A stretch of 64,000 bases of DNA from Sphaerisporangium rubeum (GTDB taxonomy: Bacteria; Actinomycetota; Actinomycetes; Streptosporangiales; Streptosporangiaceae): positions 2,906,501-2,970,500 of the forward strand of contig NZ_JACHIU010000001.1 in assembly GCF_014207705.1 (NCBI RefSeq), in the 5' to 3' direction. The notes beneath the pieces are model-generated. The model made no database searches. It was not told where the DNA came from and saw nothing but the letters and a program-made list of their open reading frames with translations. A program made the translations under genes and the position numbers. Shown in pieces: positions 1 to 64,000 of this stretch (its first letter is position 1; each line of letters starts with the position of its first letter).

Positions 1-521
1 TGGTGCCGGACCTGATCTGCCTGGCCAAGGCCCTCGCCGGCGGCATCCCGTGCGGCGCGATCGGCGGGGTTCCCGAGCTCATGGGGATCATCGCCGACGG
101 CACCTACGAGCAGGTCGGCACGTTCAACGGCAACCCGCTCACGATGGCCGCCGCGCGGGCCATGCTGTTCGACATCCTCGACGACGCGGCGTACCGGCAC
201 TTCGAGCGGCTGCGGCGCGTCATGTCCGACGGCGCCGAGGAGATCCTGCACCGGTACGGTCTGCCGGGTCACGTGCGGTCCTACGGAGCCAAGGGGGCCG
301 TCGTGTTCCACGACCGGCCGCTGCGCGACTACCGCGACTTCGTGGCGTACCCCGACCAGTGGGGGAACGCGCACTGGCTGTACCAGCACAACGGCGGCGT
401 GTTCCTGCCGCCGTGGGGCAAGTGCGAGCAGTGGACGGTGTCGGTGCAGCACACCGAGGCCGACGTGCGGCGCTTCGTCGTCAACCTGGAACGGATGGCG
501 GCACACCTGCGTCCGAGCTGA
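1..521 (+). CDS. Class III aminotransferase, C-terminal part (start left of window)
   Basis: This is the C-terminal part of a pyridoxal-phosphate enzyme of aminotransferase class III, the fold of glutamate-1-semialdehyde aminomutase and omega-aminotransferases. The frame is already open at base 3 and the start lies outside the window, so about 172 residues are visible. The motif CLAKALAGG at the left edge holds the lysine expected to bind PLP, and TFNGNPLTMAAA soon after is a conserved stretch of the aminomutase branch. The tail (WGKCEQWTVSVQHTEADV) fits the small C-terminal domain. The substrate cannot be told without the N-terminal half. It converges on a small gene that ends 53 bases downstream. 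Confidence 0.85.
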   Translation, partial: VPDLICLAKALAGGIPCGAIGGVPELMGIIADGTYEQVGTFNGNPLTMAAARAMLFDILDDAAYRHFERLRRVMSDGAEEILHRYGLPGHVRSYGAKGAVVFHDRPLRDYRDFVAYPDQWGNAHWLYQHNGGVFLPPWGKCEQWTVSVQHTEADVRRFVVNLERMAAHLRPS

Positions 522-574
522 CGGCTCCGGCGCGGCGGCGCAGGAAAGGCGCGGTGCCGTTCAGGCATGGACCG

Positions 575-832
575 TCAGGCCGGCATGGCCGCGAGCAGGT
601 ACGCCAGCCGGGCCGCCGCCGCGTCGATGTCGTCCACCGTGCCGAGGCGGTACCCCCACGAGGTGACGAACGCGCCTTCGGAGCTGCAGGTGACGACCTC
701 GTGCAGGTTGCTGCTGAAACGGTTGCGCACACGCACGCTGGCCGGGGAGCCCGGCACGACGCGGACCGCGAGGTCGATGTGGGTGCGAGTGGAGTCCGCG
801 AAGCGCTCAAGGCAGGACATCGTGTCGAGCAC
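575..832 (-). CDS. Small protein of unknown function downstream of an XRE regulator
   Basis: An 85-residue soluble protein that I do not recognise. It has no signal peptide, membrane segment or known motif; the C-terminal half is acidic and alanine-rich (VDDIDAAAARLAYLLAAMPA) and could form a helix. I chose the GTG at 832 because a GGAGG stands 8 bases before it, whereas an upstream in-frame ATG at 970 lies inside the preceding gene. It follows the XRE regulator on the same strand after 73 bases, so the two may be co-transcribed. Small genes beside DUF5753-type regulators are often their partners; that role here is inference. Confidence 0.6.
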   Translation of the reverse strand: MLDTMSCLERFADSTRTHIDLAVRVVPGSPASVRVRNRFSSNLHEVVTCSSEGAFVTSWGYRLGTVDDIDAAAARLAYLLAAMPA

Positions 833-905
833 CGGCCTCACCTCCAGATCACCTGGAAGGCAAGGATTGCATGATCTTGGGATGATCGGCAAGCAATTGT
901 GCGGA

Positions 906-1778
906 TCAAGGCGTCGATTGTGAGGAGTACTCCACAAGTACGCGGACGATGAGCTCGCGGGCCTGCTCATGGAAGACCGAGGCCGCGCGCAGTTCCTCGA
1001 ACGCCGCCGCGTAGAACGCCACCTCCTCGGGGTCGCGCAGCAGCAACTCCTTGGTGCGCGTGGCCACCCCGACCAGCGACTCGTTGTAGATCCAGAACCC
1101 GTTCAACAGCGCCGACGGCAGCTCCGCGCCGAACGGGATGAGCCCGAACTCGACGTTCGGCAGCGTCGTCACCGCCAGCAGCCGGTCGAGCTGACCGCGC
1201 ATCACGTCGTCCGGCGCCAGCCGGTACCGCAGCACGGCCTCCGGCATCAGGAAGTGGAACCGGCGCTCGGGGTCGTACAGGATGTCCTGCCTGCGCATCC
1301 GCACCCGGATCGCCGCGTCCACGTCGTCCCCGACCCCCTGCACCCGCCGCACCTTGCTGAAGATGTGCCGCGCGTACTCGGCCGTCTGGAGCAGCCCGAT
1401 GATCACCCCCGGCTCGAACACCCGGAAGAGCAACGTGCGGGACTCCAGGTCGCGCACGTCCTCCTGCAGGGCCGCGAGCCCCGACTTGTGCCGCTGCCGC
1501 CAGGAGTCCTGCCGCTCGATCAGCGACACCGCCTGCGCGATCAGCGCGTCCATCACCTCCGGCGGCGCCTCCACCGCCTGCCCCCAGACGACCACGTCCT
1601 CCTCGGACGCGCTCTGCCGCGCGTTCTCGATCCGCGACACCTTGGACGCCTGCCAGCCGAGCCGCGCCGCGAGATCCTTCCCGGACATCTGCGCGGTCTC
1701 ACGCAGGTGCCGGAGCTGCGCGCCTAAAGTAACCCGCGCCTCCTGAAAGCCGCTCAAACCTACCTCCGGCTGGGGCAT
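906..1778 (-). CDS. XRE-family transcriptional regulator with DUF5753 domain
   Basis: A 290-residue DNA-binding regulator of a family abundant in morphologically complex actinomycetes. After a short N-terminus (MPQPEVGLSGF), residues about 15-75 form the helix-turn-helix (LGAQLRHLRETAQMSGKDLA, then LGWQASKVSRIENAR). The rest is the DUF5753 domain, with RTLLFRVFEPGVIIGLLQTA and LLAVTTLPNVEFGLIPF as typical stretches. The ATG at 1778 was chosen because translation upstream is arginine-rich and unlike the family; its ribosome site is weak. A 16-bp palindrome lies 41 bases upstream and is the likely autoregulatory operator. Members of this family usually pair with a DUF397 protein; here the neighbours are two other small genes. 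Confidence 0.88.
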   Translation of the reverse strand: MPQPEVGLSGFQEARVTLGAQLRHLRETAQMSGKDLAARLGWQASKVSRIENARQSASEEDVVVWGQAVEAPPEVMDALIAQAVSLIERQDSWRQRHKSGLAALQEDVRDLESRTLLFRVFEPGVIIGLLQTAEYARHIFSKVRRVQGVGDDVDAAIRVRMRRQDILYDPERRFHFLMPEAVLRYRLAPDDVMRGQLDRLLAVTTLPNVEFGLIPFGAELPSALLNGFWIYNESLVGVATRTKELLLRDPEEVAFYAAAFEELRAASVFHEQARELIVRVLVEYSSQSTP

Positions 1779-1819
1779 CGGAACTCGCACGAGGGTAGAA
1801 CGGCGACGCCGGTCAGGCC

Positions 1820-1835
1820 ATAGGGATCTCCCTAT
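1820..1835. promoter_or_regulatory. Palindromic operator candidate upstream of the XRE gene
   Basis: ATAGGGATCTCCCTAT has two perfect 7-bp arms (ATAGGGA / TCCCTAT) around a TC centre. It lies between the XRE regulator start (1778) and the end of the small upstream gene (1929), where an autoregulatory site would be expected. Binding is inferred from position and symmetry only. Confidence 0.5.
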
Positions 1836-1928
1836 TCGTGACCGGAGCGACGTCATCGCAGCTGAACCCGGGGGAGCGGCCACCGCGCGGTCAGCGGCCA
1901 CCGCCGGTGCGCCACCGGCGGCCGGCCC

Positions 1929-2135
1929 TCAGGCGAGCAGCCGCCGCGCGATCTCGGTGAGCAACTCGCGCGGCACCTCGACCGCGGTCTCCCCGTCCAG
2001 TACGTCCCGCAGATCGGCCCGCGCGTCCGGATCGGTCACCGCCATCCCCTGCACGACGATGGTGCCCCGGTCCGTCTCGTACAGCGACGGACAGGCACCG
2101 GCCTCCGACGTGGACCCGAGAAACCGCAGACGCAT
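1929..2135 (-). CDS. Small conserved actinobacterial protein (68 aa)
   Basis: A 68-residue protein beginning MRLRFLGSTSEAGACPSLY. I recognise the general pattern (MRL.FLG, CPSLY.TDRGT.VVQG, ETAVEVPRELL) as a small family often found beside XRE regulators in Streptomyces and relatives, but no function is known to me. There is no signal peptide or membrane segment. The ATG at 2135 is favoured because GGAAGG stands six bases upstream; a longer frame to 2192 lacks such a site and does not match the family start. It lies upstream of the XRE gene on the same strand, separated by 150 bases that hold the palindromic operator. Confidence 0.72.
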   Translation of the reverse strand: MRLRFLGSTSEAGACPSLYETDRGTIVVQGMAVTDPDARADLRDVLDGETAVEVPRELLTEIARRLLA

Positions 2136-2165
2136 GGATGTCCTTCCCCGGAGGAAGATCGACTG

Positions 2166-2184
2166 GCGCAATTGCGCGCAATTG
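2166..2184. promoter_or_regulatory. Tandem GCGCAATTG direct repeat
   Basis: Two copies of GCGCAATTG start at 2166 and 2176, one helical turn apart; the first is part of the 12-bp perfect palindrome GCGCAATTGCGC. They lie 31-49 bases upstream of the 68-residue gene, in promoter position. A related GCAATTGTGCG occurs near 892, upstream of the 85-residue gene. They may be a common regulator site; this is inference. Confidence 0.35.
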
Positions 2185-2259
2185 TAATCCATCCAGACGT
2201 CGCGAACGGGATGTTCTGCGCCAGCTAGACCAATCGGGTAATTCCGGCAAACTCCGTTG

Positions 2260-2763
2260 TCAGTCCCCGGTCACCCCGTCCGCCATCTCGCGAAGGATGT
2301 CGATGTGCCCGTTGTGCCGGGCCGTCTCCTCGATCAGATGGTGGTAGATCCACCGCAGATTGACGATATGTCCTTCCCTGGTCGGCTTCCTGGCCCACGT
2401 GTCCAGGCTCACCTCCCGCAACAACCCCCGGTACCGCTCGGCCTGCTCCTCGTACTCCGCCAGCAACCGCGCCAGCGGAATCTCCACCCCGATCCGCATC
2501 TCCCGATCCGGATCGTCATCCGTCCACGGCCCGTGATCGTCCTCACCGAACAGCCGCACCTGGATCCACGAGTACTCCACCCACCGCAGATGACTCACCA
2601 GCCCACTGATCGACATCAACGGCGACGTCCCGAGCGGCGCACTCCGCGCACCCTCCTCCGACAACCCCTCACACTTCGCACGCACCGTGGCCCGCGTGTA
2701 GTCAAGCAGCCTCTCCAACACGGCCCGCTCGTCCCACGCCTCAGGAATATCACTCCGCACCAT
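2260..2763 (-). CDS. DinB-like (DUF664) metal-binding four-helix protein
   Basis: A 167-residue protein of the DinB / DUF664 superfamily, four-helix proteins with a three-histidine metal site related to mycothiol- and bacillithiol-dependent transferases. Visible family features are SLMSISGLVSHL near residue 55 (first histidine), WIYHHLIEETARHNGHIDIL near residues 138-157 (second and third histidines), and the length. The ATG at 2763 starts the match to the family directly. The actual substrate is unknown for most members. It lies 104 bases downstream of the ArsR-type repressor on the same strand, so it may share its transcript and respond to the same signal as the divergent exporter. Confidence 0.85.
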   Translation of the reverse strand: MVRSDIPEAWDERAVLERLLDYTRATVRAKCEGLSEEGARSAPLGTSPLMSISGLVSHLRWVEYSWIQVRLFGEDDHGPWTDDDPDREMRIGVEIPLARLLAEYEEQAERYRGLLREVSLDTWARKPTREGHIVNLRWIYHHLIEETARHNGHIDILREMADGVTGD

Positions 2764-2867
2764 GACCCCGAGCCTGCTCCCCGTCCACCGGCCGTGTCCA
2801 CCGGTTATCCGGGAGGCCGGCCGGGGTCTTCTCCGCGGGACGCATCCGTTGCTTCCCTGCTCGTTCC

Positions 2868-3476
2868 TTACTGCGGTGTCCCCTCGGGGTGGGCCGGGAG
2901 GACGTCGAAGTGAATGACGACCCGTGTGGTGTCCGGGGGTGGGACGAGAGGTGTCTCGGACTCGCGGTGGTCGGAGAGGGTGCGGTAGGTGGTGAGGATC
3001 TCCTGGATCTGGTGGGACAGGGTGATGGTCTCTTCGGGGGTCAGGCGGAGGGAGCGGCGGCTGAGGCCGCCGGCTTCCTTCCATTCGGGGGGGAGGGTGG
3101 ATTCCTCCTCGCGCCAGCGGGTCAGTTCGGTGGCTCGGTGGTGGACCACGTGGTCCGTCAGGATCTCGATGGCGGAGGCGGTCTCCGGTTCGTCGTCGGG
3201 TGGGGGGCCGACGGAGTAGCCGCCGGGGGTGACGCGCCAGTACTTCTCCTTGCCCTTGCCGAGGCCGGGGACCTGTTCGATCATGCCGTGCTTGGCGAGT
3301 TCGCGCAGGTGGTAGCTGGTCACGCCGGTGTTCTCGTGCAGGTGTTCGGCCAGGCGGGTGGCGGTGGAGGGGCCGCCGGCGTCGAGAAGTTCGTACAGGC
3401 GGAGGCGAGTGGGGTGCGCGAACGACTTCAGCGTGTGAGCGTCGAGGGCCCGTGCGGAGAAGCTCTTGCGTTCCAT
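2868..3476 (-). CDS. ArsR-type winged-helix transcriptional regulator
   Basis: A 202-residue regulator whose N-terminal 90 residues form an ArsR/HTH_20 winged helix (AHPTRLRLYELLDAGGPSTA, then NTGVTSYHLRELAKHGMIEQ). No cysteine metal site of the SmtB/ArsR type is visible. The C-terminal part (STLPPEWKEAGGLSRRSLRL onward) is typical of actinobacterial members that control a neighbouring MFS transporter. The ATG at 3476 is preferred; a GTG four codons upstream is possible. No strong ribosome site is present and the operator array overlaps the start. It is divergent from the MFS gene and most likely represses it and itself. Confidence 0.86.
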   Translation of the reverse strand: MERKSFSARALDAHTLKSFAHPTRLRLYELLDAGGPSTATRLAEHLHENTGVTSYHLRELAKHGMIEQVPGLGKGKEKYWRVTPGGYSVGPPPDDEPETASAIEILTDHVVHHRATELTRWREEESTLPPEWKEAGGLSRRSLRLTPEETITLSHQIQEILTTYRTLSDHRESETPLVPPPDTTRVVIHFDVLPAHPEGTPQ

Positions 3477-3478
3477 GA

Positions 3479-3530
3479 GTGTGCACACCTATCTTTGCAA
3501 AGGAATTTATGCACAACTTTACTTGCACAC
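3479..3530. promoter_or_regulatory. Four TGCA-centred sites at exact 14-bp spacing in a divergent promoter
   Basis: The gap between the repressor and the MFS gene holds TGCA cores at 3482, 3496, 3510 and 3524, each exactly 14 bases from the next. Local contexts are GTGTGCACAC (a perfect 10-bp palindrome), CTTTGCAAAG (also palindromic), TTATGCACAA and ACTTGCACAC. The stretch is far more AT-rich than its surroundings. It overlaps the repressor start and ends 18 bases before the MFS start, which fits a repressor operator array. Confidence 0.55.
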
Positions 3531-3547
3531 ACTGTAGCGGAGGAGCC

Positions 3548-4876
3548 GTGACGATCGGCAGAACGTTCGCCTTCCTTTGGGCCTCCACCGGACTGTCCAA
3601 CGTGGCGGACGGCGTGCTCAAGGTCGGCGCGCCACTGCTCGCCGTGAGCGTCACGCGCTCACCGCTGCTGGTGTCGCTGACCGCGGTGGCCGGCGGCCTG
3701 CCGTGGCTGCTGTGCACGCTGCACGCCGGGGTCATGGCCGACCGGCGGGACCGCAGGCGGGTGATGGTCGCCGCGCACTGGGCCCGGGCCGGCGTGTTCG
3801 CTGTCGTGGCGGTGCTCGGCGTGCTCGGTCAGCTGACGTTTCCCGTGCTGCTGGTGGCGCTGCTGGTCGCCGGGGTGGGGGAGGTGTTCGCTGACACCTC
3901 CGCGCAGTCGGTCCTGCCGATGACCGTGCCGCCGGAGCGGGTGGCCGCCGCCAACGGCAGGATCGTCGGCGCGCAGACCGTCGGGAACGACTTCCTCGGC
4001 GGTCCCGCAGCCGGGTTGCTGGTCGGGGTGAGCGCCGCCGTGCTGTTCGCCGCACCCGCCGTGGTGTACGCCGCCGCCGCGGTCCTCCTGCTCGGCATGC
4101 ACGGCCGCTTCCGGCCGGAGCGCGTGTCCACCCGGCCGCTGCGTGCCGACATGGTGGAAGGACTCCGGTACCTTCGCGGTCACCGCGTGCTGCGCTCGGT
4201 GGCGGCCAGCGCCGGGCTGCTCAACCTCGCCAACGCCGCCTACTGGGCCGTCTTCGTGTTGTTCGCGGTCGGGCCGTGGACCTCGCTGGCGCTGACCCCC
4301 GCCGCCTACGGGCTGCTGATGACCGCCGTCGCCGTGGGAATCCTGGCCGGCTCGCTCGTGGCGCACCGCGTCATCGCCGAGCTCGGTGACAAGTGGGCCC
4401 TGCTGCTCTCCTGGCTGGTCAACAGCCTCTTGCTGCTGGTCCCCGTCCTGGCGCCGCATCTCGTCCCCACGTACACGGCGGCCGTGCTCCTCGGTGTCAC
4501 CAACGCGCTGGCCAACGTCGTGACCATCTCACTGCGCCACCGTCTGGTACCGGAGGATCTGCTCGGACGCGTGAACTCCGTGTACCGCTTGATCGGCATG
4601 AGCGGCATTCCCGTCGGCGCCGCACTCGGCGGCCTCCTGGCCACGATGACCTCGCTTCCCGTCGTGCTCATCACCGCCGTGGGGGTCTGTCTTGCCGGGA
4701 TGGTTCCGGTGGTCCGCGCCGGCTTGCCGCGTCCGGCCGTCGCGAACCTCACCGTCAAGCACTCCGGCGTGGGGGGATGGGGACGAGCTGGGCTCGGAGT
4801 TGTTCGCCGAGGGCTTTGGCCTGGGGGTCGAGGCGGGGGGATGCCGCTACGCCGCGGCCGAGTAGGCCGTGGATGA
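3548..4876 (+). CDS. MFS exporter (EntS/MFS_3-like)
   Basis: A 442-residue major facilitator transporter with about 12 hydrophobic segments. MADRRDRRRVMV near residue 60 is the loop 2-3 signature, and LLGRVNSVYRLIG in the second half is typical of the MFS_3/EntS branch that exports siderophores, macrolides or other drugs. The GTG at 3548 has GGAGGAG upstream and starts just before the first membrane segment. It is divergent from the ArsR-type regulator. The final 40 residues (glycine- and arginine-rich) overlap the 3' end of the convergent atuA-like gene by 122 bases and are probably not a conserved part of the protein; a lost earlier stop or frameshift is possible. Confidence 0.86.
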   Translation: MTIGRTFAFLWASTGLSNVADGVLKVGAPLLAVSVTRSPLLVSLTAVAGGLPWLLCTLHAGVMADRRDRRRVMVAAHWARAGVFAVVAVLGVLGQLTFPVLLVALLVAGVGEVFADTSAQSVLPMTVPPERVAAANGRIVGAQTVGNDFLGGPAAGLLVGVSAAVLFAAPAVVYAAAAVLLLGMHGRFRPERVSTRPLRADMVEGLRYLRGHRVLRSVAASAGLLNLANAAYWAVFVLFAVGPWTSLALTPAAYGLLMTAVAVGILAGSLVAHRVIAELGDKWALLLSWLVNSLLLLVPVLAPHLVPTYTAAVLLGVTNALANVVTISLRHRLVPEDLLGRVNSVYRLIGMSGIPVGAALGGLLATMTSLPVVLITAVGVCLAGMVPVVRAGLPRPAVANLTVKHSGVGGWGRAGLGVVRRGLWPGGRGGGMPLRRGRVGRG

Positions 4877-6599
4877 CGAAGTTCACGGCCAGGAGGTTGG
4901 GGAGGTCGTAGCGGTCGATCTTCAGGTGGCTCGTTTCCGGGAGGAGTTCTTTGAGGCGGTCTGTGGTGAGGTAGGTGCGCAGCCACGTGTACTCGTCCGG
5001 AGTGCGGGTCCAGACGCCGAGGTTGGCGTTGCCGCCTTTGTCGCCTGAGCGGGCTCCGGCGATCGTTCCCAACGGGGCCCATCGGACATCTGTGCCGGCA
5101 GGTACGGGGGAGGGTTTCTCGCCGTACGGCGGCGCCGAATTCGCCGTACCACGTCCCGCCGCGTCGGCGCCGGAGAGGGAGGTGCCGGGGAGGCGGGGGG
5201 AGGGCTCGGCGGTGGCGGGGGGTGGGGGTGCGTGGCTTGCCTTCGTGGAGGACGTGTGGTGTGCGGTCTGGTCGGGGGAGGTGTGGTGCACGGTCTCGGT
5301 TGGTGGGGGGGACAGGTGGACTTGTGGGTGGACGGTGGTGGTGGGGGTCGTGGTGGGCCAGTAGACGCCGTAGGGGGTGGCGTCGGTGGGTGGGGTGAGG
5401 GAGTAGAAGCCGGGGTAGCTCGCCAGGCCGGTTTCCACGACGGCGGAGGAGAAGGCGCGGCCGGCAAGGCGCTGGTCGGGGGACATGACGGTGATGCGGA
5501 GGAGGGCCAGGCCGGCGGGGGTGGTGGGGGTGAGGTCGGTGTGGACTTCGGTGAAGGAGGATTTCGGGACTCGGGTGAAGATGGCTTCTTCGGCCAGGCG
5601 GGCTTTGGCTTCGAGGTCGAGGCCGGTGAGGGCCAGGGTCATGGTGTTGCGGTAGCCGGCCAGGTAGTTGAGGGCCACTTTCAGGGTCGGAGGTGGAGGG
5701 GTGCCTTTGACGCCGGTGATGTGGACGCGGTCGGGGGATCGCTGAGTGAGGTGGATGGTGTCGAAGTGGGCTGTGACGTCGGGGCCCTGGTAGGCGGGGG
5801 AGGCGATCTCGTAGAGGAGTTGTGCGGTGACGGTGCCGATGGTCACGGCGCCGCCGGTGCCGGGGTGTTTGGTGATGACGCTGGAGCCGTCGGCGTGGAG
5901 TTCGGCTATGGGGAAGCCGCAGTGGGGGAGGTCGGGGATCTCCTCGAAGAAGGAGTAGTTGCCGCCGGTGGCCTGGCAGCCGCATTCGATGACGTGGCCC
6001 GCCACGACGGAGCCGGCGAGAGCGTCGAGGTCGGTGGCGGTCCAGCCGAAGTGCCACATGCCGGGGCCGGTGACGAGAGCGGCGTCGGTGACCCTGCCGG
6101 TGATGACGACGTCGGCGCCGGACCGGAGCGCGGTGGCTATGGGACGGCCGCCGAGGTAGGCGTTGGCGGTGACGGGGGTGGCGGTCAGGGGTTCGCCGGT
6201 GTCCATGTTGGTCATGTCGCCGAGGTCGGTGCCGGCGGCGAGCAGGTCGTCGCCGGTGATGTGGGCCACCGTCGGGGTGAGGCCGAGACGGGACGCCAGA
6301 TCTGTGACGGCCTGGGCGCAGCCCGCCGGGTCCAGGCCGCCGGCGTTGGAGACGATCTTGATGCCGCGGTCGAGGCAGGTGCCGAGGACCTGTTCCATCT
6401 GGGTGAGGAACGTGCGCGCGTAGCCGGGACGACCCTTCATGCGGTTTCCGGCCAGGATGAGCATGGTCAGCTCGGCCAGCCAGTCACCGGTGAGGACGTC
6501 GATGGGGCCGCCGTCGACCATCTCGCGTGCCGCCGACAACCGGTCGCCGTAGAAGCCGCTGCAGTTGGCGATCCGCAACGGCGCCTCGCCGCTCGTCAT
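4755..6599 (-). CDS. AtuA-family protein (DUF1446) with long low-complexity linker
   Basis: A 614-residue member of the acyclic terpene utilisation AtuA family, whose biochemical role is unsettled but which is linked to catabolism of branched acyl-CoAs. Residues about 8-400 are the N-terminal DUF1446 domain (IANCSGFYGDRLSA, VSNAGGLDPAGC, ITGRVTDAALV) and residues about 510-605 the small C-terminal domain (GARSGDKGGNANLGVW). Between them lie about 100 residues rich in T, P, H and S, encoded partly by a copy of a dispersed 53-bp repeat (near residues 476-494). The start overlaps the stop of the hydratase gene by ATGA, so it closes the carboxylase operon. Its 3' end overlaps the MFS gene. Confidence 0.86.
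   Translation of the reverse strand: MTSGEAPLRIANCSGFYGDRLSAAREMVDGGPIDVLTGDWLAELTMLILAGNRMKGRPGYARTFLTQMEQVLGTCLDRGIKIVSNAGGLDPAGCAQAVTDLASRLGLTPTVAHITGDDLLAAGTDLGDMTNMDTGEPLTATPVTANAYLGGRPIATALRSGADVVITGRVTDAALVTGPGMWHFGWTATDLDALAGSVVAGHVIECGCQATGGNYSFFEEIPDLPHCGFPIAELHADGSSVITKHPGTGGAVTIGTVTAQLLYEIASPAYQGPDVTAHFDTIHLTQRSPDRVHITGVKGTPPPPTLKVALNYLAGYRNTMTLALTGLDLEAKARLAEEAIFTRVPKSSFTEVHTDLTPTTPAGLALLRITVMSPDQRLAGRAFSSAVVETGLASYPGFYSLTPPTDATPYGVYWPTTTPTTTVHPQVHLSPPPTETVHHTSPDQTAHHTSSTKASHAPPPPATAEPSPRLPGTSLSGADAAGRGTANSAPPYGEKPSPVPAGTDVRWAPLGTIAGARSGDKGGNANLGVWTRTPDEYTWLRTYLTTDRLKELLPETSHLKIDRYDLPNLLAVNFVIHGLLGRGVAASPRLDPQAKALGEQLRAQLVPIPPRRSA
5120..5172. repeat. 53-bp dispersed imperfect palindrome, copy 1 (inside atuA-like gene)
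   Basis: This 53-bp segment matches 56045-56097 at 51 of 53 positions in the same orientation. Both copies contain a perfect 9-bp inverted repeat, CGGCGCCGA / TCGGCGCCG (here 5129-5137 and 5163-5171), around a 25-bp centre with GAATTCGCCGTAC. Here it lies in frame inside the low-complexity linker of the AtuA-family protein. It resembles a REP-like or miniature insertion element. Confidence 0.72.
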
Positions 6600-7381
6600 G
6601 CCGGCCGCTCCCCGGTCGCGCCGTCCGGGGCCGGGATCCAGGAGGCGGGACGTTTCTCCCGGAAGGCGCTGATGCCTTCCTGGCCTTCGGCCGAGGTGAA
6701 GCGTTCGGCGGAGAGGTCCGCCATCTGGCGCAGGCCCTCGTCCACGGACATCGAGGGGACGGTGCGCACCAGCCGCTTGGTGATCGCCAGGGACTCGGGG
6801 CCGCCTTTGAGCAGCATTCCGGTGTAGTGCGCGACCGTGTCGTCCAGGGTCCCGGGGGGGACGGCGCGGGTGAGAAGACCGATGCCGACGGCCCGGGTGG
6901 CGTCGAAGACCTCGCCGGTGAGGAAGTACTCGGACGCGGCGCGGGGGTCGAGGCGCCGCAGGACGGTCACGGCGATCATCGCGGGGACGACGCCGAGACG
7001 TACCTCGCTGAACGCGAACGTGGCGGTGTCGGGGGCGATGGCGAAGTCGCAGGCCGCGACCAGGCCGAGGCCGCCGGCGCGTGCGGTGCCGTTCAGTCGG
7101 CAGATCACCGGCTTGGGGCTGTCCCAGATGGCGCGCAGCACGTCGGGGAACGCGCCGGTGACCGGTGCGCCGGACGCGGCCTGCTCCTTGAGGTCGGCGC
7201 CTGAGCAGAAGACGGTGCCGGTGCCGGTGAGGACGAGCACGCGTGTGGCGTCGTCGCCGAGCGCCTGGCCGAGAGCGTCGAGCAGTTCGGCGAGCAGCCG
7301 GGTGGACAGTGCGTTGCGGTTGGCGGGGGAGTCCAGGGTGAGGGTCGCCACGCCGTCGCGTGTCTCCAGATGAACGAGCAT
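6596..7381 (-). CDS. Enoyl-CoA hydratase/isomerase family protein
   Basis: A 261-residue crotonase-fold enzyme. The oxyanion-hole segments are visible as FCSGADLKEQ near residue 58 and RAGGLGLVAACDFAIA near residue 103; SEVRLGVVPAMIAV follows. Family members hydrate or isomerise enoyl-CoA thioesters. In this operon, with a biotin-dependent carboxylase and AtuA, a role like methylglutaconyl-CoA or isohexenylglutaconyl-CoA hydratase in leucine or acyclic-terpene catabolism is likely, but that is inference from context. The residue usually serving as second catalytic glutamate appears replaced in GVVPAM. AAGGAGAACTG precedes the ATG. Its stop overlaps the atuA start by four bases. Confidence 0.9.
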   Translation of the reverse strand: MLVHLETRDGVATLTLDSPANRNALSTRLLAELLDALGQALGDDATRVLVLTGTGTVFCSGADLKEQAASGAPVTGAFPDVLRAIWDSPKPVICRLNGTARAGGLGLVAACDFAIAPDTATFAFSEVRLGVVPAMIAVTVLRRLDPRAASEYFLTGEVFDATRAVGIGLLTRAVPPGTLDDTVAHYTGMLLKGGPESLAITKRLVRTVPSMSVDEGLRQMADLSAERFTSAEGQEGISAFREKRPASWIPAPDGATGERPA

Positions 7382-7456
7382 CAGTTCTCCTTCACGACGG
7401 TGTGCCTGAAGCCGTCGTCCCGAGGACGAGCGGGGATCTGCGGCGACGGGTGAGCA

Positions 7457-9409
7457 TCAGGCTTCCTCGATGACGGCGAGCACGGCGCCTGCTTCGACCT
7501 GGTGGCCGGGGGCCGTGCCGACGGTGGTGACGACGCCTGTGGTGGGGGCCTTGATCTGGTGTTCCATCTTCATGGCTTCCAGGGTGAGGATCGGCTGGCC
7601 GGCGGTGACGGCCGTGCCGGGGGTGACCTCGACGCGCAGGACGGTGCCTGGCATGGGGGCCAGGAGGGAGCCGGGGGTGGCGGTGTCCTCGGGGGCCGGC
7701 AGGCGGGGGAGTGCGGTGAGGCGGATCGAGCCGAGGGGGGAGTCGACGAAGAGCGTGTCCTCGTACGCGGCCACGGCGAAGCGGCGCACGACGCCACCGG
7801 TCTCCAGCACCACCTCGGTGGCGGTGGCCGACACCAGGCGGACGTCTTCGTGGCCGTCGGCGACCAGGCCGTCTCTCGTCAGCAGGTACGCCACCTCGAC
7901 GCGTCCGGCCGGGCCCTCGAACGCGGTCCGCTGGGGCTGCGACACGACGTTGCGCCATCCGCTCGGCAGGCCGCCGAGCGCCTTGGCGGTGGCCCGGCGG
8001 CCGGCGGCGAGCGCCAGGGCTCCGGCGAGTGCCGCCAGATCGGCGCCGCCGTCGCCGGGGACGTGGAGGTCGTGGCGGGTCAGGAAGCCGGTGTGCACGT
8101 CCCCTGCCAGGAAGGAGGGGTGGCGCAGGATGCCGACCAGCAGGTCGCGGTTGGTGGCGGGGCCGTGGAGGCGGGACGTGGCGAGCGCGGTGGCGAGGCG
8201 GCGGGCCGCGCCGGAGCGGGTGGGGCCGGTGGCGATGAGTTTGGCGAGCATCGGGTCGTAGTGGACGCCGATGTGCGAGCCGGTCTCCACACCGGAGTCG
8301 AGCCGCAGGTGGGGGCCGGGGCCGTCCGGGACGGTGAAACGCGTGTCCACGCCGGGGACGTCGAACAGGTGCACCGGGCCGCTGCCGGGACGCCAGCCGT
8401 CGGCGGGGTCCTCGGCGTACAGGCGGACCTCGATGGCGTGGCCGGACGGGGCCGGGGGATCGGCGGGGAGGCGTGCGCCTTCGGCGATCTCCAGCTGGAG
8501 ACGGACCAGGTCGAGGCCGTACACGCACTCGGTGACGGGGTGCTCGACCTGGAGACGCGTGTTCATCTCCAGGAACGCCACGGTGTCGCCGGACGGCCCC
8601 GGCTTGACGAGGAACTCGACGGTCCCGGCGCCGACGTACCCGATGGCGGTGGCGGCCCTGGCGGCGGACTCCAGGAGCAGCGCGCGGGTGCCGGCCGCGA
8701 GACCCGGCGCGGGGGTCTCCTCCACGACCTTCTGGTGGCGGCGCTGGATCGAGCAGTCACGTTCGCCGAGCGTCCACACGGTGCCGTGCGTGTCGGCGAG
8801 CACCTGCACCTCGATGTGCCGCGCGTCCTCCAGCAGGGGTTCCACGAACACGGCGCCGTCGCCGAACGCCGCCGCGGCCTCGCGTCGCGCCGCCGCCACC
8901 GCCTCGGCCAGCTCGGCGGCGTCGCGCACGGTCCGCATGCCACGGCCCCCGCCGCCGGCGGATGCCTTGACCAGCACGGGGAACGTCAGCCCTTCGTCCT
9001 CGGGGTCCAGGGACGGCAGGAGCGGCACCCCGGCGCGGCCCATCAGCTCCTTGGCCTCGATCTTGGAGCCCATCGCCGCGATCGCCTCAGGCGCCGGCCC
9101 GACCCAGGTCAGCCCGGCGTCGAGCACGGCACGCGCGAACTCGGCGTTCTCCGACAGGAACCCGTAACCGGGATGGACGGCGTCGGCGCCGGCGGCACGC
9201 GCCGCCTCGATGATCGACGGCACGGACAGATAGGTGTCGGCGGGCCGGGCCCCAGGCAGCCGCACCGCCTGGTCGGCCTCGGCGGCGTGCGGTGAGCCGG
9301 TGTCGGCGTCGGAGAACACCGCGACCGTCCCGATCCCGAGCGCACGGCAGGTACGGAAGATCCGTCGCGCGATCTCTGCGCGGTTGGCCACAAGCAGCCG
9401 TGTGATCAT
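7457..9409 (-). CDS. Acyl-CoA carboxylase alpha subunit (biotin carboxylase plus biotin carrier)
   Basis: A 650-residue fusion of biotin carboxylase and biotin carboxyl carrier domains, the alpha subunit of acetyl/propionyl/3-methylcrotonyl-CoA carboxylases. The N-terminus (LLVANRAEIARRIFRTCRAL) and ATP-grasp motif KASAGGGGRGMR are clear, as is ERDCSIQRRHQKVVEE. The C-terminal biotin domain ends with EAMKMEHQIKAP, the modified lysine being near residue 614. It consumes ATP and bicarbonate to carboxylate biotin, which the beta subunit uses. It lies between the beta subunit (90 bases upstream) and the hydratase (75 bases downstream), all on the same strand. Family members in leucine or terpene catabolism have this gene order. 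Confidence 0.93.
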   Translation of the reverse strand: MITRLLVANRAEIARRIFRTCRALGIGTVAVFSDADTGSPHAAEADQAVRLPGARPADTYLSVPSIIEAARAAGADAVHPGYGFLSENAEFARAVLDAGLTWVGPAPEAIAAMGSKIEAKELMGRAGVPLLPSLDPEDEGLTFPVLVKASAGGGGRGMRTVRDAAELAEAVAAARREAAAAFGDGAVFVEPLLEDARHIEVQVLADTHGTVWTLGERDCSIQRRHQKVVEETPAPGLAAGTRALLLESAARAATAIGYVGAGTVEFLVKPGPSGDTVAFLEMNTRLQVEHPVTECVYGLDLVRLQLEIAEGARLPADPPAPSGHAIEVRLYAEDPADGWRPGSGPVHLFDVPGVDTRFTVPDGPGPHLRLDSGVETGSHIGVHYDPMLAKLIATGPTRSGAARRLATALATSRLHGPATNRDLLVGILRHPSFLAGDVHTGFLTRHDLHVPGDGGADLAALAGALALAAGRRATAKALGGLPSGWRNVVSQPQRTAFEGPAGRVEVAYLLTRDGLVADGHEDVRLVSATATEVVLETGGVVRRFAVAAYEDTLFVDSPLGSIRLTALPRLPAPEDTATPGSLLAPMPGTVLRVEVTPGTAVTAGQPILTLEAMKMEHQIKAPTTGVVTTVGTAPGHQVEAGAVLAVIEEA

Positions 9410-9499
9410 GTCGAGGTCACATCCAGTCGCGGGGACCGGCGGGGACGGACGATCCGGACGGAGATCTCCTCCGGGTGGAGTTCTGTGCTCATGCTGCGG

Positions 9500-11089
9500 T
9501 CACATCCGGAAGACGCCGAAACCGGCGGAGGCGGGAGGTGGGGGAGGGGAGGAGCAGATGGCGGACAGGCACAGGCCGAGGACGGTGCGGGTGTCCCGGG
9601 GGTCGATCACGCCGTCGTCGTACAGGCGGCCGGACAGGAAGAACGCCAGGGACTCGGCTTCGATCTGGGCCTCCACCATCTGGCGCATCGCGGCGTCGGC
9701 CTCCTCGTCGTACACCTGGCCGCGGGCCTGCGCGGCGGCGCGGCCGACGATGGACAGCACGCCGGCGAGCTGCGCGGGGCCCATGACGGCGGACTTGGCG
9801 CTCGGCCAGGAGAACAGGAAGCGTGGCGCGTAGGCGCGGCCGCACATGCCGTAGTTGCCGGCGCCGTAGGACGCACCCATGACGACGGTGAGGTGCGGCA
9901 CGGCCGAGTTGGCCACCGCGTTGATCATCATCGCGCCGTGCTTGATGATGCCGCCTTGCTCGTACCGCTTGCCGACCATGTAGCCGGTGGTGTTCTGCAG
10001 GAACACCAGTGGCGTTCCGGTGCGGTCGGCGAGCTGGATGAACTGCGCCGCCTTCTGCGACTCCTCGCTGAACAGCACTCCTCGCGCGTTGGCGAGGATC
10101 CCGACCGGGTGGCCGTGCAGCTCGGCCCACCCGGTGACCAGCCCGGCCCCGTACAGGGCCTTGAACTCGTCGAACTCGCTGCCGTCCACGACCCGCGCGA
10201 TCACCTCACGCGGGTCGAACGGCACCTTCAGGTCCTCCGGCACCACCCCGAGCAGTTCGTCCTCGTCGTACAGCGGCGGCGCACCCACCCGGGAAGGAGC
10301 GGCGGGCCGGTTGAGCCGCCGCACGATCCGCCGGCCGATGCGCAGCGCGTCGTGCTCGTCGAGGGCCAGATGGTCGGCGAGCCCGGACACCCGTGCGTGC
10401 ATCTCGGCGCCGCCGAGGGACTCGTCGTCGGCGTCCTCCCCGGTGGCCATCTTGACCAGCGGCGGCCCGCCGAGGAACACCTTGGCTCTCTCCTTGACCA
10501 TGACCACGTGGTCGCTCAGCCCCGGCACGTACGCGCCGCCGGCGGTGGAGTTGCCGAACACCAGCGCCACCGTCGGCACGCCGGCCGCCGACAGCCGTGT
10601 GAGGTCGCGGAACACCTGGCCGCCGGGGATGAAGATCTCCTTCTGGGTCGGCAGGTCCGCGCCGCCGGACTCCACGAGGTTGATCAGCGGCAGGCGGTTC
10701 TCCAGCGCGATGTCGGAGGCCCGCAGCGACTTGCGCAGCGTCCACGGGTTGGACGACCCGCCGCGCACGGTCGGGTCGTTGGCGACGATCACGCATTCGA
10801 CGCCTTCGACGACCCCGATCCCGGTGACGACGCTCGCACCGACCGGAAAATCGGTGCCCCACGCGGCCAGCGGCGACAGCTCAAGGAACGGCGAGTCGGG
10901 ATCGACGAGCAGCTCGACGCGTTCCCTCGCGGTCAGCTTCCCCCGCGCGCGGTGCCGGTCGACGTATTTGGCGCCACCTCCGGCGACGGCCTTGGCCTGT
11001 TCCGCGCCGAGGTCCGCGAGCTTGGCGAGCATGGCCTCCCGCCTGGCCCGGACGGCGGGGTCGGCGGGGTCGAGACGGCTGTGGATCAC
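9500..11089 (-). CDS. Acyl-CoA carboxylase beta subunit (carboxyltransferase)
   Basis: A 529-residue carboxyltransferase that moves the carboxyl group from biotin to an acyl-CoA. Family stretches include RERVELLVDPDSPFLELSPL, INLVESGGADLPTQ, VFGNSTAGGAYVPGL and ASYGAGNYGMCGRAY. The last motif and the overall length suit 3-methylcrotonyl-CoA or geranyl-CoA carboxylases better than propionyl-CoA carboxylase, though specificity cannot be read reliably. The GTG start has AGGAG six bases upstream. The C-terminal tail (SSPPPPPASAGFGVFRM) is longer and more proline-rich than usual. It is the first gene of the four-gene catabolic operon. Confidence 0.93.
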   Translation of the reverse strand: MIHSRLDPADPAVRARREAMLAKLADLGAEQAKAVAGGGAKYVDRHRARGKLTARERVELLVDPDSPFLELSPLAAWGTDFPVGASVVTGIGVVEGVECVIVANDPTVRGGSSNPWTLRKSLRASDIALENRLPLINLVESGGADLPTQKEIFIPGGQVFRDLTRLSAAGVPTVALVFGNSTAGGAYVPGLSDHVVMVKERAKVFLGGPPLVKMATGEDADDESLGGAEMHARVSGLADHLALDEHDALRIGRRIVRRLNRPAAPSRVGAPPLYDEDELLGVVPEDLKVPFDPREVIARVVDGSEFDEFKALYGAGLVTGWAELHGHPVGILANARGVLFSEESQKAAQFIQLADRTGTPLVFLQNTTGYMVGKRYEQGGIIKHGAMMINAVANSAVPHLTVVMGASYGAGNYGMCGRAYAPRFLFSWPSAKSAVMGPAQLAGVLSIVGRAAAQARGQVYDEEADAAMRQMVEAQIEAESLAFFLSGRLYDDGVIDPRDTRTVLGLCLSAICSSPPPPPASAGFGVFRM

Positions 11090-11122
11090 GCTGCGCTCCT
11101 GAGATCGTCCTCGCGTCGCAGG

Positions 11123-12661
11123 CTACCCGCAGTGGGACCAGCCGCTCTGCCAGGAGGTACCCGCGTGGCTGCCACCCCAGATGACGCAGGCCTTCCCGGC
11201 GGTGAGCCGCACCGGCCCGGCGTACGCGGTGAACATGCCGCCGTCGGACTGCGACGCGCCGCCTTGCACCTTGAGCACGGCCGACATCCGGACCTTCTGC
11301 GGCGCGACGTACTTGGCCATGGTCACCACGCAGTTCTTGCCGGCGGTCGCGTTGTACATGAGCACGACCGTGGCGTTCGCGCCGAGCGCGTGCGCGTCGA
11401 TCCGCTTGTACCCGGACCCGCAGACCTGCGCCGCGGTGTACGGGTTGGGCTTCGGCGACGGGCTGGGTTTCGGCGTCGGCGTCGGCTTCGGGGTGGGGGT
11501 GGCCGAAGGGGTCGCGCTGGGGGTGGGGGACGGCGCAGGGGTCGGTGTGCGGGTCCGCGACGGCGACGGCGAAGGGGTGCGGGACGTGCGGGCCGCCGCC
11601 GGACGGCTGGGCCGCGGGGACGGCGTGCGGGTGCGCCGCGTCGGCGTGGCCGTCGGCGACCCGGCCGGCTCGGCGGTGGGTTCCTCGCTGCCTTCCACAC
11701 CGGCGACGACCGGCGGCTGCGCCTGCGGGGGATCGGCGCCGGCGCGCAGGGCCAGGGTGGCGCCGGCCGCGAGCACGGCGGCGACGAGGCCGGCCGCCAC
11801 CGGCACGAGCACCGGCCGCAGGCGGCGCGGCGCACGCGGCGGCGGTGGCGGGACGAACGGCCGGCCCATCAGGTGGGACAGCACCTGCTCGGCCGTCGGC
11901 CTGCGCGCCGGGTCCTTGGCGAGGCACGCGGCCACCAGGTCGCGCAGCGGCCCGTCCAGGGGGCCGAGGTCAGGCGGCTCGTGCAGGATGCGGTTGATCA
12001 CCGCGGGGATGGAGTCGTTGCCGAACGCGGGCCGTCCCCCGGCCGCGTAGACCATCGTGACACCCCACGCGAACACGTCCACCGCCGAGGTGAGCGGCCC
12101 GCCGCCGAGCTGCTCAGGCGCCAGGTACGACGGCGTGCCGATCGTGTCGGCGGTGAGCGTGGCGCCGGGGGTGTCCAGCGCGCGGGCCACACCGAAGTCG
12201 ATGACGACGGGCCCTTCGGGGCCCATGAGCACGTTGGCCGGTTTGAAGTCGCGGTGCAGGACGCCGGCGCTGTGGATCGCGGCGAGCGCGGTCGCCGTGC
12301 TGACCGCCACCCGGTCGAGCGCGGCGCCACGCCGCGGCCCTTCGCGGTCCACCAGCAGCCGCAGCGACGGTCCCGGCACGTACTCGCTCACGATGTACGG
12401 CCGGTCGCCTTCGACGTCGGCGTGCAGCACCGGCGCGGTGCAGAACCGCGCGACCCGCCGCGCGACCTCGACCTCGCGCAGGAACCTGGCCCTGGCGTCG
12501 CCGTCGTCCGACAGCCGCGCGTGCAGCAGCTTGACCGCGACCGGCTCCCCGGACGGCCCCCGGCCGAGGTAGACGACCCCCTGGCCGCCTTCCCCGAGGC
12601 GTCCGAGCAGCTCGAACGCCCCCAGGCGGTGCGGATCGCCGCCGGTGAGCGCCTGCGTCAC
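11123..12661 (-). CDS. Transmembrane Ser/Thr protein kinase with extracellular sensor-like domain
   Basis: A 512-residue Hanks-type kinase. The kinase domain spans residues about 15-265: LGEGGQGVVY loop at 22-31, ATP-binding lysine at 44, catalytic HRDFKPAN at 136-143, DFG at 155-157 and GTPSYLAPEQ in the activation segment. Proline-rich residues follow, then one membrane segment near 285-305 (VLVPVAAGLVAAVLAAGATL). Outside the cell come about 100 residues of Thr/Pro/Ser repeats and a C-terminal domain of about 95 residues with three cysteines (VCGSGYK, NCVVTM, ACVIWG) and a fourth in the terminal HCG. No PASTA repeats are seen, so it is not a PknB orthologue; the ligand is unknown. The start is a GTG. 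Confidence 0.92.
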   Translation of the reverse strand: MTQALTGGDPHRLGAFELLGRLGEGGQGVVYLGRGPSGEPVAVKLLHARLSDDGDARARFLREVEVARRVARFCTAPVLHADVEGDRPYIVSEYVPGPSLRLLVDREGPRRGAALDRVAVSTATALAAIHSAGVLHRDFKPANVLMGPEGPVVIDFGVARALDTPGATLTADTIGTPSYLAPEQLGGGPLTSAVDVFAWGVTMVYAAGGRPAFGNDSIPAVINRILHEPPDLGPLDGPLRDLVAACLAKDPARRPTAEQVLSHLMGRPFVPPPPPRAPRRLRPVLVPVAAGLVAAVLAAGATLALRAGADPPQAQPPVVAGVEGSEEPTAEPAGSPTATPTRRTRTPSPRPSRPAAARTSRTPSPSPSRTRTPTPAPSPTPSATPSATPTPKPTPTPKPSPSPKPNPYTAAQVCGSGYKRIDAHALGANATVVLMYNATAGKNCVVTMAKYVAPQKVRMSAVLKVQGGASQSDGGMFTAYAGPVRLTAGKACVIWGGSHAGTSWQSGWSHCG

Positions 12662-12753
12662 TCAGAACCCCCGTGAATCATGACTTGGTGGTGTTTGCCG
12701 GTTCTCGGCACGCTATCAGCGGGACGCCGTCAGCCGCCGGTGACTTGAGAGGC

Positions 12754-14112
12754 TCAGATGGCCTTCCCGGGGTTCATGATGCCGAGGGGATCGAAGACGT
12801 TCTTGATCCCCCGTTGCACGTCGCCGGAGACCTCTCCGCGCTCCAGGTCCAGCCAGCGGCGCTTGAGCACCCCCACGCCGTGCTCCCCGGTCAGCGTGCC
12901 GCCGAGGCGCAGCGCCGCGCGGAACACGTCGTCGGCGGCGGCCCACACGTGCGGCGGCGGCTCGGCCAGGCCGCGCTCGAAGATGAACACCGGATGCAGG
13001 TTGCCGTCGCCGGCGTGCGCCACCGTGCTGATCAGCGCGCCGTGCCGCTCCGCCGCCGCCTCGATCTCGGAGATCATCACCGGCAGCGCGGACCGCGGCA
13101 CGCACACGTCCTCGACCAGGCACGTGCCGAGCCGTTCCTTGGCCTGGTACGCCAGCCGCCGCACCCCGATCAGCTCCTCGGCCTCATCGGGGCTGGAGGT
13201 GGCGGCCACGAACGTCGCGCCGTTCTCCTCGCACAGCGCGGCCATGCGCTCGGCCGCGCCGGGGACGCCGTCGTCGGACTGGCCGATCAGCATGGCCCGC
13301 ACCCCGGGTTCGAGGCCGATGTTCTTCCAGTCGTCGATGGCCTTGAGGGTGTTGCGGTCCATGAGCTCCAGCAGCGAGGGACGGCACCCGGCGGCGATGA
13401 TGGCCGCCACGGCGTCCCCGGCGGCGCGCAGCGAGGGAAACTCGGCGGCGAACGTCGCAGGCGGCGTCTCCGGCGCGCGGCGCAGCCGCAGCGTGGCCGC
13501 GGTGATCACACCGAGCGTGCCCTCGGACCCGACGAACAGGCCGGTGAGGTCGTACCCGGTGACGCCTTTCATGGTGCGCCGGCCGGTGGCGAGCACCCGG
13601 CCGTCCGGCAGCACGACCTCGAGGCCGAGCACCGAGTCGCGGGTCACGCCGTACTTGACGCAGCGCAGCCCGCCGGCGTTGGTGGCGAGGTTGCCGCCGA
13701 TGGTGGAGATCTCGTACGACGACGGGTCCGGCGCGTACATCAGCCCGTGCGCGCGCGCGGCGCGGTCCAGGTCGGCGGTGATCACGCCGGGTTCCACGAC
13801 GGCGATCTCGTCGGCCGGGGACAGCTCGCGCACGGCCGTCATGCGGATCATGGAGAGCATCACGCAGCCCTCCACGGCGGTGGCGCCGCCGGCGAGACCG
13901 GTGCCGGCGCCGCGCGGCACCACCGGCACGCGGTGCTCGGTGGCCCAACGCAGCGTGGTCACCACGTCGTCGCGGCTCTCGGCGACGACGGCGCACAGCG
14001 GCGTGCCTGGTGGAAGGAATGTTTGGTCGCGAGCGTAGGCACCGGCGACGTCGGGATCGGTCAGCACACGGCCCGCGGGCAGGGCCGCGACGAGGTCAGC
14101 CAGGTGGTTCAC
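12754..14112 (-). CDS. glcD: FAD-linked oxidase (GlcD / D-lactate dehydrogenase family)
   Basis: A 452-residue flavoprotein of the VAO family, related to the GlcD subunit of glycolate oxidase and to D-lactate dehydrogenases, which oxidise 2-hydroxy acids. The FAD-binding domain shows VVPRGAGTGLAGGA near residue 67, PDPSSYEISTIGGNLATNAGG near 130 and FVGSEGTLGVIT near 195. The C-terminal cap has AHAGDGNLHPVF and TLTGEHGVGVLK, which carry metal- or substrate-binding histidines. No iron-sulfur subunit gene (GlcF) is adjacent, so it may work alone. It starts with GTG and is divergent from the M6 protease gene. Confidence 0.9.
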   Translation of the reverse strand: MNHLADLVAALPAGRVLTDPDVAGAYARDQTFLPPGTPLCAVVAESRDDVVTTLRWATEHRVPVVPRGAGTGLAGGATAVEGCVMLSMIRMTAVRELSPADEIAVVEPGVITADLDRAARAHGLMYAPDPSSYEISTIGGNLATNAGGLRCVKYGVTRDSVLGLEVVLPDGRVLATGRRTMKGVTGYDLTGLFVGSEGTLGVITAATLRLRRAPETPPATFAAEFPSLRAAGDAVAAIIAAGCRPSLLELMDRNTLKAIDDWKNIGLEPGVRAMLIGQSDDGVPGAAERMAALCEENGATFVAATSSPDEAEELIGVRRLAYQAKERLGTCLVEDVCVPRSALPVMISEIEAAAERHGALISTVAHAGDGNLHPVFIFERGLAEPPPHVWAAADDVFRAALRLGGTLTGEHGVGVLKRRWLDLERGEVSGDVQRGIKNVFDPLGIMNPGKAI

Positions 14113-14200
14113 GCATGTGAGCGTATGTGCCGCTCGCCGATTTCTCCCACTCGGGGTCCGGTGTCGACTCCCGCAGATGACGATTCAGCAACATCCCGAG

Positions 14201-14224
14201 TTTACTTTACTTTCGCTTTACTTT
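14201..14224. promoter_or_regulatory. AT-rich TTTAC repeats upstream of the M6 protease gene
   Basis: Within very GC-rich DNA this segment is almost purely T, A and C: TTTAC occurs at 14201, 14206 and 14217 with a TTTCGC between. It lies 54-77 bases before the protease start and is followed by TAACGT at 14231, a possible -10 box. It may be an activator site or the promoter itself; this is inference. Confidence 0.3.
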
Positions 14225-14277
14225 TTCCTCTAACGTCCGCTTTGCCGATTCTGGCGGTTGTATGAGGAGGATCCCTG

Positions 14278-17055
14278 TTGTCACGCAGAGTCAGGCGTCT
14301 CGCCGCGACGCTGCCGGTCCTCGGACTGGCGGCTGCGACGCTCGTGGTCACGGGCTCGGCTTCCCCGGCCACGGCGGGGGACGGCACCGCAGCCCGGTAC
14401 CAGCCGAAGGCGAGCGACTACTACATCAACTACGCCCCTCCGCGGGTGCAGGCCGAGTCCGCCACCAAGGCCGACGAGAAGGTCGACACCAAGGCGGGGC
14501 GGAAGGGCCACGTGCCCACGGCCGAGGAATTCGACAAGAAGCACAACCTCGGTAACCCCGTCGCCGCGCGAGTGCTCAACAAGCACGAGCGCCAGGCGGT
14601 ACGCACCGGCAAGAACCCCTTCGAATGGCTGTACAAGAAGGCGAAGGTCACGCAGGAAGCCAAGCTGCTGACCCTGCTGGTCGAGTTCAACGACAAGGCC
14701 AACGACGACTTCTCCGGCTTCAGCCGTCCGCGCAGCACCGACGACACGACCGACTGTGTCACCGAGCCGGCCGGCACGCTGCTCAACGGGCCGCTGCACA
14801 ACACGATTCCGAACCCCGCCACGGCAGCAGGCGGCGGCAAGGACAACAACTCGATGTGGGTGCCGGACTTCAACAACGCGCACTACAACTCGATGCTCTA
14901 CTCCTCCAAGGGGATCACCAAGCGGGTCCGCACGGACCTGAAGGACCCCCGGGACGGCAAGCCGGGCATCGACATCTCCGGCAACACCCTGAAGAACATG
15001 TACGAGGAGATGTCCAAGGGCGCCTACACCGTCACCGGTGAGGCCATCGGCTGGCTGAAGGTCCCCCACTCCGAGGCGTGGTACGGCGCCGGCGCCTGCA
15101 ACGCGGCACCGCAGGACATGTCCGGCCACCCGGACAACCCGCGTGGCGCGTCCCAGCTCGGCATCGACGCGGTGAACGTCCTCGCGGCGCAGAACCCGAA
15201 CTTCCCGTGGGCCGACTACGACAAGGAGGACACCTCCGACGCGGACGGCGACGGGAACTTCAACGAGCCCGACGGCGTGGTCGACCACCTGGTGCTCGTG
15301 CACGCCGGTGAGGACAAGTCGGGTGGCGGCGGCAACGAGGGCACGTACGCCATCTGGGCCCACTCCAGCGCCATCCCCGGCGGCTACACCGTCCCCGGCA
15401 CCAGCGTCAAGATCTCGAACTACATCGTGCAGCCCGAGGACTCCGGCGTCGGCGTCTTCGCGCACGAGTACGGCCACGACCTCGGCCTGCCGGACCTGTA
15501 CGACTCCAGCAACGGCGGCGACAGCGACGTCGAGTTCTGGGACCTGATGTCGACCGGTTCGCACTCCGGCCCCATCTTCCAGTCCCTGCCGACCCACATG
15601 GGTCTGTGGGACAAGTGGGTGCTCGGCTGGGCCAACCCGAAGGTCGTCGAGCCCGGGTCCGGGACCAAGCTGCTGACCGTCGGCCAGAGCTCGCGCACGC
15701 CGAAGCTCACCGAGGACGGCGTGCGGGTCAACCTGCCGCCGAAGACGGTGGTGCTCACCACGCCGCACAGCGGGTCCAACGTCTGGTACTCCGGCAACGA
15801 CCAGGACTGGGCCGACGTGCGGCTCACCCGGTCGATCGCGGTGCCGTCCGGCACGGACGTGAAGTTCCGGTTCTGGACCGACTACACGATCGAGGCCGAC
15901 TGGGACTTCGGGTTCGTCGAGGTCTCCACCGACGGCGGCGCGACGTGGAAAGAACAGAAGGTCTACGGCGCGGACGGCACGCTCGTCTCCACCGACGACG
16001 GCTACGCCGACCCCAACCACCGCCTGGTCGACTACGGCAACAAGAAGTACGGCCTCACCGGTGACTCCGGCGGCTGGCAGAACTACTACGTCGACCTCGC
16101 GCCGTTCGCCGGCCAGAACATCACGCTGCGCACCCGGTACGCCACCGACGCGGCGGCGGCCGAGCGTGGCTGGTTCCTCGACGACTTCTCCGTGACCAAC
16201 GGTTCCACCACGGTCTGGAGCGACGACGTCGAGTCCGGCGACAACGGCTGGACCCCCACCGTGACCACCTTCACCGACACCACCGGTACGGGCTGGAAGC
16301 GGTACAGCGGTTCGAGCGAGAGCGCGCAGTACTACCTGGCCGAGTGGCGCAACCTCGACGGCTTCGACAAGGGCCTGCAGTACGCCTACGACACGACCTG
16401 GCTGCGTGACGGCGCCTGGAACGTCGAGAAGACGCCGTACAACGCGCCTGGTCTGCTGGTGTGGCTGCGCGACACGTCCTACACCGCCAACAACGCCTCG
16501 GCGAACCTGTGGGCTCCGCCGTCGCTCGGCGCCAAGGGTCAGCTCCTGCTGGTGGACTCCCACTTCGACCCGCTGCGCCGCACCGGCGCCGCGGCCGCGG
16601 CGGACCCCGGCGTGCTGAAGAACATCCCGTCCCGGCCGCAGTCCTCCAACGCGGCGTTCGGCTTCAACAAGACGTACTCCTTCAAGGAGTGCCTGGAGTC
16701 CGCGCCGTTCGTCCCGGTCTGCACGAACTTCGGCCCGCAGAGCCCGATCAAGGAGTTCACCGACGCCAAGGGCTGGTACCCGGGTCTGGAGATCCGTGAC
16801 GACGGCCTGTACTACCGGTTCCGCGACGGCTCGACGGTCGTGCCGTCCAAGGGGAACCAGCTGTACTCGGCGCGGATCGTCAACCCCGACGGCACTCCGG
16901 CGACGGACCTGTACGGCGAGACCGTCAACGGGTTCACCCTCGGCTCCGGCAACCCCGGCGACGAGGGCAAGCAGCTCGGCGTGAAGATCAAGCTGATCTC
17001 ACCGCTGCCGGGCAACCTCGGGGTCATCCTCCAGGTGACCGCGTCCAAGAAGTGA
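14278..17055 (+). CDS. Secreted immune inhibitor A-type metalloprotease (peptidase M6)
   Basis: A 925-residue secreted zinc protease. Residues 1-36 are a signal peptide (RRVRRLAATLPVLGLAAATL, cleavage near SPATA-GDG). The catalytic zinc motif HEYGHDLGLPD lies at residues 396-406, followed by DLMSTGSHSG as in InhA-type M6 peptidases. Beyond residue 480 are beta-rich regions resembling the MAM/VEG accessory domains of InhA (DFGFVEVSTDGGATWK, RGWFLDDFSV). The start is TTG at 14278, chosen for its AGGAGG eight bases upstream and the signal peptide. Calcium-like acidic runs (TSDADGDGNFNEPDG) are visible. InhA enzymes degrade extracellular proteins, including antimicrobial peptides. A strong hairpin follows the stop. 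Confidence 0.93.
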   Translation: MSRRVRRLAATLPVLGLAAATLVVTGSASPATAGDGTAARYQPKASDYYINYAPPRVQAESATKADEKVDTKAGRKGHVPTAEEFDKKHNLGNPVAARVLNKHERQAVRTGKNPFEWLYKKAKVTQEAKLLTLLVEFNDKANDDFSGFSRPRSTDDTTDCVTEPAGTLLNGPLHNTIPNPATAAGGGKDNNSMWVPDFNNAHYNSMLYSSKGITKRVRTDLKDPRDGKPGIDISGNTLKNMYEEMSKGAYTVTGEAIGWLKVPHSEAWYGAGACNAAPQDMSGHPDNPRGASQLGIDAVNVLAAQNPNFPWADYDKEDTSDADGDGNFNEPDGVVDHLVLVHAGEDKSGGGGNEGTYAIWAHSSAIPGGYTVPGTSVKISNYIVQPEDSGVGVFAHEYGHDLGLPDLYDSSNGGDSDVEFWDLMSTGSHSGPIFQSLPTHMGLWDKWVLGWANPKVVEPGSGTKLLTVGQSSRTPKLTEDGVRVNLPPKTVVLTTPHSGSNVWYSGNDQDWADVRLTRSIAVPSGTDVKFRFWTDYTIEADWDFGFVEVSTDGGATWKEQKVYGADGTLVSTDDGYADPNHRLVDYGNKKYGLTGDSGGWQNYYVDLAPFAGQNITLRTRYATDAAAAERGWFLDDFSVTNGSTTVWSDDVESGDNGWTPTVTTFTDTTGTGWKRYSGSSESAQYYLAEWRNLDGFDKGLQYAYDTTWLRDGAWNVEKTPYNAPGLLVWLRDTSYTANNASANLWAPPSLGAKGQLLLVDSHFDPLRRTGAAAAADPGVLKNIPSRPQSSNAAFGFNKTYSFKECLESAPFVPVCTNFGPQSPIKEFTDAKGWYPGLEIRDDGLYYRFRDGSTVVPSKGNQLYSARIVNPDGTPATDLYGETVNGFTLGSGNPGDEGKQLGVKIKLISPLPGNLGVILQVTASKK

Positions 17056-17056
17056 C

Positions 17057-17114
17057 CCTCAGGTCCTCCTGAGGAACCCGCGGGGCGGGTACGGCGCACG
17101 CCGTACCCGCCCCG
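17057..17114 (+). terminator. Tandem hairpins after the M6 protease gene
   Basis: Right after the stop codon comes CCTCAGG-TCCT-CCTGAGG (17057-17074). A second hairpin has a perfect 15-bp stem, left arm 17081-17095 and right arm 17100-17114, with loop GCAC. There is no T-run, as is common for actinobacterial terminators. Confidence 0.68.
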
Positions 17115-17173
17115 TCCGCTTTCCCGGCTCAAATAGCATGTGCCGGGACGCGTCTACGGGGAACAGGTGATCG

Positions 17174-18112
17174 GTGAGCGAGTTGCGGAGCAAAGCGGAG
17201 CACACCAAGGCGATCCGCGACCTGCGCCGGCTGGTCCTGGTGGTCAACACCAGGTCACGGCGGGGACGGCGCCTGTACTTCGAGGCGCTGCGGCGGCTGG
17301 CCGACGAGGGATTCCGGCCGATGCGCACCTACGCGGTGACCGACCCGGCGCGGCTGCCGGAGATCCTCGACGAGGCGCTCGGCCTCGAACCCGACCTGCT
17401 GGTGGTCGGCGGCGGCGACGGCACCCTCAGCGGGGCCGTCAAGCACATCGCGCACCGCGACGTGGCGCTTGGCGTGCTGCCGCTCGGCACCACCAACAAC
17501 TTCGCGCGCAGCCTCGGCCTGCCGCTCGACCTGGCCCGTGCGGTCAAGGTCCTCAGCCACGGCAAGGTCGCCGACATCGACCTCGGCATGGCGGGGGACA
17601 CGCCGTTCGCCAACCTCGCGAGCTTCGGGGTCTCGGTCCAGGTCGCCGGCACCGTCAAGCCGTGGCTGAAGCGGCTGCTCGGCCGCGCCGCCTACCCTCT
17701 GACCGCGCTGACCGTCCTGCCGCGGCACCGGCCGTTCCGCGCGTACGTCACGGTCGACGGCCGCAGGCACGAGCTGCTCACCCACCAGCTCAACATCGCC
17801 AACGGCCGCTACCACGGCGGCTGGCAGATCGCCAAGGACATCAGCATCGACAACCGCCGCCTGGTGGCCTACGCGCTCGGCTCGGGACGGCGGCTGCGGC
17901 TGCTCGCCGAGACCATGGCGCGCGCCGCCACCGGCCGCTGGACGAGCCTCGCCGGCGGCCCGTTCGTCACCGGCGCCGAGCTGCTGATCGAGACCGACCC
18001 GCCGCTCCCCGCCGACGTGGACGGCGAGGTGCGCCTGCGCACCCCGCTGACGATCCGCACCGTGCCGAACGGCATGCGGGTGATGGTCCCGCCGGACTTC
18101 GTCGACACCTGA
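17174..18112 (+). CDS. Diacylglycerol kinase-family lipid kinase (YegS/DagK-like)
   Basis: A 312-residue enzyme of the diacylglycerol/sphingosine kinase catalytic family, cytosolic or membrane-associated, which phosphorylates lipid hydroxyls with ATP. The nucleotide-binding GGGDGT lies at residues 79-84, preceded by LVLVVNTRSRRG, which starts the fold, and followed by GVLPLGTTNNFARSLGLP. Length fits the family. The GTG at 17174 follows an AGGTGAT. The exact lipid is unknown; actinobacterial members act on diacylglycerol or presqualene-like lipids. It ends 14 bases from the stop of the convergent aminotransferase gene. Confidence 0.9.
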   Translation: MSELRSKAEHTKAIRDLRRLVLVVNTRSRRGRRLYFEALRRLADEGFRPMRTYAVTDPARLPEILDEALGLEPDLLVVGGGDGTLSGAVKHIAHRDVALGVLPLGTTNNFARSLGLPLDLARAVKVLSHGKVADIDLGMAGDTPFANLASFGVSVQVAGTVKPWLKRLLGRAAYPLTALTVLPRHRPFRAYVTVDGRRHELLTHQLNIANGRYHGGWQIAKDISIDNRRLVAYALGSGRRLRLLAETMARAATGRWTSLAGGPFVTGAELLIETDPPLPADVDGEVRLRTPLTIRTVPNGMRVMVPPDFVDT

Positions 18113-18126
18113 CCGGGCCGGCGCCG

Positions 18127-19290
18127 TCAGACGCGCAGCGCCGCCGCCATGCGCCGTACCGCCTCGGTCAGCACCTCCGGCGCCGTGGCGAAGTTGAACC
18201 GCGCGTGGCCCGCGCCGCCGGGGCCGAACATCGGCCCGGCGTACAGCGCCACGCCGCCGCGGCGCAGGAACCACTCGGCGGGGTCGTCGCCGAGGCCGAG
18301 CGCGCGCAGGTCCAGCCACGCCAGGTAGGTCGCCTGCGGCGGCTGGTACCCCACCTCCGGCAGGTGCTCGGCCAGCAGGTCGCCGAGCAGGCGCCGGTTG
18401 GCGTCCAGCCCGGCCAGCAGGTCGTCCAGCCACGGCTCGCCCTCGCTGAACGCCGCCTCCGAGGCGATCACACCGAACAGGCCGCTGAACTCGCTGATCT
18501 CGTCGTCCACCATCGCGAGCTCCGCGCCGGCCCCCGGCCCGTACACGGTGACCGCGGCCTTCAGGCCCGCGAGGTTCCACGCCTTGGACGCCGACGTCAC
18601 CGTGATCGACCGCTCGGCGGCCGTGCCGTCCACCGTGGCGAACGGCACGAAACGGGTGCCGGGGTAGACCAGCGGGCCGTGGATCTCGTCGGAGATCACC
18701 CGCACGCCGTGCCGTCCGGCCAGCTCCGCGACGGCCAGCAGCTCCTCGTCGGTGAACACCAGGCCGGTCGGGTTGTGCGGGCTGCACAGCAGGAACGCCT
18801 CCGCGCCGCCGGCGAACCGCCGCTCCAGGTCCGACAGGTCCAGCCGGTATCCCTGCGCGGTGAGCGCGAGCGGGCTGGGGACGAGCCTGCGGCCGATCTT
18901 GGGGATCCAGCTGAAGTACGGCGGGTAGGCCGGCGTGTTGACCACCACCTGGCCGCCGGGCCCCGTGACGTGCCGCAGCACCTCCACGATGCCGGTCATG
19001 ACGTCCGGCACCAGGCGGACCGACGCCGGGTCGGGCCGCCAGCCGAACCGCCGTGCCGCGAACCCCGCGAACGCCTCAGGCAGCGCGCCGGGTTCGGCGT
19101 ACCCGGTGTCGCCGCGCGCGACCGCGGCGGTGAGGGCCTCGGCGATCGGCGGCGCGAGCGGTGTGTCCATCTCGGCGACCCACACCGGCAGCACGTCCCC
19201 GGGATGCTCGCGCCACTTGACGCTGCGCCGTCGCCGCAGCTCAGCCAGGTCGTACGCGGTCAGGGGGTTGGCGTGGCCGATGCCGCTCAT
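18127..19290 (-). CDS. PatB/MalY-type PLP aminotransferase or C-S beta-lyase
   Basis: A 387-residue fold-type I PLP enzyme of the MalY/PatB group. DVLPVWVAEMDTPLAPPIAEAL near the start is the group signature (cf. LPMWVADMDF). CSPHNPTGLVF, SDEIHGPLVYPG and SASKAWNLAGLK follow, the last holding the PLP lysine at residue 236. Members cleave cystathionine or transaminate; the choice cannot be made here. Two ATG codons stand at 19293 and 19290; the second is better spaced from GGAGG and gives the family start MSGIGHANPLT. It is divergent from the MaoC operon. Confidence 0.9.
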   Translation of the reverse strand: MSGIGHANPLTAYDLAELRRRRSVKWREHPGDVLPVWVAEMDTPLAPPIAEALTAAVARGDTGYAEPGALPEAFAGFAARRFGWRPDPASVRLVPDVMTGIVEVLRHVTGPGGQVVVNTPAYPPYFSWIPKIGRRLVPSPLALTAQGYRLDLSDLERRFAGGAEAFLLCSPHNPTGLVFTDEELLAVAELAGRHGVRVISDEIHGPLVYPGTRFVPFATVDGTAAERSITVTSASKAWNLAGLKAAVTVYGPGAGAELAMVDDEISEFSGLFGVIASEAAFSEGEPWLDDLLAGLDANRRLLGDLLAEHLPEVGYQPPQATYLAWLDLRALGLGDDPAEWFLRRGGVALYAGPMFGPGGAGHARFNFATAPEVLTEAVRRMAAALRV

Positions 19291-19447
19291 CATGCTCCTC
19301 CGCACGTCAGGGGCCGTCGTCGCAGGGTGTTCTATGGCCATGACTAGCACATCAGGCGTTTTGTTCCGTCCGGAGGGTGGACACCCTGCTGGCCCGGCCG
19401 CCACCCCGCGTGCTGGAATGGCCGGGACGGGAGAGGCGGGTGGGATC

Positions 19448-19960
19448 GTGACCGTGCACGAGGCGAGGATCGGCCGCTACTACGAGGACTTCGTGATCGG
19501 CGACGTGTACCGGCACCCGTTCGGCCGCACGATCTCCGAGGCCGACAACACGTGGTTCACGTTGCTGACCATGAACACCAACCAGAACCACTTCAACGCG
19601 CACTACGCCGCGCGGGCCCCCGCCGGCAAGGTCATCGTGAACTCCGGCCTGACCGTGGCGATCGTGCTCGGCATGTCGGTGATCGACATCAGCCAGAACG
19701 CCGAGCTGAACCTCGGCTGGGACGAGATCAGGCTCACCCACCCGGTGTTCGCCGGCGACACCCTGTACGCCGAGTCCAAGGTCCTCGAGAAACGCGAGTC
19801 GCGGTCCCGGCCGTACGCCGGCATCGTGACCTGCCGCACCCGCGGCCTCAACCAGGACGGCGACGAGGTGCTCTCGTGGCGGCGGTCGGTCCTGGTGTAC
19901 AAGAAGGACTCGGCGCAGGACCGGGACCATTTCCCCGAGGCCCGCACCGGGCCGCTGTAG
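19448..19960 (+). CDS. MaoC-family dehydratase
   Basis: A 170-residue hot-dog-fold enzyme. YYEDFVIGDVYRHPFGRTIS at the N-terminus and NQNHFNAHYAARAP, which holds the hydratase-type Asn/His pair region, mark the MaoC/mesaconyl-CoA hydratase group; FAGDTLYAESKVL is the typical later motif. Such enzymes hydrate enoyl-CoA or mesaconyl-CoA-like thioesters. The GTG at 19448 was chosen for its purine-rich upstream sequence and because earlier codons run into the divergent gene. It is followed after 15 bases by the acyl-CoA dehydrogenase, so the two probably act in sequence on one CoA thioester. Confidence 0.9.
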   Translation: MTVHEARIGRYYEDFVIGDVYRHPFGRTISEADNTWFTLLTMNTNQNHFNAHYAARAPAGKVIVNSGLTVAIVLGMSVIDISQNAELNLGWDEIRLTHPVFAGDTLYAESKVLEKRESRSRPYAGIVTCRTRGLNQDGDEVLSWRRSVLVYKKDSAQDRDHFPEARTGPL

Positions 19961-19975
19961 ACGGCCGGAGGCGCT

Positions 19976-21133
19976 GTGGACTTCGAGCTCGACGACGACC
20001 AGAAGCTGTTCCGGCGCACCCTGCGCGACTTCGTCGACCGGGAGATCGTCCCCGTCGCGGCCGAGTGGGAGCGCGAGGGCCGCCACCCCGCCGAGATCAT
20101 CGACGGGTTCCGGCGGCTCGGCCTGTTCGGCGTCACCGTGCCGGCCGCGTACGGCGGGCTGGACCTGGACCGCGTGTCGTTCGCGCTGGTCTTCGAGGAG
20201 ATCGCGCGCGGCTGGATGGGGGTCGCCGGGATCCTCGGCTCGCACACCCTGTCGGCCTGGATGATCGCCACCTACGGCACCGAGGAGCAGAAGGCCGCGT
20301 ACCTGCCGGACCTCGCCACCGGCGCCAGGCGCACCGGCATCGCGCTCACCGAGCCAGGCGCCGGCACCGACCTGCAGGGCATCACCACGCGCGCCGTGCG
20401 GGACGGCGACTCCTACGTCGTGCACGGCACCAAGACGTGGATCACCAACGCCAGGCACGCCGACCCCCTGCCGGTGCTGGTCAAGACCTCGGTGACCGAG
20501 CCCGCGCACAAAGGCATGTCGGTGCTGCTGGTGGACGCCGACCTCGGCTTCACCGTCAGCCGCGACCTGCCGAAACTCGGCTACAAAGGCACCGAGACCT
20601 GCGAGGTCGTGTTCGACGGCGTGCGCGTGCCGGCGTCGCGGCTGCTCGGCGGGACCGAGGGCCGCGGCATGCAGCAGGTGCTGTCGGCGCTGGAACTCGG
20701 CCGGCTCAACATCGCGGCCCGCGCCGTCGGGGTGTCGCAGTGCGCGTACGACGCGGCGCTCGGCTACGCGCGGGAACGGCAGGCGTTCGGCCGGCCCATC
20801 GGGGACTTCCAGGCGATCCAGCTCAAACTCGCCGACATGGCCACCGACATCCAGGCGGCGCGGCTGCTGACCTACTGGGCCGCGTCCCGCTCGGAGGCCG
20901 GCGCGGTCAACGCCGAGGCCGCGATGGCCAAGTACTTCGCCTCCGAGGTCGCGCTACGCGCCACCATGGAGTCCATGCGGATCCATGGAGGGTACGGGTA
21001 CTCACAGGAGTTCGTCGTCGAACGGCTCTACCGGGACGCGCCGCTGATGGCGATCGGCGAAGGCACCAACGACGTGCAGCGTCTGGTCATCGCGCGGGCC
21101 CTGCTGTCCGGCGCGCTGAAGGCCGGCTGGTGA
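19976..21133 (+). CDS. Acyl-CoA dehydrogenase
   Basis: A 385-residue flavoenzyme of the acyl-CoA dehydrogenase family. ALTEPGAGTDLQGITTRAVR near residue 120 and FDGVRVPASRLLG are the FAD and substrate-face signatures; RQAFGRPIGDFQAIQLKLAD and MRIHGGYGYSQEF follow, and the C-terminal IGEGTNDVQRLVIAR may carry the catalytic glutamate. The GTG start has GGAGG five bases upstream. Its stop overlaps the GTG of the HIT gene. It is probably part of a three-gene operon with the MaoC dehydratase; the substrate chain cannot be told from sequence alone. Confidence 0.92.
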   Translation: MDFELDDDQKLFRRTLRDFVDREIVPVAAEWEREGRHPAEIIDGFRRLGLFGVTVPAAYGGLDLDRVSFALVFEEIARGWMGVAGILGSHTLSAWMIATYGTEEQKAAYLPDLATGARRTGIALTEPGAGTDLQGITTRAVRDGDSYVVHGTKTWITNARHADPLPVLVKTSVTEPAHKGMSVLLVDADLGFTVSRDLPKLGYKGTETCEVVFDGVRVPASRLLGGTEGRGMQQVLSALELGRLNIAARAVGVSQCAYDAALGYARERQAFGRPIGDFQAIQLKLADMATDIQAARLLTYWAASRSEAGAVNAEAAMAKYFASEVALRATMESMRIHGGYGYSQEFVVERLYRDAPLMAIGEGTNDVQRLVIARALLSGALKAGW

Positions 21134-21561
21134 GCCCCGCCACGGGCCCCTGCCCGTTCTGCGCGGTCGTCGCGGGAGACCTGCCGGCCGCCGTCGTGCT
21201 CGACGACGGCGTCGTCGCGGCGTTCCTCGACAACCGGCCGCTGTTCAAGGGCCACGTGCTGGTCGTGCCGGTCATCCACGCCGAGACCCTCGTCGACCTG
21301 CCGCCTGAGGACGTCGGGCCGTACTTCACCAGGGTCAGGGCCGTCGCCGCGGCCGTCGAGACGGGCCTCGGCGCGGCGGGGAGCTTCGTCGCGATGAACA
21401 ACCGCGTCAGCCAGAGCGTCCCCCACCTGCACACCCACGTCGTGCCGCGCCGGCCCAAGGACGGCCTGCGCGGCTTCTTCTGGCCCCGCACCAAGTACGA
21501 CAGCGACGACGAGGCCGCCGAGTACGCCGCACGCGTCCGCGACGGCCTCGGCGAGATCTGA
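21130..21561 (+). CDS. HIT-family nucleotide-binding protein
   Basis: A 143-residue histidine-triad protein, a hydrolase or transferase of nucleoside phosphates such as AMP-linked substrates. CPFC near residue 8 is a zinc-binding knuckle half, FKGHVLVVPVIHAETL is conserved, and HLHTHVVPR near residue 98 is the catalytic triad. The C-terminus has FFWPRTKYDSDDEAAEYAAR, common in actinobacterial members. Translation is coupled to the dehydrogenase by GTGA overlap, and its own stop overlaps an ATG of the frame leading to the sensor kinase (TGATG). Confidence 0.92.
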   Translation: MSPATGPCPFCAVVAGDLPAAVVLDDGVVAAFLDNRPLFKGHVLVVPVIHAETLVDLPPEDVGPYFTRVRAVAAAVETGLGAAGSFVAMNNRVSQSVPHLHTHVVPRRPKDGLRGFFWPRTKYDSDDEAAEYAARVRDGLGEI

Positions 21562-21570
21562 TGGACCCGC

Positions 21571-21670
21571 CGCCTGGCGACCCCGGCACACGGTCGGTCC
21601 CGGTGGCGAACCCATCGCCTGGTGACCCCGGCACACGGTCGGTCCCGGTGACCGACCCGCCGCCTGGCGA
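21571..21670. repeat. 45-bp tandem repeat before the sensor kinase
   Basis: Units begin at 21571, 21616 and 21661, each starting CGCCTGG and, in the first two, continuing through CCCCGGCACACGGTCGGTCC. The third diverges after about 12 bases, and a further CGCCTGGCGA lies near 21702. Read in frame with the kinase it gives a 15-residue repeat with the core PGDPGTRSVPV. It may be untranslated leader or an N-terminal extension. Confidence 0.7.
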
Positions 21671-21788
21671 TCCGGGGGCGCCGTTCGCCGGTGCGGCGGG
21701 GCCGCCTGGCGAGTGGCGCACGCCGTTCGTCCACAGCGCCGGTCACGCGCGGCCTGCGGCGCGGCGGCGTGCAGTAGGCTCCGGCGGC

Positions 21789-22982
21789 GTGGAACCGCTG
21801 TTCGCGCTGCCGCTCCTGCTGATACTCGCGGGAGTGCCCGCGATCGTGCTGTGGCGGGTGCTGCGCGGCCGGCGTGAGCTCGGCACCGGCCCCGCCGAGC
21901 GTGCCACGTTCGAGACCCTGCACACCGCCTCGCTGGCCGCGCCGCCGCTGCGGGCCGGCCTCACCGCGTCCGGCGCGCTCAAGGCGTCCCGGCACCTGCG
22001 CGAGCTGCTCGGCTCACCGGCCATCGCGATCACCAGCGGCGAGGAGCTGCTGGTGTACGACGGCGCGGGGGACCACCACGCGCAGCAGGCGTTCGCGCAC
22101 GCCACAGCCACCCTGCGTGACGGCCGCACCCAGGTGCTCGGCCCCGACACCGTGGCCTGCGACCGGCCCGAGTGTCCCGTGCGCCACGCCGTCGTCGTGC
22201 CGCTCACCACCGACGACCGCGTGGTCGGGTCGCTCGCCGCGTACGGCGACCAGGCCTCGGCGGGCCTGGTGCGCGCCACCGGCGAGGTGGCCCGCTGGGT
22301 CGACTCGCAGCTCGCGCTCGCCGAGCTCGACCGCTCACGCACCCTGCTGATGGAGGCCGAGGTGCGTGCGCTGCGCGCGCAGATCTCACCGCACTTCATC
22401 TACAACTCCCTCACCACCATCGCGTCGTTCGTCCGCACCGACCCCGAGCGGGCCCGCGAGCTGCTGCTGGACTTCGCCGACTTCACCCGCTACTCGTTCC
22501 GCAGGCACGGCGAGTTCACCACGCTGGCCGAGGAGCTGCGGTCCATCGACCGCTACCTCACGCTGGAACGCGCGCGGTTCGGCGACCACCTGCGGGTGTC
22601 GCTGCGCATCGCGCCTGAGGTGCTGCCGGTCGCCGTGCCGTTCCTGTGCCTGCAACCCCTGGTCGAGAACGCCGTCCGGCACGGCCTCGAAGGCAAGGCG
22701 GGGGAGGGCCGCATCACGATCATCGCCGAGGACGCGGGAGCCGAATGCGCGATCAGCGTGGAGGACGACGGCGTCGGCATGGAACCCGACCGGCTGCGCC
22801 GCATCCTGTCGGGGGACACCGACGAGCGGTCCGGCGCCGGCGGCGTCGGGCTGGCCAACGTGGACGAGCGGCTGCGCCAGGTGTACGGCGACGAGTACGG
22901 CCTGGTCGTCGAGACGGCGGCCGGCGCCGGTACGAAGATCAACGTCCGGTTGCCGAAGTACCGGCCCGGTGTCTCCGTATAG
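21789..22982 (+). CDS. LytS-like sensor histidine kinase
   Basis: A sensor kinase of about 397 residues from the GTG at 21789. One N-terminal membrane segment (LFALPLLLILAGVPAIVLWR) precedes a GAF-like region (residues about 40-170, with CDRPECP). Then come the LytS-type phosphoacceptor motif ISPHFIYNSLTTIASFVR, the N box LQPLVENAVRHG and the G boxes VEDDGVGM and GAGGVGLANV. It should phosphorylate the LytTR regulator encoded next. An in-frame ATG at 21561, coupled to the HIT stop, would add 76 residues made largely of a 15-residue repeat; the family usually starts at the membrane segment, so I prefer 21789. The neighbouring carboxylate transporters suggest that it senses a small organic acid. 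Confidence 0.9.
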   Translation: MEPLFALPLLLILAGVPAIVLWRVLRGRRELGTGPAERATFETLHTASLAAPPLRAGLTASGALKASRHLRELLGSPAIAITSGEELLVYDGAGDHHAQQAFAHATATLRDGRTQVLGPDTVACDRPECPVRHAVVVPLTTDDRVVGSLAAYGDQASAGLVRATGEVARWVDSQLALAELDRSRTLLMEAEVRALRAQISPHFIYNSLTTIASFVRTDPERARELLLDFADFTRYSFRRHGEFTTLAEELRSIDRYLTLERARFGDHLRVSLRIAPEVLPVAVPFLCLQPLVENAVRHGLEGKAGEGRITIIAEDAGAECAISVEDDGVGMEPDRLRRILSGDTDERSGAGGVGLANVDERLRQVYGDEYGLVVETAAGAGTKINVRLPKYRPGVSV

Positions 22983-23063
22983 TTATCCGCGCAGGCCCCC
23001 CTCCCCGTTGACTTACCTCGCCTGATTCATCACTCTCTAGGAATTCAGGTGTGCGACGGGTGA

Positions 23064-23843
23064 ATGGAAGTGGATGTGACCGGCCTGCGCGTGCTGGCGG
23101 TGGACGACGAGCAGCCGGCGCTGGAAGACCTGGCCTACATGCTGCGCGCCGATCCCCGGATCGGCGAGGTCGCGCTGGCCCGCGACGGCGCCTCGGCCCT
23201 GAAGATGCTCGACCGCGCCATGGCCGACGGCAGGCCGGTGGAGGCGGTGTTCCTCGACATCCGCATGCGCGGCCTCGACGGCGTGGTCCTCGGCCGGCTC
23301 CTCGCGCAGTTCGCGCGGCCCCCGCGGGTGGTGTTCGTCACCGCCTACGAGGAGCACGCGGTGGACGCCTTCGAGATCAAGGCCGAGGACTACCTGCTGA
23401 AGCCGGTACGTCCCGAGCGGCTCGCCGAGGCCGTCCGCCGGGTCTGCGCCGGCCTGCCGGGGGCCACCGAACCGGCGTCCGAGGCGTCCCGGCCGGACAC
23501 CGAGACCATCCCCGTCGAGCTGGCCGGCGTCACCCGGTTCGTCGCCAGCTCCGACGTGCGGTACGTCGAGGCGCAGGGCGACTACGCGCGCCTGCACACC
23601 GGGAGCGGCAGCCACCTGGTGCGCATCCCCCTGGCGGTGCTGGAGGAGCGGTGGGGGGCCGCCGGGTTCGTCCGCGTGCACCGCAGCCACCTGGTGGCGC
23701 TCAAGCACATCGACGAACTGCACATCGACTCCGGCCGCTGCACCGTCCGCATCGGCGACACCGAGATCCCGGTGAGCCGCCGCCACACCCGCGAACTGCG
23801 CGACCTGCTGGTCCGGCGCGCCAGGAAGGGCCGCACCGAGTGA
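23064..23843 (+). CDS. LytTR-family response regulator
   Basis: A 259-residue response regulator. The receiver domain (residues about 7-125) has VDDEQPALEDL, the phosphoacceptor in VFLDIRMRG, and TAYEEHAVDAFEIKAEDYLLKPV. The C-terminal LytTR DNA-binding domain begins near residue 150 with VRYVEAQGDYARLHTGSGSH and continues with FVRVHRSHLVAL. It is encoded 81 bases after the LytS-like kinase and directly before two transporter pairs. In enterobacteria the LytS/LytTR pairs BtsSR and YpdAB control pyruvate transporters, so control of the downstream symporters is a good inference. ATG at 23064 gives the expected N-terminus. Confidence 0.92.
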   Translation: MEVDVTGLRVLAVDDEQPALEDLAYMLRADPRIGEVALARDGASALKMLDRAMADGRPVEAVFLDIRMRGLDGVVLGRLLAQFARPPRVVFVTAYEEHAVDAFEIKAEDYLLKPVRPERLAEAVRRVCAGLPGATEPASEASRPDTETIPVELAGVTRFVASSDVRYVEAQGDYARLHTGSGSHLVRIPLAVLEERWGAAGFVRVHRSHLVALKHIDELHIDSGRCTVRIGDTEIPVSRRHTRELRDLLVRRARKGRTE

Positions 23844-23895
23844 TCCGCACATCCCGGCGGGCCCACGCGAACGGCCGCGTGGCGGTTCCTCGTGA

Positions 23896-23961
23896 GGGCC
23901 GCGCCTCATGACGAGGAGCCCCGGGGTGACTCGTGGGAAGGGCCGCGCCTCATGACGAGGA
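23896..23961. repeat. 22-bp direct duplication of a start region (44-bp period)
   Basis: Positions 23896-23917 and 23940-23961 are identical over 22 bases (core GGGCCGCGCCTCATGACGAG). Each copy includes a purine-rich stretch and the ATG. The second ATG (23952) starts the small membrane protein; the first (23908) opens a 15-codon frame. Confidence 0.75.
23908..23955 (+). CDS. Candidate 15-codon leader ORF created by duplication
   Basis: ATG at 23908 opens a 15-residue frame (MTRSPGVTRGKGRAS) whose TGA overlaps the ATG of the next gene (ATGA at 23952-23955). Its upstream context copies that of the real start. It could couple translation to the membrane-protein gene. The peptide resembles nothing I know; an accidental frame is possible. 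Confidence 0.3.
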   Translation: MTRSPGVTRGKGRAS

Positions 23962-24332
23962 CCCCTGAGCGGCCCCGCCGCGAGGTGGTGACGAGTCCGC
24001 GCACCACGGCCGCGCGCCGTCCCCGGTACCCCGCCACCCGCGAGATCGACGAGCAGACCCGCCTCGGCGAGGTCTACATGCGCTCGCTCATCCGCACGCA
24101 GCTGCGCCTCGCTCTGTTCGTGTGCACGGTGCTGGCGTGCGTCGTCGGCGGCCTGCCGCTGCTGTTCCTGCTCGTGCCGCACCTGAGCGATCTGCGGGTC
24201 GCCGGCCTGCCGCTGCCGTGGGTGGTGCTCGCCGGCCTGATCTACCCCGCCTTCGTGGCCGGGGCCTGGCTGCACGTCCGGCAGGCCGAGCGCAACGAGC
24301 GCCACTTCGCCGACCTGGTCGAACGGCAGTGA
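23952..24332 (+). CDS. Small two-helix membrane protein preceding a symporter (DUF485-like position)
   Basis: A 126-residue protein with an arginine- and threonine-rich cytoplasmic N-terminus and two membrane segments (LALFVCTVLACVVGGLPLLF and VVLAGLIYPAFVAGAWLHV). It holds the position that DUF485 proteins take before ActP-like symporters, and the second helix followed by RQAERNERHFADLVERQ fits an accessory subunit, but the sequence is divergent. The ATG at 23952 is one of two duplicated starts and is the only one in frame. Its stop overlaps the GTG of the symporter gene (GTGA), so the two proteins are probably made together in the membrane. Confidence 0.8.
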   Translation: MTRTPERPRREVVTSPRTTAARRPRYPATREIDEQTRLGEVYMRSLIRTQLRLALFVCTVLACVVGGLPLLFLLVPHLSDLRVAGLPLPWVVLAGLIYPAFVAGAWLHVRQAERNERHFADLVERQ

Positions 24333-26059
24333 ATCCGGCGCTTGGCCTCGCGGCCGTGGCGGTCGTCGTGGTGGCGGCCATCCTGATCGGCGCGTTCGGC
24401 CTGCGCCTGTCCCGCACGACGTCCGACTTCTACGTGGCCTCCCGCACCGTCTCACCGCTGTGGAACGCCTCCGCGATCGGCGGCGAGTACCTGTCGGCGG
24501 CGTCGTTCCTCGGCATCGCCGGCCTGATCCTCGCCTACGGCGCCGACATGCTGTGGCTGCCGGTCGGCTGGACCGGCGGTTACCTCGTGCTGCTGGTGCT
24601 GGTGTCGGCCCCGCTGCGCCGCTCGGGGGCCTACACCTTGCCGGACTTCGCCGAGGCGCGCCTCGAGTCGATGGCCGTGCGGCGCATGGCGAGCGTGCTG
24701 GTCGTGCTGATCGGCTGGTACTACCTGATGCCGCAGTTCCAGAGCGCGGGCCTGGTGCTGCGCATGGTCACCGGCGCGCCGCCGTGGGTCGGCGGCGTGG
24801 TGGTCGCCGTCGTGGTGGCGGTCAACGTGCTGTCCGGCGGCATGCGGTCCATCACGTTCGTGCAGGCCTTCCAGTACTGGCTGAAGCTCACCGCGCTGGC
24901 CGTGCCGCTGCTGTTCCTGCTGTTCGCCTGGTACGGAAACGGCGCGCCGGCCGTCGGCGGCGCGCCACCGCCGGTGTTCGCCGACCGCACCGCCGTGGCC
25001 GTCGGCACCGACGTCACCGTGCGGGTGGCCGCGCCGGTCGAGGTCACCGTCACCGGTGAGGTGGACGGCCGGCGGCTGCGCGACGCGCCGCTCACCCTGA
25101 CCCCCGGCGAGCACCGCGTGCGGCACGACTCCACGGTGACGTTCCCCGCCGGGGCCGCGGTGCCGCACATGCACGACCTGCCGGTGCTGGACGGCGAGCA
25201 GTGGCTGCTGCCGCTGCAGGGCCGCGAACACCCGCTGTACACGACGTACTCATTGATCCTCGCGACGTTTCTCGGCACCATGGGCCTGCCGCACGTGCTG
25301 GTGCGCTTCTACACCAACCCCGACGGCCGCGCCGCGCGCCGCACCACCCTGGTGGTGCTCGCGCTGCTCGGCGCCTTCTACCTGATGCCGGCCCTCTACG
25401 GCGCGCTCGGCCGCCTGTACACCCCCGAGCTGCTGATGACCGGCCGCACCGACGCCGTCGTGCTGTCCCTGCCGGGACGGCTGATCGGCGGCACGGCGGG
25501 GGAGTGGCTGACCGCGCTGGTCGTCGCCGGCGCGTTCGCCGCGTTCCTGTCGACGTCGTCGGGTCTCGCGGTGTCGGTGGCCGGGGTCATCGGACAGGAC
25601 ATCCTGCGCGGCGGCGTGCCGTCGTTCCGCGCCGCCACGCTGCTCGCCGTTTCCGTGCCGCTCGGCCTCGCGCTCGCGGCGCGGTCCGTCGCGGTGGCGG
25701 ACGTGGTGGGCCTGGCGTTCGCCGTCGCCGCGTCGTCGTTCTGTCCCCTGCTGGTGCTCGGCATCTGGTGGCGGCGGCTGTCCACCACCGGCGCCATGGC
25801 GGGCCTGGTCGCCGGCGGCGGGCTGGCCAGCGCCGCGGTGATCACGGTCATCGGCGGCGGCCCGTTCTCCGGGTGGACCGGCGCGCTGCTCGCGCAACCC
25901 GCGGCGTGGACCGTGCCGATCGCGTTCGTCGTGATGATCGTGGTGTCGCTCTTCACCCCGGGCCGGGTGCCGCGCGGGGTGGCGCGGACGATGGTGCGGC
26001 TGCACGCGCCGGAGGCGCTGAACGTCGACCGCGGCGACTGGCGGCCCCGTTCGACGTGA
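24329..26059 (+). CDS. Solute:sodium symporter (ActP/MctC-like) with extra soluble loop
   Basis: A 576-residue member of the solute:sodium symporter family, which imports acetate, pyruvate or other monocarboxylates. TSDFYVASRTVSPLWNASAI and YLSAASFLGIAGLI are the family N-terminal motifs; LPHVLVRFYTNPDGRAAR and AFAAFLSTSSGLAVSV are typical later ones. Unlike the second symporter in this locus it carries about 80 hydrophilic residues between membrane segments (FADRTAVAVGTDVTVRVAAP to HDLPVLDGEQWLLPLQ), predicted here as a beta-rich extracytoplasmic domain. The GTG start overlaps the stop of the small membrane protein. Control by the upstream LytS/LytTR pair is inferred from gene order. Confidence 0.9.
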   Translation: MNPALGLAAVAVVVVAAILIGAFGLRLSRTTSDFYVASRTVSPLWNASAIGGEYLSAASFLGIAGLILAYGADMLWLPVGWTGGYLVLLVLVSAPLRRSGAYTLPDFAEARLESMAVRRMASVLVVLIGWYYLMPQFQSAGLVLRMVTGAPPWVGGVVVAVVVAVNVLSGGMRSITFVQAFQYWLKLTALAVPLLFLLFAWYGNGAPAVGGAPPPVFADRTAVAVGTDVTVRVAAPVEVTVTGEVDGRRLRDAPLTLTPGEHRVRHDSTVTFPAGAAVPHMHDLPVLDGEQWLLPLQGREHPLYTTYSLILATFLGTMGLPHVLVRFYTNPDGRAARRTTLVVLALLGAFYLMPALYGALGRLYTPELLMTGRTDAVVLSLPGRLIGGTAGEWLTALVVAGAFAAFLSTSSGLAVSVAGVIGQDILRGGVPSFRAATLLAVSVPLGLALAARSVAVADVVGLAFAVAASSFCPLLVLGIWWRRLSTTGAMAGLVAGGGLASAAVITVIGGGPFSGWTGALLAQPAAWTVPIAFVVMIVVSLFTPGRVPRGVARTMVRLHAPEALNVDRGDWRPRST

Positions 26060-26201
26060 CCGGCTTGTCGGCTAGGACCATTCGTCGCGTGGAACGCCCC
26101 TTTCGGCGCATCATCGCCCCCCGTGACCGAGCGTTAGCTACGGCTTGGCGACGCGGACCCTCCGGCCACTGCGCCACCCTCACCACGCTCCTACCGTAGG
26201 C

Positions 26202-26216
26202 GTGATCCAAGTCACA
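26202..26216. promoter_or_regulatory. CRP/GlxR-like site upstream of the DUF485-symporter operon
   Basis: GTGATCCAAGTCACA matches the CRP-family consensus TGTGA-N6-TCACA, lacking only the first T. It ends 14 bases before the GTG of the DUF485 gene, close to its ribosome site, so it may act as a repressor site or sit in a leader. In Corynebacterium the CRP homologue GlxR is known to control monocarboxylate transporter genes; the link here is inference. Confidence 0.45.
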
Positions 26217-26230
26217 ACGTGGGAGGTCTT

Positions 26231-26560
26231 GTGGCCACTCGACATGGCGAGTCATCGATATATGAACAGGTGCAGGCCAGTAGCGAATTCCAGGAACTGC
26301 GCCGGCGCTACCGTTCGTGGGCCTTCCCGGTGACCGTCGCCTTCCTGGTCTGGTACCTACTGTACGTGATCTTGTCCGCCTTCGCGCGGGACTTCATGGG
26401 CACCAAGGTGTTCGGCAACATCAACATCGCCTTGATCTTCGGCATCCTGCAGTTCGTGTCGACCTTCCTGATCGCGTGGGGCTACTCGCGGCACGCGGCC
26501 ACCAAGCTCGACCCCCTGTCGGACAAGCTGCGTGGCGAGATCGAAGGGAGCGGCGAATGA
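26231..26560 (+). CDS. DUF485 membrane protein
   Basis: A 109-residue DUF485 protein, the small partner usually encoded directly before ActP-type acetate symporters. The N-terminal signature SSEFQELRRRYRSWAFPVTV is followed by two membrane segments (FLVWYLLYVILSAFA and NIALIFGILQFVSTFLIAWG) and a C-terminal HAATKLDPLSDKLR. The GTG at 26231 is preferred because GGGAGG stands four bases upstream; another in-frame GTG at 26219 would sit before this ribosome site. The stop overlaps the start of the symporter gene by ATGA. A CRP-like palindrome lies just upstream. Confidence 0.92.
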   Translation: MATRHGESSIYEQVQASSEFQELRRRYRSWAFPVTVAFLVWYLLYVILSAFARDFMGTKVFGNINIALIFGILQFVSTFLIAWGYSRHAATKLDPLSDKLRGEIEGSGE

Positions 26561-28167
26561 GCGAGCAGACGCTCGGCATCGTCCTGTTCGTGCTGTTCGT
26601 GGCGGCGACGCTCGGCATCACGTTCTGGGCCAGCCGGCACACCAAGAGCGCCGCCGACTTCTACGCCGGCGGCCGTTCGTTCACCGGCGTGCAGAACGGT
26701 CTCGCCATCGGCGGCGACTACATGTCCGCCGCGTCGTTCCTCGGCATCGCCGGCATCATCGCGCTGTACGGCTACGACGGCTTCCTGTACTCCATCGGCT
26801 TCCTCGTCGCGTGGCTGGTGGCGCTGCTGCTGGTCGCCGAACTGATGCGCAACTCCGGCAAGTACACGATGGCCGACGTGCTGGCGTTCCGCATGAGCCC
26901 GCGTCCGGTGCGCACCGCCGCCGGCGTGTCCACCATCGTCGTCAGCATCTTCTACCTGCTGGCCCAGATGGTCGGCGCCGGGGCCCTCGTCGGCCTGCTG
27001 TTCGGCATCACCTCCGACGCCGGCAAGGCCGGAACCATCGTCGTGGTCGGCGTCCTCATGATCATCTATGTGGTCGTCGGCGGCATGAAGGGCACCACCT
27101 GGGTCCAGATCGTCAAGGCCGTCCTGCTCATGGGTGGCGCCGCACTGGTGACCCTGCTGGTCCTCGGCCACTTCGGCTTCAACCTGTCCAGCCTGCTCGG
27201 CGACGCCGCCGGTCAGAGCGGCAAGGCCGACGCGTTCCTCGAACCCGGCCTGCGCTACGGCACCGACGCCGCCGGCCTCACCGGCAAGCTCGACCTGATC
27301 AGCCTCGGCCTCGCGCTCGTCCTCGGCACCGCCGGCCTGCCGCACATCCTCATCCGCTTCTACACCGTCCCCACCGCCAAGGACGCCAGGAAGTCGGTCA
27401 TCTGGGGCATCGGCATCATCGGCGTCTTCTACCTGCTCACCCTGGTCCTCGGCTTCGGCGCCGCCGCGCTCGTCGGCAGCAGCGCCATCAAGGAACAGAA
27501 CGCCGCAGGCAACACCGCCGCGCCACAACTCGCGCAGAAGGTCGGCGAACTCATCTTCGGTGACGTCGGCGGCACCATCCTGCTCGCCATCATCGCCGCC
27601 GTCGCCTTCGCCACCATTCTCGCCGTCGTCGCCGGCCTCACCCTGGCCTCGTCGTCGAGCTTCGCGCACGACCTGTACGCACACGTCTTCAAGCGGGGCA
27701 ACACCACCGACCAGCAGGAGGTGCGCGTCGCCAGGATCGCCGCGTTCGCCATCGGCGCGGTGAGCATCGTCCTCGGCATCTTCGCGCAGTCCCTGAACGT
27801 GGCCTTCCTCGTGGCCCTGGCCTTCGCGGTGGCCGCCTCCGGCAACCTCCCCGCCATCATCTACAGCCTCTTCTGGAAGCGCTTCAACACCACCGGCGCC
27901 GTCTCCGCCATCTACGGCGGCCTCGGCGCGGCCCTGTTCCTCGTCATCTTCTCCCCGGTCGTCTCCAGCAAGCCGACCTCCCTGTTCCCGAACGCCGACT
28001 TCCACTGGTTCCCCCTCGACAACCCCGGCCTCGTCTCCATCCCCATCGGCTTCCTCGCCGGCTACATCGGCACTGTGCTCAGCAAGGAGTACAACGCCGC
28101 CAAGTACGCCGAGATCGAGGTCCGCTCCCTCACCGGAGCCGGCGCCGAGAAGGCCACCACCCACTGA
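26557..28167 (+). CDS. actP: Cation:acetate/monocarboxylate symporter
   Basis: A 536-residue solute:sodium symporter with about 13 membrane segments, closest in pattern to ActP and actinobacterial MctC. KSAADFYAGGRSFTGVQNGL, YMSAASFLGIAGIIALYGYD, GTTWVQIVKAVLL, AGLPHILIRFYTVP and SSSFAHDLYAHVF are family motifs. It imports acetate, pyruvate or propionate with sodium or protons; the exact substrate is not readable. It forms an operon with DUF485 by ATGA overlap. It ends the LytSR-transporter region and is followed by two hairpins, the second a classical terminator. Compared with the upstream symporter it lacks the extra soluble loop. Confidence 0.92.
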   Translation: MSEQTLGIVLFVLFVAATLGITFWASRHTKSAADFYAGGRSFTGVQNGLAIGGDYMSAASFLGIAGIIALYGYDGFLYSIGFLVAWLVALLLVAELMRNSGKYTMADVLAFRMSPRPVRTAAGVSTIVVSIFYLLAQMVGAGALVGLLFGITSDAGKAGTIVVVGVLMIIYVVVGGMKGTTWVQIVKAVLLMGGAALVTLLVLGHFGFNLSSLLGDAAGQSGKADAFLEPGLRYGTDAAGLTGKLDLISLGLALVLGTAGLPHILIRFYTVPTAKDARKSVIWGIGIIGVFYLLTLVLGFGAAALVGSSAIKEQNAAGNTAAPQLAQKVGELIFGDVGGTILLAIIAAVAFATILAVVAGLTLASSSSFAHDLYAHVFKRGNTTDQQEVRVARIAAFAIGAVSIVLGIFAQSLNVAFLVALAFAVAASGNLPAIIYSLFWKRFNTTGAVSAIYGGLGAALFLVIFSPVVSSKPTSLFPNADFHWFPLDNPGLVSIPIGFLAGYIGTVLSKEYNAAKYAEIEVRSLTGAGAEKATTH

Positions 28168-28180
28168 TCCCCCTCGACCA

Positions 28181-28255
28181 CCCGGCCGGGGGTCCGCATC
28201 ACCCCCGGCCGGGAGGACCACCCGGCCCTCGGGGGACCGGGTGGTCATTTTTTTT
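28181..28255 (+). terminator. Tandem hairpins ending the symporter operon
   Basis: The first hairpin has a perfect 13-bp stem (CCCGGCCGGGGGT, 28181-28193, paired with 28201-28213) and a 7-base loop. The second, GACCACCCGG (28216-28225) with CCGGGTGGTC (28237-28246), is followed by A and eight T (28248-28255), a textbook intrinsic terminator and rare in such GC-rich DNA. Confidence 0.92.
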
Positions 28256-28326
28256 GTGCACGCCGGAAGCCGAGATCTCCGGGCCTGGCGTACGAGCAGC
28301 CACTCCTGCGGCGCAGGTGTCGATCC

Positions 28327-30009
28327 CTACGAGGACAGCAGGCCGAGCAGCCGGTCCAGCGGCCAGGTGTTGATCACGTCGTCGGTGGTCAGGCCGCCGC
28401 GCTGCGCGATGCCGACCCCGAACCGCATGTTCGCCAGGTGCGGCACGGCGTGCGAGTCGCTGTCGATGGAGAAGCGCACCCCCTGGTGGCGGGCCATGCG
28501 GACCAGGTCGGACGGCAGGTCGGCGCGGTCGGGGTAGGCGTCGATCTCCATGACGGTGCCGGTGCGGGCCGCGGCGGCGAAGACCGTCTCCCAGTCGGCG
28601 TCCACCGGGGGTCGTTTGCCGATCTTGCGGGTCGTGGGGTGGCCGATGATGTGCACGTGCGGGTTCTCGCAGGCCGCGACGAACCGGCGCGTCATCTCCT
28701 CGCGGGACTGCGTGAAATGCGAGTGCACCGACGCGACGGTCACGTCGAACTCCGCCAGGATCTCGGCGGGCCAGTCCACCGTGCCGTCCGGCGCGATGTT
28801 CAGCTCGGTGCCGTGCAGCAGCCGCATGTCAGGAAACCGTTCCTGCAGCCGGTGCACCTGCTCCCGCTGCTCCCGCATCTTCTCCAGCGTCATGCGCTGC
28901 ATGAACAGGTTCGGTGCGTGGTCGGTCACCGCGTAGTACGCGTACCCGCGCGCCGCCGCCGCCGTCACCATCTCCTCCAGCGTCGCGATGCCGTCCGTGA
29001 GATCGGTGTGAGTGTGCAGATCCCCCTTCAGATCCTCCACCGTGACCAGCTCAGGCAGTTCCCCCTTGAGCGCCGCCTCGATCTCCCCGACGTCCTCACG
29101 CAGCGGCGGCGGCACCCACTGCATGCCGAGCGCGTGATAGATGTCCTCCTCGGTGCGCGACGCCACCACCCGCTCACCCTCGAACAACCCGTACTCCGAC
29201 AGCTTCCACCCGCGCTTCACACACATCTCACGCAGCCGCACGTTGTGCTCCTTGGACCCGGTGAAGTACTGCATCGCGGCCCCCCACGACTCCTCCGGCA
29301 CCACCCGCAGATCCACCTGCAACCCCCGGTCCGACCGTATCGACGTCTTGCGCTCCCCGCTCGCGATCACCTCGGCCACGTACGGCTGCCCCTTGAACAC
29401 CTCCATCAGGCTGACCGACCCCACCGCCAGCACATCGACGTCCCCGACCGTGTCCTTCATCCGCCGCAACGACCCCGCGTAAGCGACCCTTTCCGCCGGC
29501 AACGACGCCACCACCCGCTCCGCCAGCTCCATCGCCACCCCGAGATGCACCCGGCCCCCCGCCTGCCGAAGCTGCTCGATCCCCTTCAGCAGGTTCTCCT
29601 CCGTCTTCGCCCCGAACCCCCGCACCCCCGCGAGCCGCCCCCCACGGATCGCGCGCTCCAACTCCTCAGGCGACCCGATCCCGAGCTCCCTGAACAGCAA
29701 CACCGCCTTCTTCGGCCCGAGCGAAGCGATCCGCGTCATCCGCCGGACCCCCTCAGGCACCTCCTCCCGCAACGCGTCGAGCTGCCGGAAACTCCCCCGA
29801 GCCAGGAACTCCTCGACCTTCTTCGCGATCGCCTCCCCGACCCCCGGCACCTCCCGCACGTCCACCCGCGAGATGTCCCCCGGATGCCCCGCGATCGCCT
29901 TGGCCGCCTTCTGGTACGACCGCACCCGGAACGCGTCCCCACCCGTCATCGCGAACAGCTCCGCGTACTCCTCAAGCGCCGCCGCCGCGGCGTCATTGGC
30001 CCGCCCCAT
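28327..30009 (-). CDS. polX: DNA polymerase X family protein with PHP domain
   Basis: A 560-residue bacterial family X polymerase, a gap-filling DNA repair enzyme. Residues about 1-75 are the 8-kDa-like domain, with helix-hairpin-helix motifs at VREVPGVGEAIAKKVEEF and IASLGPKKAVLLFRELG. The nucleotidyltransferase site shows AYAGSLRRMKDTVGDVDVL, with QVDLRVV as third aspartate. The C-terminal PHP phosphoesterase domain begins GDLHTHTDLTDG and includes YYAVTDHAPN, HGTELNI, SVHSHF and SIDSDSH, all metal-ligand motifs, so 3'-5' exonuclease activity is likely. ATG at 30009 fits the family start; the ribosome site is weak. Confidence 0.94.
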   Translation of the reverse strand: MGRANDAAAAALEEYAELFAMTGGDAFRVRSYQKAAKAIAGHPGDISRVDVREVPGVGEAIAKKVEEFLARGSFRQLDALREEVPEGVRRMTRIASLGPKKAVLLFRELGIGSPEELERAIRGGRLAGVRGFGAKTEENLLKGIEQLRQAGGRVHLGVAMELAERVVASLPAERVAYAGSLRRMKDTVGDVDVLAVGSVSLMEVFKGQPYVAEVIASGERKTSIRSDRGLQVDLRVVPEESWGAAMQYFTGSKEHNVRLREMCVKRGWKLSEYGLFEGERVVASRTEEDIYHALGMQWVPPPLREDVGEIEAALKGELPELVTVEDLKGDLHTHTDLTDGIATLEEMVTAAAARGYAYYAVTDHAPNLFMQRMTLEKMREQREQVHRLQERFPDMRLLHGTELNIAPDGTVDWPAEILAEFDVTVASVHSHFTQSREEMTRRFVAACENPHVHIIGHPTTRKIGKRPPVDADWETVFAAAARTGTVMEIDAYPDRADLPSDLVRMARHQGVRFSIDSDSHAVPHLANMRFGVGIAQRGGLTTDDVINTWPLDRLLGLLSS

Positions 30010-30113
30010 ACAGGTCACTTTAAGTGCCTGGCCGCCTGTCCCGCGCAGGTGACCGTCCGGCACGACCGCTCGTGCTGGCCCTGGTGGTGCTGATGGCCTG
30101 GGCGGCCCTGAGG

Positions 30114-30647
30114 TCAGTCGCGCAGGAGCCTGCCGGGGACCGGGACGTCGAGGTGTTCCAGCAGGCCTGCCAGTTTCCGGTCAAGCTCGGCGCCGACGGC
30201 GGTCACGCGCGGGTCGCCGAACGACGCGAACGCGGCGCGGGGGTGGTCCACGCTGAACCACGTGGTGCCCTGGAGGTCCTCGTGGATCACCGTGCGCAAC
30301 GGCGCGTACAGCATGACGCCGGGTTCGTACCGGTACATCCGCTCGGCGATGGTGTGATTGCCCATGAGGTACTCGACACAGCGCAGGTGGTCCCCGGCGA
30401 GGCCCATGAGCGGGGTCGCGTCGAAGCTCCAGTAGATCATGAAGCCGTGCGGGGCGTTCGCCGCGGCCGCGCGCAGCACCTCGTCCCAGCCGGCGCCGTC
30501 GCTGATCAGCCGGGTGAGCGCGGCGCCGTCCACGGCGGGCACCGCCTGCTCGTACCTCCCGCGGAACACGTCGAACGGCAGCCCGACGTCGATGTCGAGA
30601 CGGCACATCTCGTGCACCGCCTCCAGGACAGCACCCAGACGGGTCAT
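30114..30647 (-). CDS. DUF302-containing protein
   Basis: A 177-residue protein whose C-terminal two thirds match the DUF302 fold: MIYWSFDATPLMGLAG, YLMGNHTIAERMYRYEPGVM and APLRTVIHEDLQGTTWFSVD. DUF302 proteins are small proteins of unclear function that may bind ligands, often near redox or lipid genes. The ATG at 30647 has AGGAGG seven bases upstream. It is divergent from the xylanase gene, and a GAAAGTTTC palindrome lies between them. No signal peptide is present, so it is cytosolic. Confidence 0.84.
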   Translation of the reverse strand: MTRLGAVLEAVHEMCRLDIDVGLPFDVFRGRYEQAVPAVDGAALTRLISDGAGWDEVLRAAAANAPHGFMIYWSFDATPLMGLAGDHLRCVEYLMGNHTIAERMYRYEPGVMLYAPLRTVIHEDLQGTTWFSVDHPRAAFASFGDPRVTAVGAELDRKLAGLLEHLDVPVPGRLLRD

Positions 30648-30702
30648 CTCACTCCTCCTTTCTGTGTGGCGTACCCCGGGGCCGTGACACGAAAATCCGC
30701 CG

Positions 30703-30711
30703 GAAAGTTTC
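30703..30711. promoter_or_regulatory. GAAA-N-TTTC element between DUF302 and xylanase genes
   Basis: GAAAGTTTC is a perfect palindrome with a one-base centre, 107 bases before the xylanase start. It resembles the CGAAA-N-TTTCG elements described in Streptomyces xylanase promoters, though the outer C/G pair is not kept. A nine-base match can arise by chance, so the evidence is mostly location. Confidence 0.4.
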
Positions 30712-30817
30712 AGCGACGACATCGACACTTCCCGGTGGGCCGCTCCGGCGATTGACGGAGATCCCAGGGAAACCTAACGTCACGACACCGAAAAGAATCG
30801 GCGTCCGAGGAGCACCC

Positions 30818-31840
30818 ATGAACGGGAGAACGGTCACGCTGATCACCGCCGTGGCGACGGCGGCGAGTCTGTTCGCCACCCCACCGGCCGACGCGGCCAT
30901 GACGCTCGGTTCCCTCGCGGCCCTGCGGGGCAAGCACTTCGGGGCCGGCATCGACGTCGGCCAGCTCGGCGACGTGCCGTACACCACGGTGCTCGACCGG
31001 GAGTTCACCGCCGTCACGCCGACGGACGCGATGAAGTGGGACGCCACCGAGCCGATGCGCAACCAGTTCAACTACACCTACGGCGACCGGATCGTGGCGT
31101 ACGCGCGGCAGCGCGACATGACCGTGCAGGGACACACCTTGGTGTGGCACAGCCAGGTGCCGGCGTGGGTGCAGAGCCTCGACCCCACCCGGCTGCGGGA
31201 GGCGATGATCTACCACATCGACCGGCTGGCCACGCACTACCGGGGAGCGGTCCGCGCGTGGACCGTGGTCAACGAGCCTCTGGACGGCACCGGCGGGTAC
31301 CGCACCTCGTTCTTCTACCAGCGGCTCGGCGCGTCGTACATCGCGGACGCGTTCCGAGCGGCACGGGCCGCGGACCCCGGCGCGAAGCTGTACATCAGCG
31401 AGTCGGACGCCGAGGGGTTCGGCGCCAAGAGCACGGGGCTGTACAACCTGGTGCGCTCGCTGCTGGCCGAGGGTGTGCCGGTCGACGGCGTCGCGTTCCA
31501 GGGGCACATGGCCGCCGGGCAGGTGCCGGGCGGGGTCGCGCAGAACTTCCAGCGCTTCGCCGACCTCGGGCTGGACGTCGTGATCAGCGAGCTGGACGTG
31601 CGCGTCCAGCAGCCGAGGACGGCCGCCAAGGACGCTCAGCAGGCCGCCGACTACACCACCATGGTGCGCGCCTGCCTGACCGTGCCGCGGTGCGCGGGGG
31701 TGACCCTGTGGACCTTCTCCGACAAGTACTCCAAGATCCCGTACTCGTTCCCCAGCCAGGGATCCGCGACGCCATGGGACGTGAACATCCAGCCCAAACC
31801 TGCCTATACCGCGATCTACAACACGCTGCTCGGCGGGTGA
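30818..31840 (+). CDS. Secreted GH10 endo-1,4-beta-xylanase
   Basis: A 340-residue family 10 glycoside hydrolase that cleaves internal beta-1,4-xylan bonds outside the cell. A signal peptide covers residues 1-27 (cut near ADA-AMT). The fold starts at LRGKHFGAGIDVGQL. Substrate-binding residues lie in FTAVTPTDAMKWDATEP and GHTLVWHSQVPAW. The acid/base glutamate is E153 in VVNEPLDG and the nucleophile E258 in VISELDVR; FQGHMAAGQVP lies between. There is no carbohydrate-binding module, so this is a minimal single-domain form. GAGGAG precedes the ATG at 30818. KLYISESDAEGFG deviates from the usual YINDYN motif. Confidence 0.94.
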   Translation: MNGRTVTLITAVATAASLFATPPADAAMTLGSLAALRGKHFGAGIDVGQLGDVPYTTVLDREFTAVTPTDAMKWDATEPMRNQFNYTYGDRIVAYARQRDMTVQGHTLVWHSQVPAWVQSLDPTRLREAMIYHIDRLATHYRGAVRAWTVVNEPLDGTGGYRTSFFYQRLGASYIADAFRAARAADPGAKLYISESDAEGFGAKSTGLYNLVRSLLAEGVPVDGVAFQGHMAAGQVPGGVAQNFQRFADLGLDVVISELDVRVQQPRTAAKDAQQAADYTTMVRACLTVPRCAGVTLWTFSDKYSKIPYSFPSQGSATPWDVNIQPKPAYTAIYNTLLGG

Positions 31841-31858
31841 CGATCCGCTGATCAGGCC

Positions 31859-31888
31859 GCGGGCCGGCCCGGCGCGGCGCCGGCCCGC
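31859..31888 (+). terminator. Hairpin downstream of the xylanase gene
   Basis: A perfect 10-bp stem GCGGGCCGGC / GCCGGCCCGC (31859-31868 and 31879-31888) with a 10-base loop lies 19 bases after the stop. There is no T-run, so terminator function is likely but not certain. Confidence 0.5.
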
Positions 31889-31995
31889 GGGCCGCCGGGA
31901 ATTCGTGCACGTCCGGCTGGTCTCCGACGCCGGCACCACCCCGCCTCGACCCCACCGTCCTCCTCTTGAGGACGCCTGTCCGCCACGCTCGCGTC

Positions 31996-32026
31996 GGAAA
32001 AGGCCTGGCGGGACCCCGCCAGGCCT
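31996..32026 (-). terminator. Intrinsic terminator of the first small secreted-protein gene
   Basis: On the minus strand an 11-bp perfect stem AGGCCTGGCGG / CCGCCAGGCCT (32001-32026) is followed directly by a run of T and then CC. It begins 12 bases after the stop of the gene at 32038-32265. Confidence 0.8.
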
Positions 32027-32037
32027 CTCTCACAGGG

Positions 32038-32265
32038 TCAGGCCCACAGGACCCACCGGGTGTCGCCGGGGTAGAAGTTCGCGGGTGCGCAGTTGAAGTT
32101 CGTCCACCAGCCCCACTGGATCCCCAGGTACCCGCCGTTGTAGCAGTCGGACTGGTAGTAGTAGACATACCGGATACTGTCGGCCTGCGCGGGTGCGCTG
32201 CCGAACGCGAACAGGGCACCGCCGACGACGGCCATCGAGACGATCAGGGCCCGTAACTTACGCAT
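32038..32265 (-). CDS. Small secreted aromatic-rich protein, paralogue 1
   Basis: A 75-residue precursor. Residues 1-28 are a signal peptide (MRKLRALIVSMAVVGGALFA, cut after QA-D), leaving about 46 residues with 5 Trp, 7 Tyr and 2 Cys. The mature part shares a pattern with the gene at 33111-33326: R.VYYY..DC...G.LGIQ.GWW......C, ending in an aromatic residue and Ala. The two cysteines may form one disulfide. I know no function; the size and composition suggest a surface or antimicrobial peptide or a small binding protein. GGAGG precedes the ATG, and an intrinsic terminator follows, so it is its own transcription unit. Confidence 0.8.
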   Translation of the reverse strand: MRKLRALIVSMAVVGGALFAFGSAPAQADSIRYVYYYQSDCYNGGYLGIQWGWWTNFNCAPANFYPGDTRWVLWA

Positions 32266-32574
32266 CGATCCTCCACTGTGCGAACGAGGGGCACCCCCCA
32301 CCGATCGCTAGGACACCAGGGCGCACGCACCCGCAATATCGCACCGGAACCCACCCCTGACCAGGGCCGCCGCCGCGACTCCCCACCTCTGCCGGTATGA
32401 CCTTGCCGATCTGCTGACGTACCCGTGAAAAGTTCACCCGACGGCCGTCGTCGTCCCTCCCCCCTTGGCACAACCACCACCTGAACCGAGGCCCGGACCG
32501 GCGCGTGCCCGGGGTCAACCCGGAAGGTGGCCCAAGGAGTGTCAGAGGTGGCCTACAGCGACGAAAGGAGAGCG
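32266..32574. other. 309-bp gap between small secreted-protein gene and sigma remnant
   Basis: This stretch lies between the divergent starts of the secreted-protein gene (32265) and the sigma-factor remnant (32575) and should hold both promoters. I see no good -35/-10 pair, no repeat and no further gene; short open frames here have no family resemblance. The codons just before the remnant (from 32527) are open but precede its AAAGGAG ribosome site. Confidence 0.5.
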
Positions 32575-32969
32575 GTGGACGCCGATTTCGTGGAGTTCGT
32601 GCGGCGCCGAGGAGACCACCACCTCAGGACGGCGGTCCTGCTCACGGGGGACTGGCACGCCGCCGAGGACCTGGTGCAGTCCTGCCTCGGGAAGTTGCAC
32701 CGGGTCTGGCATCGGCTGGACACCGGCAGCAACCCCGACGCCTACCTGCGCCGCATCATGGTCAACACCCACCGGTCCTGGTGGCGTGCCCGGTGGCGCC
32801 GTGAGATTCCACGCGCCGATCTGCCCGACCCGGCCCCCCCGGCGACCTAGGCGACACGCGCGCGGTGGCCGATGACGTACGTGGCGCCCTGGCGAAGTTA
32901 CCCGTCCGGCAGCCAGACACCATGAAAAGCGTCCGCGCCTCCGTCCAGCCGGCAGCCGATCACGTCTGA
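32575..32969 (+). pseudogene. Broken ECF (SigE-family) RNA polymerase sigma factor
   Basis: The GTG at 32575, with AAAGGAG five bases upstream, starts a good region 2 of an actinobacterial SigE-family ECF sigma factor: DADFVEFVRRRGDHHLRTAV, WHAAEDLVQSCL, YLRRIMVNTHRSWWRARWRR. The frame then ends at a TAG at 32848, just after a run of seven C. Homology resumes in another frame from 32850 (GDTRAVADDVRGALAKLPVRQ) and ends at 32969 without region 4, the -35 binding domain. A frameshift in the C-run plus a deletion explain this. The 91-residue product with region 2 only is unlikely to work as a normal sigma factor. Two related small secreted-protein genes flank it on the opposite strand. Confidence 0.8.
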
Positions 32970-33065
32970 CGAACGTGCTCCATGAACCCCCTCCCGGCGA
33001 GACCCGATCACGGGCCACGCCGGCCCGCCGTCCGTGCCGCGGGTGTCGGGGTCCCGCCGTATGGC

Positions 33066-33101
33066 CCGGCCCTCTCCGCGGTGCGGCGCGGAGAGGGCCG
33101 G
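33066..33101 (-). terminator. Hairpin after the second small secreted-protein gene
   Basis: A perfect 15-bp stem (33066-33080 with 33087-33101, arm CCGGCCCTCTCCGCG) and a 6-base loop lies 10 bases beyond the stop of the gene at 33111-33326, in the position of its terminator. No T-run follows. Confidence 0.68.
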
Positions 33102-33110
33102 TGGCATGGG

Positions 33111-33326
33111 TCAGGCGTAGAGGAACCAGAAGTTGTACTCGTAAGAGCAGCGGTAGGAGGACCACCAGCCGCTCTGGATGCCGAGGTTACCGACGCGGTG
33201 GCAGTCCCAGTCGTAGTAGTAGACGTTGCGGAGCGTCTCGGCGTGAGCAGGGGTGGCGACGCTCAGGGAGACCGCGAGCGCGGTGCCGAGGACGGCGGAG
33301 GTCAGGAGAGTTCGTACGGTGCGCAT
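33111..33326 (-). CDS. Small secreted aromatic-rich protein, paralogue 2
   Basis: A 71-residue precursor with a signal peptide (MRTVRTLLTSAVLGTALAVS, cut near AHA-E at residue 29) and a mature part of about 42 residues with 4 Trp and 7 Tyr. LRNVYYYDWDCHRVGNLGIQ and GWWSSYRC line up with the paralogue at 32038-32265, including both cysteines and the GIQ.GWW core. AGGAGG precedes the ATG at 33326. It lies on the other side of the sigma remnant from its paralogue, in the same orientation, with its own hairpin terminator. The function is unknown; duplication and divergence around a regulator is what the sequence shows. Confidence 0.8.
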   Translation of the reverse strand: MRTVRTLLTSAVLGTALAVSLSVATPAHAETLRNVYYYDWDCHRVGNLGIQSGWWSSYRCSYEYNFWFLYA

Positions 33327-33447
33327 GGCTCCTCCTTGGGGGTGGCGCAAGCATCGCACCGGTGGAGGGAGGGGGACAGGTCGCGTCGCTCACCGGGGAT
33401 CGAGAACGGAAGTGAGCTGCGCGTGAGAGGCGCGGGAGGTGAAACGT

Positions 33448-34302
33448 TCAGCGGGGGAGGAGACGGGTGGTCCACTCGGTGACCGCGGCGGCTATCTCGG
33501 CGGCACGGTCCTCTGGAGCGTGGTGACCTGCGGGGCCGCAGTGGACGGTTTCCAGGGCCGCGATGGTGGCGACGCACCAGGCGGCCATGCGGTCGTCGAT
33601 GAGGAGGGTGGGGGAGCCCTCGAAGGTGAGGAGGAGTTTGGGGACGTCTGTGCTCGTGGCGAGCCATGCGTCGTACGCCTCGATGCGGACGACCAGGTCG
33701 GCGGGGTCCCCGTCGATCGGCATCTGGCGGGCCCAGGCGAGCAGGGGGCGGCGGGAGTCGCGGGTGGGGTAGGGGGCCAGGTACGGGGCCAGCTCCTCCT
33801 CGGTGAGGGGGGTGCGGACGCCGCCGGTGAAGGCCTGGCGGACCAGGAGGTTCTGGTCGAGGACCATGGTCTCGCCTTCGGCGGTGCGGATCAGCTCGGA
33901 GCGTTTTCTGGCCTGCGGGGACAGGTCGCCGGCGGACAGCGGCTTGACGATGGTCTCCAGGAAGGCCACGCCGAGGGCCCGGCCGGGGTGGCGTGCGGCG
34001 TGGTCGAAGGCGAGAGCGCCGCCCCAGTCGTGGCCGACCAGTACGGCGTGGTCGAGGCCGAGCGCGTCGAACCAGGCGTCGAGGTAGCGTGCGTGGTCGG
34101 CGAAACGGTAGGGGATGTCGGGTTTTCCGGAGCGGCCCATGCCGATGAGGTCGGGGGCCAGCAACCGTCCCGGGCCCATCAGGGGCAGGACCTTGCGCCA
34201 CAGATGGGACGAGGCGGGGTTGCCGTGCAGGAACACGATCGGCGTGCCGGTTCCTGAGTCCTCGTAGTGGAGGGTCGAGTCGAGTACGCGGATCTCGGGC
34301 AT
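33448..34302 (-). CDS. Haloalkane dehalogenase (alpha/beta hydrolase)
   Basis: A 284-residue alpha/beta hydrolase with the hallmarks of subfamily II haloalkane dehalogenases (DhaA/LinB type), which replace a carbon-bound halogen by hydroxyl. The nucleophile is D92 in VGHDWGG, followed by the halide-binding W93; the second halide ligand is N28 in FLHGNPASSHLW. The acid is the glutamate in LTFEGSP near residue 231 and the base a histidine in GPAGHHAPED near 262. Length and motif order fit well. Its start overlaps the stop of the MarR gene by one base (TGATG), so the two form an operon and MarR probably controls it. Confidence 0.9.
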   Translation of the reverse strand: MPEIRVLDSTLHYEDSGTGTPIVFLHGNPASSHLWRKVLPLMGPGRLLAPDLIGMGRSGKPDIPYRFADHARYLDAWFDALGLDHAVLVGHDWGGALAFDHAARHPGRALGVAFLETIVKPLSAGDLSPQARKRSELIRTAEGETMVLDQNLLVRQAFTGGVRTPLTEEELAPYLAPYPTRDSRRPLLAWARQMPIDGDPADLVVRIEAYDAWLATSTDVPKLLLTFEGSPTLLIDDRMAAWCVATIAALETVHCGPAGHHAPEDRAAEIAAAVTEWTTRLLPR

Positions 34303-34955
34303 CAGTGGTCCTTCTGGTCGCCGGGAGGTGGCGGGTCGTCCTGGAGGTCGAGCGGGGTGTCGAGGAGGGCCGTCAGGTCGCGGGTGAAGGCGATGGCGCG
34401 CGGGTCGCTTCGGCCGCCGAGGGGTTGAAGCAGGCGGTCGAGCAGGACGCGCACCGTGCCGATGGCGGGGCGGATCACCTCGCGGCCTTCGGCGGTGAGC
34501 GCGAGGCGTACGGCGCGGGTGTCCTTGGCGTCGCGGGTGCGCTCGATGAGCCCGCGGGTCTCCAGGGTGCGGGCCAGTTTGGAGACGTACAGCGCTTCCA
34601 GGCCGGTGTGGTCGGCCAGTTCGCGCTGGGTGGGGGAGGACTCGACGGGTTCACGCCGGGTGGGGGAGACGGTGCCGGGGGCCTGCTTGGCCGGGGTGGT
34701 GGTGTCGGAGGCGTGCTTGGCGGGGGGTCGGTGCTCGGCACGGGGGGACGTGGCGGGGTCGAGTGGGGAGGGCCCGGTGGGGTCGCGCTGTTCGGAGGAG
34801 GTCGTGGTCGCCTCCATGCCGTAGAGGGAGGCCAGGACCACGTACTGGCTGTGGGTCAGGCCGGCCGGGGCCAGTGCTCTGTCGACCGCGACTCGCCACC
34901 GGTTGGCCAGCCGCCACACGAGGTATCCCGGTGTCGGCTCCACGGGTCTTCTCAT
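34302..34955 (-). CDS. MarR-family regulator with low-complexity insertion
   Basis: A 217-residue MarR-type regulator. YLVWRLANRWRVAVDRALAP and LTHSQYVVLASLYGM form the first helices, and QRELADHTGLEALYVSKLAR with LETRGLIERTRDAKDTRAVR the winged helix. Between them, where MarR proteins normally have only a short connection, lie about 60 residues rich in Thr, Pro, Ser and Lys. This insertion falls inside the DNA-binding domain and must loop out if the protein folds. It is co-transcribed with the dehalogenase. The ATG at 34955 has no ribosome site, so a leaderless transcript is possible. A palindrome 14 bases upstream is the likely autoregulatory operator. Confidence 0.85.
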   Translation of the reverse strand: MRRPVEPTPGYLVWRLANRWRVAVDRALAPAGLTHSQYVVLASLYGMEATTTSSEQRDPTGPSPLDPATSPRAEHRPPAKHASDTTTPAKQAPGTVSPTRREPVESSPTQRELADHTGLEALYVSKLARTLETRGLIERTRDAKDTRAVRLALTAEGREVIRPAIGTVRVLLDRLLQPLGGRSDPRAIAFTRDLTALLDTPLDLQDDPPPPGDQKDH

Positions 34956-34969
34956 GGCCGATACAGTAC

Positions 34970-34991
34970 ATGGCTACTATAGCCATGGCTA
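34970..34991. promoter_or_regulatory. Palindrome plus third half-site upstream of marR gene
   Basis: ATGGCTACTATAGCCAT (34970-34986) has 7-bp arms ATGGCTA / TAGCCAT around CTA, and a further ATGGCTA begins at 34985, 15 bases after the first. It starts 15 bases from the regulator's ATG in an AT-richer patch. The shape is typical of MarR operators. Confidence 0.6.
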
Positions 34992-35145
34992 CTTTAGAGG
35001 AGGAGTGTCGCGCGTCGACGTTCGCTTTTCGGTCCGCGATGGCGTGCATGGCCGGTTGAGGAGGAGCCGGGGATGGTGCGAGTGTGCGGCGGACTTCCGT
35101 GGATCATGTGGCGGCCGGGTTGCCGATCTTCTACGGTTCTGGTCC

Positions 35146-35538
35146 ATGACCGAGCGCCGAGCGATCTTCAGTGGGTCCAGTTTCGAGGAGCAGGTGGGGT
35201 ATGCCCGGGCCGTGGTGGACGGTGAGCATGTCCACGTCTCCGGCACGACCGGGTTCGACTACGCCACCATGACCATCTCCGACGACATCGTCGACCAGGC
35301 CGAACAGTGCCTGCGCAACATCGGTACGGCCCTGGACGAGGCCGGCTGCACGTTCGCCGACGTCGTGCGGGTCCGTTACATGCTGCCGGACCGTGACGAC
35401 TTCGAGCCCTGCTGGCCCGCCATCCACCGCGCGCTCGGCGCCAACCGTCCCGCCGCCACCATGATCCAGTGCGGCCTGTCCGACCCCCGTATGAAGATCG
35501 AGATCGAGGTCTACGCACGCCGTCCCGCCACCGTCTGA
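35146..35538 (+). CDS. RidA-family (YjgF) protein
   Basis: A 130-residue member of the RidA/YER057c/UK114 family; true RidA hydrolyses reactive enamine/imine intermediates from PLP enzymes. GYARAVVDGEHVHVSGTTGFD, QAEQCLRNIGTALDEAGCTFADVVRV and ALGANRPAATMIQCGL are family stretches. The arginine that binds substrate in true RidA is expected in the C-terminal RPA region; RPAATM matches it. ATG at 35146 begins the homologous region; the ribosome site is poor and a GTG at 35005 with GGAGG very close to it remains in frame. Transcription runs away from the MarR-dehalogenase operon. Confidence 0.87.
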   Translation: MTERRAIFSGSSFEEQVGYARAVVDGEHVHVSGTTGFDYATMTISDDIVDQAEQCLRNIGTALDEAGCTFADVVRVRYMLPDRDDFEPCWPAIHRALGANRPAATMIQCGLSDPRMKIEIEVYARRPATV

Positions 35539-35682
35539 CGCCGTCGGCCGGCGCGGGAAAGTCGATTGCCCGCGCCGATCGGCCCCGCCTAGCATGACGC
35601 GCATGTCACAGTCGGCACCCGGCGCCACCGGCAGGCGCACCTGACCTCCGGCCCGTGCGGCGGCGCGCCGCGAGCGAGCGGC

Positions 35683-36090
35683 TTGTGGTTGGTCGACATC
35701 GACGGCACCCTCGCCCTGCGCGGTGACCGCGGTCCGTACGACTGGGCCCGCGTCGGCGAGGACACTCCCAACGCGCCGGTCGTCGCCGTGGTCCAGGCGC
35801 TCGTCCTGGCCGGCCACCGCGTCGCCTACCTGTCCGGTCGCAAGGAACACTGCCGCCACCAGACCGAGTTCTGGCTCGCCACCCACGTCGGCCACTGGGA
35901 CCGCGCCGAAGGCCTGTGGCTGCGCGCCGACCACGACAACCGTTCCGACGTGAAGGTGAAGCGCGAGATCTACCGCCGCCACTTCGCGCACCAGAGCGTG
36001 ACCGGCGTCATCGACGACCGCAGATCCGTGGTCGCCATGTGGCGCTCCCTCGGCCTGACCGTCCTCCAGGTGGCCGAAGGCGACTTCTGA
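35683..36090 (+). CDS. HAD-superfamily phosphatase-like protein
   Basis: A protein of about 135 residues with HAD motifs: VDIDGTLA (motif I, nucleophile aspartate and second aspartate), AYLSGRKE (motif II) and VTGVIDDRRSVVAMW (motif IV). The compact form and GHRVAYLSGRKEHCRHQTEFWL resemble the 3'-phosphatase domain of polynucleotide kinase-like proteins. The apparent start is TTG at 35683, only five residues before motif I, with a weak GAGCGAG upstream; no other ATG or GTG is in frame before it. A short ATG frame (35603-35644) in another register lies upstream, so a start lost by frameshift cannot be excluded. Confidence 0.75.
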   Translation: MWLVDIDGTLALRGDRGPYDWARVGEDTPNAPVVAVVQALVLAGHRVAYLSGRKEHCRHQTEFWLATHVGHWDRAEGLWLRADHDNRSDVKVKREIYRRHFAHQSVTGVIDDRRSVVAMWRSLGLTVLQVAEGDF

Positions 36091-36274
36091 TCCCGACCCC
36101 ACGCCGACCCGGCGAACCGTGCCGGTCCGGCCGCTCGCGCCGACCCGGCCGGTCCACGCCGAGACGGTCCGCTCGGGTCGACTCGGTACAGGCCCGCGCC
36201 GACGTGAGCACGTCGTGTCGAGTCCGCCGGGTCACGCCGACTCGGCCGAGGTTCCCCGCTGAAAGGAATGACTA

Positions 36275-37105
36275 ATGCCGACTTTCCCCTCATACGATGG
36301 AACACGACTCGCGTACCACGTCCACGGTCACGGCGACCCGCTGGTCTGCGTCCCCGGTGGCCCCATGCAGGACTCCGCCTACCTCGGCGACCTCGGCGGC
36401 CTGTCCGCGCACCGTCGCCTCATCTTGCTCGACCCCCGCGGCACCGGCGCCTCGGCCGTCCCCGAGGACCCCGCCACGTACCGTTGCGACCGCCTGGTGG
36501 ACGATGTGGAGGCCCTGCGCACCCATCTCGGCCTCGACCGGATGGACCTCCTGGCGCACTCCGCCGGCGCCAACATCGCCACCCTGTACGCCACCCGCCA
36601 CCCGGCCCGCGTGAGCCGGTTGGTCCTCGTCACCCCCAGTCTCGCGGCCCCCGGCATCCACGTCACCGCCGGCGACCGGCTGGCGGTGGCCCGCCTGCGC
36701 GCGAACGAGCCGTGGTACCCCGAGGCGTACGCCGCGCTGACCGGCATCACCGCCGGCGACCCCGCACCCGGCGCCTGGGACGCCATCGCCCCGTTCTATT
36801 ACGGTCGCTGGACCCCGGAGGCCGAGTCCTACCATCGGTCCCACGGCACGCACCGGAACGACGACGCCGCCGCGGTCTTCGCCGCCGAAGGCGCCTTCAC
36901 TCCGGACGAGACCCGGATCGCGCTCAAATCCTTCCTGTCCCCGGTCCTCCTCCTCTCCGGCGCCTACGACCTGAACTCCGTCGCCTCCGCCGTGGCCGAG
37001 TTCGCGGCGCTCTTCCCGGCCGCTCGGCACGTCACCTTGGCGGGGACCGGTCACTTCCCGTGGCACGACGTCCCAGCCGATTTCGTGACGACCGTCGCCG
37101 GCTGA
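36275..37105 (+). CDS. Alpha/beta hydrolase (prolyl aminopeptidase-like)
   Basis: A 276-residue alpha/beta hydrolase. YHVHGHGDPLVCVPGGPMQD contains the oxyanion-hole region, LDPRGTGAS is typical of the proline iminopeptidase branch, and LLAHSAGANIATLYA contains the nucleophilic serine. The catalytic aspartate is probably in LLLSGAYDLNS and the histidine in LAGTGHFPWHD. The ATG at 36275 follows GAAAGGA. The substrate is unknown; members hydrolyse peptides, esters or lactones. About 180 bases of degenerate GC-rich sequence separate it from the HAD gene, so co-transcription is uncertain. Confidence 0.85.
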   Translation: MPTFPSYDGTRLAYHVHGHGDPLVCVPGGPMQDSAYLGDLGGLSAHRRLILLDPRGTGASAVPEDPATYRCDRLVDDVEALRTHLGLDRMDLLAHSAGANIATLYATRHPARVSRLVLVTPSLAAPGIHVTAGDRLAVARLRANEPWYPEAYAALTGITAGDPAPGAWDAIAPFYYGRWTPEAESYHRSHGTHRNDDAAAVFAAEGAFTPDETRIALKSFLSPVLLLSGAYDLNSVASAVAEFAALFPAARHVTLAGTGHFPWHDVPADFVTTVAG

Positions 37106-37191
37106 CCGGCGGCCGGCGCCTGACCGTACGGTGACCACGTCCTGCCTCATGTGGCGGGGAGTCCTCATGATCTACAAAGTAAAGGCCCCGG

Positions 37192-37222
37192 GTCGGCACC
37201 CGAGCATCGATCAGGTGCCGAC
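37192..37222. other. Perfect 9-bp stem-loop between hydrolase and SnoaL genes
   Basis: GTCGGCACC (37192-37200) pairs with GGTGCCGAC (37214-37222) across a 13-base loop. It is flanked by two copies of CCTCATGAT (37163-37171 and 37230-37238). It could end the hydrolase transcript or be a leader structure of the next gene; there is no T-run. Confidence 0.45.
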
Positions 37223-37329
37223 CGCCAGGCCTCATGATTCAGGAGGAACCCGGACCTGGCGGCAGGAGCGGAATCCCGCGGTACCAAAATGAACGGGAGG
37301 CTACTATTTCTCGATCATGGAGGTTGGTC

Positions 37330-37764
37330 GTGACGACGACTGGCGAGCGTTTCCGTGCCGCGGTGGACAAGCGTGACCTCGGCGCCTTCGAGGAACTGTT
37401 CGCGGAAGACATCCGGCTCTACAGCCCGGTGAAATTCACTCCGTTCGAAGGCAAGCAGATGGTGATGGGCCTGTTCGGAGTACTTCTGCGCACCTTCGAG
37501 GAGTTCCGCTACGTCGGAAACTTCGCGGGTACGGCCGAAACCAGCGCCGACGGCCAGGAGACACCGTCAGAGGTCCTGGTGTTCCGCGCCACAGCAGGCG
37601 GGAAGCAGATCCACGGCATGGACATGCTCCACTTCGACGACGCCGGCCTGATCAGAGAACTCACCGTGATGGTCCGCCCCCAGTCGGCCGTACAGGCTCT
37701 CGGTGAGGCTGTGCTCACCGGCCTCATGGCCGACGGCCTGGTCCCCACGTCCGCTGAGCGTTAG
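37330..37764 (+). CDS. SnoaL/NTF2-like protein
   Basis: A 144-residue protein with the pattern of the SnoaL-like branch of the NTF2 fold: TTGERFRAAVDKRDLGAFEE, FAEDIRLYSPVKFTPFEGK, and a final IHGMDMLHFDDAGLIRELTV. The group includes cyclases, isomerases and non-catalytic pocket proteins, so the role is open. The GTG at 37330 has GGAGG six bases upstream and is preferred over more distant codons whose translation is unlike the family. It converges on the lipoprotein gene. Confidence 0.82.
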   Translation: MTTTGERFRAAVDKRDLGAFEELFAEDIRLYSPVKFTPFEGKQMVMGLFGVLLRTFEEFRYVGNFAGTAETSADGQETPSEVLVFRATAGGKQIHGMDMLHFDDAGLIRELTVMVRPQSAVQALGEAVLTGLMADGLVPTSAER

Positions 37765-37855
37765 GAAAAGCCGGCCGGAACGGCGGGACGCTCCAGCGAT
37801 CGGCGCCGTCGTGCGGCGGTTCGGCCGGCGGACGGTCGGTGGTCGGGCCCGGGGG

Positions 37856-38368
37856 TCACTGGACCCGCAGATGGAAGTCGATGTCCGTGTCCGCGAGGGT
37901 GGCGGTGACGCGCCAGCAGCCGGTCTCGGAGAAGTCGAGGCCGCTGGCCTGGAAGCCGGTGCGGCCGTAGCCGGAGGGGATGTGCGGCGTCATCGTGGCC
38001 TTGCCGCCGCCGACCCGTGTGGCCCTGACCGTCAGGGGGCCTTCCGTGAGCCGCCACCAGCCGACCTTCATGCTGTGCCCGTCCGGCCCCTTCTCGGGGT
38101 GATAGGAGGGGTCAGGCAGGGAGACCCAGAGCACCTCTTCGCCGTACCAGCGGTCCGTCCCGTCGCGCGGCACCTCGGCCGGTGGTTCGGCCGTACGGTC
38201 CGAGGGGCCGGTGACCGCACAGTCCCGCGCGGTGGACGCCGCGGCCGGAGTGCCGGAAACGGCGGGGGACTGTGCCGGCCGCTCGTCAGCCCCGGTACAG
38301 CCGTTGAGGGCCGTGGCGCAGAGACCGAGGGACACGGTGGCCGTGAGGACGGCTTTCGGGTGACGCAT
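37856..38368 (-). CDS. Putative lipoprotein of unknown function
   Basis: A 170-residue exported lipoprotein. Residues 1-24 are a type II signal peptide with the lipobox LNGC (cysteine near 24), so the mature protein should be anchored outside the membrane by lipid. A Ser/Thr/Ala-rich linker follows, then a domain from about residue 65 (DRWYGEEVLWVSLPDPSYHP, WWRLTEGPLTVRATRVGG, GFQASGLDFSETGCWRVTAT). The GCWRVTA pattern near the C-terminus recurs in small actinobacterial lipoproteins, possibly a beta-sandwich. The function is not recognised. Confidence 0.8.
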   Translation of the reverse strand: MRHPKAVLTATVSLGLCATALNGCTGADERPAQSPAVSGTPAAASTARDCAVTGPSDRTAEPPAEVPRDGTDRWYGEEVLWVSLPDPSYHPEKGPDGHSMKVGWWRLTEGPLTVRATRVGGGKATMTPHIPSGYGRTGFQASGLDFSETGCWRVTATLADTDIDFHLRVQ

Positions 38369-38866
38369 GGGTGGGGTTCCTGTCGGATGCCGGGAAGGTC
38401 GTACACCTCATACCGGTACAGGCGTTGCGCAGGTTCCCGGTCGGTCGCCGTACGTGGCGGCGGGTTCCGGACGAGGTCGTGGCCGTACGTGGCGGCGGGC
38501 CCCGGACCGCGATCGCTCTCATCGGCGGCACGGACCCCGGAAAAGGGGAACGACCGTTACGCGGCCGTTCACAGGCACGGCGGACAGCTCTGTGTGATCC
38601 CCTCCTGCCGCAGCGAATTCCCCGAAACATTTCACAATGAATATTCGCTCCCCACGACAGTTCTCACCTCGCAGGCCGGCAGAGCGCAGGCACTATACGG
38701 CCGCCTGATCTGCGATGATTCGGACGCCGAAAACCGATCCTCGTAAGAACATGGCAAAGACCACTCAGTTCTCCCGCGCGACGCCGAGCAACTACGGGAA
38801 ACCTTCTTGCCGCTAATGAGAGCAATTCTTATTTTCGACCCATGACCTTATGTCATGCGGTAGCGG
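38369..38866. other. 498-bp gene-poor region with direct repeat and palindrome
   Basis: No convincing gene lies here. The left half holds a 26-bp direct repeat at 38447-38472 and 38482-38507 (core GCCGTACGTGGCGGCGGG, period 35). The right half, about 38620-38850, is clearly lower in GC than the rest of the window and has several stops in each frame. CATGAC-CTTAT-GTCATG (38841-38857), a palindrome with 6-bp arms, stands 10 bases before the next gene and may be its operator. Confidence 0.6.
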
Positions 38867-39202
38867 ATGGTGGTCATGCGTGGTGACGAGGCCGAGCGGC
38901 GGCGGGCCGCGGCTCGGGCGGCGTATCGGCTGAGAGGGGTGCTGGAAGGGCACGGCATCAGCGGCCGGGTACGTGAGGGTCGAGGGGTTGCTCTGGTGGA
39001 GGTCTGCGCGGACCTGGTGGCGTGGACGGACGGTCGATGTTATTTCTGGTGGTCTGGAGTGGTTTCCGAGACGACGCGGCGGCGGACGTACTCCTACGGC
39101 CCGGCCGACGATCCGGTCACCACGGCGCGCCGGGTGGCGGGGCGGTACGCGCAGTTGCGCGAGCGGAGTACGAACGACGGGGGAGCGGAGCAGGTGGGGT
39201 GA
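38867..39202 (+). CDS. Small protein of unknown function, first of a coupled pair
   Basis: A 111-residue basic protein not recognised. The N-terminal third is helical and arginine/alanine-rich (AERRRAAARAAYRLRGVLEG); the middle looks like beta strands (VALVEVCADLVAWTDGRCYF WW-type pattern); the end YGPADDPVTTARRVAGRYAQ could be an amphipathic helix. The ATG at 38867 and another at 38876 are both possible. Its stop overlaps the GTG of the next gene (GTGA), so the two are translationally coupled. Such small pairs are frequent near XRE regulators in this group of bacteria, but no regulator is adjacent here. Confidence 0.65.
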   Translation: MVVMRGDEAERRRAAARAAYRLRGVLEGHGISGRVREGRGVALVEVCADLVAWTDGRCYFWWSGVVSETTRRRTYSYGPADDPVTTARRVAGRYAQLRERSTNDGGAEQVG

Positions 39203-39489
39203 CGGAGGAAGACGACGACCCGGGGGACCTAGGCGGGTTCCCGGAGCGGGTCCGGGTCAACCGCGGCACGGTGAGCAGAGTGCGGGCCGCGATGGCGACG
39301 ATCGTGGCGAGCGAGCGGCAGCGCAGGCGAGCGGAAAGCCTCATGCACGGCTGGCGGCTGAACCGCGCCGGCCTGGACGAGGCGGCCCGAGCCCTCGGCA
39401 CGACACCGCTGTCGGACGAGGAGTGGTACGCCATCGAGGACGGCCGCGGCGCGGGCCGGGACGTCGTGACCGCGTCGGATGGGTTGTGA
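39199..39489 (+). CDS. Small protein of unknown function, second of a coupled pair
   Basis: A 96-residue protein starting VTEEDDDPGDLGGFPERVRV with an acidic N-terminus and an arginine-rich centre (RVRAAMATIVASERQRRRAE). The C-terminal half (LMHGWRLNRAGLDEAARALG) could form a small helical DNA- or protein-binding unit. I chose GTG 39199 because it overlaps the stop of the preceding gene; an earlier start in the same frame would overlap that gene heavily. No known family. It is followed by a degenerate duplication and the convergent corA gene. Confidence 0.6.
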   Translation: MTEEDDDPGDLGGFPERVRVNRGTVSRVRAAMATIVASERQRRRAESLMHGWRLNRAGLDEAARALGTTPLSDEEWYAIEDGRGAGRDVVTASDGL

Positions 39490-39584
39490 CCCCCGAGACC
39501 GGCTTGTGACGGCGCCGGATGGTTCGTGGCCACCGAGAACGGGTCGAGCCGAGGTTGTCGGCAGGTGGTTGCCGGGGAACGGTG

Positions 39585-40559
39585 TCAGAGCCATTCGTTC
39601 TTGCGGAACACGAAGTACAGCCCCACCGAGATCACCGCGATGAGGACGGTGGACGTCCAGAAGCCGGTGACGTGCGCGAAGCCGGGGTAAGGAATGTTCT
39701 GGCCGTAGAAACCGGTGATGGCGGTGGGGACGGCGATGATGGCGGCCCAGCTCGTGACCCGCTTCATGATCTCGTTCATGCGGTTGCCCTGCAGGTTGAG
39801 GTGGGTCTCGTAGACGTTCCCCACCAGTTCGCGCAGTGACTCGGTCCACTCCGACACCCGCAGCACGTGGTCGTAGACATCCTGGTAGTACGGCGTCATC
39901 TCCGGCGGCAGCATCTCGGGGCCGCGGCGCAGCAGACTGTTCAGCACCTCACGCATCGGCGTCACGATGCGGCGGAACCGGACGGTGGTGCGGCGGATGT
40001 CGAACATCTGCCGCTGCATGGCCCGGCCGGACGCCGGTGTGTCGGAGAACAGCTCGTCCTCCAGGTCCTCCACCCGGTCGTCCAGTTCCTCGGCGACGTC
40101 GAAGTGGCCGTCCACCACGTAGTCGAGCACCCCGTGCAGCAGGAACGCGACGCCGTACCTGGACATGCCTGGCGCGCTGTCCCACCGCGCCTTGATCGCG
40201 TCGATGTCGCAGGAGTCGCTGCCGCGCACCGTGACCAGCGCGTTCTTGGTCGCGAAGACCGACAGCTCGGACAGATCGAGCCCGCCGCCGGCGAGCCGGA
40301 CGGCGTACACGGTGAGGAACAGGTGGCTGTCGTAGAACCCGACCTTGGGCCGCTGATGGGGATGCAGCGCGTCCTCGATCGCCAGCGGGTGCAGCCCGAG
40401 CTCCTCGCTGACCACGGCGAGCTTCTCCGGCGTCGGGCTGAGCAGATCGAACCACACGACGGCCTCGGGGTCACGCAGATGGTCGGAGACCTCCGCGATG
40501 GGGAACCCCTCGGCCTCCAGCGCGCCGTGACGGTACAGACGGGTGAGGGCCACGGCCAC
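39585..40559 (-). CDS. corA: CorA-family divalent cation transporter
   Basis: A 324-residue CorA-type channel, probably for magnesium or cobalt. The long cytoplasmic domain includes WFDLLSPTPEKLAVVSEELG and IEDALHPHQRPKVGFYDSHL; the stalk helix is followed by two C-terminal membrane segments (WAAIIAVPTAITGFYGQNIP and TSTVLIAVISVGLYFVF) and the basic tail RKNEWL. The signature after the first helix reads YGQN rather than the classical YGMN, a variant seen in some actinobacterial members. The start is uncertain: GTG at 40559 is taken, with another at 40553. It is divergent from the acetyltransferase gene. Confidence 0.9.
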   Translation of the reverse strand: MAVALTRLYRHGALEAEGFPIAEVSDHLRDPEAVVWFDLLSPTPEKLAVVSEELGLHPLAIEDALHPHQRPKVGFYDSHLFLTVYAVRLAGGGLDLSELSVFATKNALVTVRGSDSCDIDAIKARWDSAPGMSRYGVAFLLHGVLDYVVDGHFDVAEELDDRVEDLEDELFSDTPASGRAMQRQMFDIRRTTVRFRRIVTPMREVLNSLLRRGPEMLPPEMTPYYQDVYDHVLRVSEWTESLRELVGNVYETHLNLQGNRMNEIMKRVTSWAAIIAVPTAITGFYGQNIPYPGFAHVTGFWTSTVLIAVISVGLYFVFRKNEWL

Positions 40560-40655
40560 CAAGCGTAACGCGCCGCCGCGCCGCTTCACCGTGAGCGCGG
40601 TGGCCGGGGAAAACCCGTTCGATCGCAGGCAGGCGGCGGGTGTAGAACGGGGTTC

Positions 40656-41609
40656 GTGAACGAGGGTACGACGGCGCCTGAGGGGCCGTACGAGGTGCGG
40701 CGTCCCGAGGCGGACGACGCGGGGGCGATCCACGCGCTGGTGGCGGCATGTGACACCGAGGTGCTCGGCCACCCGGACATGACGCCGGACGACGTGGCGG
40801 ACGAGCTGGCCGATCCGGCGCTGGACCGGTCGCGGGACGCCTGGGTGGTGCTGCGCGACGGCGACGTCACCGGCTGGGGGTACGCGCGCCGCCAGGGGGA
40901 CGGCGGCGAGTGCGACATCGAGGTCTGCTCGCTGGACCCGCGCGTGGCGGCGTGGCTGTGGGACGTCGTGCTGGAGCGGTCCCGCGAGATCGCCGCCGAG
41001 GTCGGCGCGCCGCGCGCGGTGGCGGCCATCGGGATCTACCCGCAGGACGCGCGCAAACGCGAGCTGGCCGAACGGCACGGCTTCGCCGCCGAACGCAGCT
41101 TCCACCGCCTGCGCGCCGACCACACCGGCGCCGTGGACGCACCCCGGCCCCCGGACGGCGTCGAGGTGCGGCGGGCCGCCGAGGCCGAGGACCTCGTCAG
41201 GGCCGCGCACCAGGTGCATCAGAAGGGGTTCGCCGAGCACTTCGGCTTCGTGGCGCGTGACTATGCCGCGTGGCGCGCCGACTTCGACGCGTCCAGCACG
41301 CACGACTGGGAGCAACTGCTGCTCGCCACGGTGGACGGCGTCCCGGCCGGCATGCTGCTCGGTTCCGACATGTTCGTCTCCGACGAGAACTCCGGGTACG
41401 TCCGCGTGCTGGCGGTGCTGCCGGAGTTCCGCGGCCGGGGCCTCGGCCGCCTGCTGCTGCGGCACGCCTTCGCCGCGGACGCCGCCAGGGGCCGCGCCGG
41501 CACCTACCTGCATGTGGACTCCGAGAACACCTCCCCGGCGCTGGACCTGTACCTGTCGGCCGGCATGCGGCCCGTGCTGACCATCGACGTGTGGCGCCGC
41601 GCGCTGTAG
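40656..41609 (+). CDS. Tandem GNAT acetyltransferase (mycothiol synthase-like)
   Basis: A 317-residue protein with two GNAT domains, the arrangement of mycothiol synthase and related enzymes. The N-terminal domain (residues about 10-150) is degenerate; the C-terminal domain (about 165-317) has the acetyl-CoA loop VRVLAVLPEFRGRGLGRLLL and ends with HVDSENTSPALDLYLSAGMR, as in many actinobacterial GNAT proteins. The acceptor is unknown, and similarity to MshD is not enough to call it. The GTG at 40656 is the only good start. The next gene begins 61 bases later on the same strand. Confidence 0.87.
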   Translation: MNEGTTAPEGPYEVRRPEADDAGAIHALVAACDTEVLGHPDMTPDDVADELADPALDRSRDAWVVLRDGDVTGWGYARRQGDGGECDIEVCSLDPRVAAWLWDVVLERSREIAAEVGAPRAVAAIGIYPQDARKRELAERHGFAAERSFHRLRADHTGAVDAPRPPDGVEVRRAAEAEDLVRAAHQVHQKGFAEHFGFVARDYAAWRADFDASSTHDWEQLLLATVDGVPAGMLLGSDMFVSDENSGYVRVLAVLPEFRGRGLGRLLLRHAFAADAARGRAGTYLHVDSENTSPALDLYLSAGMRPVLTIDVWRRAL

Positions 41610-41670
41610 ACCTGTGGCCCTCGCCGAGGTGGCGCTACCTTCGATGGCACCAGGCGACGAGGAGGAACAC

Positions 41671-42597
41671 GTGATCTCGGTGTTCGGCAGCGCGAACATG
41701 GACCTGGTGGCGTACACGCCGGTGGCACCGGGACGAGGCGAGACGGTGACCGGCCGGTCGTTCGCCACCGTCCCCGGCGGGAAAGGCGCCAACCAGGCGA
41801 TCGCGGCGGCCAAGGCGTCCGGCGCCGGCGCCGCGTTCATCGGAGCGGTGGGTGACGACGCGTTCGGGCCCGTGCTGCGCGCCGCGCTGGCCGACGCCGG
41901 TGTGGACGTTTCGCGGCTGCGCGAGGTGCCGGGCCCCACAGGGATCGCGCACATCGTGGTCGACGACGACGGCGGCAACTCGATCATCGTGATCCCCGGC
42001 GCCAACGGCGCCGTCACCGGCCCGACGCCGCAGGACCTCGCCGTCATCGCGCGCTCCGACGCGCTGATGCTCCAGCTCGAACTGCCGATGGACGCGGTGG
42101 TCGCCGCCGCGCGCGCCGCCACCGTACCGGTCGTCCTCACCCCGGCCCCCGCGGCCGAACTGCCGCCTGAGCTGCTCGCCGCCGTGGACCTGATCGTGCC
42201 GAATGAGCACGAGGCCGCGGCCGTCACCGGCCACGACGACCCCGGCGACGCTCTGGAGGCGCTGCTGGAACTCGTCCCCGAAGCGGTGATCACTCTCGGT
42301 GATCAGGGGGCACGATACGGGTCACGGACGGGGGAGCGGCTGCGCGTCCCCGCCGTGCCGGTCCGCGCGGTCGACACCACGGCGGCCGGGGACGCCTTCG
42401 CCGGAGCGCTCACCGTGGCCCGCGCCGAAGGCCTCCCGGTCGCCGAGGCGCTGCGGTTCGCCGCCACCGCGGCGGCCCTGTCCGTGCGACGAGCGGGGGC
42501 CGGCACCTCGATGCCGGCCCGCGCGGAGATCGACGCCGCGCTGCGACGAACGGAGAGACCCCATGGAAGGCCCGCTGGACGGCATCCGGGTCCTTGA
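41671..42597 (+). CDS. PfkB-family sugar kinase (ribokinase-like)
   Basis: A 308-residue carbohydrate kinase. VISVFGSANMDLVAYTPVAP at the start, GGKGANQAIAAAKASGAGAAF (first PfkB signature region) and VDTTAAGDAFAGAL near residue 245 (second signature, catalytic aspartate) place it with ribokinases, which phosphorylate sugars with ATP. The GTG at 41671 follows GAGGAGG. Its last 35 bases overlap the start of the CoA-transferase gene in another frame, and the C-terminal tail (RRTERPHGRPAGRHPGP) is probably a non-conserved extension. Co-transcription with CoA-transferase and CitE-like genes is likely, although the reactions do not obviously connect. Confidence 0.9.
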   Translation: MISVFGSANMDLVAYTPVAPGRGETVTGRSFATVPGGKGANQAIAAAKASGAGAAFIGAVGDDAFGPVLRAALADAGVDVSRLREVPGPTGIAHIVVDDDGGNSIIVIPGANGAVTGPTPQDLAVIARSDALMLQLELPMDAVVAAARAATVPVVLTPAPAAELPPELLAAVDLIVPNEHEAAAVTGHDDPGDALEALLELVPEAVITLGDQGARYGSRTGERLRVPAVPVRAVDTTAAGDAFAGALTVARAEGLPVAEALRFAATAAALSVRRAGAGTSMPARAEIDAALRRTERPHGRPAGRHPGP

Positions 42598-43738
42598 CCT
42601 CGCCACGCTTTTCGCCGGCCCGATGGCCGCGATGCTGCTCGGAGACTTCGGTGCGGATGTCATCAAAGTGGAACATCCGCTCAAACCAGACCCGTCACGC
42701 GGCCACGGTCCCGGCGGTCTGTGGTGGAAGATGCTCGCTCGCAACAAACGCGCCATCACCCTCGACCTGTCCACCCGCGAAGGACAGGACCTGCTGCTCC
42801 GGCTCGCCGCCGGCACCGACGTCGTCATCGAGAACTTCCGGCCCGGCACCCTGGAACGCTGGAACCTCTCCTACGACCGCCTGACCACCGCCAACCCCGG
42901 CCTGGTCCTGGCCCGGGTCACCGGTTTCGGCCAGTTCGGCCCGTACGCGCACCGTCCCGGCTTCGGCACCCTCGCCGAGGCCATGAGCGGTTTCGCCGCC
43001 ATGACCGGCGAACCGGACGGCCCGCCGACCCTCCCGCCGTTCGGCCTGGCCGACGGCATCTGCGCGCTCGCCACCGCGTACGCCGTGCTGACCGCGCTGC
43101 GGGCCAGGGACGTCTCCGGCGTCGGCCAGGTGATCGACATGTCGCTCGTGGAGCCCATCTTGACCGTGCTCGGCGCGCAGCCCACCGTGTACGACATGCT
43201 CGGCGTCGTGCCGCCGCGCACCGGCAACCGGTCGGTCAACAACGCGCCACGCAACACCTACCGCTGCGCCGACGGCACCTGGGTCGCGGTGTCCACCTCC
43301 GCGCAGAGCGTCGCCGAACGCGTCATGCGCCTCGTCGGCCGCCTGGACCTTGCTCGCCGGCCGTGGTTCGCCACCGGCGCGGGCCGCGCCGAGCACGCCG
43401 CCGAGCTGGACGCCGCCGTCGCCGCGTGGGTCGGCGCGCGGACCCGGGACGAGGTGCTGGAGGCGTTCGACAAGGCCGAGGCCGCCGTCGCGCCGATCTG
43501 CGACATCCGGGACGTCATGACGGACCCGCAGCTCACGGCACTCGACGCCGTCACCACTGTCACAGATCCCGACCTCGGGCCGATGCGCATGCAGAACGTC
43601 ATGTTCCGCCTGTCCGCCACCCCCGGCCGGATCGACTGGCCCGGCCGTCCCCACGGATCCGACACCGACGCCGTCCTCACCGCACTCGGCCTCACCCCCG
43701 CCGACCTCGACTCCCTGCGCGCCAAGAAGGTGATCTGA
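42563..43738 (+). CDS. CaiB/BaiF (class III) CoA-transferase
   Basis: A 391-residue family III CoA-transferase, which moves CoA between carboxylic acids. The N-terminus GPLDGIRVLDLATLFAGPMA, GADVIKVEHP, and IENFRPGTLERW are strongly conserved. At the active-site region RPGFGTLAEAMSG, the position usually holding the catalytic aspartate (RPGFD) is glycine, so activity or mechanism may differ. The C-terminal domain has VNNAPRNTYRCADGTWVAVS. The ATG at 42563 starts the family match inside the 3' end of the kinase gene. The next gene starts directly after its stop, so the two work together, perhaps on a dicarboxylic or hydroxy acid. Confidence 0.9.
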   Translation: MEGPLDGIRVLDLATLFAGPMAAMLLGDFGADVIKVEHPLKPDPSRGHGPGGLWWKMLARNKRAITLDLSTREGQDLLLRLAAGTDVVIENFRPGTLERWNLSYDRLTTANPGLVLARVTGFGQFGPYAHRPGFGTLAEAMSGFAAMTGEPDGPPTLPPFGLADGICALATAYAVLTALRARDVSGVGQVIDMSLVEPILTVLGAQPTVYDMLGVVPPRTGNRSVNNAPRNTYRCADGTWVAVSTSAQSVAERVMRLVGRLDLARRPWFATGAGRAEHAAELDAAVAAWVGARTRDEVLEAFDKAEAAVAPICDIRDVMTDPQLTALDAVTTVTDPDLGPMRMQNVMFRLSATPGRIDWPGRPHGSDTDAVLTALGLTPADLDSLRAKKVI

Positions 43739-44632
43739 ATGCTCACCTGGCTCTACACCCCCGCCGACCACCCCGGCCGCCTCACCAAGGCCCTCGCCGG
43801 CCCGTCCGACGTGGTCGTCGTCGACCTTGAGGACGCCGTGGCCCCCGCCGCCAAGGACGCCGCACGTGCCGCTGTGGTGACGCTGCTGACGTCCCTGCGC
43901 CGGAGGGACGGACGTACGGCACAGATGAACGCGGGGGACGTGCCGGCACCGAGGACGGCGGCATGGGACGGCGTCGCGCGGGACCTCACGCGATTACAGG
44001 TGCGGGTCAACGACGTGCGGACCGCCTGGGGTCTCGCCGACCTGCGGGCCCTCGCGCCGCTGATGGCGGGTACCGCCGGACTGCGCCTCCCCAAGACCGA
44101 GTCACCCGCGCTGCTCAGGACGGTCGCCGACACCGCGCCAGGCGTGCCGCTGCACCCGCTGATCGAGTCCGCCGTCGGCCTGGAACGCGCGTACGACATC
44201 GCCACCGCGCACCCCTCGGTCGCGTCCATCGGCCTCGGGGAGGCCGACCTGCGGGCCGAGCTCGGCGTGCACGACGAAGCCGGACTGGCTTGGGCCAGGT
44301 CCCGCGTCGTGGTCGCCGCCAGGGCCGCGGGGCTGCCGGCCCCCGCGCAGTCGGTGTACACCGACGTCCGCGACCTCGACGGCCTCGCCGCGTCCTGCCG
44401 CCTCGGCCGCGCCATGGGTTTCCGCGGCCGCGCCGCCATCCACCCGGCCCAGCTCCCCGTGATCGTGGCCGCCTACCGTCCGACCGCTCCGGAGATCGCC
44501 GCCGCCGAGGCCGTACTGACCGCCTCCGGCGCCGGCGCCACCGTCCTCCCCGACGGCCGCTTCGTGGACGAAGCCATCATCCGCCAGGCCCGCGCGACCC
44601 TCGCCGACGCCACCGGCGGACGAAACCTCTGA
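43739..44632 (+). CDS. CitE/HpcH-type acyl-CoA lyase
   Basis: A 297-residue member of the HpcH/HpaI/CitE aldolase family, which cleaves or forms C-C bonds of malyl-, citramalyl- or citryl-CoA. TWLYTPADHPGRLTKALAG and VVVDLEDAV open the barrel, with the metal-binding pair probably including E and D in IESAVGLERA and IGLGEADLRAELG; GRAAIHPAQLPVI is the classical C-terminal motif. An insertion near residues 50-75 (RRRDGRTAQMNAGDVPAPRT) is not typical. With the CoA-transferase next to it, activation of an acid to a CoA ester followed by cleavage is a plausible two-step path. Its 3' end is part of a 45-bp duplication. Confidence 0.88.
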   Translation: MLTWLYTPADHPGRLTKALAGPSDVVVVDLEDAVAPAAKDAARAAVVTLLTSLRRRDGRTAQMNAGDVPAPRTAAWDGVARDLTRLQVRVNDVRTAWGLADLRALAPLMAGTAGLRLPKTESPALLRTVADTAPGVPLHPLIESAVGLERAYDIATAHPSVASIGLGEADLRAELGVHDEAGLAWARSRVVVAARAAGLPAPAQSVYTDVRDLDGLAASCRLGRAMGFRGRAAIHPAQLPVIVAAYRPTAPEIAAAEAVLTASGAGATVLPDGRFVDEAIIRQARATLADATGGRNL

Positions 44633-44678
44633 AGCCGAGCCACTCTTACCGATGCCACCGGCGGACGAAACCTCTGAA
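44609..44678. repeat. 45-bp-period duplication across the citE end and the next gene start
   Basis: The 25 bases at 44609-44633 are repeated at 44654-44678 (core GCCACCGGCGGACGAAACCT). The first copy encodes the end of the CitE-like protein including its TGA; the second, in another frame, supplies the ATG at 44652 and first codons of the TPR gene. Confidence 0.8.
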
Positions 44679-45233
44679 AAACTACTCCTCATGGACAAAA
44701 AGGATTGGGAACGCCGGGTCGCGGACGCCTGGGCCTCGTTCGACACCCGCACCGAGACCGACTTCCTCACCCTCATCGGCACCCTCGCCGCCGAACTCCC
44801 CGCCGACGACGGTGACGCGCTGTTCGAACGCGCCGCCGCCTACGACTCCACCGGCCACCCCGCCGAAGCCGTCACCCTCTACCGGCAGGCCCTCACCCAC
44901 GACCTGTCCGGCGAACGCCGCCGCCGCACCGTCATCCAGCTCGCCAGCTCCCTGCGCAACCTCGGCCACCCCGAGGAAGGCGTCGCACTCCTCACCCCGG
45001 AACTGGCCGTCACCGACCACCTGGACGACGCCGTCCGCGCCTGCCTGGCCCTCTGCCTGGCCGACACCGGCCGCGAACGCGAAGGACTCTCCCTGGTCCT
45101 CGCCGCGCTGGCCCCCCACCTGCCGCGCTACCAGCGCTCAATGGCCAACTACGCTCGCCTCCTCATCGACCCGGACCCGCCTGCCACGCCGGACGGGCCG
45201 CCGGTTCACGACCAGCGCGAACGCGATCAGTAG
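44652..45233 (+). CDS. Tetratricopeptide-repeat protein
   Basis: A 193-residue soluble protein (180 from the internal ATG at 44691) made of TPR-like helices: LFERAAAYDSTGHPAEAVTL, QLASSLRNLGHPEEGVALL and LALCLADTGREREGLSLVL are three repeats. It matches the tetratrico peptide repeat group in which a short acidic N-terminal helix (WERRVADAWASFDTRTETDF) precedes the repeats. Such proteins bind other proteins; no partner is obvious. Neither start has a good ribosome site; the ATG at 44652 lies in a duplicated segment, so 44691 may be the original start. The stop overlaps the end of the convergent HATPase gene by seven bases. Confidence 0.82.
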   Translation: MPPADETSEKLLLMDKKDWERRVADAWASFDTRTETDFLTLIGTLAAELPADDGDALFERAAAYDSTGHPAEAVTLYRQALTHDLSGERRRRTVIQLASSLRNLGHPEEGVALLTPELAVTDHLDDAVRACLALCLADTGREREGLSLVLAALAPHLPRYQRSMANYARLLIDPDPPATPDGPPVHDQRERDQ

Positions 45234-45676
45234 CTCGACACCCCCTCCCCGGCCTCGGCCCGCAGATAGGCCCACACGGTGTGACCGTCCACCGAACTCC
45301 CCTGAAACCCGAACCGCACCGCCACCGCCGCCACGATCGCCAGCCCGCGACCGTTCTCCTCCACATCCCCGTCCACCACTCCGGCCCGGTCCCCGTCCAC
45401 CGCGCCGGCCTGCGGCACATCACCACCCCCTTCGTCGTGGACGGCGACCAGTACCCCGGCCCTCCCCGGAAGCGGTGACCGCGCGACCGTCACCTCCACG
45501 ATGAACCGGCCGCCGGGCCCACCGCTGCGCGTGTGCCGCAAGGCGTTGCCGGCCAGCTCCGACACGATCAACTCGGCCTCGTCCGCACACGAGGTACCCG
45601 CGAGCAGGAACCGGACGAACCGCCGGGCCTGAGCCGCCTGGTCGGGCCTGCCGGGAAAGGACCTGGCCCACACCAT
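45227..45676 (-). CDS. RsbW-like ATP-binding protein (HATPase)
   Basis: A 149-residue GHKL ATPase-type protein like the anti-sigma factor RsbW and the many stand-alone HATPases of actinomycetes. WARSFPGRPDQAAQARRFVR opens the family match, ELIVSELAGNALRHT is the N box, and ENGRGLAIVAAVAVRFG the G2 box. A loop rich in D, G and V (AVDGDRAGVVDGDVEE) is inserted before it. The ATG at 45676 fits the usual start. A longer frame to 45982 would include a 19-residue repeat that I consider leader DNA. It is divergent from the TPR-containing regulator and may function with it. Confidence 0.83.
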   Translation of the reverse strand: MVWARSFPGRPDQAAQARRFVRFLLAGTSCADEAELIVSELAGNALRHTRSGGPGGRFIVEVTVARSPLPGRAGVLVAVHDEGGGDVPQAGAVDGDRAGVVDGDVEENGRGLAIVAAVAVRFGFQGSSVDGHTVWAYLRAEAGEGVSSY

Positions 45677-46029
45677 GGTCCCCGCGAAGGCCGTGGAAAG
45701 CTGTGACGACGCGGCCCTTCCCGGCCTGTCGATCCGGGGGATGAGACTCTCCGAAAGCTGTGACGACGCGGACCCTTCCGGCCTGTCGACCCGGCCGTCG
45801 CCTGGCATGTGTGACATGGGTCCGAATCTGGCGTGCGGACCCCGGCGGCGGCATACCCGGTCACCTCCGGCCGGTGATCGCGTGATCGCCGCGATGACCA
45901 GCCAGAACACGTACATCAGGCAGCCGGTGTTCCCGAGTTGGCATGACCGGCCTCTCCGAAGGGGTAAACTCCTGGTAATCAATCAAGTGCGATCGGTGAC
46001 CACATGGCCATGCCGGAAGGGGGTCCACG
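45677..46029. other. 353-bp divergent intergenic region with 57-bp-period repeat
   Basis: The region lies between the starts of the HATPase (45676) and the TPR regulator (46030). GAAAGCTGTGACGACGCGG occurs at 45696 and 45753, and similarity continues for about 42 bases per copy (period 57). The right part (45940-46000) is AT-richer, with GGGGTAAACTCCTGGTAATC. I see no further gene. The repeats may be regulator sites or an N-terminal extension of the HATPase frame. Confidence 0.6.
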
Positions 46030-47616
46030 ATGTCGGGGGACGGCTACCGTGTCCTGCTCGAATGCCGCAGGCGCAGCGAGGCGCTACGCGGCCAGGGCTT
46101 CGGCCACGACCAGATCGCCGACATCTTCGCGCTCTACCACCAGGCCACCCCACTGAAGCTCCACCGGTACGCGCACGGCATGACCGGCTCCGAGGTGGTG
46201 GCCGCCTACAACGACCTCGACCCGGCAGCCGGCGCGTCCCTGCGCGAGTGCCGCCTGTACGTCTTCGAGTCCTGGCCCGCCTCCGACCGCCGTCCGAGCG
46301 CACAGGCCCTGACCGTCTTCGCACGCATCTATCGCACCAAGGCCAGACGGCTCATCACCGACGAGGTCTACGCCACGTACACCGTCAAGGACCGCGAGCT
46401 CATCAACCGTACGGACCACAGCCACCTCGCTCCCCACCCCTCTCGTCCTGTCCCAGCCAAGAAGCTTTCGCGTGCCAGCATGGACACCGAGGCGCCTGCC
46501 GAGGACGAGGCCTATGTCATCACCCCCTCGGAATGCGGCGTACTTCTCAGCACCCTCAGAACCGAGGAGGCCGATGTGCGACGACGCGACCTGCTGTTCG
46601 AACTGGCCCTTGCCTTAGGCGGCACCCCCGCAGTGACCCTGCTACGCCACCTCACCCCACCTGAGGAGGACCGGCTCACCCGAGCCGTACGCGGCACCGG
46701 CCGTGTCGACACCGCCACCGTGGAAGTGATCGAGAAACTGACGGCCCGCTGCCGCCGCCTCGACGACGACTTCGGCCCCGCCACCGTCCTGTCCACGGTC
46801 GAGGCCCAGCGCGCTCTCGTGACCGGAATGCTGCGCCACGAGTCGGCGCTACCCGCCGTGCGCGACCGGCTCATCCGTGCTCGCGCTCAACTCGATCAGA
46901 TGTCCGGCTACATCTACAACGACCTGCTGGACTTCCCGCAGGCACGCCGCAGGTACCACGCCGCTCTGACCGCCGCACAGCAGATCTCCGACGTGCACCT
47001 GAGCGCGTACGTCCACGTCCTCCTGAGTCGCATGGCAGACGGCCGGGGCCGTACGGGGACCGCCTTGGACCACTCCTTCGCGGCCCAAGGCTGGGCTCGC
47101 CGCGGCTCCAGCGATCTCGTGCGTTCCGTCCAGAGCATGGAACTGGCACGCATGCTGGCGAGAGCCGGTGACGCCAAGGAGAGCGAACGAGCACTCGCAC
47201 ACTCGACCCAACTCGCCGGCCGGTCGCGAGGCGAAACCGACCCCCTCTATCTGTACTGGTGGACCATCGACCAGGTGCAGAGCTGCGCATCCGACTGCAT
47301 GCTCGCCTGGGACCGTCCCGACGACGCCATCGCGGCAGCAGAACAAGCCCTGACCTCACCGACCATGCCTAAGTACCTGAAGGGGCAAACGTATGTCCGA
47401 TACGCACAGGCCCTGACCCGCAAACGCGACATCCCGGCAGCCGCCGACAAACTCCGCCAAGCCGCACACGTCGGCCGCGCATACAACTCAGGCTGCCTGT
47501 CCCGCCTGATCCGCCAAGCCCGCACCCACCTCCAGCCCTGGGAACGCAACAAACACATCCGCGACCTCGACGAAGAACTAAGAGTCCTCGGCGTCACCAC
47601 CACCGCCACCGCCTGA
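46030..47616 (+). CDS. Large regulator-like protein with N-terminal helical domain and TPR region
   Basis: A 528-residue protein resembling actinobacterial transcriptional regulators with a DNA-binding-like N-terminus and a C-terminal TPR sensor region. Residues about 1-110 hold helices (SEALRGQGFGHDQIADIFAL, MTGSEVVAAYNDLDP) similar to a divergent HTH followed by YATYTVKDRELI. Residues about 260-515 are helical repeats (LLDFPQARRRYHAALTAAQQ, AYVHVLLSRMADGRGRTGTA, DDAIAAAEQALTSP, AADKLRQAAHVGRAYN). There is no ATPase or signal peptide. It is divergent from an HATPase gene. Such proteins may sense peptides or small signals, but this is inference; the N-terminal assignment is moderate. Confidence 0.72.
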   Translation: MSGDGYRVLLECRRRSEALRGQGFGHDQIADIFALYHQATPLKLHRYAHGMTGSEVVAAYNDLDPAAGASLRECRLYVFESWPASDRRPSAQALTVFARIYRTKARRLITDEVYATYTVKDRELINRTDHSHLAPHPSRPVPAKKLSRASMDTEAPAEDEAYVITPSECGVLLSTLRTEEADVRRRDLLFELALALGGTPAVTLLRHLTPPEEDRLTRAVRGTGRVDTATVEVIEKLTARCRRLDDDFGPATVLSTVEAQRALVTGMLRHESALPAVRDRLIRARAQLDQMSGYIYNDLLDFPQARRRYHAALTAAQQISDVHLSAYVHVLLSRMADGRGRTGTALDHSFAAQGWARRGSSDLVRSVQSMELARMLARAGDAKESERALAHSTQLAGRSRGETDPLYLYWWTIDQVQSCASDCMLAWDRPDDAIAAAEQALTSPTMPKYLKGQTYVRYAQALTRKRDIPAAADKLRQAAHVGRAYNSGCLSRLIRQARTHLQPWERNKHIRDLDEELRVLGVTTTATA

Positions 47617-48019
47617 GACGAACCACCGGACCCGCCGCCTGGTTAAGCTGACTCGCCGTTCGAACGGCCGGGCATCCCGGTCCTTTGGTCATAAGATTCG
47701 AGGTTCCCGGACTCGGCATCCGGCGACGTGGCCCGTCGGGACGCCGAGTACGTGAGGAACGCAGGGGCGAGGGTGCGATGAGGCAAGTCGGCTTTGAGAT
47801 CGGTGAGCGGACCGGAACGGGGCGAGCGCAGTCGCTGGAGGACCTCGGCGGCGTCGTCGCTTGCGAGTCCTCAACGGAGAGCGGACACAGGGTGACGGGC
47901 TTTCGCCTTCCCGAGCAGGCATGGATGGGTCGCCTTCCCGAGCAGGCATGGATGGGTTCTGAGCAGGGACGGATGCGTCCTGATCTGGCGTGGGCCTGGC
48001 CCGAGCAGGGGAGCACGAG
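47617..48019. other. 403-bp gap upstream of the AAA ATPase gene
   Basis: No recognisable gene is present. TAAGAT at 47692-47697 is a possible -10 box. The right half contains a perfect 27-bp tandem duplication (47904-47957). An open frame from 47685 to 48023 translates the repeat as RLPEQAWMG twice but shows no family resemblance and no ribosome site, so I do not call it. Confidence 0.5.
47904..47957. repeat. Perfect 27-bp tandem duplication
   Basis: Two identical 27-bp units (47904-47930 and 47931-47957) start CGCCTTCCCGAGCAGGCATG. Degenerate further copies of CCGAGCAGG-type sequence continue to about 48011, up to the ribosome site of the ATPase gene. Confidence 0.85.
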
Positions 48020-49375
48020 TTGATCACCCGGATCGAGGCGTACGGCTACCGCTGCTTCCAGACGCTAGGGGTCGATCTCGGCCGCTATCACGTCTTCGCC
48101 GGGGCCAACGGCGCGGGGAAGACGACGTTGCTGGACATCCCCGCGTTGCTCGGCGACATGCTGGACCGGCGGCGGGTCGTCTCGGCGTTCCTTGAGCGGC
48201 AGGAGCACGGCCGGGCTCCCCGAGCGAGCACCCCGGTCGAACTGCTGCACAAGGGGGAGGGGGACAGTATCGGTTTCGCCGTCGAGGCGCGTCTGGACGA
48301 CGACCTCTCTGAGGTCCTGGCGCAGGCCGCTCAGGTTCGCCACGGTGAGCGGCGTGTCCACACCCATCTGCGCTATGAGCTTCGACTCAGGGTCACCCCA
48401 CGGACCGTCGACGTCGAGACGGAGTACCTGTATCTGGACTTCAGAGCCGACACCGGCGTGGAGATGGAGGCATCTCCACACGGGACGGCGGAGCGCGGTC
48501 TGGAGGAGGTGCCGCCGAATCGCCGTCCGGTGATCATGCGGAGCAGCAGATCGCCGGCCACAGGGTATCTCCCTGAGACAAACACTATGGTGACGGACTT
48601 GGTCCTTCCGGAAAAATTCCCTGCGCAGACCGAGCCGTCGCCGGGGAATGTGGCCATACCGCCTCTGCGAGTGCCGTTCGAGCAGCTCGCGCTGGGCTCG
48701 ATCCCCTCGGACGAGACGTTGTTCCCCGCCGCACTCTGGTTCGCGCAGTTGCTTCGCGAGCGCGCGGTGTTCTTCGCACCCGACTGGGAGGCGCTGCGGC
48801 GTCCCGCGCCTCCTGGAGACCCGCTGCGCCTGCTGCCATCGGGGGGGAACATGCCATGGCTCGCTCTCCACCTGCAGCAGACCGACACCGAGCGCTTCGC
48901 CGCCTGGGTCGATCATGTCCGGTCGGCGCTGCCGCAGGTCGCGGCGATCCACGCGGTGGAAAGAGAGGAGGACCACTACGCGTACTTCTCCGTGGAGTAC
49001 ACCGGCGGCTACCGGGTCACCTCCTCCGGTCTGTCGGACGGCACGTTGCGCATCCTGGCGCTCACGCTGCTGCCGTACCTGGGGGAGAAGGTCATGCCGC
49101 GGCTGCTCGTGACGGAGGAACCGGAGAACGGTATCCACCCGCGCGCGATCGAGACGGTCGTCGAGTCGCTGAGTTCGCTGTGGGACACCCAGGTCCTGGT
49201 GTCCACCCACTCGCCGATCGTCCTCGCGCACACCGAGTTGTCCGACGTGCTCGCCGCGCGGCTGAACGACGACGGGAGCGTCGGTGTGGTCCGCGGCGAC
49301 CGGCATCCCCGGCTCCGCGAGTGGCGTGGCTCGCTCGACGTCGGCACCCTGTTCGCGTCCGGTGTGCTCTCGTGA
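48020..49375 (+). CDS. AAA-family ATPase (OLD/RecF-like), probable defence-associated
   Basis: A 451-residue ATPase of the ABC/SMC-like AAA_15/AAA_21 type. The Walker A GANGAGKTTLL lies near residues 28-38, directly after the strand ITRIEAYGYRCFQTLGVDLG. The signature-like SSGLSDGTLRILAL and Walker B RLLVTEEPENGIHPRAIETV come near residues 340-385, with the switch histidine in VLVSTHSPIVL. The middle 250 residues are variable and predicted as a coiled or helical insertion. There is no nuclease domain, so activity probably depends on the partner gene 70 bases downstream. The TTG at 48020 has AGGGGAG upstream and gives the expected first strand. Similar ATPase-plus-small-protein pairs are found in anti-phage loci. 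Confidence 0.88.
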   Translation: MITRIEAYGYRCFQTLGVDLGRYHVFAGANGAGKTTLLDIPALLGDMLDRRRVVSAFLERQEHGRAPRASTPVELLHKGEGDSIGFAVEARLDDDLSEVLAQAAQVRHGERRVHTHLRYELRLRVTPRTVDVETEYLYLDFRADTGVEMEASPHGTAERGLEEVPPNRRPVIMRSSRSPATGYLPETNTMVTDLVLPEKFPAQTEPSPGNVAIPPLRVPFEQLALGSIPSDETLFPAALWFAQLLRERAVFFAPDWEALRRPAPPGDPLRLLPSGGNMPWLALHLQQTDTERFAAWVDHVRSALPQVAAIHAVEREEDHYAYFSVEYTGGYRVTSSGLSDGTLRILALTLLPYLGEKVMPRLLVTEEPENGIHPRAIETVVESLSSLWDTQVLVSTHSPIVLAHTELSDVLAARLNDDGSVGVVRGDRHPRLREWRGSLDVGTLFASGVLS

Positions 49376-49445
49376 CCCGCCGATCCCGCGAGGCATCACA
49401 CCGTGTCCCGTCGTCGTCTTCGCTCTGAGAGGTGAGCACACACAC

Positions 49446-50099
49446 GTGAACCGGCCCTCCCCCCAGCCGCCTGTCCGTGACGTCGTCTTCCTGGTCGCGG
49501 ACAAAGGAATGGAGGCGATGCTCCGCGGCTTCTTCTCTCGTGAGAGGTTCCATCACGCTCTCGGTTGCGGACCGTTCTCCGTGGATCCCGGACGCGACAT
49601 CATCGTCGATCCAGGTCGGGACCCCGGCGTGTTCCTCCGTGCGCACGAGTTGCTTCGCCTGTACGAGGGGGAGTACGCGCACGCGGTGGTCATGCTCGAC
49701 GCGGCTTGGGAGGGCAGCCCCGGCGCGGACGCCATCCGTGAGGCTCTCACGACGCGGCTCAAGTCCCGATGGGACAGTTTCACCGTCGTGGTGATCGACC
49801 CTGAGCTGGAGGCATGGATCTGGCAGGACAGTCCGCATGTCGCGCAGACGCTGAACTTCCCTTCCGACTTCCGTGCGATCCTCGAACGCAGCGGCCACTG
49901 ACCCGCCGGCTTGTCGAAGCCCCCCGACCCCAAGGCCGCACTCGACCACCTGCGGCGCCGCTACAAGCTCACATCCTTCAACGCCGAGTTCGGCAGGCTC
50001 GCCGCCAAGATCTCCGTCCGCAGCTGCCAGGACACGGCGTTCCAGTCTCTTTGTGAACACCTGCGGACCTGGTTTCCCCGCACGTCTCACCACCTGTGA
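49446..50099 (+). pseudogene. Small partner of the AAA ATPase, interrupted by an in-frame TGA
   Basis: GTG at 49446, with GAGGTGAG upstream, starts a 151-residue frame: DVVFLVADKGMEAMLRGFFS, DIIVDPGRDPGVFLRAHELL, HAVVMLDAAWEGS and VVVIDPELEAWIWQDSPHVA. It stops at TGA 49899-49901. The same frame then continues for 65 more residues (PAGLSKPPDPKAALDHLRRR, FGRLAAKISVRSCQDTAFQS, LRTWFP) to 50099. In proteins of this kind that I recall, this junction reads like WPAG..KP..PK, so the TGA probably replaces a TGG tryptophan. The N-terminal pattern of glycine/acid strands suggests a TOPRIM- or DUF4276-like fold, as in partners of OLD-type ATPases; this is from memory and moderate. The product is truncated, read through, or the TGA is a sequence error. 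Confidence 0.75.
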
Positions 50100-50188
50100 G
50101 AGATGAGACCTACCGGTACCTCCAGGGAAACGGCACCGGCCTGGAGGCCGTTATCATTCGGGACGCTTGTGGGCTTCGGGGAGGGTTT

Positions 50189-51190
50189 GTGCTGCTTCAC
50201 GATTTGTCGGAGGGGGATGGGGTTCTTGGACGGGTCGCGGGGGTGGCTCGGTCGGCGTTGCGGCGGTATGACGTGTCTGCTGGGGCTGAGGTCTCGCTGC
50301 TTGATGTGTCGGAGAATGCGACGTTTCTGGTTGAGGACGGGGAGTGGCGGGCTGTTCTTCGGGTGCATCGGCTGGGGTATCACGCGGCTGGGGCTGTCCT
50401 GTCGGAGTTGGACTGGGTGACGGCGTTGCGGGAGGAGGGGGTGGTGACCACGCCGGCTGTTGTGGCGGCGCGGGACGGGGAGCGGGTGGTCAGGGTCGAG
50501 GATCCTGGGGGAGAGGTGCGGGAGTGTGTGATGTTCGGGTTCGTGCCGGGGGGTGAGCCGGCGGAGGAGGCGTTGGTCGGCGGGTTCGAGCAGCTTGGGG
50601 TGCTTACGGCGCGGATGCATGCGCATGCGCGGAGGTGGGAGAGGCCGGCGGGATTCACTCGGTTTCATTGGGATGTGGAGGCGGCGTTCGGGGAGAGGGC
50701 TCGGTGGGGGAGGTGGCGGGACGGGGCCGGGGTCGGTCGTGCGGAGGTTGAGGTGCTCGGACGGCTGGAGGGTGTGGTGCGGGGCCGGCTGGCTCGGTTC
50801 GGGGTGGGGGAGGAGCGGTACGGGTTGATTCATGCGGATCTCCGAGCGGCCAATCTGCTGGTGGAGGAGGGGGTGGGGACTACGGTCATCGACTTCGATG
50901 ACTGTGGGTTCGGGTGGTTCATGTATGACTTCGCGGCGGCTGTCAGCTTCATCGAGGATCGTGCTGATGTGCCGGAGATGATGGATTCCTGGGTGCGGGG
51001 GTACCGGACTGTGCTGGAGCTGCCGGTGGCGGACGAGCGGGAGTTGTGGACGTTCGTCATGGTGCGGCGGTTGCTGCTGGTCGCATGGATCGGGACGCAT
51101 CCTGTGGTGGACATCGCTCAGCGGCTCGGTGCGGGGTACACCGAGGGCACCTGTGTCCTCGCCGAGCGGTATCTCACGAACTACCGCTGA
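50189..51190 (+). CDS. Aminoglycoside/choline kinase-like phosphotransferase (APH family)
   Basis: A 333-residue protein kinase-like phosphotransferase of the APH/homoserine kinase type. LLDVSENATFLVEDGEWRAV is the nucleotide-binding region, VLRVHRLGYH has the lysine/arginine substitute, HADLRAANLLVEEG is the catalytic loop (aspartate in HAD) and VIDFDDCGFGWFMYDFAAAV the metal-binding loop. Substrates range from choline and homoserine to antibiotics; none can be assigned. GTG at 50189 after GGAGGG is preferred; an in-frame GTG at 50096 overlaps the previous gene. Codon choice is unusual, with many GGG and GTT/CTT codons compared with neighbours, which may indicate a separate origin. Confidence 0.87.
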   Translation: MLLHDLSEGDGVLGRVAGVARSALRRYDVSAGAEVSLLDVSENATFLVEDGEWRAVLRVHRLGYHAAGAVLSELDWVTALREEGVVTTPAVVAARDGERVVRVEDPGGEVRECVMFGFVPGGEPAEEALVGGFEQLGVLTARMHAHARRWERPAGFTRFHWDVEAAFGERARWGRWRDGAGVGRAEVEVLGRLEGVVRGRLARFGVGEERYGLIHADLRAANLLVEEGVGTTVIDFDDCGFGWFMYDFAAAVSFIEDRADVPEMMDSWVRGYRTVLELPVADERELWTFVMVRRLLLVAWIGTHPVVDIAQRLGAGYTEGTCVLAERYLTNYR

Positions 51191-51402
51191 AGCACCGGAC
51201 CAACGGAAGTCCCGACCGGCCTCACGCACGGCCGCCGCGGTGCCGGCCGGCATCTCGCTGACTACCGTTGGTTCCTGTCGTGTAACGGTGTGCACATCTG
51301 GGGGAATGGCGCCCCCGGATGGTCACGTAATGTGGTAGTCATGTGACGGCATGTGATCGGTAAGGCGACCGCGCCGCCTTCCCCCGCGACAAGGTTAGGG
51401 AG

Positions 51403-52176
51403 ATGATCATGTTCGTCCTCGTGGTCGCCGTCGGCGTGGCGCTTGGCGTGGTCGGCACGGCGGCCTTGCTGTTCCGGCGGGTCAGCCGCGGCACCGACGA
51501 CCTCGCGCCGAACGGCCCGTCGGCGGGTCATGCGGGTTCGATGTTGTCGGCGATGTTCCTGCTGGTGTTCGCCATCGCGATCGTGGTGCCGTGGACCACG
51601 GCGGACTCGGCGCGGCTCAACACCTACGCCGAGAGTCAGGCGGCGGTGGACACGTACTGGGCCGCGGCGGGGCTGCCTGCGGCGGCGGCGGACGCGGTGC
51701 GGTCGCAGGTGCGGGCCTATCTCGGGTTCGTGGCCGACAAGGAATGGCCGCGGCTGGCCGAGGGACGGCTCGATCCCGAAGGGACCAAGCGGGTCAACGC
51801 GCTGCGTACGCAGGTGGCGGCGCTGGTGCTCACCGACGACGACGCCAAGGCGGCGCGGGCCGCTGTGCTGGAGCAGGTGCAGGCCATGTCGGCGGCGCGG
51901 CGGCAGCGGGCCGCCGACGCGGCCACGAAGCCGCCTCCCGGCATCCTGCCGCTGGCGGTGCTGACCGGCGTCATCGTCATCCTGTTCCCGTTCCTCGCCG
52001 GGGCCCGGCCTCGGGGGTGGGCTCTGGTGCCGCTCACGTTGATGTCCGGCATGCTCGGCGCGGGGATCTTTCTCGCCTGGCACATCTCGCATGTCTTCGC
52101 GAGCGGACTGTCGGTCGGACCTGAGGCCTTCACCGCCGCGCTGCTGGAGATCCAGCAGATCCCGACGAGTGGCTGA
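51403..52176 (+). CDS. DUF4239 membrane protein
   Basis: A 257-residue membrane protein with four predicted segments: FVLVVAVGVALGVVGTAALL, SAMFLLVFAIAIVVPW, PLAVLTGVIVILFPFLAG and PLTLMSGMLGAGIFLAW. Between the second and third is a soluble stretch of about 120 residues with LNTYAESQAAVDTYWAAAGL, the DUF4239 signature region (bestrophin-like DUF). The function is unknown; a channel has been suggested by fold similarity only. The ATG at 51403 follows AGGG. The secreted proline-rich protein starts two bases after its stop, so the two are surely co-transcribed. Confidence 0.87.
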   Translation: MIMFVLVVAVGVALGVVGTAALLFRRVSRGTDDLAPNGPSAGHAGSMLSAMFLLVFAIAIVVPWTTADSARLNTYAESQAAVDTYWAAAGLPAAAADAVRSQVRAYLGFVADKEWPRLAEGRLDPEGTKRVNALRTQVAALVLTDDDAKAARAAVLEQVQAMSAARRQRAADAATKPPPGILPLAVLTGVIVILFPFLAGARPRGWALVPLTLMSGMLGAGIFLAWHISHVFASGLSVGPEAFTAALLEIQQIPTSG

Positions 52177-52178
52177 CC

Positions 52179-52856
52179 ATGCGTCGCATCGCGATTCTCC
52201 TGGCCGTCGTGCTCGCGGCAGGTGTTCCGGCGCTGCCTGCGGTGGCGGCGGTGCCGTCCCGTGCGGTGGCGGCGGTGCCGTCCCGTGCGGTGGCGGCCGT
52301 GCCGTCCCGTGACGTGCTGAACGGGGACGGCATCACCATCTGCATCGATCTCGACGTGGTGGTCAGGTTGCGTGCCGGCATCAGCGTGCTCGGGCCGCCG
52401 ATCTGTCCTCGCGCCGTCCCCGAGGAGCCGCCGCCACCTCCGGCGCCGGCCCCGTCCCCGACGGTTCGGCCGCCGCGCGCCACACCTCCACGCGCCACAC
52501 CACCGGGTGCCACACCGCCGCGCGCCACACCACCGCGTGCGCGGCCCACCGTCCCACCCCGGCCGTCACGGCGACCAGCCTCGCCTCCGGCCTCGGTGCC
52601 GGCGGTGCGTCCCTCGGTTCCCCCCGGACCGAGGCCGCCGCTCGCGGCCCCCCGTCCCACCCCTCCCACCGAGACCCCGACGCCGTCACCGCCGGTGGTG
52701 CGTCCCACGCCTCGACCCCTGGAGGTGCGTCCCCTGCCGCGGCGTCTGGCCGTGGCACCCGCCAAGCGGCGCAAGCCTCTCGACACCCTGCTCGTTGTGA
52801 TCGTCCTGTCCACGGTCATCGCGAGCATCGCGAGCGTCGCGTTCGCCGTCCGGTAA
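52179..52856 (+). CDS. Exported proline-rich protein with C-terminal membrane anchor
   Basis: A 225-residue protein with signal peptide (MRRIAILLAVVLAAGVPALP), a short domain with two cysteines (GDGITICIDLDVVVRLRAGI to PPICPRA), about 100 residues of Pro/Arg/Ala/Thr repeats including ATPPR units, and a C-terminal membrane helix (LLVVIVLSTVIASIASVAFA). The signal peptide is followed by three copies of an eight-residue repeat (AVAAVPSR), a recent 24-bp DNA duplication. The proline region could span the cell wall. The function is unknown. It starts directly after the DUF4239 gene and is followed by a strong hairpin. Confidence 0.82.
   Translation: MRRIAILLAVVLAAGVPALPAVAAVPSRAVAAVPSRAVAAVPSRDVLNGDGITICIDLDVVVRLRAGISVLGPPICPRAVPEEPPPPPAPAPSPTVRPPRATPPRATPPGATPPRATPPRARPTVPPRPSRRPASPPASVPAVRPSVPPGPRPPLAAPRPTPPTETPTPSPPVVRPTPRPLEVRPLPRRLAVAPAKRRKPLDTLLVVIVLSTVIASIASVAFAVR
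52239..52310. repeat. 24-bp tandem triplication in the proline-rich protein gene
   Basis: Units at 52239, 52263 and 52287 are nearly identical and encode AVAAVPSR three times just after the signal peptide. The third has one base change in its centre. Confidence 0.85.
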
Positions 52857-52890
52857 CCCCTTCGACAAAAGGGTCCGAACACGCGAAAGA

Positions 52891-52919
52891 CGGCTGCGGG
52901 GCGCGCCACCCCGCAGCCG
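52891..52919. terminator. Shared hairpin between convergent genes
   Basis: CGGCTGCGGGG (52891-52901) pairs perfectly with CCCCGCAGCCG (52909-52919) across a 7-base loop. It lies midway between the stop of the proline-rich protein gene (52856) and that of the TIGR03118 gene (52958), so it may serve both strands. Confidence 0.7.
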
Positions 52920-52957
52920 ACTTCCGCCTATTCGTGTGCGGATACGTGCTGGGTCCC

Positions 52958-54133
52958 TCAGTAGTTGTTGTTGTAGCCGGTGGGGGACGAGCTCGGTGAC
53001 GGGGTCGCCGACGACGTCGGGGCGGCGGCGCCGTTGGCGCCGGCCGGCATGATCAGGCCGACCACGCCGTGCTGGGCCTTCTGGATGCCGGCGGAGTACC
53101 ACACCGAGTTCTCGCCGCCGCTCGCCGCGGTGCCGCGCTCCAGGTCCCACAGGCCTTCGAACGCCAGCGGCTGGCCGTCGGCCTTGCGCAGCGGGCCGAG
53201 GTAGCGGCCGGTGCTTCTGTTGTAGGCGTTGATGTGGCCGTCGCCGAAGTTGCCGACGAGCAACGCGCCGCTGAGAGCGCCGAAGCCGCGCGGAGCGGAG
53301 ATCATGGCCCACGGTGCGTTGAGCGCGCCGCGTGCGGCGACACGGCCGAGGAAGCGGCCGGTGGCCGAGAAGCGGCTGACGAAACCGAGGCCGCGGCCGG
53401 CGATCGACTTGCCGGTCTCGGGGTCGCGCTTGGCGAACGCGACGTACACCGAGGTGCCGACGATCTCGACGTTGAAGGCGTGGTAGTCGGACGGCAGTGC
53501 CCTGTCGCGGAACGCCGAGCGGGACGTCCGCACCTTGCGGAAGTCGCTGTCGTACACGTCGACCCGGTTACGGCCGAAGTCCGCCGCGAGCAGGAACGAC
53601 CCGCGGTTGGTCGGCATCATGGCGAGGCCCTTGTAGTCGGCCTTCCGCGTGAACGCGGCGATGATGGCGTTCTTCGGGTCCACGTCGGCGTTCCAGCCGG
53701 TGATGGCGCCGCTGGGGCTCGCGAAGATGAACTGCGCCGGTCCCGACTTGCCCTTGGAGGAGATCTCGAACCCGTCGGTGCCGTTGAACACCTGGCCGGT
53801 CGGCGTGCCGCCGGGGATCCAGACCTCGGTCTTCTCCTTGGTGATGAGCCCGGCGCCGCCGGAGTACACCGTGGCCGTGCCGGTACCCGCGTTGGACACC
53901 CAGAGCGTCTTCCCCATGGCCAGACCCCACGGGTTGACCAGCTTGGGGTCGGTCACGTCGGCCTTGCCTGCCACGTCCGAGATCATGGGAACCGAGGTGA
54001 AGCGGGAACTTCCGGTGGTGACTCTCTTGGACTCCTTGGGACGTGACGTGGAATCAGCTTGCGCGGGGATCGTGCCGGTGGTGATGCCCAGGACGAGTGC
54101 CGCAGCGCAGAGCGTGACGATGCGTGGCCGCAT
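52958..54133 (-). CDS. Secreted TIGR03118-family beta-propeller-like protein
   Basis: A 391-residue exported protein of the TIGR03118 family. Residues 1-26 are a signal peptide (MRPRIVTLCAAALVLGITTG, cut near AQA-D). Family motifs are DPKLVNPWGLAMGKTLWVSN, NGTDGFEISSKGKSGPAQFI, FASPSGAITGWNADVD, YKGLAMM, LLAADFGRNRVDVYD and LLVGNFGDGHINAYN; repeated strands with GLWDLE suggest a beta propeller. The C-terminus is Ser/Pro/Thr-rich. The family has no settled function. AGGAGG precedes the ATG at 54133. It shares a divergent promoter region with the DapA-like gene. Confidence 0.9.
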   Translation of the reverse strand: MRPRIVTLCAAALVLGITTGTIPAQADSTSRPKESKRVTTGSSRFTSVPMISDVAGKADVTDPKLVNPWGLAMGKTLWVSNAGTGTATVYSGGAGLITKEKTEVWIPGGTPTGQVFNGTDGFEISSKGKSGPAQFIFASPSGAITGWNADVDPKNAIIAAFTRKADYKGLAMMPTNRGSFLLAADFGRNRVDVYDSDFRKVRTSRSAFRDRALPSDYHAFNVEIVGTSVYVAFAKRDPETGKSIAGRGLGFVSRFSATGRFLGRVAARGALNAPWAMISAPRGFGALSGALLVGNFGDGHINAYNRSTGRYLGPLRKADGQPLAFEGLWDLERGTAASGGENSVWYSAGIQKAQHGVVGLIMPAGANGAAAPTSSATPSPSSSPTGYNNNY

Positions 54134-54196
54134 CAAGGCCTCCTGATGTCGTCTGCATGTGCGTACGGCCACAGGTACGCGGCCACTCGGGTCCCG

Positions 54197-54216
54197 GTTC
54201 AAATCGAATTTGGAAC
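54197..54216. promoter_or_regulatory. AT-rich imperfect dyad in the TIGR03118/DapA divergent region
   Basis: GTTCAAATCGAATTTGGAAC has symmetric ends GTTC / GAAC and inner AA / TT pairs. It lies 64 bases upstream of the TIGR03118 start and 96 bases before the DapA-like start, in the only AT-rich stretch of this gap. A repressor site is possible. Confidence 0.35.
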
Positions 54217-54311
54217 TGTTTCCGCCACGTCTGTCCCGCAGGTCACGGGTCCGAGGGGTGATGTGCTGATATACCGGATGCGGCGGACGGTCGTCGGAGG
54301 GGGATATCTCG

Positions 54312-55211
54312 GTGATCGATGAGGTGCGGCAGGCGCTCGCTTCGGTGGTGGCGGTTCCTGTGACACCGTTCGACGAGGCGGGTCATGTCGACGAGCCGGC
54401 TTACGGCGCCGTGGTGGAGCGCATGGTGGCGGCCGGGGTCGGCGTGGTCACCGCCAACGGCAACACCGGGGAGTTCTACTCGCTGTCGGCGGCCGAGCTG
54501 AGCCGTGTCGTCGAACTCACCGTGCGGGAGGCGCGCGGCGCGGTGGTCGTCGCCGGGGTGGGACACGACACGGCGCGCGCGGTGGAGATGGCGCGTGAGG
54601 CCGCCGGCCTCGGCGCGCACGCCGTCATGGTGCATCAGCCGGTGCATCCGTACCAGACGGAGGACGGGTGGGTCGCGTACCACCGTGCCGTGGCCGACGC
54701 GGTGCCTGGTCTCGGCGTCGTCTGCTATGTACGGTCGCCGCTGGTCACCGCGCGTGCCATCGGACGGCTCGCCGCCGCGTGCGGCAACGTCACCGGAGTC
54801 AAGTACGCCGTGCCGGACCCGCCGCGCCTGGCCGAGCTGGCCGGTGAGCTGCCGGGGCTGGTGTGGGTGTGCGGGCTCGCCGAGGGATGGGCCCCGTTCC
54901 TCTGGCCGGCCGGTGCGCGCGGCTTCACCTCCGGGCTGGCCGTCATCGCGCCTGAGCTGTCGCTGGCGCTGCTTGCGCGGCTGCGCGACGGCGAGACGGC
55001 GGCGGCGATGGAGCTGTGGCGGCGGCTCAAACCCGTCGAGGACCTGCGGGCCCGCCACTCGAACGGCAACAACGTGTCGGTGCTCAAGGAGGCGCTGGCC
55101 CAGCTCGGCGTGTGCCGCAGGGACGTACGGCCACCGATCTCGGAGCTGCCTGACGCCGAGCGTGCCGAGGTGTCGGCCGCGCTCGCCGGACTGCGGCTCG
55201 ACACGACATGA
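54312..55211 (+). CDS. DapA-family dehydratase/aldolase (sugar-acid type)
   Basis: A 299-residue class I aldolase-fold protein of the dihydrodipicolinate synthase superfamily. VAVPVTPFDEAGHVDEPAYG, TANGNTGEFYSLSAAEL and the Schiff-base lysine in VTGVKYAVPD (near residue 160) are clear. GNTGEFY instead of GTTGE and the neighbouring IlvD-type dehydratase suggest a 2-keto-3-deoxy sugar-acid dehydratase or aldolase rather than lysine biosynthesis. GTG at 54312 gives the family start. Its stop overlaps the start of the RraA-like gene (ATGA). It is divergent from the TIGR03118 gene. Confidence 0.88.
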   Translation: MIDEVRQALASVVAVPVTPFDEAGHVDEPAYGAVVERMVAAGVGVVTANGNTGEFYSLSAAELSRVVELTVREARGAVVVAGVGHDTARAVEMAREAAGLGAHAVMVHQPVHPYQTEDGWVAYHRAVADAVPGLGVVCYVRSPLVTARAIGRLAAACGNVTGVKYAVPDPPRLAELAGELPGLVWVCGLAEGWAPFLWPAGARGFTSGLAVIAPELSLALLARLRDGETAAAMELWRRLKPVEDLRARHSNGNNVSVLKEALAQLGVCRRDVRPPISELPDAERAEVSAALAGLRLDTT

Positions 55212-56017
55212 CCGCACGCATGGAAAGGGACGAGGGACACATGCAGCACGGCTCGGAGAGTTCGGGAACGACCGGTCCTGGCGAGAGCGCAGGCGCCTCC
55301 GGACGGGAGGAAAGCGCAGGCATGCTCGGCCCGGAGGTGTTCGAGGCGCTGCGGCAGGTGTCCACCGCGACAATCACCACCCAGCTCTTCGCGCGGGGCC
55401 TCCGTAACGCCTTTCTCGCGGGCCTGCGTCCGCTCAACCCGTCGTGCACCCGCATGGTCGGCGAGGCGTTCACGTTGCGGCACATCCCGGCGCGTGAGGA
55501 CCTCGACGTGCTGTCGGTGTTCCGCGACTACGACCACCCGCAACGCAAGGCCGTCGAGTCGGTCGGTCCCGGCCAGGTCCTGGTGATGGACTGCCGCGGC
55601 CAGACCCGTGCCGCGTCCATCGGCGGCATCCTCGCGACCCGGCTGCTCCGCCGCGGCGCCGCGGGCCTCGTCACCGACGGCGCGGTCCGCGACTCGCCGT
55701 TCTTCGCCGAGCTGGAACTGCCGGCGTTCGCCGCCGGCGTCTGCGCCACCACCAACCTCGCACGCCACCACGCCATCGACATGCAGGTCCCCATCGGCTG
55801 CGCCGAGGTGCCGGTGTACCCCGGTGACGTCATCGTCGCCGACGCCGAAGGCGTGGTCTGCGTGCCACGCCACCTGGCCGCCGACGTGGCACGCGACGCG
55901 CTGGAGCAGGAGCACCTGGAGGAGTACATCCAGGAACTCGTCGAGAACGGCGCACCCCTACGAGGCACCTACCCACCGGACGAGGACACCTTGCGCGCGT
56001 ACCGCGAAAAGCGCTGA
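55208..56017 (+). CDS. RraA-like / HMG-aldolase family protein
   Basis: A 269-residue protein of the RraA superfamily, which contains 4-hydroxy-4-methyl-2-oxoglutarate aldolases and proteins called RNase E regulators. VMDCRGQTRAASIGGILATR, GAAGLVTDGAVRDSPFF and DVIVADAEGVVCVPRHLA are the family core and include the GGILAT and DGAVRD active-site motifs. The first 38 residues are acidic and low in complexity with an internal GESAG-type repeat and may not belong to the fold; a start at the internal methionine (MLGPEVFEALRQ) is possible. In this locus a sugar-acid aldolase or related lyase role is likely. Confidence 0.88.
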   Translation: MTARMERDEGHMQHGSESSGTTGPGESAGASGREESAGMLGPEVFEALRQVSTATITTQLFARGLRNAFLAGLRPLNPSCTRMVGEAFTLRHIPAREDLDVLSVFRDYDHPQRKAVESVGPGQVLVMDCRGQTRAASIGGILATRLLRRGAAGLVTDGAVRDSPFFAELELPAFAAGVCATTNLARHHAIDMQVPIGCAEVPVYPGDVIVADAEGVVCVPRHLAADVARDALEQEHLEEYIQELVENGAPLRGTYPPDEDTLRAYREKR

Positions 56018-56044
56018 AGCCGGCCGGTTGCCTCCCGCTGGGCC

Positions 56045-56097
56045 GCCGTACTGCGGCGCCGAATTCGCCGTACGACGTCCCGCCGCGTCGGCGCCGG
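56045..56097. repeat. 53-bp dispersed imperfect palindrome, copy 2 (intergenic)
   Basis: This copy matches 5120-5172 at 51 of 53 positions in the same orientation. It lies 28 bases after the RraA-like gene stop and just before the 78-bp tandem repeat. The 9-bp inverted arms are at 56054-56062 and 56088-56096. Confidence 0.72.
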
Positions 56098-56114
56098 GGA
56101 ACACCGCTACGGCG

Positions 56115-56343
56115 GTGGAGTGACGGGCCGGTCGCTGTCGTGAGGCCGGTCTCGGTTCCGGCGTGGCTTTGGGGCCGGCACCGGCCGTTGCGGTGGAGTG
56201 ACGGGCCAGCCGCTGTCGTGAGGCCGGTGTCGGTTCCGGTGTGGCTTTGGGGCCGGCACCGGCCGTTGCGGTGGAGTGATGGGCTGGTCGCTGTCGTGAG
56301 GCCGGTGTCGGTTCCGGTGTGGCTTTGGGGCCGGCACCGGCTT
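56115..56343. repeat. 78-bp tandem repeat, about three copies
   Basis: Units begin at 56115, 56193 and 56271, each starting GTGGAGTGA and containing GCTGTCGTGAGGCCGGT and GTGGCTTTGGGGCCGGCACC. They differ at only a few positions. The region separates the stops of the convergent RraA-like and IlvD-type genes and carries no credible gene, though it is open on both strands with a 26-codon period. Each unit ends in a GGCCGG-CA-CCGGCC dyad (the last only partly). Confidence 0.88.
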
Positions 56344-56354
56344 TGTCGTTGGTG

Positions 56355-58079
56355 TCACTCGGTGTCGGGTTCTGGGGCTCCGCCGGTGCCGGTGAGGAAG
56401 TCGAAGTCGCAGCCCTGGTCGGCTTGTTGGATGTGTGTGTCGAACAGTGCGCCGTAGCCGCGGCGGAAGACTGTTCGCGGTGGTGTCCACGCGGCGCGGC
56501 GGCGGGTCAGTTCCTCTTCGGGGACCTCCAGGGTCAGGAGGCGGGCCTCGACGTCCAGGGTGATGAGGTCGCCGTCCTGGACGAGGGCCAGTGGGCCGCC
56601 GACGTGGGACTCCGGGGCTACGTGCAGGACGCAGGCGCCGTAGCTGGTGCCGCTCATTCTGGCGTCGGAGACGCGGACCATGTCGCGGACTCCGGCTTTG
56701 AGCAGGCGGTCGGGGATGGGGAGCATGCCTTGTTCCGGCATGCCGGGGCCGCCGCGGGGGCCGGCGCCGCGGAGGACCAGGACCGAGTCGGGGGTGATCG
56801 GCAGGTTCTCGTCGTTGATGCGGCGGCGCAGGTCGCGGTGGCCGTCGAAGACGACGGCGGGGCCGGTGTGGCGCAGCAGGCGCGGCTCGGCGGCGACGTG
56901 TTTGATCACCGCGCCGGAGGGGGCCAGGTTGCCGCGAAGGACCGCGAGGCCGCCTTCCTCCGACAGGGGGTCGTCGCGCCGGCGGATCACTTTGTCGTCG
57001 TACACCTGCGCGTCGGCGATGCCGTCGCCGAACGGCCGGCCGGTGACGGTGACGCGGTCCAGGTGCAGCAGGTCGGTGATGCGGGTCAGCAGGGCCGGCA
57101 GGCCGCCTGCCAGGTAGAAGTCCTCCATGAGGTACGTGCCGCTCGGCCGCAGGTCGGCCAGGACCGGCACGCGGCGGGACGCGGCGTCGAAGTGGTCGAG
57201 GGTGAGGTCGACGCCGAGTCTGCGGGCCATGGCGATCAGGTGGATGACCGCGTTGGTGGAGCCGCCGAGCGCGAGGACGGCGGTGACGGCGTCGTGGAAC
57301 GCCTCGGCGGTGAGGATCTTCGACGGACGCAGGTCCTCCCAGGTCATCTCGACGATCCGCCGGCCGCACGCGGCGGCCATGCGGACGTGCGCCGAGGTGA
57401 CGGCCGGGATGGCGGCGGCGCCTGGCAGGGTCATGCCGAGCACCTCGGCGGCCGACGTCATGGTGGACGCGGTCCCCATGGTCATGCAGTGGCCGGGGGA
57501 GCGCGCGATGCCTTCCTCCAGGTCGCGCATGACGCCGTCGGGGACCAGGCCGGCGCGCCGGTCGGCCCAGTAGCGCCACACGTCGGTGCCGCTGCCGAGC
57601 ACCTCGCCGCGCAGGTTCCCCGGCATCATCGGCCCGCACGGCACGTAGATCGCGGGGATGTCCATGCTGGAGGCACCCATGATCAGCGCGGGGGTGGTCT
57701 TGTCGCAGCCCCCCATGAGCACCGCCGCGTCCACCGGGTGGGACCGCAGCATCTCCTCGGTCTCCATGGCGAGCAGGTTGCGGTACAGCATGGTCGTGGG
57801 TTTCTGGAAGCTCTCCGACAGCGAGATGACCGGCAGCTCCACCGGACAGCCGCCGGCCTGCCAGACGCCGCGTTTGACGTCCTCGGCGCGGTCACGCAGG
57901 TGGATGTGACAGGGGTTCAGCTCGTTCCACGTGTTGATGATCGCGACGACCGGTTTGCCGAGGTGGTCCTCGGCGGACAGTCCGAGCTGCCGGGTCCTGG
58001 CCCGGTGGCTGAACGACCGCACGGTGTCGGTGCCGTACCACCGGTGGCTGCGCAACTGCTCAGGTGCCAGACGGTCCAC
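56355..58079 (-). CDS. IlvD/Edd-family sugar-acid dehydratase (arabonate/xylonate-type)
   Basis: A 574-residue iron-sulfur dehydratase of the IlvD/Edd family. The cluster cysteines are expected at C57 (WNELNPCH), C125 (LMGGCDKTTPA) and C198 (SPGHCMTMGTASTM). The opening WYGTDTVRSFSHRARTRQLG and IINTWNELNPCH match L-arabonate/D-xylonate dehydratases better than dihydroxy-acid dehydratase, so it likely removes water from an aldonic acid to give a 2-keto-3-deoxy acid. That product would suit the DapA-like enzyme encoded convergently. It follows the uncharacterised gene at 58137 by 57 bases on the same strand. Confidence 0.92.
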   Translation of the reverse strand: MDRLAPEQLRSHRWYGTDTVRSFSHRARTRQLGLSAEDHLGKPVVAIINTWNELNPCHIHLRDRAEDVKRGVWQAGGCPVELPVISLSESFQKPTTMLYRNLLAMETEEMLRSHPVDAAVLMGGCDKTTPALIMGASSMDIPAIYVPCGPMMPGNLRGEVLGSGTDVWRYWADRRAGLVPDGVMRDLEEGIARSPGHCMTMGTASTMTSAAEVLGMTLPGAAAIPAVTSAHVRMAAACGRRIVEMTWEDLRPSKILTAEAFHDAVTAVLALGGSTNAVIHLIAMARRLGVDLTLDHFDAASRRVPVLADLRPSGTYLMEDFYLAGGLPALLTRITDLLHLDRVTVTGRPFGDGIADAQVYDDKVIRRRDDPLSEEGGLAVLRGNLAPSGAVIKHVAAEPRLLRHTGPAVVFDGHRDLRRRINDENLPITPDSVLVLRGAGPRGGPGMPEQGMLPIPDRLLKAGVRDMVRVSDARMSGTSYGACVLHVAPESHVGGPLALVQDGDLITLDVEARLLTLEVPEEELTRRRAAWTPPRTVFRRGYGALFDTHIQQADQGCDFDFLTGTGGAPEPDTE

Positions 58080-58136
58080 GAACCCTCCTCGTTAGCCCGA
58101 TCTATCACGGTATAGGAGGAGGATTCGTGTGCCTCG

Positions 58137-59258
58137 TCAGGTCCGCGCGGCGTGGACGGCGTCGGCGAGCATGCCGTGACGTGACGGCCCGGCGAGACCC
58201 CCGTGGTACAGGTGGATCTCCTGCGCACCGGCCTCCGTCAGCCGCCGCACGTGCGGCGCCACCTCCTCGGGACGCACCGGGGGGAGCACCGTGACGTACG
58301 ACCCCACGGCGACGTGCTCAGGCAGCAGCCGGCGCGCCTGGCGCACCCGCTCGGCCGAGTCCTGGCCCGGTGGCCAGCACTGCACCACGACGGCGTCCAC
58401 GTCCTTCCCCGGCTCGGGGCCGAGACCGGGGTTGGCGCCGGTGGCCCACGGGTCGGGGTTGGCGTGCAGTGTGACCCGCAGCCCGGACGGCAGCGCCGCG
58501 ATCACCTCGTGCCGCAGCTCGTCGGCCGCCTCGTGCCGTACGGCGAGCACCGCGCCGGCGGTCGCCTCGTCCAGGTCGTGTTCCCGTGAGCGCACCGCGG
58601 CCCGCAGCTCGCGCACCGTGCGCTCGGGGTCGACGCCGCGGCCGTCCCACGCCGTCGTGCACGCCTCGCAGCAGCACACCGACAGCATGCGGCGCGCGCG
58701 TGCGTCGTAGGCGCCGTCGGTCTTCTCGTGGTGGCCGCCGTGGTCGGCCCCGAGCTGGCCGCACGCCTCCAGCAGCACGCCGGCGAGCGGCAGGCCGCGC
58801 ACCGACTCGGCGGCCAGCGTCGCGGCGTACTCGCGCACCTCGGCACGCGAGGGACACAGGGCCCACGGGTAGTGCTGGCCGAAGCAGTTGACCACGCTCA
58901 GGTCCGGGTTCGCCTCACCGAGGCGGCTGCTGTGCGTCAGCACCACCCACGCCGTCACCGGCACCCCCGCCTCGGTGAGCGCCGTCGCGGCCGTGCCGAA
59001 GGAGTCGGGGCCGGTCATCCACGGCGCGGCACCCGGCACCAGACGCCGCCCGGTCCAGGCCTCCTCGCGGACGGGCCGGTACAGCGCGGCGTGCCTGGCG
59101 TCCAGGTACGCGTGCTCGGGGTGCCACGGCGTGGCCGCGCGCACCGTGTGGTAAGCCGCGGCGAGGTTGACCCCGTCGCAGCCGAGAGATTGCATGCGTC
59201 CGGTGAACAGCGGATCACCGATGACGTCCCACGGGTAGGCGTGCACCAGCACGCGCAT
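58137..59258 (-). CDS. Uncharacterised protein of a sugar-acid locus (TIM-barrel-like)
   Basis: A 373-residue soluble protein starting MRVLVHAYPWDVIGDPLFTG. CDGVNLAAAYHTVRAATPWH, PVTAWVVLTHSSRLGEANPD, PWALCPSRAEVREYAATLAA and VLLEACGQLGADHGGHHEKT suggest a glycoside-hydrolase-like TIM barrel, and a CCCEACTTAW motif adds clustered cysteines. I recall similar unnamed proteins in actinomycetes but no function. The ATG at 59258 is eight bases from GGAGG and is preferred to 59264. It is the first gene before the IlvD-type dehydratase, so a role on a sugar acid or its glycoside is inferred. Confidence 0.75.
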   Translation of the reverse strand: MRVLVHAYPWDVIGDPLFTGRMQSLGCDGVNLAAAYHTVRAATPWHPEHAYLDARHAALYRPVREEAWTGRRLVPGAAPWMTGPDSFGTAATALTEAGVPVTAWVVLTHSSRLGEANPDLSVVNCFGQHYPWALCPSRAEVREYAATLAAESVRGLPLAGVLLEACGQLGADHGGHHEKTDGAYDARARRMLSVCCCEACTTAWDGRGVDPERTVRELRAAVRSREHDLDEATAGAVLAVRHEAADELRHEVIAALPSGLRVTLHANPDPWATGANPGLGPEPGKDVDAVVVQCWPPGQDSAERVRQARRLLPEHVAVGSYVTVLPPVRPEEVAPHVRRLTEAGAQEIHLYHGGLAGPSRHGMLADAVHAART

Positions 59259-59463
59259 TGCCATCGCCTCCCATTAAGGGCCCTCACCTACAAATGGCGT
59301 TGTTCAGGCATACCCATTCACTTCCGTCCCGTCAATGCCGTGCGCACGACGCGGCACGCCGGATTGTCACAACGAGTGCGCGCGGTGCGAGCATGAATGC
59401 CTTCCCCCTGGACAGAGACCGAGGCGACGGCGGTCACTCGGACATCTACCGGAGAGGACGCGG

Positions 59464-60966
59464 ATGGGACAGCACGTGGCCAAGGAGCGGTTCTCCGAAG
59501 CGGAGTTCGCACGTTTCGGTGAACGCCTGAAGGACTCGCTCACCGCGCTCGACAATGTGCTCGCCCGCCCCGGTTTCGGCGCGGGCCCCGCCACTCTCGG
59601 CGCCGAGCTGGAGCTTTTCCTCATCGACGGCAACGCGCGGCCCCTGCGCCGCAACAAGGACGTCCTCGAGGCCGTGGACGACGACCGGGTGGTGCTGGAG
59701 CTCGGCAGCTTCAACCTGGAGGTGAACCTCACGCCGCTGCCGCTGGCCGGCCGTCCGTTCACCGCGCTGGAGGCCGAGATACGCGACACCATGACGCGGG
59801 TGGACGAGGCGGCGCACGCGTACGGCGGCCGGGTCGTGCCGATCGGCATCCTGCCGACGCTCACCGAGTTCGACTTCGGACCGGACTCGATGAGCGACGA
59901 GAAGCGGTACAAGGCGCTGAGCAGCGGCATCCGGCGGGTGCGCGAGGAGCCGTTCCGGGTGCGGATCGCCGGGGTGGAGCGGCTGGACCTGGAGGTCGAG
60001 GACGTCCTGCTGGAGAGCGCCAACACCTCGTGGCAGGTCCATCTGCGCACGCCGCCTGAGGCGTTCGCCGCCGCGTACAACGCCGCGCAGCTCGCCATCG
60101 GGCCGGTGCTCGCGGTGAGCGGCAACTCGCCGGCCTTCCTCGGCAGGGAGCTGTGGGAGGAGACCCGCATCGCGTTGTTCGAGGCCTCGGCCGACGACCG
60201 TGACCCCGAGCGGCTGTGGCGGGTCGGCGGCCGGGTCTGCTTCGGGTCCGGCTGGGTGCGCGAGGGGGCCGCCGAGCTGTTCGCGCTCAGCGTGCGGGAG
60301 TACGAGCCGGTCATGCCGGTCATCTCTGACGAAGACCCGCTGGAGGCGGTGCGTGCCGGCCGCGTCCCCGAGCTGGACGAGCTGCGGCTGCACCAGGGGA
60401 CCGTCTGGCAGTGGAACCGGCCCGTGTACGACCCCGCCGACGGCGGCCACCTGCGGGTGGAGCTGCGCGCACTACCCGCCGGGCCCACCGCACCCGACAT
60501 GGCGGCCAACGCGGCGTTCCTCGTCGGCCTGGTCCGGGCCACCGCCGCCGACCCGTCGTGGACGGAGGAGTTCCCGTTCGCCGACGCCTACCGCAACTTC
60601 TACCGCGCGGCGCGCGGCGGCCTCGACGCCGAGCTCGCCTGGCCGGGCCGCGACGGGTACGTCCCGGCGTACGAGCTGGCTCTCGATCTGCTGCCGGTGG
60701 CCCGCGACGGCCTGGTGTCGTCCGGCGTGGACCCCGAGGAGGCCGGCCGCCTGCTCGACGTGGTCGCCGAACGCGTACGGCTGCGCCGCACCGGCGCCGG
60801 CTGGCAGCGCCGCGCGCTCGCCGCGCTCGGCGCCGAGCCGGGGGTCCGTGCGGCCATGCTGGAGCACTACCGCGCGCTGTCGTTCACCCACGCACCCGTG
60901 CACACGTGGCCCGACCCGCTGGAGGACCTCGGCGTCCCCGCCGCGTCCCCGGCCGCCGGCCGGTGA
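59464..60966 (+). CDS. Glutamate-cysteine ligase-like protein (GCS2 family)
   Basis: A 500-residue carboxylate-amine ligase of the GCS2 type. ATLGAELELFLIDGNARPLR carries the metal-binding glutamates, ELGSFNLEVNLTPLPLAGRP is the second core motif, and LESANTSWQVHLR with VSGNSPAFLGRELWEETR follow. The family includes YbdK-like ligases and EgtA of ergothioneine biosynthesis; no egt genes are adjacent, so the amine substrate is open. ATG at 59464 has GGAGAGG upstream; an earlier open frame to 59335 has no family resemblance. It ends three bases before the stop of the convergent CbiX-like gene. Confidence 0.9.
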   Translation: MGQHVAKERFSEAEFARFGERLKDSLTALDNVLARPGFGAGPATLGAELELFLIDGNARPLRRNKDVLEAVDDDRVVLELGSFNLEVNLTPLPLAGRPFTALEAEIRDTMTRVDEAAHAYGGRVVPIGILPTLTEFDFGPDSMSDEKRYKALSSGIRRVREEPFRVRIAGVERLDLEVEDVLLESANTSWQVHLRTPPEAFAAAYNAAQLAIGPVLAVSGNSPAFLGRELWEETRIALFEASADDRDPERLWRVGGRVCFGSGWVREGAAELFALSVREYEPVMPVISDEDPLEAVRAGRVPELDELRLHQGTVWQWNRPVYDPADGGHLRVELRALPAGPTAPDMAANAAFLVGLVRATAADPSWTEEFPFADAYRNFYRAARGGLDAELAWPGRDGYVPAYELALDLLPVARDGLVSSGVDPEEAGRLLDVVAERVRLRRTGAGWQRRALAALGAEPGVRAAMLEHYRALSFTHAPVHTWPDPLEDLGVPAASPAAGR

Positions 60967-60969
60967 GGG

Positions 60970-61815
60970 TCACGGCCCGTCGGGGTCGACTCCGGTGAGG
61001 GAACTGCCGTAGCTGAGGGCCACGAGCTGCGCCACCGCGTTGTGCGCGCCGAGCGGCTCGGCGCAGCCGGCCCCCACCGACTCGGCGGCGTCGGTGATGC
61101 GCCTGGGGTCGATCTCCGGGCCGATCAGGAACGGGGACAGCGCGAGGCGTGAGGCGCCGATGTTCCGCAGGCGCTGCGCGGCGTCACCCACGCCGGGGGA
61201 GGCGTCCAGGGACGCGGCCACCACGGGAAGCGTGAGACGCGCGGCCAGCAGCACGACGGTGGCGTCGGCCGCGCGGACGGCCTCCTGGCCGCCGACCGTT
61301 CCGATGATGATGCCGTCCACCGGGGCCGCGATGTTGAACAGCCGCATGCGGTCGGCACGCGCGAGGCCGCCGTCGGCCAGCTTGACGTGCAACGCCTCGG
61401 CGAGCAGCGGATGGGGGCCGAGCGGGTCGGCGACGGTCGTGAGCACGCCGCTCTCGGCCACCGCCTCCCGTACGGCGCGGTACACCTGAGGGTGCGGGCC
61501 GGTGACCATGGGGACCACGACGGCGGCGGTGGCGCCGTCCGGCCGCTTGGCGGCGCAGTCGGCCAGGGTCTCGGCGAGGCTCATCTTGGGGTCGCCGAGG
61601 TGGACCAGTTTCACGTCGAGCTGCGGATGATCGACGCAGACGATGGTCTTGACGTCGCTCGGCACGTCGCTTTCCGCGCCGGGAGCGGCCAGCACGAGGG
61701 CAGGCGCCTCCGGCGGCAGGTTCGCCGGCACCGGCCGGCGATGCCGTCCGGAGGTGGTACGGAACGAGCGCCCGCGGACCGGGAGCTCGTGTGGAGCGTG
61801 GTGACCATCGTTCAC
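60970..61815 (-). CDS. Sirohydrochlorin chelatase-like (CbiX) protein
   Basis: A 281-residue protein of the CbiX chelatase superfamily. LVHLGDPKMSLAETLADCAA, AAVVVPMVTGPHPQVYRAVR and ADPLGPHPLLAEALHVKLAD form the first CbiX-like unit, and VVLLAARLTLPVVAASLD with LALSPFLIGPEIDPRRI the second. Members insert cobalt, iron or nickel into tetrapyrroles using histidines; the first expected histidine may be in VVVPMVTGPHP. No tetrapyrrole genes are nearby. The N-terminal 45 residues are unusual. GTG at 61815 is preferred; TAAAAT (61824-61829, minus strand) ends eight bases before it, so a leaderless transcript is possible. Confidence 0.82.
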   Translation of the reverse strand: MNDGHHAPHELPVRGRSFRTTSGRHRRPVPANLPPEAPALVLAAPGAESDVPSDVKTIVCVDHPQLDVKLVHLGDPKMSLAETLADCAAKRPDGATAAVVVPMVTGPHPQVYRAVREAVAESGVLTTVADPLGPHPLLAEALHVKLADGGLARADRMRLFNIAAPVDGIIIGTVGGQEAVRAADATVVLLAARLTLPVVAASLDASPGVGDAAQRLRNIGASRLALSPFLIGPEIDPRRITDAAESVGAGCAEPLGAHNAVAQLVALSYGSSLTGVDPDGP

Positions 61816-62074
61816 AACGGCGGATTTTACGGGGTATGGGGCGAATTTTGAGTCGGATTCGCCTAGGTAGGTGACAGTGGGGTTTCCCACAACCGGTTCA
61901 GGACACTTGATTTTGGGTCTCGGCCCGACAGCGGGTGTCAACCGTCCGTAATCATTCGAGATCATGACAGGGTTGTTTCGCGCGTCGCGGCGGTGAGCGG
62001 GCCGGACGTACCGGGTGGCCGGGCCGCAAAGTTTTTTCACGTTCCGGCGTGTCCCCGCGCGTCACGGTGCCGTC

Positions 62075-62896
62075 TCAGCGCTCGACGACGCCGACCCCGC
62101 CGACGGCCCACACCGTCTCAGGTGCCGGCAGCGATTCGCCGGGTTCCGGCCGCCAGTGCGGGATGTACACCACGCCGGGCTCGACCAGCCGCAGGCCGTC
62201 GAAGAACCGCTCCACGTCGGCCTTGGTACGGAGCTGGCTACGGCGCACGCCTTCCGCCGCGCCGGACCCCTTGTAGATCTTGGCCAGCTCGGCGGTGGCC
62301 TCCGGTTTCGGGTCGGACACCGAGTGCGCGACGGCGATGTGACTGCCGGGGACCACCGCGTCACGGTAACCCGCGACGGCCTCGGCCGCCTCGTCGTCGT
62401 CGGTCACCATGAGCAGCGTGAAGTGCAGCAGTACCGCCACCGGCCGCGCCAGGTCGATGAGCCCCTTCACCCGCGGGTGGCCGAGGATGTACTCGTGGTC
62501 GCGCAGGTCGGCTTCGATGACGACGGTGTCCGCGGTGTTCTCCAGCAGGGCCTCCGAGTGGAGCGCCACCACCGGGTCGTTGTCGACGTACACGACGCGC
62601 GACCCCGGCGCCGCCGCCTGCGCGACCTCGTGGACGTTGCCGGTGGTGGGGAGGCCGCAGCCGAGGTCGAGGAACTGGCGCACCCCCACGCTCGTCAGAT
62701 GGCGCACCACTCGTGCCAGATGGCGCCGGCCCTCGCGGCACATCAGTGGCAACTCGGGTGCGATGTCCAGCATGTGACGGGCCGCCTCACGATCGGCAGC
62801 GAAATTGTCCTTACCACCCATGAAGTAGTCGAACATGCGCGCGTAGCTGGGGATGGTGGGGTCGAACCCCAGGCGTTCGGCGCGGGTGACATCCAT
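62075..62896 (-). CDS. SAM-dependent methyltransferase (DUF574/Methyltransf_19)
   Basis: A 273-residue protein of the large actinobacterial SAM-dependent methyltransferase family 19. PTIPSYARMFDYFMGGKDNF near residue 13 is the diagnostic N-terminal motif. VRQFLDLGCGLPTTGNVHEV is the SAM-binding loop, and VVYVDNDPVVALHSEALL binds the adenosine. Family members are often encoded near HATPase and DUF397 genes, as here; their substrate is unknown. The ATG at 62896 is taken, with GGGGGA seven bases upstream; a GTG one codon earlier is possible. Confidence 0.93.
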   Translation of the reverse strand: MDVTRAERLGFDPTIPSYARMFDYFMGGKDNFAADREAARHMLDIAPELPLMCREGRRHLARVVRHLTSVGVRQFLDLGCGLPTTGNVHEVAQAAAPGSRVVYVDNDPVVALHSEALLENTADTVVIEADLRDHEYILGHPRVKGLIDLARPVAVLLHFTLLMVTDDDEAAEAVAGYRDAVVPGSHIAVAHSVSDPKPEATAELAKIYKGSGAAEGVRRSQLRTKADVERFFDGLRLVEPGVVYIPHWRPEPGESLPAPETVWAVGGVGVVER

Positions 62897-63009
62897 CACT
62901 TATCCCCCGTTCCGCCGGAAAACCGACGATGCGCCGGTGGGGGCGACGATATCTCGCCATCCGAGGTTCTCGCGACTGATGTCCACGCGACGCGGATCGG
63001 TCCGGCAAG

Positions 63010-63660
63010 TCAGCGGTACGACGTGAGACCAGTGTGCACGCTGAAACGGTCGGATGTCCGGTTAACAGGGGATCCAATCGGCCTCGCACCGTTCTGCGGC
63101 GTCTGCTCGGGTCGCTCGGCGGCCCGCGGAAGCCGGAAGCCGGCCCAGACCGCCTTGCCGGGGCAACGCAACGGGGCCCAGCCCCACTTGTGGCTGAGCC
63201 CCTCGACGACCCGCAGTCCGCGTCCGCCTTCCGCGGAGAAGTCCACCTCGCGCGGCGCGGGCCGGTTGTCGCTCGGATCGGTGACCACGCAGAGCAGGGA
63301 CTCGCGGGTGAGGGCCAGGACGATGCGTACCGGCTGGCCGGCCGGGGCGGCGTGCTCGGCGAGGCCGTGGCGCAGCGCGTTGATGACGAGTTCCCCCATG
63401 ACCAGCTCGACGTCGTCGAGCAGCAGGGCCAGCCCCCAGGCGTCCAGCGTGCTGATGGTGAATCTGCGCGCGGTACGGGCCGCGTACGGGTCGTGGCGCA
63501 GGTCGCAGACGGCGAGGAGCACTTCGGCGGGGGGATCGGCGCGGTCGTCGATCCAGGGGCCCGCCGGGGACAGGACACGGTCCAGCGCCGCCAGCCATAA
63601 CTCCCACTTGTCGTCGCTGACGCCAGTGGGTTTGTGGGGGTCTGTCCGATAACCGGTCAT
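63010..63660 (-). CDS. RsbW-like ATP-binding protein (HATPase)
   Basis: A 216-residue GHKL ATPase-type protein. FTISTLDAWGLALLLDDVEL with VMGELVINALRHGLAEHAAP is the N box, LCVVTDPSDNRPAPR the G1 region and GGRGLRVVEGLSHKWGW the G2 box. The first 60 residues and the last 50 are not conserved. Such proteins act as anti-sigma factors or partners of DUF397/XRE systems in actinomycetes. It is divergent from the DUF397 gene at the window edge, and an inverted repeat lies in its promoter region. The ATG at 63660 has only a weak ribosome site. Confidence 0.87.
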   Translation of the reverse strand: MTGYRTDPHKPTGVSDDKWELWLAALDRVLSPAGPWIDDRADPPAEVLLAVCDLRHDPYAARTARRFTISTLDAWGLALLLDDVELVMGELVINALRHGLAEHAAPAGQPVRIVLALTRESLLCVVTDPSDNRPAPREVDFSAEGGRGLRVVEGLSHKWGWAPLRCPGKAVWAGFRLPRAAERPEQTPQNGARPIGSPVNRTSDRFSVHTGLTSYR

Positions 63661-63687
63661 AGGTAGGCCCTGTGAGGTTAGGTGATG

Positions 63688-63718
63688 CTATGGAGACGAT
63701 GAACCGCTTAATCCATAG
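63688..63718. promoter_or_regulatory. Inverted repeat in the HATPase promoter region
   Basis: CTATGGA (63688-63694) and TCCATAG (63712-63718) are perfect inverted arms 17 bases apart, 28 bases upstream of the HATPase start. It may be an operator. Confidence 0.4.
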
Positions 63719-63733
63719 TGCTCCCCTTCGCTG

Positions 63734-63780
63734 TGCACATGCAAGTACCGATGCACGTGCAAACGCACAGACACTATGAT
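63734..63780 (+). promoter_or_regulatory. Direct repeat and -10 box upstream of the DUF397 gene
   Basis: TGCACATGCAA (63734-63744) and TGCACGTGCAA (63752-63762) are repeated at 18 bp, the second including the palindrome TGCACGTGCA. TATGAT at 63775-63780 is a near-consensus -10 box, and the second repeat lies where its -35 box should be, suggesting regulator control. Confidence 0.5.
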
Positions 63781-63892
63781 GAGGTTCGCACCGGAGAGCG
63801 CCAAGAGGGGGTTCTCGTGCGGTGGGGGGCCCGGCGAGGTTTCTGTCTGTTTCGTCGGGTTTCGTCGGATCTGACGGCGACGAAGAGGCAAG

Positions 63893-64000
63893 ATGAACGA
63901 AATATCCAACGGCATGCTCGCGTCCGCACTGGACTCCGCGGTGGACGGGGTGCGTTGGCGCAAGAGTGAGCGCAGCAACCCGAGCGGCAACTGCGTCGAG
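63893..64000 (+). CDS. DUF397 protein, N-terminal part (runs off the window)
   Basis: The first 36 codons of a DUF397 protein. MNEISNGMLASALDSAVDG precedes the diagnostic start of the domain, VRWRKSERSNPSGNCVE, which corresponds to the family pattern W.KS..S...GNCVE. DUF397 proteins are small partners encoded beside XRE/DUF5753 regulators in Streptomyces and relatives. AGAGG stands four bases before the ATG at 63893. The stop and any XRE gene lie beyond the right edge. Confidence 0.9.
   Translation, partial: MNEISNGMLASALDSAVDGVRWRKSERSNPSGNCVE

Follow-up and report, generated by a model that had tools for sequence, protein, structure and literature searches.

In the methylation-associated defence system (MADS), MAD2 is a methyltransferase, MAD5 a specificity subunit and MAD6 a kinase. 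The partner of PtuA in Septu and retrons is the HNH-type PtuB, and in PARIS the Toprim partner AriB is of the DUF4435 type. PMC12409363 takes PARIS AriB as its subject. In a review (PMC10568477), the ATPase and Toprim genes of PARIS, which are separate, make up a proposed class 4 of OLD proteins, a placement described there as unsettled. For the OLD nuclease of Burkholderia pseudomallei, PMC6755086 places E400, E404, D455, D457, T506 and E508 around two metals, reports that K562 is also required for processive cleavage, and adds that truncation of the OLD helical domain impairs cleavage and nicking alike.

A two-gene locus in Sphaerisporangium rubeum can be compared with each of these systems. 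It lies in a 64,000-nucleotide stretch of DNA, the whole of which is called the window here. A first-pass annotation had taken the pair, an ATPase gene followed by a gene for a small partner, for a candidate undescribed defence module. The best explanation, with a probability of roughly 80%, is that the pair is left over from a MADS locus, orphaned and probably no longer active. On this reading MAD2, MAD5, MAD6 and MAD7 have been lost, while MAD3 stays open and well conserved and MAD4 is cut off ahead of its conserved lysines and C-terminal helices. The family identity, the lack of the partner genes, the stop codon, the position in the tree and the modelled folds are shown directly; deletion in this lineage, loss of activity and the gating mechanism are inferred.

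The locus and its family identity

The ATPase, a MAD3-type ABC/OLD-like protein of 451 amino acids, is encoded on the plus strand at 48020–49375 from a TTG start, with an alternative GTG start at 47990. Its translation bears out the earlier reading of an intact Walker A (GANGAGKTTL), signature (SGLSDGTLRIL) and Walker B (LLVTEEPENG). After a gap of 70 bp (49376–49445, plus strand), a truncated MAD4-type, Toprim-like partner begins at a GTG codon and occupies 49446–49901 of the same strand, its 151 codons ending in an in-frame TGA (49899–49901). The first-pass annotation had placed the start of the partner correctly, 70 bases after the ATPase, and its end wrongly at 50099. The rest of the mad4 frame (49902–50099, plus strand) is a separate open stretch of 65 codons plus stop in the same frame, closed by a TGA at 50097–50099. 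The window pair lacks the 4-nt start/stop overlap that couples MAD3 and MAD4 in most relatives; GTGA is still present at the MAD3 stop, and its frame closes after 18 codons.

The neighbours are as originally described: an NsdA-family TPR regulator upstream (46030–47616, plus strand; NF053720, 172.5 bits against a cut-off of 75), a HATPase_c_2 protein divergent from it (45227–45982, minus strand; PF13581, 46.1 bits), and an APH-like phosphotransferase ORF downstream of the mad4 frame (50096–51190, plus strand). At 50096–50099 there is a 4-nt overlap between the earliest start codon of this APH-like ORF and the TGA ending the mad4 frame. Two copies of a perfect 27-nt tandem repeat occupy positions 47903–47956, in the interval separating MAD3 from the NsdA-family gene; an intact MADS locus would have mad2 there.

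The divergent HATPase and NsdA-family genes form a recurring cassette, with an HATPase homologue at 29 of the 30 NsdA loci read (own included; L117–L146 and the window). MAD3 or MAD4 sequence occurs at two of these 30 cassette loci, again counting the window's own, and three further loci (L127, L136 and L137) show distant ATPase similarity only. One genome, G312 (L027, L118), carries the same cassette followed by MAD3/MAD4 fragments: its broken MAD3/MAD4 copy adjoins a 59–60% homologue of the window NsdA-family regulator and also has a 60% homologue of part of the window HATPase, so the layout of cassette plus pair is present in another genus too. The idea that the NsdA-family regulator is itself a MADS remnant was rejected, as the NsdA-family queries taken from upstream of MADS in L018 and L020 miss the window gene (E ≤ 1e-3, more than 40 bits). 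A different type of regulator, matched by an Sco1979-like query, lies near MADS genes in L019, L022–L025 and L028.

Both genes of the pair exceed curated, equivalog-level NCBIfam cut-offs. The ATPase reaches 547.7 bits with the MAD3 model NF047739 (cut-off 420; E 2.2e-164), and the truncated partner reaches 191.0 bits with the MAD4 model NF047734 (cut-off 160; E 2.5e-56), a score that becomes 278.2 bits (E 5.2e-83) when, for the search only, the stop in the mad4 frame is read as a residue. The locus accordingly holds MAD3 at equivalog level and a MAD4 family member that is incomplete. The top PADLOC model for the ATPase is mad3 at 121.8 bits, with HEC-01A almost level at 120.2 bits; the partner is assigned to mad4 (50.5 bits), with a HEC-01 model at E 0.027 only. 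Pfam matches AAA_21 in the ATPase (88.9 bits) and gives a weak hint of DUF4276 in the window partner (E 0.15, below the Pfam cut-off); DUF4276 is matched by 20 of 68 MAD4-like proteins at E ≤ 0.1, with a best value of 1.3e-5. The window MAD3 keeps 133 of the 138 columns that are invariant in nine relatives (0.96), compared with 0.95–0.99 in seven undecayed family copies accompanied by MAD2 (L018–L024) and 0.57 in the decayed copy of L025.

Descent agrees with these matches. A scan of named genomes found at least 573 relatives, of which the best 80 were retained, and the midpoint-rooted MAD3 tree comprises 88 rows; L038 (same DNA as L017), L020 (same DNA as L037) and L100 (partial) were left out. 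A split with support 100 separates 31 rows, namely 27 loci with MAD2 beside MAD3 plus the window, L017, L049 and L050, from 57 rows that lack neighbouring MADS genes; in 18 of these 57 a contig end is close by. The window falls within a ten-row set (support 98) together with eight Streptosporangiaceae MADS rows and the orphan L017, although the tree does not fix its exact position there. Being nested among MADS copies, the window MAD3 is MADS-derived and stands outside the stand-alone set, and it shares common descent with the MADS copies.

Judged by sequence, then, the window genes are MAD3 and MAD4 of MADS and hence do not qualify as an undescribed module. The tempting call of something new gives way to a MADS fragment, and the resemblance to a pair within methylation-associated defence clusters, which the first-pass annotation had pointed out, proves apt. 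Gene-family labels alone would report MAD3 and MAD4 as present in the window.

Partner genes, predicted folds and the in-frame stop

The genome of the window is a single contig of 7.5 Mb, which was searched with profile models for MAD2 to MAD7. It contains one MAD3 above the cut-off, along with three further MAD3 matches of 20–27 bits, and one MAD4 above the cut-off. MAD2, MAD5 and MAD7 have no match in the whole genome, and none of its 92 MAD6 matches exceeds the cut-off (best 204.2 against 460 bits). As a positive control, the MAD2 and MAD7 models do respond above their cut-offs in a genome of the same genus (G218), while the control for the MAD5 model was the MAD5 protein of G218 alone (590.2 bits). 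The earlier remark that no methyltransferase, kinase or specificity subunit is adjacent stands, in that no such MADS gene lies beside the window pair. The MAD6 model gives 204 bits for a long kinase gene elsewhere in the genome (L029; G000:C1:6327598-6329481), and related PglW-type kinases may explain this score, PglW-type having been seen as a match of MAD6 itself.

The partner genes were probably lost by deletion in this lineage. Upstream of the window pair no mad2 remnant is recognised (score 0, a value reached by 153 of 1137 control stretches), and downstream no mad5 start is recognisable by eye. Because the window keeps neither a mad2 end nor a mad5 start, deletion in place is not demonstrated for the window itself. 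A MAD5 match in the window (58.9 bits, 49769–49978) was discounted, as it lies inside mad4 and the MAD5 query ORF from L018 extends into an overlapping frame; the family match of that ORF begins only at residue 120. A related orphan, L017 from Rhizohabitans arisaemae, may preserve such a remnant: the 19 codons before its MAD3 resemble the end of MAD2, with a score of 31 that none of 1137 window stretches reaches and that is the highest of 426 stretches in its own locus. The next best of these, which is unrelated, scores 28, and the putative remnant is therefore supporting rather than direct evidence; as such it supports deletion in a relative of the window.

The MAD4 fold was modelled on an intact relative, the Streptosporangium amethystogenes copy, from 68 sequences (mean pLDDT 92.9). 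Foldseek returned zero matches for this model at E ≤ 0.001, and its OLD match comes from VIA alone, whose top-ranked structures are OLD-nuclease C-terminal regions (6nk8 at Z 10.6 with rmsd 4.4 and 177 residues aligned; 6njx at Z 9.8 with 175 aligned). The MAD3 model (pLDDT 90.1) finds PtuA of Septu and retrons as its best Foldseek matches (8eea, 1.3e-11), and VIA pairs it with SMC, Rad50 and PtuA heads at Z 17–20. D78 and K151 never vary across the 68 aligned MAD4-like rows, and D12, E113, E115 and K156 are present in at least 90%. These acidic residues and lysines follow one another as their counterparts do in the catalytic set of OLD, whose equivalents we tentatively infer them to be.

These models suggest that MAD3–MAD4 is a split OLD nuclease of PARIS-like architecture, and the confident predicted fold of MAD4 suggests in turn that MADS contains such a nuclease. 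The guess of a Toprim- or DUF4276-like partner is matched by a Toprim-like modelled fold, which also answers the concern that the partner might have no nuclease-like fold, and the PARIS-type plan of an ATPase with a separate nuclease-like partner finds its counterpart in the Toprim-like MAD4 and PtuA/Rad50/SMC-like MAD3 models. In an intact MADS, the split OLD-type nuclease would consist of MAD3, an ATP-driven ABC head, and MAD4, a nuclease-like Toprim subunit. It would act beside the methyltransferase MAD2 with the specificity subunit MAD5, and beside the kinase MAD6 with MAD7. Until the sensing of foreign, incorrectly methylated DNA, the nuclease would be held or gated by the ATPase.

In the window, the full mad4 frame has 217 codons, and the standard-code product has 151. 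The whole-genome MAD4 search flags the premature codon as well ("1 TGA"), and all ten aligned relatives have tryptophan at its position. The two strongly conserved lysines correspond to residues 158 and 163 of the window frame, both beyond the stop, so the truncated MAD4 lacks both lysines as well as the C-terminal helices. Since the truncation removes these lysines and the helical tail, the window MAD4 is probably dead, and nuclease activity is likely absent. Sequence identity is much the same on either side of the stop, at 0.57–0.62 before and 0.61–0.68 after in the five closest relatives, and at 0.40–0.53 before and 0.44–0.47 after in the other five. This even conservation, together with the well-kept MAD3, indicates that the stop is recent, is a sequencing error or is read through.

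Orphan and stand-alone relatives

Counting the window's own genome each time, 10 of 341 family genomes and 2 of 396 genomes from a phylum sample have a MAD4 above the cut-off; G082, G291 and G316 reach 26–32 bits in the family scan. Among 12 family loci above 100 bits, eight (L018–L025) have MAD2 and MAD5 beside the pair, and of these eight only L018–L021 have both MAD6 and MAD7 within the 20 kb read. The remaining four are orphans, comprising the window, L017 with an intact pair, and L026 and L027 with fragments. Neither MAD2 nor MAD7 exceeds its cut-off in the genomes of L017, L026 and L027 (G209, G210 and G312).

Orphans of the MADS clade tend, as far as their sequences tell, toward decay. 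With intact MAD4 defined as one open frame of full length, it is intact in one of six orphan loci of the clade (L017, and not the window, L026, L027, L049 or L050), compared with 25 of 27 loci that have MAD2 beside MAD3, the exceptions being L046 and L053. L026 and L027, whose sequences are not long enough for the tree, were assigned to the clade by similarity, and the orphan status of L049 and L050 refers to MADS genes sought within the available locus stretch. The decayed MAD3 of L025 and the broken MAD4 of L046 and L053 show that decay also occurs beside MAD2. L025 has, at 10323–11606, a MAD3 with a degraded Walker A that keeps 78 of 138 invariant columns in a locus retaining MAD2, MAD4, MAD5 and MAD6, while L046 has MAD2 and no MAD5, MAD6 or MAD7 match within its available stretch. 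The Thiomargarita nelsonii locus L050 carries two very similar, non-identical MAD3 copies (5492–7349 and 11654–12990), one adjoining a frame-broken MAD4 and the other a MAD4 start. A search of 72,556 plasmids with the window MAD3 gave one match at E ≤ 1e-30, on a Piscinibacter plasmid where the annotations next to the match resemble a MADS, by annotation alone.

The second clade of the tree consists of naturally stand-alone pairs, such as L066 of Desulfosarcina cetonica. Among the best 80 of at least 573 relatives, these come from Planctomycetota, Chloroflexota, Bacteroidota, Verrucomicrobiota, Thermodesulfobacteriota and others, and 56 of 57 rows have a tblastn match to MAD4, in some cases partial, beside the ATPase. 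MAD3/MAD4 adjacency is widely conserved, and the earlier doubt whether the two genes are kept together falls away. Of the rows labelled as pairs, 31 of 41 (a group in which L049 and L050 are counted) and 12 of 18 have the 4-nt start/stop overlap, as do 13 of 19 named loci with MAD2. All six stand-alone ATPases tested (L064, L103, L093, L059, L098 and L085) exceed the MAD3 cut-off, and PADLOC puts HEC-01A first for the same six. The MAD4 model matches every one of the 68 MAD4-like proteins scanned at E ≤ 1e-40, a set that leaves out four short or odd ORFs, and a HEC-01B model matches 17 of the 68 (best 1.4e-7).

The surroundings of stand-alone pairs were compared in 22 of 39 loci with PADLOC models at E ≤ 1e-10, using 87 of 229 neighbouring genes as a near set (one very long gene dropped) and 83 of 153 genes at least 6 kb away as a far set. 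Among the families listed, near genes match HEC-01, PLD_Helicase and similar models with one or two members each, and far genes match restriction–modification, DISARM, Druantia and others, mostly with one member each. No excess of defence genes is visible beside the pairs in these 22 loci, the far genes forming a weak control as they also lie within 10 kb. The search for the pair in other genomes that the first-pass annotation had suggested thus yields co-occurrence, and no visible excess of defence genes near the stand-alone pairs. The stand-alone ATPase of L064 matches two of the 72,556 plasmids at E ≤ 1e-30 and no phage among 50,697 at E ≤ 1e-15, and literature searches on DUF4276 and on HEC-01 with PADLOC found no paper.

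Besides MADS, the MAD3 and MAD4 models thus take in a distinct, widespread clade of two-gene loci that lack it. NCBIfam labels extend to these stand-alone pairs without nearby MADS genes (L058–L116), and automatic annotation may over-call MADS there. It is conceivable, if somewhat doubtful, that MAD3–MAD4 is an autonomous split OLD nuclease, its two genes usually coupled in translation, which existed as a stand-alone module in many phyla, was captured by MADS and is occasionally freed again, as in L017 and the window. If so, the MADS-based family models label a much wider, uncharacterised system.

The existence of stand-alone relatives lends some plausibility to the view that the window holds a working MAD3–MAD4 pair that selection maintains although the other MADS genes are gone, with a TGA that is a sequencing error or is read through. 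The 133 of 138 invariant columns kept in MAD3 and the conservation of mad4 on both sides of the stop point the same way and count against simple decay, and L017, an intact MADS-derived pair in a genome without MAD2 or MAD7 above cut-off, shows that an orphan pair is able to stay intact, which counts against a relic. Nevertheless, this view is unlikely: the window has TGA where all ten aligned relatives have tryptophan, the coupled start is unused, and MAD4 is broken in five of six orphans while intact in 25 of 27 loci with MAD2, a difference that counts in favour of a MADS remnant.

A much less probable alternative is that MAD3 alone has been co-opted, for example under the HATPase/NsdA cassette, for a nuclease-independent role. 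It would account for an intact MAD3 beside a broken MAD4 and for the cassette followed by MAD3/MAD4 fragments in G312, and it has a parallel in the Escherichia coli OLD protein ybjD, for whose phenotypes the Toprim domain is dispensable and the ATPase domain essential according to PMC13261556. Yet MAD3 itself is reduced to fragments in G312, and only two of 30 cassette loci, own included, carry MAD3 or MAD4 sequence. The original proposal, a novel and independent module of PARIS type that has no relation to MADS, is hardly credible, for although it suits the ATPase with a separate Toprim-like partner and the lack of MADS methyltransferase, kinase and specificity genes nearby and of MAD2, MAD5 and MAD7 elsewhere in the genome, it is already contradicted by the nesting among MADS copies in the MAD3 tree, and the equivalog-level matches and best PADLOC models (mad3, tied with HEC-01A, and mad4) also oppose it.

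Comparison with known systems

The MAD3 model most resembles PtuA of Septu and retrons by Foldseek, and "HNH nuclease" appears in the titles of the retron structures that it matches. The systems differ in their partners, which is a Toprim-like protein for MAD3 and PtuB for PtuA. The PADLOC candidate HEC-01 is likewise close on the ATPase side, where HEC-01A models, mostly ATPases, tie with mad3, and HEC-01B includes a 217-aa partner model. The window MAD4 nevertheless matches mad4, and a HEC-01 model only weakly.

PARIS (AriA/AriB) shares with the window pair the encoding of an ABC ATPase and a Toprim nuclease by separate genes. The window ATPase scores 87.1 bits with the AriA model, below its mad3 score, and the ATPase family profile matches the solved AriA structure (E 6e-4). 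In contrast to PARIS, the window ATPase has its tree position in MADS, and searches of Pfam, PADLOC and NCBIfam at E ≤ 1 give no AriB or DUF4435 model for the window partner. Class 2 OLD of B. pseudomallei resembles the MAD4 model over nearly its whole length, through the Toprim and helical C-terminal region. Unlike OLD, which is one gene, MAD3 and MAD4 are two; MAD4 also has Asp for Glu at the first Toprim position, and the second residue of its DxD is not strictly kept.

MADS itself is the nearest system. The window genome differs from it in having no match to MAD2, MAD5 or MAD7, no MAD6 above cut-off and a truncated MAD4, whereas both genes of the pair match at equivalog level, stand in the same order and fall in the same clade as the MADS loci of Streptosporangiaceae. 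The locus is ordinary in kind: one piece of a known defence system, orphaned and probably dead. What it adds is a good fold assignment for MAD4 and a pointer to a wider family of two-gene loci.
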